DNA of 40,874 bases from Bifidobacteriaceae bacterium. GTDB taxonomy: Bacteria; Actinomycetota; Actinomycetes; Actinomycetales; WQXJ01. A model generated the notes under the pieces. It saw only the letters and a program-made list of their open reading frames with translations, was not told the origin of the DNA and made no database searches. Both the position numbers and the translations under genes were made by a program. The stretch lies in contig JAISSX010000002.1 of NCBI GenBank assembly GCA_031272885.1, positions 1 through 40,874 of the forward strand. The letters are read 5' to 3'. This document shows positions 1 to 40,874 of the stretch, in pieces (the first letter of the stretch is position 1; each line of letters begins with the position of its first letter).

Positions 1-191
1 TAAGCTACGGGCGGGTGCGGACCGAGGTGCGTTCGGCCGGCTCGGGCGCCCACCTGGGGCATGTGTTCGATGACGGCCCGGCCGAGGCGGGTGGCCTGCG
101 CTATTGCATCAACTCGGCGGCGCTGCGGTTTGTGCCGCGGGACCAGATGGCGGCCCAGGGCTACGGCGACTACCTGCCGCTGGTCAAGTAG
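1..191 (+). CDS. msrB: Peptide-methionine (R)-S-oxide reductase MsrB, C-terminal part
   Basis: Reading frame starts at base 3 and is open to the window edge, so the N-terminus lies outside. The 62 visible residues carry the C-terminal MsrB signature: [12 protein letters not shown], then [13 protein letters not shown] containing the catalytic Cys, then a GYGDYL tail before the stop. MsrB reduces the R-epimer of methionine sulfoxide in oxidised proteins using thioredoxin. It could be a stand-alone MsrB or the end of an MsrA-MsrB fusion; the visible part does not decide. The stop codon overlaps the end of the convergent ABC gene by 8 bp, so no terminator separates them. The tail sequence is highly specific for the family. 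Confidence 0.93.
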
Positions 192-1968
192 CCGCCGCCT
201 CGCGCGCCAGCAGTGTGGCGAAGGCCCCGCCGGCCTGGGCCGCCAGATCGTCATAGCGGCCCTCCTGCACCACCCGGCCGGCGTCCAGCACCACAATCCA
301 ATCGGCCTGCGTCACCGTGCTGAGCCGGTGGGCGATGACGATCACCGTCTTGTCCCGGCCGGCCTCCCGCAGGCCGTCCAACACGGCCCGTTCGGTGGCG
401 GCGTCCAGTTGCGAGGTGCATTCGTCCAGCACCAGCACCTGGGGGTCACGCAGCAGGGTACGGGCCAGAGCCAGCCGCTGGCGCTGGCCGCCGCTCAGCT
501 TCTCCCCCATTTCGCCGATGGCGTCCTGGGGCAGGTCTTCCAGGGCCTGGTCCAGGTGGGCCGCCGCCATGGCTTGGCTGATGTCCGCAGGCGTGGCGTC
601 CGGGGCCGCCAGGGCCAGGTTGTCTTGGATCGACAGGTTGAACAGGTAGGGCCGCTGGGCGGCCACGCCAACGGTGCGGCGCAGGCCGGCCAGGGGTTGG
701 TGGCGGATGTCTTCACTGTCCAGCAGGATGGCGCCCTCGGTGGGGTCCCAGGTGCGGGTCAGCAGCGCCGCCACGGTCGACTTACCCGAGCCGGACGCAC
801 CCACCAGGGCCGTAACTTTGCCGGCCGCGGCGGTGAAAGTGACGTGTTCCAGGGCGGGGGTGGTGCGGTGGGCGCCCGGGTACCAGAAGGTGACGTCTTG
901 GAGGGTGACGGTGGGCGGGAGATCCCGGATCGAGTCCGGGATGACGCTTGGCTGACCGGGGGCGACGCTTGGCTGACCGGGGGTGGCCACGGCATCCGGC
1001 ACTAGGGGGGCGGCATCGGTCACCTCGAACAGCCGCCGGGCCGAGGCGAACGCCTGGGAGAGGTCGGCCGCGAAGTCCTCCACCCCCAGCACCGGCGCGA
1101 AAGCCGCCGCCGCGACCAGGGCGCCCAAGCAGACGGTGTCCAGTCCGGCGCCCGTGCGTCCAAGCAGCACCAACTCCAAGGCCGGCACCAACGCGGTCAG
1201 CACCAGGTTGACGCCGCGGGTCAACGCCGCCGCCCCGGCGATGCGTCGCAGCCCAAGGGCGATGGGCGCCTCGGCCAGAGCCAGTTGACCCAGGCGGCGG
1301 GCCTGGGCTTCGAAGGCCAGAACTTCGCGCACGCCTTGCACCGAATCGGTCACCGACTGGGCCACCTGGCCACGGCCCTGACGCACCAGGGTGGCCGGGC
1401 TGTCCGGGCCGCCCCGCGCGCCGCGCCGCCCCAGGCTGCTGGCCGCCACCGCCGCGAGGCCCGCCGCCAGCAACGCCGCCCCCCACGGGTCGACCACCAG
1501 CGCAAACCACACCACGGTGGCCAGCGGCACCACCACGGCGGTGACGGCCGGCCCGATGGTGTGGGCGAAGAACACCTCCACCCGGTCCACGTCCTTGGTC
1601 ACCCGGCTGAGCAGGTCACCCGTGTCCCGGCCTTCCACCGCGGCCGGGGCCTGCGGCGCCAAGCGGTCGTAAAAGTAGAGCCGCAACCGGGCCAGCGTGC
1701 GGAAGGCCACATAGTGCCCGCAGTACTGTTCCAGGTACCGCGCCAGGCCCTTGACCAGCGACAACACCACCAACACAAGCACCGTGCGGCCCAGCCGGTC
1801 CGGCCGCCCGCCGGCCGCGATGGCCTGGCCCACGGCCCGGCCGGCCACGCCCAGCAGGGCAATGCCACAGGCCAACCCCACCGTGCGGAACAGGGCGGAC
1901 AGGGCCAGTGGCCGCCACATCGGGCGGGCCAGGGCCAACAAGCGGCGGCGCAGTTCACGGTTGGTCAT
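184..1968 (-). CDS. ABC exporter half-transporter, CydC-like (fused permease and ATPase)
   Basis: 594 residues. The N-terminal half is a six-helix ABC type-1 transmembrane domain with a [18 protein letters not shown] coupling region; the C-terminal half is the nucleotide-binding domain with Walker [10 protein letters not shown] near residue 389, signature [13 protein letters not shown] and Walker [13 protein letters not shown], where Cys replaces the usual Pro. Its start overlaps the stop of the upstream half-transporter by 4 bp (ATGA), so the two are co-translated and should form a heterodimer. Size, order and domain plan fit CydDC-type exporters of glutathione/cysteine needed for cytochrome bd assembly, but no cydAB is present here and related siderophore or drug exporters look similar. 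The TMD-NBD linker (about residues 329-349) is expanded by a 7-residue tandem repeat and an in-frame palindromic repeat. Confidence 0.85.
921..946. repeat. REP-like 26-bp palindrome, copy 1, inside coding sequence
   Basis: Begins GATCCCGG and ends CCGGGATGACG, with self-complementary arms. Two more copies of the same pattern occur at 19612-19637 and 33847-33872. This copy lies in the CydC-like gene and is translated as [10 protein letters not shown] in the linker between membrane and ATPase domains without breaking the frame. Confidence 0.75.
943..984. repeat. 21-bp tandem duplication in the CydC-like linker
   Basis: The unit GACGCTTGGCTGACCGGGGG plus one base occurs twice back to back (943-963 and 964-984). 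Because 21 bp is seven codons it adds a repeated PGQPSVA / PGQPSVI heptapeptide. It directly abuts and overlaps the REP-like palindrome. Confidence 0.9.
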
Positions 1969-3572
1969 CGCGCCACCTCCACCACGCGGCCGGATTGGGC
2001 GATGGTGGCCTGGCGGTGCGAGATGGCCAGCACCGTGCGGCCTTGGCCAAGGCGCTCCAGGACGGCCAGGATGGCCCGCTCCGAGACCAGGTCCACATGG
2101 GCGGTCGGCTCATCCAGCACCAGGATGGGGGCATCCTTCAAGTGGGCCCGGGCGATGGCCAGCCGCTGGGTTTGGCCGCCAGACAGGGCCAGGCCGCGCT
2201 CGCCGACGGCCGTGTCCAGGCCCTCCGGCAGGTCACGCACAAAGGCCGCCAGGTCGGCCGCCTCCAGCGCCGCCCACAGTTCGTCCTCGGTGGCCGATGG
2301 CGCCGCCAACAGTAGGTTGTCCCGCAGCGTCCCGGTGAACAGGTAGGTGTGCTGGGCCACCACCGCCAATTGGGCGCGCAACCAGGCGGCCGGCACCTGG
2401 GCGGCATCGTGCCCCCACACCTTGACCTGGCCGGCGGTGGGCACCAGGTTGCGTTGCAGCAGTTCCACGATGGTGGTCTTGCCGGCACCGCTGGGGCCGG
2501 TCAGGGCCACCCGTTCGCCCGGCTCCAGCCGCAGATCGAAGTCCTGCAGCACCGGCTGGCCGGGCAGGTAGGCGAAACCGACCCCTGCGAACTCGACCGC
2601 CGGCCCCTCCTTCTCCAAGGTGCCGCCTTCGCCAGGGTCGGGGATGGCCGGTTCGGTGGCCAGCAGGGCCTTGATCTCTTTGACCGAGGCGATGCCGCCC
2701 ATGCCGACATAGAAGAACTGGCCGATCCGGTCCAAGGGTTCCAACAGCAGCGTGCCCAACAGCACCAAGGCCAGGGCCTGCCCGCCGCTAATGGCGCCCG
2801 CCGCCAGGCGGTGCAGGGCCAGACCGGCGGCCGCCGTGATGAAGGCCAGCGAGAACAGGGCGTCCACCACCAGCAGCAGCACCTGGTTGCCGGCCAGCAG
2901 GCGCATGACATGGCGGCGCAGGGATTCGGCCGCCGCCGCCAGGCGGCGGCCGTGCGCCGCCTCGGCGTTCATCAGGCGCAGGGTACCCAAGCCCTGGATG
3001 GCGTCCAAGAACTGGGCCGAGAACTGACGCCCCGCCTCCCGGTAGCGCCGCGACACGCCCCGGAAGGCAGCCTGGAAGCCGCCCAAGGCCAGGGGGATGG
3101 CGGGCAGCGCCAGCGCCAGCCAAGCGGCCCACACCGGGTCCACCACCACGGCCGCCAACACCAACACCAGCAGGGGGGCCGTCATCGAACCGATCATGGG
3201 CCCCAAGAAGGTGCTGCGGTAGGCGGCCGCCCGTTCCACACCATCGGTCGCCGTCGAGACCAGGGCGCCGGTCCGTTCCCGGCTGCGGGTGGCCGCCCCC
3301 AACCGGAAGACATGCGCCACCACGGCCCGGCGGGTGTCATGCTCATCGGCGGCCTGGCCGCGGGCCGCCAAGTAGGGCACCGCCCAGGCGGCCGCGCCGG
3401 CCACCACGATGGCCGCTCCTGCCGCCAACGCCACCAAGGCCGCCGAGCCGCCATCCGAACCATCCGCCGCCAGGTGGTCAACCCCCCAGCCCAGGCAGAG
3501 GTACAGCCCGGCCAGCGCCAGTGCCTGGACCCAACCCAGGGCGATGATGGGCAGACGTTTCACAACGCCCAC
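1965..3572 (-). CDS. ABC exporter half-transporter, CydD-like (fused permease and ATPase)
   Basis: 535 residues starting at GTG; an in-frame GTG three codons later is possible and neither has a clear ribosome binding site. It has a type-1 ABC transmembrane domain (about residues 1-300) followed by a complete ATPase domain: Walker A GPSGAGKTT (near 360), signature LSGGQTQRLAIARAH, Walker B ILVLDEPTAHVD and a SHRQATI switch region. It is first in a two-gene operon, with a 4-bp overlap to the second half-transporter, matching the cydD-cydC order. The likely role is export of a small thiol across the membrane, inferred from family resemblance only; a generic heterodimeric exporter is the alternative. 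The partner genes for cytochrome bd are not in the window. Confidence 0.85.
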   Translation of the reverse strand: MGVVKRLPIIALGWVQALALAGLYLCLGWGVDHLAADGSDGGSAALVALAAGAAIVVAGAAAWAVPYLAARGQAADEHDTRRAVVAHVFRLGAATRSRERTGALVSTATDGVERAAAYRSTFLGPMIGSMTAPLLVLVLAAVVVDPVWAAWLALALPAIPLALGGFQAAFRGVSRRYREAGRQFSAQFLDAIQGLGTLRLMNAEAAHGRRLAAAAESLRRHVMRLLAGNQVLLLVVDALFSLAFITAAAGLALHRLAAGAISGGQALALVLLGTLLLEPLDRIGQFFYVGMGGIASVKEIKALLATEPAIPDPGEGGTLEKEGPAVEFAGVGFAYLPGQPVLQDFDLRLEPGERVALTGPSGAGKTTIVELLQRNLVPTAGQVKVWGHDAAQVPAAWLRAQLAVVAQHTYLFTGTLRDNLLLAAPSATEDELWAALEAADLAAFVRDLPEGLDTAVGERGLALSGGQTQRLAIARAHLKDAPILVLDEPTAHVDLVSERAILAVLERLGQGRTVLAISHRQATIAQSGRVVEVAR

Positions 3573-3594
3573 AATAGGAGCAAAGACACCAAGA

Positions 3595-3622
3595 GGCCCG
3601 CTCCCGTAGGCGGGAGCGGGCC
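3595..3622 (-). terminator. Intrinsic terminator of fusA2
   Basis: A 12-bp perfect stem (GGCCCGCTCCCG paired with CGGGAGCGGGCC) with a TAGG loop lies 13 nt past the fusA2 stop. On the minus strand it is followed by a T-rich stretch (CTCTTGGTGTCTTT). It separates fusA2 from the ABC operon downstream. Confidence 0.8.
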
Positions 3623-3635
3623 CCTGGGACTACTG

Positions 3636-5792
3636 CTACTTCTTCTCGGCTGCGACCTCGGCGATGACGGCCTCGACCCGGTGCGGCGGCATCGGCTCGT
3701 GGCCGATGTACTCGCTGGTGAACGAGCCGGTACCACGCGACATCGAACGCAGGTCGATGGCGTAGTTGGTGACCTCGAACTGCGGCACCTCGGCCTTGAC
3801 CATGGTGCGCCCGCCGGCCACCGACTCGGTGCCGGTCAACCGGCCACGCCGCGACGACAGGTCCGACATGACCGCGCCCACGTTCTCGTCATCGACCAGG
3901 ATGGACAGGGCCACCACCGGTTCCAGCAGCGACACCGCACCCGGCTTCGAGGCGGCCTCCTTCAGGGCCAGCGAACCGGCCATCTGGAACGCGGCATCGG
4001 ACGAATCGACCGAGTGCGCCTTGCCGTCGAACAACGTCACCCGGATGTCCACCATGGGATAGCCCGCCAGCACGCCCTTCGCCATCTGCGCCCGCACACC
4101 CTTCTCCACGGACGGGATGAACTGGCGCGGCACGGCACCGCCCACCACCTTGTCGACAAACTCGAAGCCGCCGCCCGGTTCCAACGGCTCGACCTCGATC
4201 ATGCACTTGGCGTACTGGCCGTGGCCGCCGGACTGCTTGACGTGCCGGCCTTCGGCCTGCACCTTCTGGGCGAACGTCTCACGCATCATCACCCGGTAAG
4301 GCACCTTCTCCACCTGGACGCCGAACTTGTCCGCCAACCGCTGCAGCGTCACCTCGACGTGGGCATCGCCCATGGTCCACAGAACGGTCTGCCGCGTTTC
4401 TTGGTTGTGCTCCACCCGCAGCGTGGGATCCTCGGACACCAGGCGGCTGAGGCCCGTGCCCAACTTGTCTTCGTCCGACGAGTTGGCGGCCTTGATGGCC
4501 ACCGGCAGCATCGGCTCGGGCGGCGTCCACGGCTGAGCCACCAACGGCTTGGCCGGATCGGACAGGGTGTCGCCCGTCTCCGCCACCGTCAGCCGCGCCA
4601 CGGCGGCGATGTCGCCCGCCACCACGTACGGCACCGGCCGCTGCTTGGCGCCCAGCGGCGAGGTCAGCGTGCCCGCGCGCTCGTTCTCGGGATGGTTGGG
4701 GGTGCCGGCCGGATGCAGGCCGTGACCCTCCACGTGGACCTGGGATTCGGCCCGCAGCGTGCCGCTGAAGACGCGCACAATCGAGATACGGCCCACGTAG
4801 GCGTCTTGCGTGGTCTTGATGACCTCGGCCACCAGTGGCCCCTTCGGGTCCGAGCTGATCTCGACTTCCTTGCCGCTCGGGTCAAGCACCTCGGGCATGG
4901 GGGCGATGACGGGGCTGGGGAAGCCGTCACGGATCAGATAGAGCAGCTCATCGGTGCCGATGCCGCCCGCCGCCGCCATCGGCATGATCGGGAAGAACGA
5001 GGCGTTGGCCATGGCCTTTTGCAGGTCGGCCCGCAGGGCGGCGCCATCCAGTTCGCCACCGTCCAGGTAAGCCTCCATCAGGTCTTCGTCGCCGGATTCG
5101 GTGATCAGGGCCTCGATGAAAGACTCGCGGTTACGCTCCATCTTGCCCACTTCGTCGCCTTCGGCGGCCCGGACCACGCGCTTACCGGAGGTGAAATCAA
5201 CCACCTGGCCGGTCAGGATGTCCAACAGCGAGCCGATCTCGGCTTCCGACTTGTACAGCGGCAGCATCATCGGCAACACGGCATCGCCGAACGCATCACG
5301 GCAGGCATCGACCACGCCGTCGTAGTCAGCCCTGGGGTTGTCCAGCTTGGTCACCAACACCGCCCGCGGCATGCGCACCGCGGCCAGTTCGTCCCACAGC
5401 AGCCGGGTGGCGCCCGAGATGCCGTCCACGGCGCTGATCACGAACACCGCGGCATCGGCGCCACGGATGGCGGCCCGCAGGTCACCCAGGTAGTCGGCGT
5501 AGCCGGGGGCGTCAATGATATTGATCTTGACCCCCTCGAACACGATGGGGGCCAGCGCCAAACCGACCGACCGGCCCGTCTTGCGCTCGATGTCCTCATA
5601 GTCCGTTACGGTGGTGCCCTCCGCCACAGAGCCGGCCCGGCCGATCTCACCGGTGGCTACCAGCAGCCCCTCCACGATGGTGGTCTTCCCGGATCCGGAG
5701 GATCCCACGAACACCACGTTGCGGATCTTGCCCGGATCCGACACAGGGGTGGCTGATTTCGACTGGGCGGAGGATTGACTGTCCACGGCCAT
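3636..5792 (-). CDS. fusA2: Elongation factor G-like GTPase, EF-G2 / FusA2 type
   Basis: 718 residues. The start at 5792 (MAVDSQSS) is chosen because GAGAGG precedes it at good spacing; the open frame upstream is antisense to the pgi start. GTPase motifs: P-loop GSSGSGKTT at residues 30-38, DAPG at 94-97 and TKLD at 148-151, each differing from canonical EF-G (AHIDAGKTT, DTPG, NKMD). EF-G domains II to V follow, including the conserved SGGHGQYAKCMIEVEP block of domain IV and the GYPMVDIRVTLFDGKAHSVDSS block. This matches the actinobacterial EF-G2 (FusA2) family, about 714 residues in mycobacteria. Such paralogues lack strong translocation activity where tested and their role is unsettled; a recycling or stress role is inference. 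It is transcribed alone, divergent from pgi. Confidence 0.9.
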   Translation of the reverse strand: MAVDSQSSAQSKSATPVSDPGKIRNVVFVGSSGSGKTTIVEGLLVATGEIGRAGSVAEGTTVTDYEDIERKTGRSVGLALAPIVFEGVKINIIDAPGYADYLGDLRAAIRGADAAVFVISAVDGISGATRLLWDELAAVRMPRAVLVTKLDNPRADYDGVVDACRDAFGDAVLPMMLPLYKSEAEIGSLLDILTGQVVDFTSGKRVVRAAEGDEVGKMERNRESFIEALITESGDEDLMEAYLDGGELDGAALRADLQKAMANASFFPIMPMAAAGGIGTDELLYLIRDGFPSPVIAPMPEVLDPSGKEVEISSDPKGPLVAEVIKTTQDAYVGRISIVRVFSGTLRAESQVHVEGHGLHPAGTPNHPENERAGTLTSPLGAKQRPVPYVVAGDIAAVARLTVAETGDTLSDPAKPLVAQPWTPPEPMLPVAIKAANSSDEDKLGTGLSRLVSEDPTLRVEHNQETRQTVLWTMGDAHVEVTLQRLADKFGVQVEKVPYRVMMRETFAQKVQAEGRHVKQSGGHGQYAKCMIEVEPLEPGGGFEFVDKVVGGAVPRQFIPSVEKGVRAQMAKGVLAGYPMVDIRVTLFDGKAHSVDSSDAAFQMAGSLALKEAASKPGAVSLLEPVVALSILVDDENVGAVMSDLSSRRGRLTGTESVAGGRTMVKAEVPQFEVTNYAIDLRSMSRGTGSFTSEYIGHEPMPPHRVEAVIAEVAAEKK

Positions 5793-5911
5793 GGGTAATA
5801 CCTCTCTTAGGTAGCTGCGTTGCCGACCAACCCCACGATCGTAGCCCAGGCGGCCACACGCCGTCTGCCGCCTTCTGCCGAAAGCCAAGCCCGGAAGCGC
5901 CCACGGCGCGC

Positions 5912-5917
5912 TAATCT
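5912..5917 (+). promoter_or_regulatory. Candidate -10 element, leaderless pgi
   Basis: TAATCT ends 7 nt before the pgi ATG, so the predicted transcript would begin at or next to the start codon. No purine-rich ribosome binding site lies upstream of the ATG, consistent with a leaderless message. Confidence 0.45.
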
Positions 5918-5924
5918 TGCTGGC

Positions 5925-7613
5925 ATGAGCATCGCTCCCGTCGATCCCACCACCACCGAAGCCTGGCAAGCCCTGCGCCAACACATCCAGCAGATGGCCG
6001 GCCAACCGGTTGACCTGAGGGCCTGGTTCAAGGACCAGCCCTCCCGGGCCGCCGATCTCACCTTCCAGGCGGCTGACCTGCGGGTAGACCTGTCGAAAAA
6101 CCTGATTCACCCCGGCACCATCCAGCTCTTGTTGCAGTTGGCAGACCAGGTAGGCCTGCACAGCCGCATCGAGGCCATGTTCAACGGCGAACACATCAAC
6201 GTGACCGAAAACCGGGCTGTCCTTCACACCGCCCTGCGCCTGCCGCCAGGCAGCCCGCCCCTGATCGTGGACGGCCAAGACGTCACTGCCGATGTCCACG
6301 CCGAACTGACCCGCTTCCTCACCTTTGCCGCCACGGTGCGCGATGGCGTCCACACCGGCATCACCGGCAAGCCGATTCAGACGGTGGTCAACATCGGTAT
6401 CGGCGGCTCAGACCTGGGGCCGTCCATGGTTTACCAGGCGCTGGGCGCCTACCAGGGCCGGATCAAGGCCAAGTTCGTTTCCAACGTGGACCCCAGCGAC
6501 ATCGGCGACACCCTGGCCCCGCTGGACCCGGAAACCACCCTGTTCATTGTCGCCTCCAAGACCTTCACCACCCTCGAGACCCTGACCAACGCCCGGCTGG
6601 CCCGCGCCTGGCTGCTGGAGATGCTGCACGCCCGCGGCGTGGTCTCTTCGGCCGAGACCGCCACACAGGCCGTGGCACGGCACTTCGTGGCCGTCTCCAC
6701 CGCCCGCCAGAAGGTGGCCGAATTCGGCATCAACCCAGACAACGCCTTCGGCTTCTGGGACTGGGTGGGCGGCCGCTATTCGGTAGACAGCGCCATCGGC
6801 ACTGTGCTGGCGGTAGCCCTTGGACCGCAGGTCTTCCGCGAGTTCCTGGCCGGCTTCAACGCCATGGACACCCACCTGCGCATCACCCCGTTCGACCGCA
6901 ACGTGCCGGTGCTGATGGGCCTGCTCAACGTGTGGTACGTCAACTTCTGGGATGCCCGCACCCACGCCGTGCTGCCCTATTCCCAGCACCTGGCCCGCTT
7001 CCCCGCCTACCTGCAGCAACTCACCATGGAGTCCAACGGCAAGTCGGTGCGCTGGAACGGTGAACCGGTCACCACCACCACTGGGGAGGTCTTCTGGGGC
7101 GAACCTGGTACCAACGGCCAGCACGCCTTCTACCAGTTGCTGCACCAGGGCACCCAGTTGGTGCCGACCGATTTCATCGCCTTCGCCAACCCGCCGGTGC
7201 CGCTCCAGGACGGCGACCAAGACGTCCACGAACTGCTGCTGGCCAACTTCATCGCCCAAACCGCCGCCCTTGCCTTCGGCAAGACCCCGGCCGAGGTCCG
7301 GGCCGAAGGCACGGCCGAGGCGATTGTGCCGGCCCGTGTCTTCACCGGCAACCGCCCCTCCACCTCGATCATGGCCCCCGCCCTGACCCCGTCCGTGCTG
7401 GGCCAACTGATCGCCCTCTACGAGCACATCACATTGGTGCAGGGCGCCATTTGGGGCATCGACTCGTTCGACCAGTGGGGCGTGGAACTGGGCAAGGCCC
7501 TGGCCACCAAGGTGACGCCGGCCCTGCGCGGCGACCGGGCGGCCTTTACAGGGCTTGACGCCTCCAGCCAAGGTTTGGTGGAGTACTACCGTTCCGTTCG
7601 GGTTCACCCGTAA
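5925..7613 (+). CDS. pgi: Glucose-6-phosphate isomerase
   Basis: 562 residues from ATG 5925 (MSIAPVDP). The open frame extends 35 codons further upstream but that part is antisense to the fusA2 leader and a TAATCT box sits 7 nt before this ATG. Conserved PGI elements are clear: the sugar-phosphate binding [11 protein letters not shown], the SKTFTTLET loop, WDWVGGRYS, and the [19 protein letters not shown] signature, with the conserved Lys region near the C-terminus. It interconverts glucose-6-phosphate and fructose-6-phosphate in the cytoplasm for glycolysis and gluconeogenesis. Length is typical of the long bacterial type. A kinase gene follows after 36 bp in the same direction and may be co-transcribed. 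Confidence 0.97.
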
Positions 7614-7649
7614 TCCGTCACACCTAACTCAAAGAGGGGCCGTAATACT

Positions 7650-8459
7650 GTGGTGCAGTTTGCCTACGTCATCGCCGGTTCGGAGGCCACCGGGGGTGCC
7701 GGCCTCCAAGTTGATCTGAAGACGTTCCAACAACTGGGCGTCTACGGCATCGGCACCATCACTTGCATCGTCTCGTTCGATCCGAAGAACGGTTGGGGCC
7801 ACCGCTTTGTGCCGGTCGATCCCCAGGTGATTGCGGACCAGTTCGAGGCCGCCACCGCCTCGCAGGACCTGGATACGGTCAAGGTCGGCATGCTGGGCAC
7901 CCCGGCCACCATCGACGTGGTGGCCAAGGCCCTCGCCTCCCAGCCCTGGCGCAACGTGGTGGTTGACCCGGTGCTGATCTGCAAGGGCCAAGAACCCGGC
8001 GCTGCCCTCGACACCGACACCGCCCTCAAAGAGAAGGTGTTACCGCTGGCCACCGTGGTGACACCGAACAACTTCGAGGCCCGGGCGCTGTCCGGGTTGG
8101 CGTCCCTCGAAACGATCGATGACCTGGCCGAGGCCGGCCGGTTGATCCTGGCCCGCGGCCCCAAGGCCGTGGTGGTCAAGGGCGGTATCGACTTCCCAGG
8201 GCCCGATGCCATTGACGTGCTGGTACAGGCGTCGCCCGCTGGCGGGCAGCCCACAGTGCAGGTCTTCTCGGCCCCCAAGATCGGCCAAGAACGGGTGTCT
8301 GGCGCCGGTTGCACCTTCGCCGCCGCCATCACCGCCGAACTGGCCAAGGGTTCTACCCTGCCCGATGCCGTGCAGGTTGCCAAGGATCTGGTCACCCGCG
8401 GCATACAACACCGCGTCCCCGGCCACACGCCGTTCACGACCGTCTGGCAAGGCGCCTGA
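7650..8459 (+). CDS. Pyridoxal kinase / hydroxymethylpyrimidine (phosphate) kinase, ThiD-PdxK family
   Basis: 269 residues from GTG 7650, with AAAGAGGGG 10 nt upstream; the second codon is also GTG. It is a ribokinase-fold vitamin kinase: N-terminal AGSEATGGAGLQVDLKTF substrate loop, GMLGTP, VVDPVLICKG, VTPNNFEA, VVVKGG and the anion-hole motif SGAGCTFAAAI near residue 225. The GVYGIGTITCIVSFDP segment resembles Firmicute PdxK proteins that phosphorylate pyridoxal and related vitamin B6 forms and are often annotated ThiD; no thi genes are nearby, so B6 salvage is more likely than thiamine synthesis (inference). It follows pgi by 36 bp. The stop codon lies in the loop of a perfect 15-bp hairpin. 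Confidence 0.88.
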   Translation: MVQFAYVIAGSEATGGAGLQVDLKTFQQLGVYGIGTITCIVSFDPKNGWGHRFVPVDPQVIADQFEAATASQDLDTVKVGMLGTPATIDVVAKALASQPWRNVVVDPVLICKGQEPGAALDTDTALKEKVLPLATVVTPNNFEARALSGLASLETIDDLAEAGRLILARGPKAVVVKGGIDFPGPDAIDVLVQASPAGGQPTVQVFSAPKIGQERVSGAGCTFAAAITAELAKGSTLPDAVQVAKDLVTRGIQHRVPGHTPFTTVWQGA

Positions 8460-8475
8460 CGGCGCCTTGCCAGAC
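8442..8475 (+). terminator. Perfect 15-bp hairpin enclosing the kinase stop codon
   Basis: GTCTGGCAAGGCGCC, loop TGAC, then the exact complement. The stop TGA is in the loop. There is no U-tract, so termination would not be classical; the left arm is also part of a direct repeat seen again at 8639-8657. Confidence 0.5.
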
Positions 8476-8657
8476 TGGTCGAACCGCGATGCTGGCTAGC
8501 CGCGTCTCCTACGTCGCGCTCCGCGCTCCTCGTCGACACGGTTTGGCAGGGGGCATAGCCCCTTCTGCCAAACCGTGTCCCACCATGCTGGCTAGCCGCG
8601 TCTCCTACGTCGCGCTCCGCGCTCCTCGTCGACACGGGTGGCAAGGCGCCTGACGGC
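8445..8657. repeat. Compound repeat cluster between the vitamin kinase gene and thpR
   Basis: A 19-bp direct repeat (TGGCAAGGCGCCTGACGGC) bounds the cluster at 8445-8463 and 8639-8657. Inside are two identical 53-bp direct repeats at 8489-8541 and 8585-8637 (beginning ATGCTGGCTAGCCGCG) separated by a strong stem-loop. The intergenic space 8460-8671 is almost wholly made of these repeats. No transposase is present. It looks like a small non-autonomous repeat element or nested REP-type insertion; the family is not recognised. Confidence 0.85.
8535..8579. repeat. Strong inverted repeat inside the cluster
   Basis: GACACGGTTTGGCAG (8535-8549) is exactly complementary to 8565-8579, with a further GGGG/CCCC pairing and a CATAG loop. 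The outer arm overlaps the end of the first 53-bp repeat. Confidence 0.85.
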
Positions 8658-8671
8658 CGCTGGCGCCTGAA

Positions 8672-9223
8672 TTAGAGGGCGAGGAGGGGGGCCGAGGCCA
8701 GTTCCTCGTAGCGGGAGTGGCCGGCCGGCCCGGCCCCCAGGCGCGATTCCAGCAGCACGATGGCGTCCGCTGTCCACTCGGGACCCTCGTAGTCCGCTAG
8801 CTGGCGCAAGGCGGCCTTGACGTTGGGGTGATTGGCCCAGCGGGAGATGGTCAGGTGGGGCACGGGAAAGTCCGGCCCGCCCCCCGGCCGGGCGTTGGCG
8901 GGCGCCAGTGCGGCCATCAGTTCGGTGACCGGGCCCGTGTCTCCGGCCAAGCCGATCCAGGCCACCTTGTCCCGGAAGGTGCCACAGCCGGCCAGACGCA
9001 ACGTCGCCGGCGCCGATACGGCGGCGGCGTGGGCCAGCCGCTCCACCTGGCTGTCCAGGGCGTCATCGGGCACGTCGCCGTAGAAGGCCAACGTGAGGTG
9101 CCAGTTCTGGGCCGGCTGCCACGGGTTCCGCCGGCCCTGTGGCCCGTCGGTGAAGCGGGACAAGGACCGGGCCAGGTTATCCAGCACGTATTCGGGCGGC
9201 ACTATCGCCGCGAACAGCCGCAT
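8672..9223 (-). CDS. thpR: RNA 2',3'-cyclic phosphodiesterase (2'-5' RNA ligase family)
   Basis: 183 residues. It starts MRLFAAIVPP, typical for the family, and has the two catalytic HxTx motifs of the 2H phosphoesterase fold: HLTL with His42 and HLTI with His123. Length fits bacterial ThpR (about 180 residues). These enzymes hydrolyse 2',3'-cyclic phosphates to 2'-phosphates and can ligate tRNA halves in vitro; the physiological substrate is unclear. The gene stands alone; TAGGTT ends 6 nt before the ATG, suggesting a leaderless transcript. The 3' end abuts the repeat cluster at 8445-8657. Confidence 0.93.
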   Translation of the reverse strand: MRLFAAIVPPEYVLDNLARSLSRFTDGPQGRRNPWQPAQNWHLTLAFYGDVPDDALDSQVERLAHAAAVSAPATLRLAGCGTFRDKVAWIGLAGDTGPVTELMAALAPANARPGGGPDFPVPHLTISRWANHPNVKAALRQLADYEGPEWTADAIVLLESRLGAGPAGHSRYEELASAPLLAL

Positions 9224-9664
9224 GTGCCCAACCTACCCCGAGGGTGAAGTGACGTGGGTGACACCGTGTGATTCAGGCCGCTGACCGGCCCTTGTGAGCT
9301 TCTTCACGGCTCCCGGCAGGGCACCCCAGTCAAACTACCTGCAGCTTCGGCGCGTTGCGGTGAGAGTCATCACATGCCTAAGTAGTTTCCCGGCCACCTC
9401 GGCCCGAATTTCAGTGTTTTTACGTATGCATCATGGAACTACCCCAGATCACTGAGTGTTATTACCTACCTGAACTGAGGTGCCCCCATGACGCAGCAAT
9501 CGCGCCAAATGGCCCACCGCTGGGCCACCGATCCAGAACCAGTCGCGCCCGCTGCCCAAGTCACGGGGCGCGCCTACGAAGCCAGGAAAAGCCCAGGTCA
9601 CGCTAGCAGCGGAATACATGGGACGAATCTGGCGTTGTTGAGGGACGTGACGAAAGGACAGACC
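9224..9664. other. 441-bp gene-free leader upstream of the secreted CAP protein
   Basis: Compared with its surroundings this stretch is AT-rich around 9370-9480 and may hold the promoter and a long 5' leader for the gene at 9665. An ATG at 9488 preceded by GAGGTG opens the same frame and could extend the protein by 59 residues, but the extension has no export features. I compared it with the c-di-AMP and cobalamin riboswitches and found none of their conserved blocks. No confident RNA element can be named. Confidence 0.4.
9230..9235 (-). promoter_or_regulatory. Candidate -10 element, leaderless thpR
   Basis: Minus-strand TAGGTT followed by GGGCAC and then ATG. The 6-nt spacing would place the transcript start at the initiation codon. 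Confidence 0.45.
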
Positions 9665-11803
9665 ATGCCCCCCAACGACAGCCTCCCTGGCGCCACGCAA
9701 CCAAGACAACGAAGGTGGCAGCGCGCCGCCGCCTTGGCCGCCGCCTGCCTGACCGGCGCCCTTGGCCTGGCGCCCGCCGCCGCGGCCCTGACCCCGCCGG
9801 CCGCCCTCACCACCACCACGGCGGCCTCTAGCTTGGCGGCCACGGCCCTGACCGCGCCGCGCACCATCAACACCAATGACCAGGCCGCGGTCACCGCCGC
9901 CTACGCCGTGGTGCACTCGGCCGAAGAGGTGCCGGCCAGTTGGAGCGGCTCCGCCAGCGGCTGCAACGCCGGGGCGCCATCGGCCGCCACCCAGCAGGCC
10001 ACCTTCACGGCCATCAACACCTACCGGGCCATGGTGGGCCTGGACCCCGTCAGCGAGGACACGACCCTCAGCGCCAACGCCCAACAGGCGGCGCTGATCA
10101 TCGCCGCCAACAACGCCGTCACCCACCACCCAGCCACCAGTTCGGCCTGCTACACGGACCAGGGCGGCAACGCCTCGGCCACGTCGAACCTGGTGTTGGG
10201 CACCCAAGGGGCCCGCGCCGTCTCGATCTACATGCAGGATCCGGGAGCCAACAACCTGGCCGTGGTGGGCCACCGCCGGTGGATCATCAAGCCGCACCTG
10301 GCCACCATGGGTTCCGGTTCAACCCTGAACACCAACGCCATCCAGGTGATCGGCGGGCGGATCAACAACTCGGCCACCAACCCCACTTTCCTGCCTTGGC
10401 CCAGCGCCGGCTATTTCCCGGCACAGTGGATCTTCGACGGCATGAGCTGGTCCGTCAGCTCGGTGGGGGCGGATTTCCACAGCGCCACCGTCCGGGTGAC
10501 CAAGAATGGCTCCCTGCTGTCCACCAGCACCTACACGCCATCGGACGTCTACGGCGTCAACACGCTGGTGTGGAAGATGCCCACCTTCACCGCCCCGGCG
10601 GACGGCGCCACCGACACCTACACCGTGACGGTGTCCGGGGTCAAGGGCGTGGCCAAGAGTTCCTACACCTACTCCGTCAAGGTCTACCAGGTGCCCGAGA
10701 CCTTCCTGGGCTCCAACGTCAACACCCGGGTCAGCCCGTCCGGCCAACTGGCGGTCGGTTCCGAGGTGCGCTACGTCTCGGCCTCGTGGGGCCCCACCGG
10801 TTCCACCCTGTCCTACCAGTGGCGCCGCGGCGACCAGGACATTCCGGGCGCCACCAGCCGCACCTACACCGTGACCGAGGCCGACAAGTGCTACCCGATC
10901 GGCCTCAGGCTGACCGTCACCAAGCCGGGCGCGGCCACCTCCACCAGGGTGTTTGACGCCGTAGCGACCTGGCCCTGCCAGCCGCCAGTCTCCACGCCCC
11001 AGGCCGACACCGGCTCATCCGGCAGCAGCACACCGGGCACCGGCACCGCCAAACCCGTCACCCCGTTCGAACAGATCACCATCACACCGGACATGACGGG
11101 GGATGGCCGCGGCGAGGTACTGGCCGTGGACGCCAGCGGCACGCTGGTGGTGTACCCATTCGCCGCCAACACTGGCCTGGCCACCCCGGGCACGGTGGGC
11201 AGCGGCTTCGGCAGCACCACCATCTACGCTCCCGGTGACTGGAACGGCGACGGCCGGGCCGATCTGATGGCGGTCACCACCGACGGCCGGCTGCTGCTGT
11301 ACCCCGGCAAGGGCAACGGCAACGTGGGCGGCGGCACCGAGATCGGCCACGGCTGGAGCAGCTACCGCATCATCCCTTCGGGCGACCTGACGGGCGATGG
11401 CGTGACAGACCTGTTGGCCATCGATTCGGCCGGCAAACTGTGGGTCTACGCCGGCAGCGGCGCGGGCGGCTTCAAGTCCGGGCGGATTGCCGCCGGCCAC
11501 GGCTGGAACGGGCTGGATCTGTACGCTGCGGGCGACCTCAACGGCGACGGCCGGGCCGACATCCTGATGATCAACGGCGCCGGCGAACTGTTCGCCTACG
11601 CCGGCCGCGGCAACGGCACCTTCGAGCCGGCCAAGCAGGTAGGCCGCGGCTGGACTGGCCTCACCCTCGTGTCAGGGGCGGATCTGAACGGCGACGGCAA
11701 GGGCGACATCGTTGGCCGCACCAGCGCCGGCACGCTCCACTATTACGCCGGCCGCGGCAACGGCACCTTCCAGGCTCCGGCGCAGATCGGCAACGGCTGG
11801 TAA
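9665..11803 (+). CDS. Secreted CAP-domain protein with Ig-like and FG-GAP/VCBS repeats
   Basis: 712 residues from ATG 9665, preceded by GAAAGGA. A Sec signal peptide spans about residues 1-40 (RQRRW, then an Ala/Leu-rich core). A CAP (SCP/PR-1) domain lies around 105-230, with NTYRAMVGL and HRRWIIKP. It is followed by Ig-like beta domains (YQWRRGDQDIPGATSRTY) and a Thr/Ser/Gly linker. The C-terminal 230 residues carry five FG-GAP repeats, each with a calcium-loop motif such as DWNGDGRAD, DLNGDGRAD and DLNGDGKGD, predicting a beta-propeller stalk. The protein should be exported; no LPXTG or membrane anchor is visible. CAP proteins in bacteria are often extracellular; the ligand or target here is unknown. 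It is followed by two hairpins, the second a textbook terminator. Confidence 0.9.
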   Translation: MPPNDSLPGATQPRQRRWQRAAALAAACLTGALGLAPAAAALTPPAALTTTTAASSLAATALTAPRTINTNDQAAVTAAYAVVHSAEEVPASWSGSASGCNAGAPSAATQQATFTAINTYRAMVGLDPVSEDTTLSANAQQAALIIAANNAVTHHPATSSACYTDQGGNASATSNLVLGTQGARAVSIYMQDPGANNLAVVGHRRWIIKPHLATMGSGSTLNTNAIQVIGGRINNSATNPTFLPWPSAGYFPAQWIFDGMSWSVSSVGADFHSATVRVTKNGSLLSTSTYTPSDVYGVNTLVWKMPTFTAPADGATDTYTVTVSGVKGVAKSSYTYSVKVYQVPETFLGSNVNTRVSPSGQLAVGSEVRYVSASWGPTGSTLSYQWRRGDQDIPGATSRTYTVTEADKCYPIGLRLTVTKPGAATSTRVFDAVATWPCQPPVSTPQADTGSSGSSTPGTGTAKPVTPFEQITITPDMTGDGRGEVLAVDASGTLVVYPFAANTGLATPGTVGSGFGSTTIYAPGDWNGDGRADLMAVTTDGRLLLYPGKGNGNVGGGTEIGHGWSSYRIIPSGDLTGDGVTDLLAIDSAGKLWVYAGSGAGGFKSGRIAAGHGWNGLDLYAAGDLNGDGRADILMINGAGELFAYAGRGNGTFEPAKQVGRGWTGLTLVSGADLNGDGKGDIVGRTSAGTLHYYAGRGNGTFQAPAQIGNGW

Positions 11804-11807
11804 CACG

Positions 11808-11834
11808 TACAGAGGGTTGTTCGCTCCCCTCTGT
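11808..11834 (+). repeat. 8-bp stem-loop just after the CAP gene
   Basis: ACAGAGGG pairs with CCCTCTGT around an 11-nt loop, 4 nt after the stop. It sits directly before the main terminator and has no U-tract of its own. Confidence 0.6.
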
Positions 11835-11837
11835 CCG

Positions 11838-11896
11838 CTGCCTTGGCTTCTTGACGGCCTTTTGACATCAAGAAGCCAAGGCAGTTCTTCTTTTCT
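11838..11896 (+). terminator. Rho-independent terminator of the CAP gene
   Basis: A perfect 17-bp stem (CTGCCTTGGCTTCTTGA and its complement, 11838-11884) is followed by the T-rich run TTCTTCTTTTCT. It insulates the gene from convergent deoD. Confidence 0.92.
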
Positions 11897-11938
11897 GTGC
11901 CCGATAGCGCCCGGCTGGGTCTGGCTTGGGCGGCCGGT

Positions 11939-12646
11939 TCAGGCCAGCGCGGCCGTCACCGCCAGGCCAAGGGCCCGGCCGAACAGGGTCTCGCGCTCCT
12001 GGGCCGTCATGTCACGGCCCGGCACCGTCACGTGGTCGGAGACCGTCAGCACCGCCAAGGCGGCACCACCCTCGGCCGCCGCCACGCCGTACAACCCGGC
12101 CGCCTCCATCTCGACCCCCAGGACACCGTGGGCCACCAGCGCTTCGCCTAGGCCGGGCGGCTGGAAGTAGAAGTGATCGGATGTCATCACCACACCGGCC
12201 TTGACCTGCCCATCTCCCTTGGCCGCCGCCCAGGCGGCGGACGCCATCGTGAAGTCCGCCACGGCGGCGAAATGCGCGCCGGGCAGGCGCAGGTCGTTCA
12301 TCGAACTGGTGGTGTGGGCGCCGGTCGCGATGATCACGTCACCCACCGACACGGCCTTCGACAGGCCACCAGCTGTGCCCACCCGGACAATCCGCTTAAC
12401 GCCGAAGAAGCGGAACAGCTCGGTGGCGTACAGCACGATGGATGGCATGCCCATGCCACTGGCCATGATGCTGAGCGGCTGCCCGTCGTGGGTGCCGGTG
12501 AAGGTCTTGATGCCGCGGATATCCGAGACCACCCGGGCGTCATCAAGCACCGTGGCGGCCATCTTTTCGGCCCGTTTCGGGTCACCGGGCATCAGCACGG
12601 CGGGAGCAATCTGGCCGGGTTCGGCCCCAATGTGTGGTGTAGCCAT
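11939..12646 (-). CDS. deoD: Purine-nucleoside phosphorylase, DeoD type
   Basis: 235 residues, the usual length for the hexameric trimeric-type family (about 235-240). Visible motifs are MPGDPKRAEKMA (phosphate site), SGMGMPS, RVGTAGGL, the nucleoside-binding VEMEAAGLYG and the catalytic Asp in TVSDH. It cleaves purine (deoxy)nucleosides with phosphate to base and ribose-1-phosphate for purine salvage. TAGGCT ends 6 nt before the ATG, so it can be transcribed on its own as a leaderless message even though the methyltransferase gene ends only 9 bp upstream in the same direction. Downstream is the CAP terminator in convergent orientation. Confidence 0.96.
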   Translation of the reverse strand: MATPHIGAEPGQIAPAVLMPGDPKRAEKMAATVLDDARVVSDIRGIKTFTGTHDGQPLSIMASGMGMPSIVLYATELFRFFGVKRIVRVGTAGGLSKAVSVGDVIIATGAHTTSSMNDLRLPGAHFAAVADFTMASAAWAAAKGDGQVKAGVVMTSDHFYFQPPGLGEALVAHGVLGVEMEAAGLYGVAAAEGGAALAVLTVSDHVTVPGRDMTAQERETLFGRALGLAVTAALA

Positions 12647-12652
12647 GCGGCC

Positions 12653-12658
12653 AGCCTA
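12653..12658 (-). promoter_or_regulatory. Candidate -10 element, leaderless deoD
   Basis: Minus-strand TAGGCT, then GGCCGC, then ATG. It overlaps the stop codon of the methyltransferase gene upstream, so deoD could have its own start site inside a two-gene unit. Confidence 0.45.
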
Positions 12659-13498
12659 CAGAAACTGCGGCTGGTAAGGCTCCAGCCGCCGGCGCATGAT
12701 GGCGATGGCGTCCGGGTGCGAATCGGCCAACACGAACCGGCGGCCCAGGGCTCCAGCCACCGCCCCCAGCGTGCCGGAACCGGCAAAGAAGTCCGCCACC
12801 CAGTCCCCCGGCGCGGACGAGGCCTGGACAATCCGCCTGATCACACCCTCTGGCTTCTGGGTGGGATAGCCGGTCTTCTCCTTGCCGGTGGGGCTGACGA
12901 TGGTGTGCCACCAGACGTCGGTGGGCAGTTTGCCGCGCTTGGCCTTGGCCGGGGTCACCAGGCCGGGGGCCATGTACGGCTCGCGGTCAACCGCGGCGGC
13001 GTCGAAGTAGTAGTGGCCCGGGGTCTTGGCATAGACCAGGATGGTGTCGTGTTTGGCCGGCCACCGCTTAGTGGTGCGAGCACCGTAGTCATAAGCCCAG
13101 ATGAGTTCGTTGACAAAGGCTTCACGGCCGAACAGCCCGTCCAGCACCACCTTGGCGTAGTGGGCCTCGCGGTAGTCCAGGTGCAGGTACAACGTGCCAT
13201 CATCCGCGAGCAGCCGGCGAGCATGCTCAAGGCGCGGCCCCAGGAAACCCCAATAGTCGGCGAAGGCGTCATCGTAAGCCAGAGCATGCTCACGGATGCT
13301 CGCGTAGGTGAGGCCGTGGAAGCCGATCCGGTCACCGTGCTCATCGCGCCGGGTGACCAACTGCTCGCGGCGTTGGCGCCGTCCGGTGTTGAACGGCGGG
13401 TCCAGGTAGAGCAGACGGAAGCTGCCGCCAGGCAGGGCGGCCATGACGGGCAGGTTGTCGCCCTGGAACACCAGGTTGGGTCCGTCCGCCCGCCACAC
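12656..13498 (-). CDS. Site-specific DNA methyltransferase (N6-adenine or N4-cytosine), no restriction partner
   Basis: 280 residues from GTG 13498, which has GGAAGGTGAG ending 5 nt upstream; GTG 13507 is an alternative and the longer open frame would overlap nudC. Motif order is beta-class: motif IV DPPF early (LYLDPPFNTG, near residue 33), a central region YLHLDYREAHYAKVVLD and FVNELIWAYDYG as in type III Mod-like enzymes, then the AdoMet-binding DFFAGSGT near residue 240. It should transfer a methyl group from AdoMet to a base in a specific DNA site; the site cannot be read from sequence. No endonuclease gene is adjacent, so it is either a solitary regulatory methylase or the relic of a restriction system. 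It is divergent from nudC and 9 bp from deoD. Confidence 0.88.
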   Translation of the reverse strand: MWRADGPNLVFQGDNLPVMAALPGGSFRLLYLDPPFNTGRRQRREQLVTRRDEHGDRIGFHGLTYASIREHALAYDDAFADYWGFLGPRLEHARRLLADDGTLYLHLDYREAHYAKVVLDGLFGREAFVNELIWAYDYGARTTKRWPAKHDTILVYAKTPGHYYFDAAAVDREPYMAPGLVTPAKAKRGKLPTDVWWHTIVSPTGKEKTGYPTQKPEGVIRRIVQASSAPGDWVADFFAGSGTLGAVAGALGRRFVLADSHPDAIAIMRRRLEPYQPQFL

Positions 13499-13555
13499 GT
13501 CGCTCACCTTCCAACCATAGATTGGGTAGAGCGGGCGTGTGGCCGATGACGCGCG

Positions 13556-13561
13556 TAGGGT
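13556..13561 (+). promoter_or_regulatory. Candidate -10 element, leaderless nudC
   Basis: TAGGGT followed by TGGCAGC and then GTG at 13569. The 7-nt spacing is the reason for choosing this start over the GTG at 13539. Confidence 0.42.
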
Positions 13562-13568
13562 TGGCAGC

Positions 13569-14546
13569 GTGAGCCCGCTGAATGGAGGTCCGCCGCGCCT
13601 GCCCTTGGCGCGGGCCGCCGCCCAGCGCGACGCCCAGCGCCGCGGCGAACCCGGCCTGGTGGCGGCCCTGTTGGCCGCCCCCACCACCCGGGTGCTCGCC
13701 ATCGGGCAGGGCAACGTGCCCGTCTTGCCCGGTGGCAGGCTGCTGTACCTGACGCCGGGGGAAGCGGCGACCCTTGGCGCCGGCGATGGCGCGTTACACG
13801 TCTACCTGGGTTCGCACCAGGGCACGGACTACGTGGGCCTGCTGCTCGATGTCGGCCCCGGACACGGCGGCCGTGGCGGCCCGGGCCCGCTACCTCCCCT
13901 GCCGGCCATCGAAGGCGCCACCTGGCAGGAGTTGCGGCAGATCGGCGGCGAATTGGACGACCTGGACGCCGGGCTGTTCACCGAGTTGGCCGCCCTGGAA
14001 CACTGGCACCGGGCCGCCCGCTTCTGCCCGGCCTGCGGTGCCGCAACCCAGATCGTCCAGGCCGGCTGGGCCCGGTACTGCCCCCAGGACAAGCGTGACC
14101 TGTTCCCGCGCACCGACCCAGCAGTCATCATGGCAGTACTTGATCCCCAGGATAGGTTGCTGCTGGTGCACGCCTTCGCCTGGGGGGCCAACCGCCATTC
14201 CCTGGTGGCAGGCTTCACCGAGGCAGGCGAATCGCTGGAGGCCACGGTGCGGCGCGAAACCCTGGAAGAGACCGGCATCGAGGTGGGCGAGGTGCGCTAC
14301 ATCGGCTCACAGCCGTGGCCCTTCCCCCGGTCCTTGATGTGCGCCTTCGAGGCCAGGGCGCTGACCACCGAAATCAAGGTGGACGGTGTGGAGATCGAAT
14401 GTGCCCACTGGTTCAGCCGGGCGGACTTCGACGCCGCCCTGGCGGATGGCTCCATCGTCCTGCCGCCGGGGGCGTCGATTGCCCGGGCCGTGATCGAACA
14501 CTGGCGGGGCGGGCCGGTGCAAGAACCGGCCTGGGGGGCCATGTAA
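13569..14546 (+). CDS. nudC: NAD(+) diphosphatase / NAD-cap hydrolase NudC
   Basis: 325 residues from GTG 13569. It has an N-terminal domain, a zinc-ribbon region (FCPACG, then YCPQDK) and a C-terminal Nudix domain with box GFTEAGESLEATVRRETLEE followed by TGI. The SQPWPFPRSLM element downstream of the box is the NADH-pyrophosphatase signature. It splits NAD(H) to NMN(H) and AMP and in some bacteria removes the NAD cap from RNA. The fourth zinc ligand is not Cys (CPQD instead of CxxC), so zinc binding may be altered or lost. It is divergent from the DNA methyltransferase, and the TauE-like permease follows after 45 bp in the same direction. Confidence 0.95.
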   Translation: MSPLNGGPPRLPLARAAAQRDAQRRGEPGLVAALLAAPTTRVLAIGQGNVPVLPGGRLLYLTPGEAATLGAGDGALHVYLGSHQGTDYVGLLLDVGPGHGGRGGPGPLPPLPAIEGATWQELRQIGGELDDLDAGLFTELAALEHWHRAARFCPACGAATQIVQAGWARYCPQDKRDLFPRTDPAVIMAVLDPQDRLLLVHAFAWGANRHSLVAGFTEAGESLEATVRRETLEETGIEVGEVRYIGSQPWPFPRSLMCAFEARALTTEIKVDGVEIECAHWFSRADFDAALADGSIVLPPGASIARAVIEHWRGGPVQEPAWGAM

Positions 14547-14591
14547 ACACCGGTGGGCTGGGTGTTGACCGTGGCCCTACCATGGTGATTC

Positions 14592-15440
14592 GTGCCCGAA
14601 CTGACGCTGACCGCCTGGCTGCTGGTCACCATCGGCGCCGTTGGCGTGGGCTTCTGTAAGACGGCCATCGGCGGTGTGGGCTCCATCTGCGTGGCCCTGT
14701 TCGCCATGGCCATGCCAGGTGAGGCCAAAGCCTCGACCGGGGTGCTGTTGGTGTTACTGCTGGTGGGAGACCTGGTGGCGATCACCGTCTACCGGCGCGA
14801 CGTGGCCTGGCGATCCCTTGGCCGCCTGGTGGTGCCGATGGTGGTAGGCGTGCTGATTGGCGTCCTGTTTATGCAGCACATCTCCGACCAGGCCCTGCGC
14901 ATCACCATCGCCGTCATCTTGTTGTCGATGGTGGCGCTGCACGTGAGTAAAGAACTGTGGACCCGGCGCCAGGCCCAGGTGACGGCCGCGGCCGGTGGCG
15001 GTGGGGCGCCATCGGGCACCGCGGTGGCAGGCGCGCCAGAGGCGGCGAACGAGGGCGCCGAGGCCGCCACCAAGGCCGGGCGGCTGGTGCTCAACCTGGG
15101 CTACGGCTCGCTGGCCGGTTTCGCCACCATGGTGGCCAACGCCGGCGGTGCGCCCATGAACCTCTACCTGCTCAGCGCCAAGTTCAGCATGTTGCGCTTC
15201 TTGGGCACGGGCGCCTGGTTCTTCTTCTTCGTCAACGTGTTCAAACTGCCCTTCTCCATCTCGTTGGGCCTGATCACGGCCGGTTCACTGAAGCTGTGTG
15301 CGTTGCTGGTGCCGCTGGTGCTACTGGGCGCCTGGGCGGGACGGGTGCTGATCAAGCGTCTGAACCAAGAACTGTTCAACAACCTGGTGATCATCTTCAC
15401 GGCCATTCCGGCCGCGTTTCTGCTGGTCCAGGCGCTGTAG
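14592..15440 (+). CDS. TauE/SafE-family membrane permease
   Basis: 282 residues from GTG 14592. About eight hydrophobic segments are arranged as two halves, with a long Ala/Gly-rich cytoplasmic loop (residues about 130-165) between them. The N-terminal GVGFCKTAIGGVGSI and its second-half counterpart GFATMVANAGGAPMNLYLL are the paired repeats typical of TauE/SafE (sulfite/sulfonate or other anion exporters). The substrate is unknown. The gene has no good ribosome binding site; TACCAT ends 8 nt before the GTG. It ends 8 bp from the convergent deacetylase gene. Confidence 0.88.
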   Translation: MPELTLTAWLLVTIGAVGVGFCKTAIGGVGSICVALFAMAMPGEAKASTGVLLVLLLVGDLVAITVYRRDVAWRSLGRLVVPMVVGVLIGVLFMQHISDQALRITIAVILLSMVALHVSKELWTRRQAQVTAAAGGGGAPSGTAVAGAPEAANEGAEAATKAGRLVLNLGYGSLAGFATMVANAGGAPMNLYLLSAKFSMLRFLGTGAWFFFFVNVFKLPFSISLGLITAGSLKLCALLVPLVLLGAWAGRVLIKRLNQELFNNLVIIFTAIPAAFLLVQAL

Positions 15441-15448
15441 GGGTTGCT

Positions 15449-16354
15449 TCAAACACCGTGGGGCCGGTCCGGCTGGTCGAAGGGGAAGCGAGTGCGGAAA
15501 GCCTTCGCCACCTCGGCCATGGTGCCGAACCGGACGCCATCGAACGTCTTCAAGTAGGCGATCAGGCGCGACAGCATCATCAGGCACTGGGGGCGGCCGG
15601 CCACGCTGGGATGGATGGTCAAGGGGAAGACGGCGTAATCCAGTTCCCGGTAAACCCACTCGAACTGCTGCTTCCACATGTCCTCCACCACCCGGGGTGA
15701 GACGAAACCCAGACGCCCGCCGTACCCTTTGGCGTACAGCATGGGCGGCAGGTCATCCAGGTACCAGTTGACGCCCACTTCGACCAGGTTCAGTTCCCGG
15801 CCGCGGCGGAGCGGCACCATCCAACCGGCCGGGTGGGCGCTGTAGTCAACCGACGCCCAGCTTTCATCGGTGCGGGCGTAGTAGGGCACAAAGTCGCGGT
15901 GCTGCTGCGAATGGTCATATTCGAAGCCGTAGTTGGCCAACAAATCGGCCGTGTAGGGGCTGGGTTCGTGGCCGGGGGCGGCGTAACCCCTGGGGGCTTG
16001 GCCGGTCAGGTGGGCCACCAGTTCCACCGACCGGGCCAACACGGCGTCTTCCTGGACCGGGGTGAGGGCCGCCGGAGTTTCGTGGCTGTAACCGTGCACG
16101 GCCACCTCGTGGCCCTGGTCCACCACCATGCGGCACTGGTCCGGAAAGGTCTCAAGGGAGTGCCCCGGCATGAACCATGTGCCGGTCACGCCGTTGCGTT
16201 CGAACAGTTTCAACAGGCGCGGCACCCCCACCTCGCCCGCGTACAGGCCCCGCTGAATATCGGCCATGGTGGCCGGGCCACAACCCGGGCCCCCCAACCA
16301 GCCGGCCACGGCGTCCAGCCCCACCCCGAACACCACGGTGATGTCTTTGTCCAC
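15449..16354 (-). CDS. pgdA: Polysaccharide/peptidoglycan deacetylase, H. pylori PgdA-like
   Basis: 301 residues from GTG 16354, chosen because GGAGG lies 5 nt upstream. It aligns by eye over its full length with the Helicobacter pylori peptidoglycan deacetylase type (about 293 residues): GVGLDAVAGWLGG, RGLYAGEVGVPRLLKLFE, WFMPGHSLETFPDQ, GHEVAVHGYSHETP and ELDYAVFPLTIHP. Metal ligands expected in the NodB fold are Asp14, His87 and His91. The family also contains allantoinase- and imidase-like members (PuuE), so peptidoglycan N-deacetylation is likely but not proven. There is no signal peptide, as in H. pylori PgdA. It stands alone and converges on the permease gene. Confidence 0.88.
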   Translation of the reverse strand: MDKDITVVFGVGLDAVAGWLGGPGCGPATMADIQRGLYAGEVGVPRLLKLFERNGVTGTWFMPGHSLETFPDQCRMVVDQGHEVAVHGYSHETPAALTPVQEDAVLARSVELVAHLTGQAPRGYAAPGHEPSPYTADLLANYGFEYDHSQQHRDFVPYYARTDESWASVDYSAHPAGWMVPLRRGRELNLVEVGVNWYLDDLPPMLYAKGYGGRLGFVSPRVVEDMWKQQFEWVYRELDYAVFPLTIHPSVAGRPQCLMMLSRLIAYLKTFDGVRFGTMAEVAKAFRTRFPFDQPDRPHGV

Positions 16355-16494
16355 TTGCGCCTCCACACTGCTCTTGGGTGGAGAGCGCCGGCGATGGCGC
16401 AGCCCCACCCGATCGGTCGGATCGGAATGGGGCTTGGTTGGTCCAGGCTAAGCGACGGCGCCGGGCGCGCCAAGCCAGCCGCCGCCCGGCGCGC

Positions 16495-16510
16495 TGTGAC
16501 GATCGTCACC
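16495..16510. promoter_or_regulatory. CRP/GlxR-like palindrome
   Basis: TGTGACGATCGTCACC matches TGTGA-N6-TCACA at nine of ten conserved positions and contains a perfect 14-bp palindrome. It lies in the 306-bp divergent gap between pgdA and the small antitoxin-like gene, the only other recognisable element there. Binding by a cAMP-responsive regulator is inference. Confidence 0.45.
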
Positions 16511-16660
16511 AAACACGTTGGCCCTGGTCAGGGAGGGTAACAGCGGCGTTTAGGTCCTGGGCTGGTCCCGGGCGCGGCGGCCACCACGTGGGTAGTCTGG
16601 CTGTTAGAGGCGGCGTAGCTCGCACCTGCCTCAAAGACAACCCAGGACGAAGGAGCCCCG

Positions 16661-16861
16661 ATGGATCTCGGCGACATCACCCACGCGCTTGGCGACATCA
16701 AGGACAAGGCCGAAGACCTAGTCCACGGCCACGGCGACCAGGTGGCGGACGCGGTTGACAAGGCCACCGACGTGGTCGATGCCAAGACCGGCGGCCGCTT
16801 CCACAGCCAGCTTGAGGCCTTGGACGACAAGGTCGAGGACCTGCTGGGCGGCGACGACTAG
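16661..16861 (+). CDS. Small MT0933/Rv0909-type antitoxin-like protein
   Basis: 66 residues, preceded by AAGGAG at 16650-16655. It is highly charged (many Asp, Lys, Glu) and predicted helical: repeated DKAEDLVH, DKATDVVDAKTGG and DKVEDLLGG segments. The KAxDxVDxKTGG core is shared with the MT0933 antitoxin family (Rv0909 of M. tuberculosis). In M. tuberculosis the antitoxin is paired with an adjacent toxin, but here no toxin gene is adjacent, so a stand-alone structural or stress role is as likely. It may be soluble and cytoplasmic. mscL lies 42 bp further on, convergent. Confidence 0.75.
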   Translation: MDLGDITHALGDIKDKAEDLVHGHGDQVADAVDKATDVVDAKTGGRFHSQLEALDDKVEDLLGGDD

Positions 16862-16903
16862 TCGTTCCCGCAGGTTCGGCCCGGCCGGCGGTGGCCGGTA
16901 TCA

Positions 16904-17287
16904 CTACTTGCTGGTGGCGGAGTCCTTCAGCAGGTCACGGATCTGGGTCAGCAGTTCTTCGGTGGTGGGAGCCGCCGGGGCTGCCTCTTCTTCTTGCGCC
17001 TTGTGTGCAGCGATCCGGGCCGTGATGGCCTGGAACGGCTTGACAATGCCGAAGTAGAGCACCGCCGCCATGATCAAGAACGAGACCAGGGCGGTCAGGA
17101 ACACTCCCACGTTGACTCCGCCAATATTGACGGTGTCAAAGTTGGGGTTGCCCCCGATCTTGCCGATCACGTCCATGATGATCTGGGTAAAGGCATCCAC
17201 CACAGACTTGAAGGCCGCGCCCATGATGAAGGCGATAGCCAGTTCGATCAGGTTGCCACGCAGTAGGAAGTCTCTGAAGCCTTTCAT
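16904..17287 (-). CDS. mscL: Large-conductance mechanosensitive channel MscL
   Basis: 127 residues. It begins MKGFRDFLLRGN followed by TM1 (VELAIAF-type segment with GAAFKSVVDAF), a short periplasmic loop, TM2 (VGVFLTALVSFLIMAAVLYFGIV) and an acidic C-terminal helix (AQEEEAAPAAPTTEELLTQIRDLL). Length and layout are typical. The homopentameric pore opens under membrane tension to release solutes during hypo-osmotic shock. TAGTGT ends 6 nt before the ATG, so it is probably its own leaderless unit, separate from gntR upstream. Confidence 0.97.
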   Translation of the reverse strand: MKGFRDFLLRGNLIELAIAFIMGAAFKSVVDAFTQIIMDVIGKIGGNPNFDTVNIGGVNVGVFLTALVSFLIMAAVLYFGIVKPFQAITARIAAHKAQEEEAAPAAPTTEELLTQIRDLLKDSATSK

Positions 17288-17293
17288 GGCCTC

Positions 17294-17299
17294 ACACTA
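17294..17299 (-). promoter_or_regulatory. Candidate -10 element, leaderless mscL
   Basis: Minus-strand TAGTGT, then GAGGCC, then ATG: the same spacing as at thpR, deoD and others in this window. Confidence 0.45.
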
Positions 17300-17354
17300 C
17301 AACCACCCAGCCGCCTGAATTCGGGCCGTTTTGCGGCTGGTTTCACTTGGGACC

Positions 17355-17750
17355 TCAGGGGGTTTCGAGCGCCGCCCAGGCACGGGTCAAGGCCGCTTGG
17401 GCGGCATCGGCCGCCAGACCCAACTGCTTGGTCACCACGGCCAGGTGGGCGGCGGCTTCGTTCATGGCCTGGCTGGCCGTCGGGTCTATGGCCGATGCCG
17501 CCTTTGGCTCTGGGCGTGGGGCCACCACCGTGCCGGCCCGCCGGGCCGACACCACCAACCCGTCCCGCACCAGTTGTTCGTAGACCTTGGCCACGGTGCC
17601 GCGCGCCAGGCCCAGGTCGGTGGCCAGGTGCCGGATGGCGGGCAGTTGCGTGCCGGGGGTCAACTGCTCCGATACGATCAGCCGCTCTATCTGCGACCGG
17701 AGCTGCTCGAACAGCGGCACTGCCGAGGCCGGGTCCAGGCGAACAATCAT
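17355..17750 (-). CDS. GntR-family (YtrA-type) transcriptional regulator
   Basis: 131 residues from ATG 17750, overlapping the upstream membrane-protein stop by 4 bp (ATGA). An N-terminal winged helix-turn-helix covers about residues 8-75 (PLFEQLRSQIERLIVSEQL, then LPAIRHLATDLGLARGTVAKVYEQL and a wing DGLVVSARRAGTVV). Only a short helical tail follows (about 55 residues), the hallmark of the YtrA subfamily, which usually represses a linked transport or membrane operon and itself. The gene order here, membrane protein then regulator in one operon, fits. The probable operator is the palindrome at 18750-18769. Confidence 0.9.
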   Translation of the reverse strand: MIVRLDPASAVPLFEQLRSQIERLIVSEQLTPGTQLPAIRHLATDLGLARGTVAKVYEQLVRDGLVVSARRAGTVVAPRPEPKAASAIDPTASQAMNEAAAHLAVVTKQLGLAADAAQAALTRAWAALETP

Positions 17751-18697
17751 GCGGCCACCTGTGGCTGCGGGAGCGGATTGACGAAGGCGGCCCGGTAGGC
17801 ACGGGGCGCTTTGGTGCGGGCCCGGGTGACCGCCCAGATGGCGACACCCAGGGCGGCAAGGTTCACCAGCACCATGGCAACCACTGCGGCATCGGGCACT
17901 GTGGCCTCGAATGCCGTGGCGGCCCAACTGGCGGCGAGCACGGCGATGGCCAGTTCCAGCCAGGCCACCGTGCGCCCGGCGAAGGCCCGGATGCGGGCAT
18001 CTGCCGCCATGGCCCGTGGGGACAGCACTGGCCGGCGCCGGTCCGCGATGGCCCGCTCGGTCAGTTCGGCCAGGCCCACTACCACGAGACCGGCCGCGGC
18101 ATAGATCGCCGCCAGCCAGCCCAGGCCGGCCAGGCCGTACCCCAGGCCGCAGCCGATGGCGGCCAAGGTGGCCACGCGAGCCGTCCACAACACCTTGGCC
18201 GGAGCGATGGGGGCGCGTGCCGTCAGATCGGCCGCGGGCGGTTCACCGGGTTTCTGGCCCACACGGTAGGTCTCGGCCGCTAGGGCGCCCACGATGGCGC
18301 CCGCCACCCCCAGGAACAGGGCGTCAGACAGGTTGATCGAAAGCTCCCAATTGAGTGGCCCGTGGTCGTTGCTGGTTTGGAACAGTGCCTTTACCAGGTT
18401 GACTACTACGTTGCGGCTGGTGACCAGGACCAGGATCAGGCCCACCGAGCAGCCACCCATCCGGTAGCGGCGGTAACGCCTGAGGTAATCGGAGTAGAAC
18501 GCCCTCTCCGCCGGGTCTGCCACTGGCCGGCCCGCCAGCCACGCGACATCGGCCGCCGTGGGCCGGCTGAAGGCGGAGACGAAGAAGACGATCACGACGG
18601 CCAGCAGGAGGGCGAACAGTATGAACACCAGGGCCACGGCCAGGATGCAAATGCCGAAGTCGCCACTTGGCTCCATCAAGTAGTCGGCGTCTGTCAT
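17747..18697 (-). CDS. Unknown multi-pass membrane protein co-transcribed with a GntR regulator
   Basis: 316 residues from ATG 18697, chosen because GGAGG lies 5 nt upstream; an earlier ATG at 18763 would fall inside the operator. About seven hydrophobic segments are visible, beginning GICILAVALVFILFALLLAV near residue 15, with short polar loops and an Arg-rich stretch (YLRRYRRYRMGG) after the first. I recognise no family. Translation is coupled to the YtrA-type regulator by a 4-bp overlap, so the pair likely responds to a membrane-related signal, as other YtrA-type operons do. No ATPase partner is present. Confidence 0.8.
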   Translation of the reverse strand: MTDADYLMEPSGDFGICILAVALVFILFALLLAVVIVFFVSAFSRPTAADVAWLAGRPVADPAERAFYSDYLRRYRRYRMGGCSVGLILVLVTSRNVVVNLVKALFQTSNDHGPLNWELSINLSDALFLGVAGAIVGALAAETYRVGQKPGEPPAADLTARAPIAPAKVLWTARVATLAAIGCGLGYGLAGLGWLAAIYAAAGLVVVGLAELTERAIADRRRPVLSPRAMAADARIRAFAGRTVAWLELAIAVLAASWAATAFEATVPDAAVVAMVLVNLAALGVAIWAVTRARTKAPRAYRAAFVNPLPQPQVAA

Positions 18698-18749
18698 TGT
18701 GCCCTCCTGCGCCCCGGCTGCCTGGGCCTCTTGTCTGCCGGTTGTGTTT

Positions 18750-18769
18750 TGTACCATTGTCATAGTACA
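18750..18769. promoter_or_regulatory. Palindromic operator between divergent genes, likely GntR (YtrA-type) site
   Basis: TGTAC-N10-GTACA, a perfect 5-bp inverted repeat extended by A/T-rich flanks. It overlaps the predicted -10 of both divergent promoters: TACTAT (18762-18767, minus) and TACATT (18766-18771, plus). Binding there would be expected to block both transcripts. Confidence 0.6.
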
Positions 18770-18790
18770 TTAGGTTTATGGCAACAGCAA
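18762..18790 (-). promoter_or_regulatory. Promoter of the membrane protein-gntR operon
   Basis: On the minus strand TTGCTG (18785-18790) and TACTAT (18762-18767) are separated by exactly 17 bp. The start site would fall within the palindrome, leaving a leader of about 55 nt before the ATG at 18697. Confidence 0.55.
18766..18771 (+). promoter_or_regulatory. Candidate -10 element, leaderless divergent gene
   Basis: TACATT, then AGGTTT, then ATG at 18778. A weak -35 (TTGTGT at 18742-18747) lies 18 bp upstream. It shares bases with the palindromic operator. Confidence 0.5.
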
Positions 18791-19557
18791 GCCCCGTTTC
18801 GATCCCAGATTCGCTGGCTGACCAGGCCGAACCAGCTGGGACAGCCGAACCGGTTGACGAGTTCGCTGCCCTGCGCCCCAAGCGCTCGGTGGGCCGGTTG
18901 CTCATCCTCACCCTGGTGGTGGTGGTCAGCTTGGGCGTGGCCGGCTTCGCGCGCGTGGCACTAGACGTGTCGGTTGCCCAAGAGGGCGAAGGCGAGTGGA
19001 CCACGGTCAGCGGTTCCATGGCAACAGGAGATTCGAACTGGGAGTCCTTCGGGACGTCCACCAAACTGCGTGTGCCGTCATGGCCGGGCGTCACTGTCGT
19101 CTCCGTGACCGGTTCAGGCTGCTTCGAAGCTACCGATCAACCGGAGCCAGCCGTGGATCAAACCACCCCCCGGTACGGCTGGTGCGGCCTGTCGCCCCAG
19201 GGCATCTGGCTGTTGTCAGACGCCGAATACAACCAGGCTGGCAGCATCACCTGGATGGCCGATGAAGATGGCGCCTATCCAGCGACTGAGGACCTCAATA
19301 AGATAGACGCTCCCCTGCTGCCGCGGCACCTGTCCGGCGGCGGCGAGATCACCCTCGAATTGAGCTGGCTGGCCACTGAGACCACCGCCGAACTGCGTGA
19401 GTGTGGCCGGGCCATCGGCACCGAAGACGGAGGGTCCTATTGGGACTGGGACTATGACGCCTGCCCCGAACCGACCATCGACGTCACCCTGCGCACGGTG
19501 ATCGGCACCACCAAGGTGGAGCACTTGACCCTGGCCGGCCTCCCCGCCGCCCGCTAG
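18778..19557 (+). CDS. Unknown single-pass membrane-anchored extracytoplasmic protein
   Basis: 259 residues. A 38-residue acidic/polar cytoplasmic N-terminus is followed by RPKR and one hydrophobic helix (about residues 40-61, LLILTLVVVVSLGVAGFARV). A 195-residue domain rich in Gly, Thr and Trp should then lie outside the membrane; it contains several Cys (SGCF, YGWCGL, RECGRA, DACPE) that could form disulfides. I recognise no family. There is no ribosome binding site; TACATT ends 6 nt before the ATG. It shares its intergenic region and palindromic operator with the divergent membrane protein-GntR operon and is likely co-regulated with it. Confidence 0.75.
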   Translation: MATASPVSIPDSLADQAEPAGTAEPVDEFAALRPKRSVGRLLILTLVVVVSLGVAGFARVALDVSVAQEGEGEWTTVSGSMATGDSNWESFGTSTKLRVPSWPGVTVVSVTGSGCFEATDQPEPAVDQTTPRYGWCGLSPQGIWLLSDAEYNQAGSITWMADEDGAYPATEDLNKIDAPLLPRHLSGGGEITLELSWLATETTAELRECGRAIGTEDGGSYWDWDYDACPEPTIDVTLRTVIGTTKVEHLTLAGLPAAR

Positions 19558-19571
19558 GCCACCTTCCCTCG

Positions 19572-19704
19572 CGAAAGGTCACTTTCCCGTCACGAAAGGT
19601 CAATTCCCCCTCGTCATCTCGGACTTGATCCAAGATCGCAAGCCCCTGACCTGGACTTATGCCCAAAGCGAAACTGTGCGGCGCAACGGAATTGACCTTT
19701 CGTG
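19572..19704. repeat. Repeat-filled gap between convergent genes, with REP-like copy 2
   Basis: CACGAAAGGTCAATTCC (19591-19607) is inverted exactly at 19688-19704; a related direct copy begins at 19572 (CGAAAGGTCACTTTCC). Between the arms, at 19612-19637, lies a REP-like 26-mer in reverse orientation, degenerate compared with the copies at 921 and 33847. The arms could fold into a long stem serving both converging transcripts. Confidence 0.7.
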
Positions 19705-19711
19705 CAGAGGG

Positions 19712-20371
19712 TTAGGTGCCCGATGGCGTCCGGCTAGCGCTTGCGGTGGCCTGGTGGGCGGCGCGGAACTCTTCGCGAGTGCCTTCCAGTCGCACCGGTT
19801 GCAGCACCGGGTTCGCCGCCCCCTGGGCGCGGGCCCAGGCCAGGGCCGCCTCGGCTTCGGCCCGCGACAGCACGCCCGGCCCCCAGGTGGTTCTGACCTG
19901 GTAATCCACGCCGCTGGCCAGCAACAACGCCAAGGACTGCTCCACCTTCGGCTGCACCCCGCGGCGCCCCACTATTCGCTCCACCACGCCCGGTGGCCCC
20001 TTGACGTCGAAACCCACCCAATCCACCAACGGCAGCAACTGCCCCAGGCGCCCCGGATACGCCCCCATGGTGTGTAACCCCACCCCGAGGCCCAAGGCCC
20101 TGACCTGTCCAATCGCCTCCGTCAGGTCCTGCCGCGTCGCCTCCCCGCCAGAAAACACCACTCCATCCAGCAGCCCCTGCCGCGTCGCCAGAAAGGCCAG
20201 CACGTCCTCCCACCCGATGGCGCCCGGCCGGCGGGGGTCGATCAGGTCCGGATTGTGGCAGTAGAGGCAGTCCCAGGGGCAGCCCTGCAGGAACACGGTC
20301 GCCACCAGGCGGCCCGGCCAGTCGCAGCTGGAACAACGGGCCAGGCCGCCGATGGCGAGTGGTGGGGTCAT
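19712..20371 (-). CDS. nrdG: Anaerobic ribonucleotide reductase activating protein (radical SAM)
   Basis: 219 residues. It has the radical-SAM cluster motif CPWDCLYCHN (Cys31, Cys35, Cys38), preceded by an additional CSSC pair (Cys13, Cys16) and followed by the FSGGE element. It reductively cleaves S-adenosylmethionine to install the glycyl radical on NrdD. The start overlaps the nrdD stop by 4 bp (ATGA), so the two are translated together. Length is a little above the short E. coli NrdG (154 residues) and fits the longer NrdG/PflA-like form common outside enterics. Confidence 0.93.
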   Translation of the reverse strand: MTPPLAIGGLARCSSCDWPGRLVATVFLQGCPWDCLYCHNPDLIDPRRPGAIGWEDVLAFLATRQGLLDGVVFSGGEATRQDLTEAIGQVRALGLGVGLHTMGAYPGRLGQLLPLVDWVGFDVKGPPGVVERIVGRRGVQPKVEQSLALLLASGVDYQVRTTWGPGVLSRAEAEAALAWARAQGAANPVLQPVRLEGTREEFRAAHQATASASRTPSGT

Positions 20372-22329
20372 GCGGAGGTGGCACTATCGGCCACAAGCGA
20401 CCCGGCGCCATCGGGCACCGACAAACCAGCCGCCTCGCGGAAGGCGACCCGTTCCGCCTGCTCGCCCCGCTTGCCGATGTTGAACGAACTGACCGGCCGG
20501 TGGTAGCCCATCACCCGGGTCCAGACCTCGCAGGCCACGGGCTCACCCTCAGGCTGCTCCTCCGCGCACCGGGGACACCAAGGATGCTCACCTGATAAGT
20601 ACCCGTGTGACGGGCAAATCGAAAAGGTGGGCGTGACCGTGATGTACGGCAGCGAGAAGCGGGTCAAGGCGCGACGCACCAGTTCGCGGCAGGCCTCTGG
20701 GGAGGAGATCCTCTCCGCCATGTACAGGTGCAGCACGGTGCCGCCCGTGTACTTGCGCTGCAGTTCATCCTGGCGCTCAAGGGCTTCAAACGGGTCATCG
20801 GTGAAGCCCACCGGCAACTGGGACGAGTTGGTGTAGTACGGATTGGCCTCGGTGCCGGCCTGAAGAATCCCAGGGAAGTGCGCCCGGTCCAGCTTGGCGA
20901 AACGATAGGTGGCACCCTCGGCCGGAGTGGCCTCCAGGTTGTAGAGGTGCCCCGTGGACTCCTGGAACTCCACCATGCGGGCCCGCACGTGGTCCAGCAA
21001 CCGCACCGCCAGCGCGTGGCCAGCCGGCGCCGTGATGTCCACCACCAGGCCGGCCGAGGCGTAGAAGTTCCGCACCATCTCGTTGAGGCCATTGACGCCA
21101 ATGGTGCTGAAGTGGTTGCGCAGCGTGCCCAGGTAACGCTTGGTGTACGGGAACAGGCCGGCGTCGATCAGGCGCTGGATCACCTGGCGCTTGACCTCCA
21201 GCGAGTCCCGGGCCAGTTCCAGCAGCCGGTCAAGAGAAGCCACCAGGCCGGGCTCGTCACCGGCGCAGCGATAGCCCAACCGGGCGCAGTTGATGGTCAC
21301 TACGCCCACCGACCCGGTCTGTTCGGCCGAGCCGAACAGACCGTTGCCGCGCTTCAGCAACTCTCGCAGGTCAAGCTGCAGGCGGCAGCACATCGACCGG
21401 ATCTGGCCCGGCCGCAGTTCGGAGTTGATGAAGTTCTGAAAGTAGGGCAGCCCGTACTTGGCGGTCATCTCGAACAACCGCCGCGCGTTGGGTGAATCCC
21501 AGGGGAAATCGGCCGTGATGTTGTAGGTGGGGATGGGAAAGGTGAACACCCGGCCCGAGGCATCACCGCTGGTCATCACCTCGATATAGGCCCGGTTGAT
21601 TAGGTCCATCTCGGCTTGTAGGTCGCCATAGGTGAAGTCCTGTTCCGCACCAGCAATGACCGGCCGCTGTGCCCGCAGGTCCTCCGGGCAGGTCCAGTCG
21701 AACGTCAGGTTGGTGAACGGCGTCTGGGTACCCCACCGCGACGGCACGTTCAGGTTGTAGACCAGTTCTTGGACGCACTGCAGTACCTGTTCGTAGCTCA
21801 TGTGGTCCACCCGCACGTAGGGCGCCATGTAGGTGTCGAACGAGCTGAAGGCCTGCGCGCCGGCCCACTCGTTCTGCAGCGTGCCCAGAAAGTTGACGAT
21901 TTGCCCCACGGCGCTGGAGAAATGCCGGGGCGGCGCGGCGTCGATCTTGCCGGGCACGCCGTTCAGCCCTTCCGCCAGCAGTGTCCGCAGCGACCAGCCG
22001 GCGCAATAGCCGCTCAGCATGTCGAGATCATGAATGTGCAGGTCACCGTCCCGGTGCGCCTGGCCAACCGCCGGCGCGTAGACATGGGACAACCAGTAGT
22101 TGGCAATCAGCTTGCCGGAACTGTTCAAGATCAGCCCGCCCAGCGAATAGCCCTGGTTGGCGTTGGCGTTGACCCGCCAGTCGGTGCGGTCCAGGTATTC
22201 GTCGATCGAGCTGACCACGTCCACCACCACCCTTGGCTCGCGGTGCTGACGATGGGGCTGTGGCCGGTGAACGGTGCAAGCCCTGGCTCGGTGCCCCACG
22301 CGGATCGGGGGTGCTTCGGTCATGGTCAT
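20368..22329 (-). CDS. nrdD: Class III (anaerobic) ribonucleoside-triphosphate reductase
   Basis: 653 residues from ATG 22329, preceded by GAGGAG; the open frame runs on into the riboswitch but that extension is not protein-like. Core motifs: GYSLGGLILNSSG, HIHDLDMLSGYCAGWSL, RSMCCRLQLDLREL with active-site Cys, and a C-terminal zinc site (CPSHGYLSGEHPWCPRC, then EPVACEVW). The glycyl-radical segment RVMGYHRP has Gly at about 608. It makes dNTPs without oxygen after activation by NrdG. The N-terminus lacks the roughly 90-residue ATP-cone seen in E. coli NrdD (712 residues), so allosteric activity control by dATP through that domain is not expected. Upstream lie tandem NrdR boxes and a cobalamin riboswitch. 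Confidence 0.96.
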   Translation of the reverse strand: MTMTEAPPIRVGHRARACTVHRPQPHRQHREPRVVVDVVSSIDEYLDRTDWRVNANANQGYSLGGLILNSSGKLIANYWLSHVYAPAVGQAHRDGDLHIHDLDMLSGYCAGWSLRTLLAEGLNGVPGKIDAAPPRHFSSAVGQIVNFLGTLQNEWAGAQAFSSFDTYMAPYVRVDHMSYEQVLQCVQELVYNLNVPSRWGTQTPFTNLTFDWTCPEDLRAQRPVIAGAEQDFTYGDLQAEMDLINRAYIEVMTSGDASGRVFTFPIPTYNITADFPWDSPNARRLFEMTAKYGLPYFQNFINSELRPGQIRSMCCRLQLDLRELLKRGNGLFGSAEQTGSVGVVTINCARLGYRCAGDEPGLVASLDRLLELARDSLEVKRQVIQRLIDAGLFPYTKRYLGTLRNHFSTIGVNGLNEMVRNFYASAGLVVDITAPAGHALAVRLLDHVRARMVEFQESTGHLYNLEATPAEGATYRFAKLDRAHFPGILQAGTEANPYYTNSSQLPVGFTDDPFEALERQDELQRKYTGGTVLHLYMAERISSPEACRELVRRALTRFSLPYITVTPTFSICPSHGYLSGEHPWCPRCAEEQPEGEPVACEVWTRVMGYHRPVSSFNIGKRGEQAERVAFREAAGLSVPDGAGSLVADSATSA

Positions 22330-22452
22330 GGCGGCTTCTCCTCGCAGCTCGTGGAGGGCCGTGGTTGCACGGTGGCCGCCGATGGCACCCGGCCGCCTTG
22401 GGGTGGCCGGCCGGTGGGCCTGGGCGCGGCTCCCGCGAGCCACGTTCCTCCC

Positions 22453-22472
22453 CCGCGGGCGTCTGCCCGCGG
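22453..22472 (-). promoter_or_regulatory. GC-rich hairpin at the riboswitch exit (possible expression platform)
   Basis: An 8-bp stem (CCGCGGGC with GCCCGCGG, 4-nt loop) begins directly after the cobalamin aptamer and before the nrdD leader. There is no U-tract, so if it is the expression platform it would act by structure or Rho rather than as an intrinsic terminator. Confidence 0.4.
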
Positions 22473-22672
22473 CAGCCGGCAGGTCTTCGGACTTGTGGGC
22501 TCGCTGGTAACCCAGCACCTACCTGGCCACGGCTTCCCAGGTTGTTCACCCAGTGCCCGTGTGTGGCCGTCGTTCCCACTTACCGCTGCGGGGCAGTCCC
22601 GGATTTGCACCGGGTTCCCTTGCGGACCGCTGCCCGATGGCGCCCGGTTGGCACCGCCTGGCAGGCCGGCCC
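22473..22672 (-). ncRNA. Cobalamin (B12) riboswitch upstream of nrdDG
   Basis: Read on the minus strand it holds the class-defining blocks in order: GCGGTGCC near the 5' side, GGGAACCCGGTGCAAATCC then GGGACTGCCCCGC, a variable arm region with CACTGGG and CCTGGGAAGCC, and the 3' B12 box AGTCCGAAGACCTGCC (22478-22494) closing with GCCGGC. The aptamer ends about 145 nt before the nrdD ATG. Cobalamin binding normally turns such leaders off, so nrdDG would be reduced when B12 is available. Confidence 0.93.
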
Positions 22673-22706
22673 GCCGCCCTTCCGGGCGACCAGCATGGGT
22701 CCGACC

Positions 22707-22722
22707 CTACTACATGTTGTGG
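22707..22722 (-). promoter_or_regulatory. NrdR box, promoter-proximal
   Basis: Minus strand CCACAACATGTAGTAG fits the NrdR consensus ACACwATATATwGTGT in the actinobacterial variant. It overlaps a candidate -10 (TAGGGT, 22704-22709). Its start is 31 bp from that of the second box, the standard three-helical-turn spacing. Confidence 0.75.
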
Positions 22723-22737
22723 CACTTCCCGGAAGCG

Positions 22738-22753
22738 ACACAACATCTCGCGC
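22738..22753 (-). promoter_or_regulatory. NrdR box, distal
   Basis: Minus strand GCGCGAGATGTTGTGT; the right half matches the NrdR consensus best. It is paired with the box at 22707-22722 at 31-bp spacing, and its left edge overlaps the gntK terminator-like hairpin. Confidence 0.7.
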
Positions 22754-22782
22754 GCCCCGGCCCTTTGGGCCGACTGGCGCGC
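22750..22782 (-). terminator. Hairpin after gntK
   Basis: GCGCGCC (22750-22756) pairs with GGCGCGC (22776-22782) around an inner GGCCC-TTT-GGGCC stem, starting 2 nt past the gntK stop. No U-tract follows. It would help separate gntK transcription from the nrdD promoter. Confidence 0.5.
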
Positions 22783-22784
22783 CG

Positions 22785-23309
22785 CTAGGGCAGGGCCAGG
22801 GCGGCCAGGATTGCGTCGACCTGGCCGCCTGGCGTTTCCACCAGGTCAAGGTCCACGTGCAGGCCGTCTTCGTCGTCTTCCAGTGGCTCCAGGTCAGCCA
22901 GTTGTGATGCCAGCATGGCCGGTTTCATGAAGTGGCCGGCCCGCGCCGCCAACCGGCCCTCAAGCAGGGCCGGCGACCCGTCCAGGTGGACAAACACCAC
23001 TCCGGGCGCCCGCAACACCTCCCGGTAGGAGCGCTTCAAGGCCGAGCATGTCATGACACCGCGGGCGCCATCGGGCAGGTGCTGATCAATCCAGGCCCGC
23101 AGCACCTGCAGCCACGGCCAGCGGTCCTTGTCCGCCAGCGGGACGCCGCGGGACATCTTGGCGATGTTGGCCGACGGGTGGAAGTCATCCGCCTCCGCGA
23201 AGTCCCAACCCAACCGGCCCGCCAGCGCCAAACCGACCGTGGTCTTGCCGCTGCCGGCCACGCCCATCACCACGATGACCCGCACCTGGCCGCCCGTCGC
23301 GTGTTCCAT
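22785..23309 (-). CDS. gntK: Gluconokinase (thermoresistant, GntK type)
   Basis: 174 residues from ATG 23309, preceded by GGGAGG; a GTG two codons earlier is possible. Motifs: P-loop MGVAGSGKTT, EADDFHP, NIAKMSRGVPLADKDRWPWL and CSALKRSYRE, all diagnostic for the small P-loop gluconokinases. It phosphorylates gluconate to 6-phosphogluconate using ATP, feeding the pentose phosphate or Entner-Doudoroff routes. No gluconate permease or gntR-type sugar regulator is linked. A 23-bp sequence 14-36 bp upstream of its ATG is repeated exactly at 24608-24630, suggesting that the DNA upstream was inserted. Confidence 0.95.
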   Translation of the reverse strand: MEHATGGQVRVIVVMGVAGSGKTTVGLALAGRLGWDFAEADDFHPSANIAKMSRGVPLADKDRWPWLQVLRAWIDQHLPDGARGVMTCSALKRSYREVLRAPGVVFVHLDGSPALLEGRLAARAGHFMKPAMLASQLADLEPLEDDEDGLHVDLDLVETPGGQVDAILAALALP

Positions 23310-23322
23310 TACCACCTGCCTC

Positions 23323-23345
23323 CCGTCCAGCGACCAAGCCTACGG
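23323..23345. repeat. 23-bp direct repeat, left copy
   Basis: Begins CCGTCCAGCGACC and ends AAGCCTACGG. The identical 23 bp recur at 24608-24630. The copies bound a 1262-bp segment that contains the GIY-YIG gene. This copy is just upstream of gntK. Confidence 0.92.
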
Positions 23346-23443
23346 ACACAACCGCCAGGCAGGCCATCCGGTTCCGGTGGGCGCTAAGACAGGAGAAATC
23401 GTTCTCTGGGTCAATCGGGGCCGCAGACGGCCTCCAAATGCGA

Positions 23444-23563
23444 GTTTCGCCAGCCTGTGGGACACGAAATCCGTCAAACGACCTCGATTTGTGTCCCACA
23501 GGCTGGTGAAACCTGCACGGAAGGCGCCTCGCGGGCCAGAGTTGTCCCACAGCCTGGCGAAAC
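23444..23563. repeat. Three-copy palindromic repeat downstream of the GIY-YIG gene
   Basis: The core GTTTCGCCAGCCTGTGGGAC (arm 23444-23471) appears inverted at 23486-23512 with one mismatch and one missing base, and again at 23541-23563 in the second orientation. The first two can form a stem of about 27 bp with a 14-nt loop. This fills most of the gap 23346-23600, where no gene is evident. It may serve as terminator for the minus-strand gene or mark an element end. Confidence 0.8.
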
Positions 23564-23600
23564 TGACACTGGCACCGAGCACACCAGTGGATTCCCGCAT

Positions 23601-24596
23601 TCAGGGGCTCAAGCCAGGTCCCCCTTCGTTCACGGCCGTGCGGGTTAGCGCAATGGCATCAGCTTCATCCGTCTCAATCGCAGCGAAGAGGTCATCCGCG
23701 AGGTTGAAGTCATGGAAGCGCGCGAACATGGTGCCGCCCTTCCGCAGCAGGCCAACAGCCAGCCGGCGTGCCGCGTCAAGCAGCACCTCATCGGCCAGCA
23801 GCGCGTCCAGTGCAGCAAGATCATCGAACCAGGCCCTCGTCACCCGCCCGGTCTTGCCGTATTCGCCTGCCTCCAACCAGACGTGACAGCTCGGTGCTGC
23901 CGGCAACTTGTCGAACCGCGCCAGGTTGATGAAGCCGCAGGTCGTCGGCTTCCCGTCCTGGCCGGGCTCTTCGCCGATGACGAGTGCTTCGACGTTGTTG
24001 ATGCTGAGCGCCGCCAGTCTCCGCCACCGCGAGTTTCTCCCGGTAGTAGGCAAGCTCGTGACCACCCAGATCTTCCGCTCCGTGCGATGCGGGTACGGAA
24101 TGCAGAGGTAGAGATAGCGCGCGAGAAGGTCTCTGATGCACCCATAGTCCGGCCGCTTCGAGAGTTCCTCATAACGACGCCGGGTCTGACGCCGCTGCAA
24201 GGCCAATGCCCCACGTTCGCCGATGCTGCTGGCTTCCATGTCACCGTCAAGCCAGTCCTCCACGGCGACAGGATCGACATAGTGGTCAAGTTCCGGCGAA
24301 CGCAGTGGCAACCCGATCAGATCGACGTTGCGGAGCTTTGCCCCATCGCGTTCCCTCATGGCGATCACATCCCGTTCGGCCTCATCGAGCCGATCCGGTT
24401 CAACCTCACTGAATTGAAGCTCGCAGATCTCGCCCGGCCAGCGTCGCCGATGTGAGGCAAACCGGCTCCACAAGTGCCGAGTCTGGCCGACGTACTCTTC
24501 ACCGTCGGTGAACACGAGAACATAGACCCCGCAGGCATCTGGGGTGAGCACTGAAAGCGACACTGAGTCGTCGATCGTCCATGACTTGAATCGCAT
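23601..24596 (-). CDS. GIY-YIG nuclease-domain protein, possibly an acquired cassette gene
   Basis: 331 residues from ATG 24596 (MRFKSWTIDD); longer starts would run over the upstream direct repeat and the acetyltransferase gene. A GIY-YIG domain covers about residues 20-100, with GVYVLVF and EYVGQT and a basic helix (WSRFASHRRRW). The remaining 230 residues form a domain I do not recognise; it includes ERKIWVVTSLP and an Asp/Leu-rich C-terminus. Such proteins range from repair nucleases to homing or defence nucleases. Its base composition is visibly less GC-rich than its neighbours (one 60-base line counted at 58 percent GC). The gene is bounded by exact 23-bp direct repeats, suggesting insertion. 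Confidence 0.8.
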   Translation of the reverse strand: MRFKSWTIDDSVSLSVLTPDACGVYVLVFTDGEEYVGQTRHLWSRFASHRRRWPGEICELQFSEVEPDRLDEAERDVIAMRERDGAKLRNVDLIGLPLRSPELDHYVDPVAVEDWLDGDMEASSIGERGALALQRRQTRRRYEELSKRPDYGCIRDLLARYLYLCIPYPHRTERKIWVVTSLPTTGRNSRWRRLAALSINNVEALVIGEEPGQDGKPTTCGFINLARFDKLPAAPSCHVWLEAGEYGKTGRVTRAWFDDLAALDALLADEVLLDAARRLAVGLLRKGGTMFARFHDFNLADDLFAAIETDEADAIALTRTAVNEGGPGLSP

Positions 24597-24607
24597 ACCT
24601 AGCCGCT

Positions 24608-24630
24608 CCGTCCAGCGACCAAGCCTACGG
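24608..24630. repeat. 23-bp direct repeat, right copy
   Basis: Identical to 23323-23345. It contains the stop codon of the acetyltransferase toxin gene (minus-strand TAG at 24625-24627), so the copy is partly coding. Joining the two copies would place gntK directly behind the toxin gene. Confidence 0.92.
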
Positions 24631-25101
24631 GCGCAGCGGGATGAACAGCCGCGCCGGTTGGGACGGAAATGGCTTGAAGCCAAAGTGGCCGTAGAACCGG
24701 GCGGCCGAGGCGTCGATGGGGTCCACCACCAGCGCCCGCAGGCCAACCGTTCCACCGGCTACCAAAGACTGCTCAATGGCGTGGCGCAACAGCGACCAGC
24801 CAAGGCCAGTTCCTTGGTGGCTGAGGTCGACCGCCAGCCGGCCCAACAACACCACGGGTATCGGGTTGGGCGTGTTGCGCGCCAACCAGCCGCCTCCCAC
24901 GGACTCGCGGGCCACGCTGTGGCCGGACAAGCAGTAATACCCCACCACTCGATCCTCGTCGCAGGTGACATACGTGACGGCGGTGCGTTCCCGTTCGGCC
25001 CGCAGGGCCTGGCGTTGAAGCCAGGCATCAAGGGCGTCCTGGCCGCAGCGAAACCCCTCAGTGATGTGATAAGGCTGGAGCCTGACCGGCGCAGCGATCA
25101 C
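24625..25101 (-). CDS. GNAT acetyltransferase toxin, TacT-like
   Basis: 158 residues. It fits the toxin branch of GNAT enzymes: N-terminal HITEGFRCGQDALDAWLQRQA, VVGYYCLSGHSVAR, VVLLGRLAVDLSHQGTGLGWSLLRHAI with the acetyl-CoA loop (usual Q/RxxGxG/A), and SAARFYGHFGFKPFP. Known relatives acetylate aminoacyl-tRNA and stop translation. The start overlaps the upstream antitoxin stop by 4 bp (ATGA), the usual toxin-antitoxin coupling. Its final codon lies inside the 23-bp direct repeat that bounds the GIY-YIG segment. Confidence 0.92.
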   Translation of the reverse strand: MIAAPVRLQPYHITEGFRCGQDALDAWLQRQALRAERERTAVTYVTCDEDRVVGYYCLSGHSVARESVGGGWLARNTPNPIPVVLLGRLAVDLSHQGTGLGWSLLRHAIEQSLVAGGTVGLRALVVDPIDASAARFYGHFGFKPFPSQPARLFIPLRP

Positions 25102-25367
25102 GCTTCATCCCAGACCGGCCGGCGGGCCAGCAGCTCCAGCGTGGCCGGATCCAAGGGCGCATCCAGCGCGGCAACGAACGCCTCCCAGTCTTGGGCGGGC
25201 ACCGTGGTGACTGCCGCCGCCGCCAGTTCGCGGTGGGCAGCCGTTGTCAACGTGGTGACGGCCCAACCCGTGATGGTGGACCCGGACAGGGCCGCCGCCC
25301 GCTCGATGTCGGCCCGTTGGCTTTCGACCAGGCGAAGGTCAAGTCGCGCTGTCTTGGTGGGTGGCAT
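25098..25367 (-). CDS. DUF1778 antitoxin, TacA-like
   Basis: 89 residues. An N-terminal ribbon-helix-helix (ARLDLRLVESQRADIERAAALSGSTITGWAVTTL) is followed by a C-terminal toxin-neutralising tail (PAQDWEAFVAALDAPLDPATLELL) typical of DUF1778. It should bind the GNAT toxin and repress its own operon. TAGACT ends 6 nt before the ATG, and a 5-bp inverted repeat at 25386-25404 lies just upstream of that box, the expected place for a RHH operator. Confidence 0.92.
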   Translation of the reverse strand: MPPTKTARLDLRLVESQRADIERAAALSGSTITGWAVTTLTTAAHRELAAAAVTTVPAQDWEAFVAALDAPLDPATLELLARRPVWDEA

Positions 25368-25373
25368 ACACCC

Positions 25374-25379
25374 AGTCTA
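25374..25379 (-). promoter_or_regulatory. Candidate -10 element, leaderless antitoxin gene
   Basis: Minus-strand TAGACT, then GGGTGT, then ATG. Confidence 0.48.
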
Positions 25380-25385
25380 CATCGC

Positions 25386-25404
25386 GTACGCAGATTCTCC
25401 GTAC
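25386..25404. promoter_or_regulatory. Putative toxin-antitoxin operator
   Basis: GTACG-N9-CGTAC, a perfect 5-bp inverted repeat, 7 bp upstream of the -10 of the antitoxin gene. Proposed target of the ribbon-helix-helix antitoxin; not proven. Confidence 0.5.
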
Positions 25405-25434
25405 ATCAAGGGGCCTGGCGATGACCTGGGCGGG

Positions 25435-26520
25435 TCAGACGTTGAACTTGAATTCGACCACGTCGCCGTCGCACATGACGTAGTCGCGGCCTTCCATGCG
25501 CAGCTTGCCGGCCGCCCTCGCCTCGGCCACCGAGCCCAGGGCCACCAGGTCCGCGTAGGACACCACCTCGGCCTTGATGAAGCCCCGCTCGAAGTCAGAG
25601 TGGATCACCCCGGCCGCCTGCGGCGCCGTCCAACCCTTGCGGATGGTCCAGGCCCGGGACTCCTTGGGGCCGGCGGTCAGGAACGTCTGCAGGCCAAGGG
25701 TGTCGAAACCGACCCGGGCCAGCGTGGCCAGGCCCGGCTCCACCTGGCCGGTCTCGGCCAGCAGTTCGGCGGCATCAGCTTCGTCAAGATCAATCAGGTC
25801 GGACTCGAACTTGGCGTCCATGATGATGGCTTCGGCCGGCGCCACCATCTGCTGCAGGGCGGTGATCCGCTCCGGCGAACCCAGCACCGCGTCATCGGCG
25901 TTGAAAACGTATAAGAACGGCTTGGCCGTCATCAGGGCGAACTCGCGCAGCGGCGCCAGGTCGATCAACCCCTGTTTGGCCGCCGCATACAGCGTGGTGC
26001 CCTGGTCCAGGAAGTCCTTGGCCGCCACGGCCGCCTTCAACTGGGCCGGGTCCCCCCGCTTGATCTTGGTTTCCTTCTCCAGGCGCGGGATCACCTTGTC
26101 CAGCGTCTGCAGGTCAGCCAGGATCAGCTCCGTGTTGATGGTCTCCATGTCTGCCGCCGGGTCAACGCGGCCCTCCACATGGACAATGTCAGGATCATCG
26201 AACACCCGGATGACCTGACAGATCGCGTCCGCCTCGCGGATGTTGGCCAGGAACTGGTTGCCCAGGCCCTCCCCTTGGGAGGCACCCTTCACAATGCCGG
26301 CAATGTCCACAAAACTGACCGTGGCCGGCACAATCTTGGCCGAATGGAACAGCTCCGCCAACACCTCCAGGCGCTCGTCCGGCAGCGGCACCACGCCCAC
26401 ATTGGGCTCGATGGTGGCGAACGGATAGTTCTCCGCCAGCACCTGGTTCTTGGTCAAGGCGTTGAAAAGGGTGGACTTACCCACGTTGGGCAGCCCGACA
26501 ATACCGATGGTTAGAGCCAC
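25435..26520 (-). CDS. ychF: Ribosome-associated ATPase YchF (Obg-like OLA1 family)
   Basis: 361 residues from GTG 26520. G1 motif GLPNVGKST, the YPFATIEPNVGVV effector region, G3 DIAG and a G4-type NADD replacing the NKxD of true GTPases, in keeping with ATP preference. A helical insert and the C-terminal TGS domain (WTAPQAAGVIHSDFERGFIKAEVV) complete the family layout. YchF binds the 70S ribosome and affects translation and stress responses. TAGAGT ends 8 nt before the GTG, and no ribosome binding site is visible. Confidence 0.97.
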   Translation of the reverse strand: MALTIGIVGLPNVGKSTLFNALTKNQVLAENYPFATIEPNVGVVPLPDERLEVLAELFHSAKIVPATVSFVDIAGIVKGASQGEGLGNQFLANIREADAICQVIRVFDDPDIVHVEGRVDPAADMETINTELILADLQTLDKVIPRLEKETKIKRGDPAQLKAAVAAKDFLDQGTTLYAAAKQGLIDLAPLREFALMTAKPFLYVFNADDAVLGSPERITALQQMVAPAEAIIMDAKFESDLIDLDEADAAELLAETGQVEPGLATLARVGFDTLGLQTFLTAGPKESRAWTIRKGWTAPQAAGVIHSDFERGFIKAEVVSYADLVALGSVAEARAAGKLRMEGRDYVMCDGDVVEFKFNV

Positions 26521-26574
26521 GGGTCTCTACTCTACTTGGCTGCGCCGAGCTGCCACAGTGCAGATCCGGCCTAG

Positions 26575-26618
26575 CCCGCGGGAGGGAGGAATCCTGCCTG
26601 GATCAACCCTCCCGCGGG
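26575..26618 (-). terminator. Terminator-like hairpin in the ychF-ispH gap
   Basis: CCCGCGGGAGGG (26575-26586) is complementary to 26607-26618, with an inner ATCC/GGAT pairing in the loop. It lies 25 nt beyond the stop of the small minus-strand frame at 26644-26907. No clear U-tract. Confidence 0.5.
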
Positions 26619-26643
26619 ACGCTTGGCCGGGCCGCCACTGGCT

Positions 26644-26907
26644 TCAGCAAGCCATGGTGACAACGGCTAGACAGCCGCAAACCGCTGCTTCAGCCGTCAC
26701 GGTGACGGACACGCATTGGCCTGACGGGCCGGGGGTCATCTCCCAGTGGGCCAGTTCTTCGCCTGCGGACAACGGATGGTCGCCGCAACTGGCCCATTGC
26801 GAGGTGGAACCCACCGGCCCGTCAGGTAAACGGCCCATCACCGTGGCGGGGTCCGGGGTAACAGCACTGGCGCTGAACCACAGGCGGGAATCAGGACGAC
26901 GTTCCAT
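26644..26907 (-). CDS. Possible small protein of unknown function
   Basis: 87 residues from ATG 26907 (an in-frame stop lies four codons upstream). The sequence has Trp and Cys in a plausible pattern (SQWASCGDHPLSAGEELAHW, PSGQCVSVTVT) and ends in a hydrophobic segment, AAVCGCLAVVTMAC. It resembles part of a secreted or surface protein, but there is no N-terminal signal peptide and the ribosome binding site is poor. It may be the remnant of a larger gene. The strong hairpin just past its stop supports transcription in this direction. The rest of the gap 26521-27073 contains only the hairpin and a short palindrome. Confidence 0.3.
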   Translation of the reverse strand: MERRPDSRLWFSASAVTPDPATVMGRLPDGPVGSTSQWASCGDHPLSAGEELAHWEMTPGPSGQCVSVTVTAEAAVCGCLAVVTMAC

Positions 26908-27007
26908 TTCGATTGGTCAGTTCTTTCTTCTCTCACTGGGGCCCTATGCCAGAGGCGTAACCAACAAATCACGTTATCCCACGCCACCAAGCTAATCAAC
27001 GCTTAGC

Positions 27008-27027
27008 CGATAACAATTCTGTTATCG
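27008..27027. promoter_or_regulatory. AT-rich palindrome downstream of ispH
   Basis: CGATAACA-ATTC-TGTTATCG, a perfect 8-bp inverted repeat in a locally AT-rich stretch (26920-27060). Operator-like in form, but no gene start is close on either strand except the doubtful small frame at 26907. Confidence 0.4.
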
Positions 27028-27073
27028 CACTTCGCAGGCCATTTTGTGCGTAGTAATACCCAAGGCTGGGACC

Positions 27074-28051
27074 TTAGGCCCGGTGCGGCAACGGATCGAC
27101 CGTTCTGCCCGCCTCGGCCAGGCCCACCCGCAGTTCCCTGGGCAGGGTGAAGGCCAAGGCGTCCGATGCCGCCACTACCTCCTCGACATCGCCGAACCCA
27201 AGGCCGGCCAACCGCTGCAGCACGGCCGCCACCAGAATCTCCGGCACCGAGGCACCCGAGGTCAGCCCCACGGTGGCGGCCCCCACCAGCCAGGTTGGGT
27301 CGATTTCAGCCGGCCCGTCCACCCGGTAAGCGGCCGGACTGCCGTGATGTAACGCCACCTCCACCAACCGCACCGAATTAGATGAATTGGCCGATCCCAC
27401 CACAATCATTACGTCACATTGCGGGGCGATCTGCTTAACCGCTCCCTGCCGGTTTTGGGTGGCGTAGCAAATGTCATCACTGGCCGGCCCGGTAAGAGCC
27501 GCAAAGCGCTGACGCAACCGGGCAACAGTGTCCGCCGTTTCGTCTACCGACAGGGTTGTCTGGGTCAAGTAGGCCACCTTGGACGGGTCCGGCACGGCCA
27601 CCCGCTCCGCTTCAGCGGGGGAACCGACCACCTGGATGCAGTCCGGCGCTTCACCCGCCGTGCCTTCCACCTCTTCGTGTCCGGCATGCCCAATCAGCAC
27701 GATCGAATAGCCCTGGGCCGCGAACTTGCCCACCTCGCGGTGCACCTTGGTGACCAGCGGGCAGGTGGCGTCGATGGTGACCAGGCCGCGCCGGGCGGCC
27801 TCGGCCCTGACGGCGGGTGACACCCCATGGGCGGAGAAGACCACCCGGGCCCCGGCCGGCACCTGGTCCAGTTCTTGCACGAAGACCGCCCCGCGGGCCG
27901 CCAGCGAATCAACCACATGCTTGTTGTGCACTATCTCTTTGCGCACGTAGATGGGTGGGCCATACAGGTCCAGAGCCCGTTCCACCGTCACCACTGCCCG
28001 GTCCACCCCGGCGCAGTATCCGCGTGGGGCGGCCAACAGGACTTTGCCCAT
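27074..28051 (-). CDS. ispH: 4-Hydroxy-3-methylbut-2-enyl diphosphate reductase (last MEP-pathway step)
   Basis: 325 residues. The three cluster-binding cysteines are present: Cys13 ([11 protein letters not shown]), Cys97 (DATCPLVTK) and Cys195 ([11 protein letters not shown]), along with the SAHGVSP and [10 protein letters not shown] motifs. It converts HMBPP to IPP and DMAPP using a [4Fe-4S] cluster, supplying isoprenoid units for the prenyl transferase at 39363. Its ATG shares one base with the stop of the SRPBCC gene (TGATG), so the two are translationally coupled. Confidence 0.97.
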
Positions 28052-28683
28052 CAGCCGGCGGCCTCGGCCCTGGTCTTGATGCCGCGCAGCATCTTCTGGC
28101 TCATCACGAACGAGATCAGGCTGACGCCCCGGATCACCAGGCCAACCGCCAACTTGTCCCAGCCATAGCGTTCCCGCACCACCAGCCGCGACCCCGTAGG
28201 CCCTTCCGGTTCAAGCACGAAGGCCCAACTGAACTGCATCGGCATGGGTGCGGAGGCAGTGTCCGTGCCGTGCAACACCAGCACATGAGGCGGCTCCACG
28301 ATGGCCGCCTCCAGCGCCATCGGCTGGGCCAGGTGCACCGGGTCACCCTGCTGCAGGTTCTGCCACTCCGGCACGATGGCGTCCGCACTGTGAATGTCCA
28401 GGCCAACCAGGTTTTCCAGCCAGTCGTAGCTGTAGAAGCCGCCACGGCCCTGGCCCAACTGGGCCAGCCACGGCCACACCTTGCGCGGCGGGGCGTCGAT
28501 GCCGATGGCGCGCGTGGCCTGGAAGCGGGTCAACGGCACCAGGTCGTCACCCGGCATCGGGCGCACCTGTTCCGCCACCGTGGTACCCCAGCGCTTCTGC
28601 CACTTCCAACCGCTGGCGGCCCCGGCCGCCGCTGCTCCCAGTACCGCCGTGCCCAACACTTTGCGCCAAAACGAACCAGCCAT
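28051..28683 (-). CDS. SRPBCC-fold (START-like) protein with N-terminal membrane segment
   Basis: 210 residues. A short N-terminal hydrophobic stretch ([18 protein letters not shown]) could be a membrane anchor or signal. An SRPBCC ligand-binding fold follows, with [36 protein letters not shown], a very common signature in uncharacterised actinobacterial members of this family, and a long C-terminal helix. The ligand is unknown. It is first in a two-gene unit with ispH. TAGACT ends 6 nt before the ATG. Confidence 0.85.
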
Positions 28684-28689
28684 GGCGCC

Positions 28690-28695
28690 AGTCTA
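28690..28695 (-). promoter_or_regulatory. Candidate -10 element, leaderless SRPBCC-ispH unit
   Basis: Minus-strand TAGACT, then GGCGCC, then ATG; the same hexamer and spacing as at the antitoxin gene. Confidence 0.48.
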
Positions 28696-28718
28696 CGGTC
28701 CTGGGCCGCAATTGGTTT

Positions 28719-28767
28719 GGGGCCGGGGCGAGGCTGGGGACATGTCCCCGGGCCTCGCACCGGCCCC
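28719..28767 (-). terminator. Long GC-rich hairpin after the LPXTG gene
   Basis: Three nested stems: GGGGCCGG/CCGGCCCC outside, GCGAGGC/GCCTCGC in the middle, GGGGACATGTCCCC at the tip. It starts 21 nt past the LPXTG gene stop and lies just upstream of the SRPBCC promoter, so it insulates the two units. Confidence 0.65.
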
Positions 28768-28788
28768 GGATTCACCTGAGGAGTGAAG

Positions 28789-30540
28789 TCACTCGGCGGC
28801 GTTCTGGGCCTCGATCTGGGCCACCTTGCGGCGGGCCAGGGCCATCAACACGCCGGCCGCAATCAGCAGGCCGCCCGCCAGGCTCATGCCCAGCACGCCG
28901 GCGGCGCCGGTGTAGGGCAGTTCGGTGGTGGTGCTGGTGGAGCCCGAACCGGGGGTGGTGCCGTTGGAGTCGGCAGCCTCATCGGCGGCGGTGTTGCTGC
29001 CGTCCGTCGCCTCATCGGCAGCAGTGTTGCTGTCATCCGCGGCCTCATCGGCGGCGGTGTTGCCGCCGTCCGTGGCCTGGTCGGCCGCGTCATCGGCCAC
29101 CGAACCCGGCTGGTCAGCGGGCTGGTCGCCACCCGGCACCTCGGCCGGCTGGTCGCCACCCGGCACCTCGGCGGGCTTGTCCTCACCCGGCACCTCGTCC
29201 GGCACCTCGACCGGCAGTTGGGCGTTGGGGCCAAGCACCAGCACGGGCACGGTCACGGTGATCGGGTCACCGAAGGCCCGGGTCCCGATGGTAGGTTGCA
29301 CAGACTGCAGGGTGAACTCGATGCCGTCGATGATGGTGTCATCTTCGATGTTGATCGTGGCGACGCAAGGCAGGGCCTCGCCCACTTCCAGCCCACCATC
29401 GGATTCGCAGACCACGCCGTCGGTGATGGATTCCAGTTCGCCCAGGTCAACCAGGCCGTCGTTCTCCACGCTGAAGGCCAGATCATACTGGCCAACCTCT
29501 AGCCGCATGCCTTCGGTGTACTCGTTGCCGCCAATCGTGATGTCGCTGATGCCATCCACCACCAGTGTGCCTTCGCCATCCGGCAGGTCGCTCAGGTAGT
29601 TGACAGTGATGCTGGCCAAGGCCTTGCTGGCCAACGCGCCGGTCACTGGGCGGCCGGCATTGGCCTCAACCTCGTCCATGTCGGCCACATCGAAGACCCA
29701 GACGGTGCCCTGCACCGAATCGCCCTGGGTCATGCCCCAGCACTCGATGTAGTTCAGGGCGCCCGGCACCTGGCCGCCGGCCGGCACGTGCCACACCGAG
29801 TCATTCAGGTCGGCGCCGCAGGTGTCCGCGCCTGCGCTGCTGGAGTAGGAGTAGCCAATCACGTCACGGGCGGTGTCCGAGGCATTGTGGATGGTGTAGT
29901 AGAAGTCGATCGACAGGTCGTTGACGCCGTCCCAGGGGCGCAGCAGCCAGGTGTTGGGGCCGGGCTTGTCCACCTGCACGCCAATCGCGCCCTCTTCCGA
30001 ATAGTCGATCGAGCCGTCGATGGTCGCGGTGATACCGGCCTCCGGGCCGTACACCGGACCGGCCGACTCTTCTTGCACTTCTTCGGTTTCCATCGGCGTC
30101 ACCACCGGCGCGGGGGCCGGCAGTACCTCGGGGGTCACCACGGGGGTGTCTTCACCCTCGGTCACGTCTTCGGTGGTGTCGGTGCCCTCGGTCACGTCCT
30201 CGGCCACCGGAGCGTCTTCGGCGTCCTCGGTAACGGTCACGTCATCGGCCACCGGCACGTCCTCGGTGCCCTCGGCATCCTCAGTGCCCTCGGCATCTTC
30301 GGTGCCCTCTTCGCCTTCGGTGACCAGCTCGTCATCGGCCACTGGGGCGTCTTCGGTAACCTCTTCGCCTTCGGTGACCAGCTCGTCATCGGACGTCTCT
30401 TCGCCCTCAACGACGGTCACGTCATTGGCCACAACGGTTTGGTCGGCCTCGGTGCCCAGGGCCATGCCCATGGTGCCGGGACCGGCCACCAACAAGGCCA
30501 GGCCAAGGGCCAGGCCGGCTTTCGTCTTGGTGATGCTCAT
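28789..30540 (-). CDS. LPXTG cell-wall-anchored surface protein
   Basis: 583 residues from ATG 30540 (MSITKTK), preceded by GAGGAG 11 nt upstream. A signal peptide covers about residues 1-30 ([20 protein letters not shown]). Then come an acidic region of about 130 residues built from repeats like [15 protein letters not shown], a beta-rich ligand or adhesin-like region, a Pro-rich stretch with PAEVPGGDQ repeats, and an Asp/Ala/Thr repeat region ([11 protein letters not shown]). It ends with a sortase signal LPYTG, a hydrophobic helix and ARRK tail. It should be linked to peptidoglycan by a housekeeping or class-specific sortase, none of which is in the window. Function unknown; adhesin or matrix protein is inference. 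It is divergent from the fumarase gene. Confidence 0.92.
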
Positions 30541-30714
30541 TTGTTGTTCCACTCCTCATGTGGGTTCGGTTGCTTACAGAGGGCACAACAACGGATTCAT
30601 CCCATCTATTCCCGGGTAGCGACAGCCCAGGTCAAGGCCCGGCCAGAGGACCGCCTACCCGTGGGAGAATTGCCCCAGCCAAGCCCCCATTCAGACCCGC
30701 ATCCAAGGAGAGAC

Positions 30715-32382
<1,668 letters not shown>

Positions 32383-32399
32383 GCCCGCTTGGTACCTTC

Positions 32400-33614
32400 A
32401 TGGAGAAGTCAACCCCCGAAGCCCCGTGGCCCGTACGCCTGGTGGCGCAGCAGATCAAAGGCTGGATTGACCGGCTGGGTTCGGTATGGATTGAAGGCCA
32501 GATTGTCCAGTTGAACGTGCGCGCCTCCATGGCCTACGCGGTGTTGCGGGACGTCGATGAAGACGTGTCGGTGGACCTGACGCTGTTCCGGTCCGTCTTG
32601 AACGGCCTTGACCTGCGGGAAGGCGCCCGCGTGGTGGTAGAGGCCAAACCTGACTACTGGCTGAACCGCGGCAAGCTGTCGCTGCGCGTGCGGGAGATCC
32701 GCCTGGCCGGGGAAGGCGACCTGCTGGCCCGGCTGGAACAGCTCAAGCGGAAGCTGGCCGCCGAGGGCCTGTTTTCTGTCTCCCTGAAGCGGCCGCTGCC
32801 GTTTGCGCCCGGGCTGGTCGGGTTGATTTGCGGCCGGGATTCCAAGGCGGAGCACGATGTCGTGGAGGTCGCCTCGCGGCGTTGGCCCGCCGTCCGGTTC
32901 GAAGTCAGAGAGGTGGCGGTGCAGGGGCCAACGGCTGCGGCGGCTGTGGCCGAGGCCCTGGCCGAGCTGGATGCCCTGGCTTCGGTGGAGGTGATCGTGA
33001 TTGCCCGGGGCGGCGGTTCGGTGGAGGACTTGCTGCCGTTCTCGGACGAGGGGCTGTTGCGGGCGGTGGCCGCGGCCGGGACGCCGGTGGTGAGCGCCAT
33101 CGGACACGAGCCGGACTCGCCGCTGCTTGACCTGGTGGCAGACTTCCGGGCGGCCACGCCCACCGAGGCCGGCAAACGGATTGTGCCGGACCGGGCGGAC
33201 GAGGTCGCGTTGGTGGTGGAGGCGCGGGGCCGGATGGAGGCGGCGCTGCGGCGGCGCGTTCAGTTGGAGTTCTCGCGCTTGGATCAGGTCCGGTCCCGGC
33301 CGGCGTTGGCCGATCCGACTTGGATTGTGACCTCCCGCCAGGCCGAGGTGCGGCAGTTGGCGGCCGACGGGCGGCGTGGCATATCGCAGCGGGTACAGGG
33401 TGAGGCGGCGCTGGTAGAAAAGCTGAAGGCGCAGGTGGCGGCGCTGTCGCCGCATGGCACCCTGGAACGCGGCTACGCCCTGGTGGCTACTACGGCCGGC
33501 TCCCTGGTGACGGATCCCGCCCAGGCGCCGGCCGGCACAGACTTGAAGATCCGTGTGGCGGGCGGGCTGTTCCCGGCCACCGCCGCTGGCATGACTGACG
33601 GAAGGAAACAGTGA
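32400..33614 (+). CDS. xseA: Exodeoxyribonuclease VII large subunit
   Basis: 404 residues. An N-terminal OB fold (about residues 10-105, VWIEGQIVQLNVRASMAYAVLRD) is followed by the catalytic domain (LVGLICGRDSKAEHDVVEVASRRWPAV, then VEVIVIARGGGSVEDLLPFSDE, AIGHEPDSPLLDLVADFRAATPTEA) and a shortened coiled-coil region, then LSPHGTLERGYALV at the end. With XseB it degrades single-stranded DNA from both ends in repair. It lies 17 bp after the fumarase gene and overlaps xseB by 4 bp. Confidence 0.96.
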   Translation: MEKSTPEAPWPVRLVAQQIKGWIDRLGSVWIEGQIVQLNVRASMAYAVLRDVDEDVSVDLTLFRSVLNGLDLREGARVVVEAKPDYWLNRGKLSLRVREIRLAGEGDLLARLEQLKRKLAAEGLFSVSLKRPLPFAPGLVGLICGRDSKAEHDVVEVASRRWPAVRFEVREVAVQGPTAAAAVAEALAELDALASVEVIVIARGGGSVEDLLPFSDEGLLRAVAAAGTPVVSAIGHEPDSPLLDLVADFRAATPTEAGKRIVPDRADEVALVVEARGRMEAALRRRVQLEFSRLDQVRSRPALADPTWIVTSRQAEVRQLAADGRRGISQRVQGEAALVEKLKAQVAALSPHGTLERGYALVATTAGSLVTDPAQAPAGTDLKIRVAGGLFPATAAGMTDGRKQ

Positions 33615-33847
33615 CCATGGCTACTAAGGATGCGCAGGCGGCGGGGCCGGCCCCGGTGGCGGAATTGAACTACGAGGAGGCCAGGGCCGAACTGGTATCA
33701 ACGGTCCAGGCCCTTGAGGCCGGGTCGCAGACCCTCGAGGAGGCCATGAACCTGTGGGAGCGCGGCGAGGCTCTGGCCGCCCGCTGCCAAGAATGGCTTG
33801 ACCAGGCCATGGCCCGCCTTGAGGCCGCCGCGCCGCAAGACGAGTAG
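33611..33847 (+). CDS. xseB: Exodeoxyribonuclease VII small subunit
   Basis: 78 residues from GTG 33611, overlapping the xseA stop (GTGA) and with GGAAGG 5 nt upstream; ATG 33617 is an alternative. The sequence LNYEEARAELVSTVQALEAGSQTLEEAMNLWERGEALAARCQEWLDQA is the standard XseB two-helix hairpin that wraps the large-subunit coiled coil. Co-translated with xseA. A REP-like palindrome begins at its stop codon. Confidence 0.95.
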   Translation: MTMATKDAQAAGPAPVAELNYEEARAELVSTVQALEAGSQTLEEAMNLWERGEALAARCQEWLDQAMARLEAAAPQDE

Positions 33848-33872
33848 ATCCCGGGTCAAGCCCGGGATGACC
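33847..33872. repeat. REP-like 26-bp palindrome, copy 3
   Basis: GATCCCGGG-TCAAG-CCCGGGATGACC, the best-formed copy of the family at 921 and 19612. It starts with the last base of the xseB stop, between two convergent genes. Confidence 0.8.
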
Positions 33873-33886
33873 TTAATCACCGCCCG

Positions 33887-33941
33887 GGGTTACGGGTTAC
33901 TCGGAACCGTCCCCTGTAACCCGTAACCCGGAACCGTCCCC
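33887..33941. repeat. Inverted repeat with GGAACCGTCCCC direct repeats
   Basis: GGGTTACGGGTTAC (33887-33900) is exactly complementary to 33916-33929; CGGAACCGTCCCC occurs in the loop (33902-33914) and again at 33929-33941. It follows the REP-like copy and fills the rest of the gap between xseB and the DsbA-like gene. It could also act as a two-way terminator. Confidence 0.8.
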
Positions 33942-33948
33942 GGTAGGC

Positions 33949-34989
33949 CTACTCGGATTGGGGCGGCAGGCCGGCGGCGACGTTAGCCACCGACTGGTCG
34001 AAGTCATCGTTGGGCCAGTACCACTGGTAGAACATCTCGTCGCCAGCGCGGCGCATCAGGACCCATGGCGTGCCCCCGAAGTCGGAGGCAGCGGACACTT
34101 GGGCCGTTCCCTCGGCCACCCAATCGGCATACGGCTGGGTGGGCAGGATGTCGATCACGTCCTGCGGCACGCCCGCCTGCGCCGCCAACTGCGCCAGTTC
34201 TTCATCGCTCAGGCCCGGCCCGCCCTCGGCCGGCTGGTTGCGCCAAAGCAGACTGTTGAATTCCCAGAACTGCTCGGGCGCCAGCGAGGCGATGGTGACG
34301 GCCGCGTTGGCCGCCCGGCTCGAGTAATTGGTTGTTGAATACCCGTCCAAGTAGCCCAGCGGGTGCAGTACCAACTGAATGCGGCCCTCTCGCATGGCGA
34401 CGCCGAAGTTGTAGCCCTGGGCCATTTCCAGGCGCTGGCAGTAGGGGCAGATGTAGTCGCTGACCACGTCAACCTCCACCGCGCCATCGGGCACCGGGTG
34501 CCCCGGCACCCCGTCGCAACCCAGCGCGATGCCGTACATCTCGGTGGCCCCCCGCGGCACGCCTTCTTCCAGTTCAGCCTCCACCAGCGGCGCCGCCGGG
34601 CAATCCGCCGAAACGGCCGGCAGCTCCCGGTCGTCCCAGGTCAGTTCCGCAGCCGCCGTGGCCGTCGCCCCGGCAGTGGCTGCCGCCGCTTCTGTCGCCT
34701 CGGCCCCAGCCGTCACCGTGACGGTGGCAACCGCCGCTGGCGACCCGGCGGCATCGGCCACCGGCTTGGCGCCGCGGCCCCAACCCAACACGAGCGCCAC
34801 GGCAGACGCGATCACCACCACACCGATGACGATCCAGGCCCCCGCCTGCTGCCACCAAGGCCCGTAGGTCCTCGGTGGATCGGGCGGCAGGTAAGCGCCG
34901 GCGGGCTCACCGGGCTCACCCGCCCCGGGCGCATCAGGCGCGGGCGGGAGGGGATCAGGCATGGGGGGCTGGGAACCTGGCACAGTCAC
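33949..34989 (-). CDS. Membrane-anchored DsbA-family thiol oxidoreductase
   Basis: 346 residues from GTG 34989. A Pro-rich cytoplasmic N-terminus (about 45 residues) precedes one membrane helix (about 50-70, [20 protein letters not shown]), an Ala/Thr-rich linker, and an extracytoplasmic thioredoxin-fold domain with active site CPYC (Cys181, Cys184), the helical insert and a cis-Pro loop GGTPWVLM. It likely forms or shuffles disulfides in exported proteins. No DsbB or VKOR partner is linked. TAGGCT ends 7 nt before the GTG. It is convergent with xseB and divergent from fumC. Confidence 0.92.
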
Positions 34990-34996
34990 GGATGCA

Positions 34997-35002
34997 AGCC
35001 TA
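34997..35002 (-). promoter_or_regulatory. Candidate -10 element, leaderless DsbA-like gene
   Basis: Minus-strand TAGGCT, then TGCATCC, then GTG. The hexamer is the same as at deoD. Confidence 0.45.
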
Positions 35003-35067
35003 ACCCGAGACCAACCACACCGGCCCGGTCCCTGGCATTAGCCCCCCAAACCGGGCACGGTGGAAAC

Positions 35068-36480
35068 ATGACGCAACTAGACAGCACCGAGTTCCGCATC
35101 GAACACGACACCATGGGCGAGGTTCGTGTCCCCGCCGCCGCCCTTTACCGGGCGCAAACCCAGCGGGCGGTGGAGAACTTCCCCATCAGCGGCAGCGGCC
35201 TGGAGCCGGCCCACATCCACGCCCTGGCCCGCATCAAGAAGGCCGCCGCCCAGGCCAACCAAGAGTTGGGCATCCTGGACGCCGCCCGCGCTGAGGCGAT
35301 CGTTTGGGCGGCCGAACAGGTCATCAGCGGCGCCTATGACGACCAGTTCCCCATTGACGTCTACCAGACCGGCAGCGGCACGTCATCGAACATGAACATG
35401 AACGAGGTGCTGGCCACCCTGGCCACCCGCCACCTGGGCCAAGAAGTGCACCCGAACGACCACGTCAACGCCTCTCAGTCGAGCAACGACGTCTTCCCCA
35501 CCTCGGTCCATGTGGCCGCCACAGAGGCGGTGGTGCGGCAGCTGGCGCCGGCCCTGGAAACCCTGGCGGCCTCGCTGGAGGCCAAGGCGGCCGAGTTCGC
35601 CCAAGTGGTCAAGTCCGGCCGCACCCATCTGATGGACGCCACGCCCGTCACCCTGGGCCAGGAGTTCGGGGGCTACGCCGCGGCCGTGCGGGCCGGCCTG
35701 GCCCGGGTCAGCGACGCCCTGCCTCGCACCGCCCAGGTGCCGTTGGGGGGTACGGCCGTGGGGACCGGCATCAACACCCCGCCTGGCTTCCCGCAGCAGG
35801 TGATTGCCCTGTTGGCTGAGGACACAAGCCTGCCGTTGACCGAGGCGCCCAACCACTTCGAGGCCCAAGGCGCCCGCGACGGCCTGGTCGAAATGTCCGG
35901 GGCCTTGAAGGTGGTGGCCGTCTCGCTGATCAAAATCTGCAACGACCTGCGCTGGATGGGTTCAGGCCCGCTGACCGGCCTGGGCGAGATCGCCATCCCG
36001 GACCTGCAGCCCGGCTCGTCGATCATGCCGGGCAAGGTCAACCCGGTCATCCCAGAGGCCACGCTGCAGGTCTGCTCGCGGGTGATCGGTAACGACGCCG
36101 CCATCACGTGGGGTGGCGCCTCCGGCTTCTTCGAGTTGAACGTCCAGATCCCGTTGATGGCGGTGGCCCTGCTGGAGTCCATCCGGCTGCTGGCCAACGT
36201 GTCGGTGCTGCTGGCCAACAAGACGGTGGACGGCATCACCGCCAACCAGGCCCGCTGCCGCCAACTGGCCGAATCCTCGCCCTCCATCGTGACGCCGCTG
36301 AACCGGATCATCGGCTACGAGGCCGCCGCCAAGGTGGCCAAGCACGCCGTCAAACATGGTGTGACGGTGCGCCAGGCCGTGATCGACCTGGGTTTCGTGG
36401 CTTCCGGAACGGTGACCGAGGCCCAACTCGATGCCGCCCTCGACGTCATGGCCATGACCCACCCGGGCGTGGCCCAGTAG
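35068..36480 (+). CDS. fumC: Fumarate hydratase, class II
   Basis: 470 residues from ATG 35068. The superfamily signature [12 protein letters not shown] is present, together with [28 protein letters not shown] and [17 protein letters not shown]. It catalyses the same fumarate-malate reaction as the class I enzyme at 30715 but needs no iron-sulfur cluster and is oxygen-stable. It is preceded by GGTGG and followed after 16 bp by an EEP-family membrane protein that may be co-transcribed. Confidence 0.97.
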
Positions 36481-36496
36481 CGGGGCCGGTTGCCCG

Positions 36497-37555
36497 ATGG
36501 CGTCCAAAGACAAGGCGGCGGGTGGCGGCAACCAGCAGGCGGCCCAGCCGGTGACCAAGCCGATCAAGCGCCCGATGGCGCCCCGGCGGCCCGTGCGCGG
36601 CTACGCCTTCTGGTTGTTGTTGAGCCTGGTGTTGTTGGTGGCCACCTTGACGCCGCTGGTGCGCCTGGGCGGGCCGTTCCCCATCATCCAGGCGCTGAGC
36701 CCGTTGTGGTTGATCTTGGCCGTGCTGGCCCTGGCCTGGATGGCCCGCCTGCGCGCCCGCGTGCCGGCGGCGTTTTGCCTGGTAGCGCTGCTGGCAGCGG
36801 TGCCGTGGCAGTTGCGCCTGGGCTCCCCCGCCACCTGTGCTTCGGTGGCCGATGGCGCGTCCCGCGGGGTGGGCGGCACCGAGTTCACCGTGCTGGCCTT
36901 GAACCAGGAGTACAGCCAGGCGGACCCGGCCGCCGTGGTGGCGCTGGCCCGCGAAGCCCACGCCGACGTCTTGGTGTTGACCGAGACCGGCGCGGCGGCC
37001 GTGGCTGCGTTGGACCAGGCGGGACTGGAGGGCGCCTACCCTTACCGCACCGAGGCCGTTGACGACAACACGGCCGGCGCGGCCGTCATCCTGTCCAACT
37101 ATCCGTTCACCCTGGAGGAAGCCGCGGCCGGGACCGGCTGGCCGGCCCCGGCTGTCACCCTAGAGGTGGGCGAACAGGCCGTGCTCCTACAGGCCGTCCA
37201 CACCCGCCCGCCCATGAGTGGCCTAACCACCGGCTGGGCACAGGACTTGGGGGCGTTGTCTCGTTGGCAGCAGGCCCATCCGGACCAGGCGCTGATACTG
37301 GCGGGTGATTTCAACGCCTCCGTGGTCCACCCCGCCTACCGGGGTGCTGTCCGTGGGTTGGACGATGCCGCCAAGGCGGGTACCTGGCGCATGTTGCCCA
37401 CCTGGCCTACCGACCGCTTCGCGGTGGTGCCGTTCATCGACATCGACCACATCGTGACGCGCGGGCTGGCGGCCCGGGGCTGGCGCGCCGTCAAAGTGGC
37501 GGGCACCGACCACAAGGCCGTCATCGCCACCCTGGCCACCTGCCCGGCCGCCTGA
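36497..37555 (+). CDS. Membrane protein with endonuclease/exonuclease/phosphatase (EEP) domain
   Basis: 352 residues from ATG 36497. Three hydrophobic helices lie in residues about 35-110 after a Lys/Pro-rich N-terminus, then an EEP-fold domain (about 125-350): FTVLALNQEYSQ, DVLVLTET, LILAGDFNAS and the C-terminal GTDHKAVIATL with catalytic Asp-His. The actinobacterial family with this layout is widespread but of unknown substrate; the catalytic domain is predicted outside the membrane. The EEP fold usually cleaves phosphodiesters or phosphoinositides. An 11-mer GCCCGATGGCG overlaps its start codon. Confidence 0.87.
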   Translation: MASKDKAAGGGNQQAAQPVTKPIKRPMAPRRPVRGYAFWLLLSLVLLVATLTPLVRLGGPFPIIQALSPLWLILAVLALAWMARLRARVPAAFCLVALLAAVPWQLRLGSPATCASVADGASRGVGGTEFTVLALNQEYSQADPAAVVALAREAHADVLVLTETGAAAVAALDQAGLEGAYPYRTEAVDDNTAGAAVILSNYPFTLEEAAAGTGWPAPAVTLEVGEQAVLLQAVHTRPPMSGLTTGWAQDLGALSRWQQAHPDQALILAGDFNASVVHPAYRGAVRGLDDAAKAGTWRMLPTWPTDRFAVVPFIDIDHIVTRGLAARGWRAVKVAGTDHKAVIATLATCPAA

Positions 37556-37594
37556 CCCTGCTCTGCCTCACGCGGCCCAACCGGGCGCCATCGG

Positions 37595-37627
37595 CGGCAG
37601 CGACGGCAGCGACGGCAGCGACGGCAG
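37595..37627. repeat. 9-bp tandem repeat, 3.7 copies
   Basis: CGGCAGCGA repeated three times and followed by CGGCAG, between the EEP gene and the next unit. Not in a recognised gene. Confidence 0.9.
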
Positions 37628-37686
37628 GCAGAATGGTGAGCCGTCCCCATGTCGCACCCTGAGTCCGATGGTTATGGTGGTACATC

Positions 37687-38487
37687 GTGACCAAGAACCT
37701 CTCCTTCAGGACCCGCAGCCTGCTCAGCGCCGCCTGCGTCCTGGCCCCGCTGCTGGCCTCGCTGGCCCTGGTGTTCTACGGCATACCTGCGCTGTCGGGC
37801 TCCTATACGCGGCTGATTCAAGGGGCCAACATGCTGTTGGTGCTCGGCCCCCTGTACCTGACTGAGACATGGTTCTTCTACCGCCGCCGGCCGGCCAACG
37901 AATACCTCAGCCGTCATTGGCTGGGCGCGGCCGTCACGGGCTTGTGCATCGGCGCGGGGGTGTTGGGTTGGAATTGGGTGAACGCGACCAGGGACTACGT
38001 TGGCCGCCCCCATAGTGGCCAGTGGGTCACAGCATCAGGGGACTCCAGCCTGGAGGCTTTCATGGCCACCGACACCAGCGCCCGCGTGCTGCCATGGGTC
38101 TATTCTCTGACTGCCATTGGGCTGATCTGCCTGATGGTCTGGTGCGCCTACCCAGCCTGGCGCCGCCACCGGCTCAAGGACGCGGTGCCGGTGGAGGGGC
38201 GCATCACCCGGCTCGACCTGGGCGGGGCTTGGCACCATTGGATCGGGCTGGACAGGAACCCGGCCGTCCAAGTCCTGGTCATAGTGACCCTTGATGGGGA
38301 CGATCTGTGGCAGGAAGTCAAGTTGTACGGCACCAGCGCCGATATCGGCGAATACCTGGCCAAGGACGCCCCGATCAGCCTGTGGTTTGAGCCGGCTACC
38401 CGCAAACTGGCGGTACGGACGGCGGCCGAAGACCGCCTGATGGGGCTGCCGCCCACCGACCGGCGCCTCAGAATTGGGCAAGACTGA
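37687..38487 (+). CDS. Unknown membrane protein, family with 38494-39297
   Basis: 266 residues from GTG 37687. About four hydrophobic helices are followed by a C-terminal cytoplasmic domain with VEGRITRLDLGGAW, an Asp/Trp-rich beta segment, LWFEPATRKLAVRTAAEDRLMG and a basic tail. The last motif and the order membrane helices, RRHRLKDAVPVEG, PATRK are shared with the convergent protein at 38494 and with the decayed fragment at 40248. I recognise no characterised family. TATGGT ends 8 nt before the GTG. Confidence 0.8.
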   Translation: MTKNLSFRTRSLLSAACVLAPLLASLALVFYGIPALSGSYTRLIQGANMLLVLGPLYLTETWFFYRRRPANEYLSRHWLGAAVTGLCIGAGVLGWNWVNATRDYVGRPHSGQWVTASGDSSLEAFMATDTSARVLPWVYSLTAIGLICLMVWCAYPAWRRHRLKDAVPVEGRITRLDLGGAWHHWIGLDRNPAVQVLVIVTLDGDDLWQEVKLYGTSADIGEYLAKDAPISLWFEPATRKLAVRTAAEDRLMGLPPTDRRLRIGQD

Positions 38488-38493
38488 TGACGC

Positions 38494-39297
38494 TTAGGTG
38501 GCCATCAGGGCGTCATCGGCCCGGGTGCGGATGATGGTCCGGCCGGTGGCCGGGTAGAACCACAACGGCAACTCTTCAACCTTGCCTTCAGCCAGCACCT
38601 CCTCGAAGTGTTTGCGGCGCTGCTTGAGCACCATCTTCTCTTGCCGGGACCGCCAGGGCACGAAGCTCCTGGTTTCGAGATCAGCCATGAACTGCTCGGC
38701 CATTTCCAGGGCACCCAAGTCCGGGTGGCCAGCCACCAGGTACACTCGCACAACCTTGTCTTCCCACTTGCCTTCCCAGTTGAACCGCACCTTGGCTGGA
38801 ACCACGCAATGGCCCTTACCTTGCTTCGGGCTGACGGCCTCGAACCCGGTCACTTCGCCGGTCACCGCCACGGCACCGCGCAAGGTCAAGCGACGGCGCG
38901 GCTTGGCCGAGGCCCACATCACCAACGCCACCGCCGCCACACCCACCAAGACCCATATCGCCACCCTCTCGACGCTCATATGCACCGAGTAGTCGAACAC
39001 TTTCGTGCTGCCGAGGCTGGCCCGGCCCATTTGTTCGGCCTCTTCTAAGGTGGGGATGAAGGACTTGGAGGACGAAAGCCTGGACGCCACTTGGTCCATG
39101 TAGTTGCTATGGGACCAATACCATGACGCGACGAAACCCGCCACCCCCAAGGCTGTCAAGGCAACCATGGCCCAATGCCGGCCCACGTGGTGTGACCCCG
39201 GGCTCAGTTGCTCATCGCGCCAAACAGCCCCCTGACCCCATGCCGCGAATGCGCCACAGCCGCAGAGGCACCACAACAAGACGAGTGGGAAAGTCAT
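38494..39297 (-). CDS. Unknown membrane protein, family with 37687-38487
   Basis: 267 residues. N-terminal hydrophobic helices (two or three, with a third near residue 115) are followed by KPRRRLTLRGAVAVTGEVTGFEAVS, a lysine-rich beta domain and the signature LPLWFYPATGRTIIRTRADDALMAT. The neighbour at 37687 (LWFEPATRKLAVRTAAEDRLMG) and the fragment at 40248 share this ending. They converge tail to tail with only 6 bp between stops. Tandem, inverted paralogues suggest a local duplication. Function unknown. Confidence 0.8.
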   Translation of the reverse strand: MTFPLVLLWCLCGCGAFAAWGQGAVWRDEQLSPGSHHVGRHWAMVALTALGVAGFVASWYWSHSNYMDQVASRLSSSKSFIPTLEEAEQMGRASLGSTKVFDYSVHMSVERVAIWVLVGVAAVALVMWASAKPRRRLTLRGAVAVTGEVTGFEAVSPKQGKGHCVVPAKVRFNWEGKWEDKVVRVYLVAGHPDLGALEMAEQFMADLETRSFVPWRSRQEKMVLKQRRKHFEEVLAEGKVEELPLWFYPATGRTIIRTRADDALMAT

Positions 39298-39362
39298 GGC
39301 TCGGTCACCTCCTCTGGGTCATGGTAGATGTCGTCCGGCAGGCTGTTCGTGGCGTCCCTGGG

Positions 39363-40124
39363 TCAGCGGCCCATGCGGCGCTCGCGGGCGGCATAGGCAC
39401 GTAGGGCGCGCAGGAAGTCCACCCGGCGGAAATCGGGCCAGTAGGCCTCGCAGAAGTAATACTCGGTGTGGACCGACTGCCACAGCAGGAAGCCGCTCAG
39501 GCGCTGCTCTCCCGAGGTGCGGATCACCAGGTCAGGGTCGGGTTGGCCAGCCGTGTAAAGGTGTTCGGCGATGTTCTCCACGTCTAGGGTTTGGGCCAGC
39601 TGCTCCAGCGACACCCCGGCGGCCGCCTGTTCCGCCAGGAGGGCACGGACGGCATCGGCAATTTCCCGCCGGCCGCCGTAACCGATGGCGACGTTGACGT
39701 GCAGGCCGTTGACATGCTCGGTTTGGGCCTCCGCCTGGTGCAGTTTCTCCACGGTCGTGTAGGGCAACAGGTCCAGGGCGCCCACCGCCTGGATGCGCCA
39801 ACGGCCCGATGCCGCCAGGCCGGCCACGGCGTCTTCGATGATTGTCATCAGGTCTTGGACCTCGGCCGGCGGGCGGGACAGGTTGTCGGTGGACAGCATC
39901 CACAAGGTGACCAGTTCAACGCCCACCTCTTCGGACCAAGTGAGCAATTCGGTGATCTTGTCCGCCCCCGCCTGGTGACCGGCGGCGGGCGCCTCACCAG
40001 CGGCTTTGGCCCAGCGGCGGTTGCCGTCCAGGATTACCCCCACGTGCCGGGGCATGGCGTCGCGCGGCAGGGCGCGGGCCAGCCGGCCTTCATACCAGCG
40101 GTAGACAACATTCGGGAGAGCCAT
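39363..40124 (-). CDS. uppS: Z-prenyl diphosphate synthase (UppS / Rv1086-like)
   Basis: 253 residues from ATG 40124. Conserved motifs of the cis-prenyl transferases: LDGNRRWAK with catalytic Asp33, LSTDNLSRP, GYGGRREIADAVRAL, and PDPDLVIRTSGEQRLSGFLLWQ. The closest type I recall is the mycobacterial short Z-farnesyl diphosphate synthase (Rv1086). It uses IPP and an allylic diphosphate to make a Z-prenyl chain that feeds decaprenyl/undecaprenyl carrier lipid for wall synthesis. Chain length cannot be fixed from sequence. It depends on the IPP/DMAPP made by the IspH at 27074. Confidence 0.92.
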   Translation of the reverse strand: MALPNVVYRWYEGRLARALPRDAMPRHVGVILDGNRRWAKAAGEAPAAGHQAGADKITELLTWSEEVGVELVTLWMLSTDNLSRPPAEVQDLMTIIEDAVAGLAASGRWRIQAVGALDLLPYTTVEKLHQAEAQTEHVNGLHVNVAIGYGGRREIADAVRALLAEQAAAGVSLEQLAQTLDVENIAEHLYTAGQPDPDLVIRTSGEQRLSGFLLWQSVHTEYYFCEAYWPDFRRVDFLRALRAYAARERRMGR

Positions 40125-40247
40125 CGCGTCCAACGGTACTGCCAACTGGGGCCCCTATTGGTGGGCCGATTGGCTGCCCGGCGGGGCGCCATCGGCCCTA
40201 GTGGGCTAATACCACCATCGTGAACCCGGTTCTAGCCCAGTTGCTGT

Positions 40248-40457
40248 CTACTGGTCTGTCGCTTCGATACCCATGAGGGCGTCATCGGCCGCCGTACGGA
40301 CGATGGTGTGGCCGGTCTTCGGAAAGAACCACAACGGCAGTTCCTTGACGTTGGCCGGCACGACGGCGGGCCCCAGGGCCTCCTTGTGCTGACGTCCTCA
40401 AAACCGATCACTCGGCCAACCAAAGGCACCGCACCCCGCAGGGCCTTGTGCCGCCGC
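40248..40457 (-). pseudogene. Decayed third copy of the 37687/38494 membrane-protein family
   Basis: On the minus strand RRHKALRGAVPLVGRVIGFEDVS reads in one frame, matching RRRLTLRGAVAVTGEVTGFEAVS of the gene at 38494, but after a frameshift and an internal deletion the text continues in another frame as KELPLWFFPKTGHTIVRT and ADDALMGIE before a stop. The N-terminal membrane part is missing. The fragment begins at the HNH gene's stop codon, so arrival of that gene may have truncated it. Confidence 0.75.
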
Positions 40458-40874
40458 CTAGGCGCGGGACAGGAACTGGGCGTAGCGGGCGCGCAGGGCC
40501 TCGGGGTCCGGGCGCAGGGAGCGCTTGTCTGGCACGACCATGAGGGGCCGGCCGTGGAACTCCTGGATGCCGTGGCGGAGCATGGGTCCGTCGATCTCGT
40601 TCAGCACGTCGTGGTTGACCTCGACGACGAGTTTGGGCGTGATACCGATGAGGTTCGTGTCGAAAGCTGCGTGGTGCATCTTGCAGAGAGACAGGCCGTT
40701 CGTGACATGGGCCCGGCCGCCGTCGGCGTCGGCCACGATGTGGGCAGCGTCGAGCAGGTCGGCGTGACCGAACCGGCAGACCGCGCAGCGGCACGTGTAG
40801 GCGTCGAGGACGGCCGCCCGGAACGGCGCCTGGTGGAGGCGCTGTTTGGTCTCGCGCATGGTGTAAGCGACCTC
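40458..40874 (-). CDS. HNH endonuclease, C-terminal part
   Basis: 138 residues are visible; the frame is open to the window edge (EVAYT precedes the first Met), so the N-terminal part lies outside. Motifs: RLHQAPFRAAVLDAYTCRCAVCRF, LLDAAHIVADADGG, NGLSLCKMHHAAFD (HNH core with two CxxC-type zinc elements), then DGPMLRHGIQEFHGRPL. This C-terminal pattern belongs to roughly 300-residue HNH proteins related to restriction-type endonucleases found widely in actinobacteria. Whether it restricts DNA is unknown. The decayed membrane-protein copy starts at its stop. Confidence 0.88.
   Translation of the reverse strand, partial: EVAYTMRETKQRLHQAPFRAAVLDAYTCRCAVCRFGHADLLDAAHIVADADGGRAHVTNGLSLCKMHHAAFDTNLIGITPKLVVEVNHDVLNEIDGPMLRHGIQEFHGRPLMVVPDKRSLRPDPEALRARYAQFLSRA

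Follow-up and report, generated by a model that had tools for sequence, protein, structure and literature searches.

A thiD-like gene followed by tandem hairpin units

The window, i.e., the whole 40,874-nucleotide stretch of DNA analyzed here, belongs to a 2.95-Mb draft genome of a Bifidobacteriaceae bacterium assembled in 81 contigs. A block of repeats was located at positions 8442–8657, at and behind the end of a thiD-like kinase gene. Since the gene after thiD, which is LigT-like (PF02834), lies on the opposite strand, the repeats sit between convergent genes. The features of the site are listed below. E denotes the core repeat, T the end of the target gene, T′ its inverted copy, and R1 a sequence-only model built from 12 E copies, 11 of which came from the same genome.

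7650..8459, + strand: thiD-like kinase gene, the putative target of the insertions (open reading frame; Phos_pyr_kin PF08543, E-value 9.4e-63)
8442..8459, + strand: T copy 1, the coding sequence end in use, GTC TGG CAA GGC GCC TGA
8461..8475, + strand: T′, the inverted copy of the thiD coding end, which forms the 3′ arm of the first hairpin
8484..8541, + strand: E copy A, a conserved ATGCTGGC.. head followed by an imperfect hairpin with its foot at 8500–8506/8535–8541 (R1, 64.8 bits; foot covariation)
8541..8558, + strand: T copy 2, the apparently older, displaced coding end, GTT TGG CAG GGG GCA TAG (VWQGA*)
8559..8579, + strand: T′ of copy 2, on the 3′ side of the long hairpin (3′ arm 8565–8579)
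8580..8637, + strand: E copy B, foot at 8596–8602/8631–8637 (R1, 68.0 bits)
8639..8657, + strand: T copy 3, probably the native coding end moved downstream, with the original intergenic DNA after it

The block consists of two tandem units and a third copy of the thiD end. In each unit, a copy of the thiD end is followed by its own inverted copy, with which it forms a hairpin (8442–8475 and 8535–8579), and then by E. The first hairpin is a perfect one of 15 bp (arms 8442–8456/8461–8475), and its loop TGAC includes the thiD stop codon TGA (8457–8459); the arms of the long hairpin lie at 8535–8549/8565–8579. The segment 8400–8700 was predicted to fold with a z-score of −6.2, and none of 100 dinucleotide shuffles folded as well. 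Copies 1 and 3 of the thiD end are identical over 19 bp, four of them 3′ of the stop codon (TGGCAAGGCGCCTGACGGC at 8445–8463 and 8639–8657), and the coding part of the third copy is TGG CAA GGC GCC TGA (8639–8653). Copy 2 is synonymous with copy 1 and resembles the end of the gene in a relative (genome G001, locus L081). E copies A and B are identical over their last 53 bp (8489–8541 and 8585–8637), and the surrounding 67-bp stretch is 91% identical.

All the elements described in the first-pass annotation were recovered, namely the hairpin around the thiD stop codon, the two 19-bp repeats, the two identical 53-bp repeats, and the long hairpin. Their interpretation as a symmetric element of 213 bp did not hold: the block is made of two tandem units and a remnant, and only a core of ~53–58 bp is common between loci. 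The 19-bp repeats, which had been taken for the boundaries of this element, are really copies of the last codons of thiD and vary by locus as the hairpin arms do. A further, synonymous copy of the thiD end inside the middle hairpin (T copy 2, 8541–8558) was absent from that reading. Scanning of the window with the Rfam covariance models gave no family above its curated score for the E block; the sole Rfam match in the window was an ordinary cobalamin riboswitch on the − strand (22461–22652, 89.6 bits).

Distribution and structure of the E repeat

The core 27-mer, searched with up to three mismatches, had eight matches in the genome and its reversed control none. The DNA of the block matched 11 places in its own genome, one in G001, and none in the other 17 of the 19 genomes. 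R1 yielded 35 matches in the own genome at an E-value of ≤1, 31 at ≤0.004, and 29 at ≤0.001; as 11 of the 12 model sequences came from this genome, 18 of the 29 matches were new. According to R1, E is present in 10 of the 18 genomes of the family and in four of its six genera. In the order-wide run, performed with stricter filters, E was found in 11 of 248 genomes at an E-value of ≤1e-4, nine within the family and two outside it. The latter two were rejected, as the match in G169 falls in a coding frame by our own reading and that in G182 is weak; within the order, E is essentially confined to the family. The suggestion that the block belongs to a non-autonomous dispersed repeat was borne out by these copies, which lie at many other gene ends in its own genome and in relatives; the unique occurrence without copies in relatives that would have refuted it was not what was found.

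E was mostly found in the sense orientation, either 12–49 nt 3′ of stop codons or directly 3′ of tRNA genes. Sense frames ending 12–49 nt before E are present at L023, L024, L028, L036, L038, L041, L044, L161, L163, L166, L168, L170, L171, and L178, and the downstream gene at such loci is often convergent. E follows tRNA genes of the same orientation at L025, L029, and L046, where the tRNAs were identified, and at L165, L177, and L185, where they were recognized by eye. At L183, L048, L167, L181, and L040, the frame upstream of E runs antisense or is not clear; the remaining E loci had no upstream frame passing the filter of the script. About a dozen copies in the own genome (at C16, C17b, C24, C34, C32, C59, C18, and C37) form a “long” subfamily, which is embedded in a larger repeat, lacks the target-derived hairpin, and has some inverted pairs spanning ~300 bp. 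Near an inverted pair of E at L010 (C16, 1880–2000), a CRISPR-like direct repeat CCGGACAACCCGGGGCGATTCAACGCCAGGGAC was seen. Another repeat family with a period of ~42 bp, GGAGAGACTTCCGGTAGTTCTGG in both orientations, is present at L005 (1694–2039) and L011 (1600–1860).

The structure of E was examined by counting base pairs in 44 distinct aligned rows, from which L180, L048, one short-ended row, duplicates, L047, L184, and L049 were left out. The foot pair core3:end4 is formed in 44 of 44 copies (C-G in 23, T-A in 21), up-4:dn4 in 43 of 44 (GC in 23, CG in 20), and up-2:dn2 in 41 of 44 with all four Watson–Crick types (GC 35, CG 3, AT 2, TA 1). For each of these three pairs, none of 5000 shuffles, which ignore the relatedness of the copies, was as good. 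A C·A mismatch between the foot pairs is kept in 40 of 44 copies, and RNAalifold with 12 copies gave the same six foot pairs. Meanwhile, the inner stem is variable, with 9 bp (GGTCAGCGC/GCGCTGACC) in the genus g6, 6 bp (GACCGC/GCGGTC) at C16, and 4 bp in the window. The case for the structure rests on covariation, since single E copies mostly fold no better than shuffles, with one copy, from C16, as the exception. Judging from the covarying foot pairs, E forms an imperfect, REP-like hairpin with a conserved C·A mismatch. An attC-like site was also considered and rejected: compared with the consensus of attC sites, the conserved GTT..AAC of E has the wrong direction and varies to GTC..GAC.

Copies of gene ends at occupied sites and their absence from empty ones

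The hairpin in front of E is built from the end of the gene itself. A hairpin with a score of at least 12 and a gap of at most 10 nt precedes E at 19 of 50 sites, compared with none of 355 control places taken from these loci; lowering the score threshold to 9 gives 30 of 50 and 2 of 355. It should be noted that the hairpin counts may be off by one because of L169, which lies at a contig edge. The hairpin arm at C22 has 29 exact pairs, begins inside the tRNA gene, and covers 17 nt of it. Inspection of 30 of the 46 tRNA genes revealed an exact arm of at least 10 nt starting inside the tRNA at only two, C22 and L056. At L056, E-like hairpins are arrayed in tandem together with repeated tRNA ends; the exact arm detected at this locus is another one, possibly a chance match. 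The contigs of L056 (C71, 7522–9188) and L047 (C79, 15502–17096) both terminate in tandem arrays, where direct and inverted copies of a tRNA gene 3′ end (anticodon TAC, read by eye) surround small hairpins GTGTCGAGGAGCGCAGCGACGAGCAC. In the genus g6, the hairpins preceding E are alike and resemble standard terminators; as they resemble each other, they are not freshly copied targets.

Direct repeats with a score of at least 11 that start 0–3 nt behind the foot of E were present at 7 of 49 sites (L023, L024, L026, L036, L040, L044, and L170, with L169 excluded as a contig-edge artefact) and at 2 of 355 control places; L023 and L026 belong to a single tandem array as two of its units. The window fits this pattern and is uncounted, as the scan covered 100 nt upstream of each E. 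The direct copies range from 11 to more than 35 nt, and the full pattern of T, T′, E, and a direct copy (T2) is clear at a minority of the loci.

The nearest named relative by ThiD sequence is the Bifidobacteriaceae MAG Md513_bin16 (87% identity, L081); judging from the isolate codes, we take MAGs such as this one to be of termite-gut origin. The thiD site at L081 and in G001 carries one unit: the gene end GTC TGG CAA GGG GCA TAG, an inverted copy, E, and then ACTGGCAGGACGCCTAA, which corresponds to a displaced old end. The common ancestor of the source genome and G001 probably had one unit already, and the window would then have gained the second. Neither a hairpin nor E was found behind thiD in eight other MAGs of the family (L082–L088 and L091, the last of which extends only ~50 bases past the gene). 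Inspection by eye likewise showed no gene-end hairpin at 12 other loci of the acetyltransferase, at the dihydroorotate dehydrogenase gene of 14 other genomes, or at 13 other loci of the tRNA, except that two of the latter, which by our own reading face a convergent tRNA, were not counted. R1 detected no E in the 40 loci of this kind given to it.

These comparisons bear on the explanation that E behaves as an ordinary REP and inserts beside existing transcription terminators, so that the hairpins are the genes' own and the direct repeats result from later tandem slippage. The REPs of other bacteria, as far as they are treated in the main text of PMC3733652, lie mostly downstream of genes. The terminator-like hairpins of g6 and the tandem arrays at C66, C52, and G002:C152 agree with this explanation, which nevertheless appears unlikely to us: for four genes, the relatives lacking E also lack the hairpin at these ends, and the hairpin arms extend into mature tRNA (C22, C29) and into coding sequence including the stop codon. 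Moreover, no T-run follows the hairpin, and no terminator-like site was detected on the + strand at 8300–8800.

The two copies of a gene end were compared codon by codon. At L044 (C50), both ends encode ARRVIVYGLDL*, and all eight nucleotide differences between them are synonymous (P = 2e-5 for eight random changes and 0.0065 for four). Copies 1 and 2 in the window differ by six nucleotides in five codons, again all synonymous, which was reached in none of 200,000 trials for six changes and with P = 0.0067 for three. At other loci, one of the four changed codons is non-synonymous (L081), the sole difference is non-synonymous (C26 and C66), or TGA became TAA (C40). The codon pattern indicates that at two or more loci both end copies were probably coding after they had parted, and this favors an imported end or an exchange with an empty allele over a simple fresh duplication. 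Such exclusively synonymous differences point to an import of T from another allele instead of local copying, which counts against the insertion proposed below.

An import of this kind is known from phages integrating into tRNA genes or icd, which carry a replacement version of the 3′ end of the gene. In a site-specific replacement by an integrase-like enzyme, a circular or linear donor with a synonymous gene 3′ end would recombine and displace the old end, and both E and T′ would be donor-derived. T and T2 do look like copies of an att core, the direct repeats of gene ends are synonymous-only at C50 and in window copies 1 and 2, and the stretch from the T-loop to the 3′ end of a tRNA occurs as a repeat at C71. 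We regard this replacement as distinctly unlikely in spite of these similarities, as it needs a separate donor for each locus, although E is common to all of them. Copy 1 in the window equals the native copy 3 instead of an imported end. In addition, the att sites of integrative elements are not known to include an inverted copy such as T′.

Proposed insertion of E and its relation to known repeats

We propose, with a probability of roughly 0.55, that E (~53–58 bp) is an undescribed non-autonomous REP-like mobile hairpin of an uncultured Bifidobacteriaceae group, whose insertion duplicates the end of the target gene in direct and inverted form. In the sense orientation, E would enter across staggered nicks in the final codons of a gene or at the 3′ end of a tRNA. 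On the right, fill-in of the stretch T bounded by the nicks would yield the direct copy T2; on the left, T would be folded back and copied into T′, which would then be joined to the 5′ head of E. The enzyme would act in trans. The expected product is gene-T-T′-E-T2, in which the gene end is kept, a hairpin is gained around the stop codon, and the former end is moved downstream. Repeated rounds, or unequal exchange involving alleles with and without the insertion, may account for the tandem array in the window.

Where both copies occur at a locus, T2 starts, by eye, within ~8 nt of the position matching the outer limit of T′, which suggests that one stretch T, perhaps lying between staggered nicks, was the source of both. 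The joint at the 3′ foot of E is sharp and that at its head is looser (0–8 nt); such a combination would fit a process starting at the 3′ end of E. A tentative extension of the proposal, possible rather than likely, is that a tiny hairpin element entering a gene 3′ end makes the direct and inverted target copies through a trans-acting enzyme that works on a snap-back or covalently closed end, possibly with the gene end co-converted from a second allele; this would be a new mode of insertion. If so, the gene end would be rebuilt and capped by a perfect hairpin. In either version of the proposal, a mobile element would enter genes yet spare their product, adding a hairpin at the stop codon. REP-like repeats are widespread in bacteria, and for those that spread without a transposase, the insertion footprints found here, i.e., the direct and inverted gene-end copies along with orthologous sites lacking E for comparison, make a mechanism inferable and testable.

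A further explanation is a non-mobile one, in which repeated local replication errors (template switching, slippage) occur at a hairpin-prone functional RNA or DNA element of gene 3′ ends and are spread by gene conversion and horizontal exchange. Snap-back synthesis accounts well for T′; inverted triplets, GCC-TGAC-GGC, are present in the native end of thiD, and the identity of E copies A and B indicates that conversion or recent duplication acts. We nevertheless hold the non-mobile explanation to be very improbable: E is found behind unrelated genes and tRNAs and is missing from their orthologues, which calls for some kind of transposition.

Candidates for an enzyme mobilizing E were sought among the genes of the family. 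The REP-associated transposase anticipated by the first-pass annotation was not recovered, as Y1_Tnp had no match in the own genome apart from a truncated Y1-like gene start, recognized by eye near E at C22, which is cut by the contig end and has different repeats of its own. Of that early interpretation, the dispersed non-autonomous repeat at gene ends stands, and the symmetric single element and the REP transposase do not. A RAYT was rejected as the partner of E, since Y1 is present in 6 of 18 family genomes, all of one genus, and E lies at one of eight Y1 loci. The gene start at C22 (L080/L046, first ~60 bases, − strand) is RAYT-like, MARTARRGSATGIFHVMLRG, as in the Y1_Tnp protein of L187, and two copies of a different repeat, GTTACGGGGGACGGTTCC, directly precede it. 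The palindrome GGGTTACGGGTTACTCGGAAC/GTCCCCTGTAACCCGTAACCC at 33887–33929 of the window is similar to these repeats; together they are possibly a true RAYT-linked REP family of the source genome. A reverse transcriptase was rejected as well, as RVT_1 is present in 7 of 18 genomes and missing from the E-bearing G002, G004, and G007; no E was found near the reverse transcriptase genes L216, L213, and L211. A stand-alone reverse transcriptase (PF00078) is common to both genomes of the genus (L216, own genome, C39:8704–9321; L213, G001). Among the best 60 ORF pairs of an all-against-all comparison of E loci, no clear recurrent neighbor gene was seen. Most of the pairs were overlapping segments of a single place or came from the orthologous thiD site; they also included L165/L185 (74%), both beside tRNA genes, and a group of similar proteins at L048, L168, and L050.

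E works like a REP or a MITE, without demonstrated membership in a described family. As a small imperfect palindrome that is dispersed, mostly extragenic, and located behind genes, it agrees with the definition of a REP. With the GTAG REPs and BIMEs associated with RAYT (IS200/IS605-like Y1), E shares a short imperfect hairpin in tens of copies behind genes, the occurrence as single, tandem, or inverted-pair copies, a conserved unpaired head, and presumed mobilization in trans. In contrast to them, E has no constant GTAG tag, its head being ATGCTTGC-like in the alignment, and its foot contains the conserved C·A mismatch below a freely changing inner stem. Furthermore, E has neither a complete Y1 gene in its own genome nor a RAYT flanked by its repeats, and it is accompanied by the target-derived hairpin and the direct gene-end copy. 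In the literature searched, we found no report of a REP-like repeat copying its target in both directions, which is no proof of its absence in print.

The CGTC REPs have the end tag CGTC, an 8–9 bp stem starting with AT pairs, a loop of 4–5 nt, and a CCA tail, as described in the main text of Di Nocera et al. 2013 (PMC3733652), where the word “Actinobacteria” does not occur. Compared with this description (PMC3733652), E is likewise REP-like, without a dedicated transposase, and with an invariant CGTC-like block on its 3′ side; however, the block lies inside the hairpin and is not an end tag, and E has no AT-starting stem of 8–9 bp and no CCA tail. MITEs are similar to E in being non-autonomous, in duplicating the target, and in folding, whereas the aligned E copies have no terminal inverted repeats of their own, and the duplication linked to E is long, variable in length, and comes with an inverted copy. 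Integrative elements of tRNA and gene 3′ ends insert at the gene end, displace the old end, and supply a synonymous new one. E shares these three features, but its insertion comprises only ~100 bp, has no integrase, and brings with it an inverted copy of the gene end.
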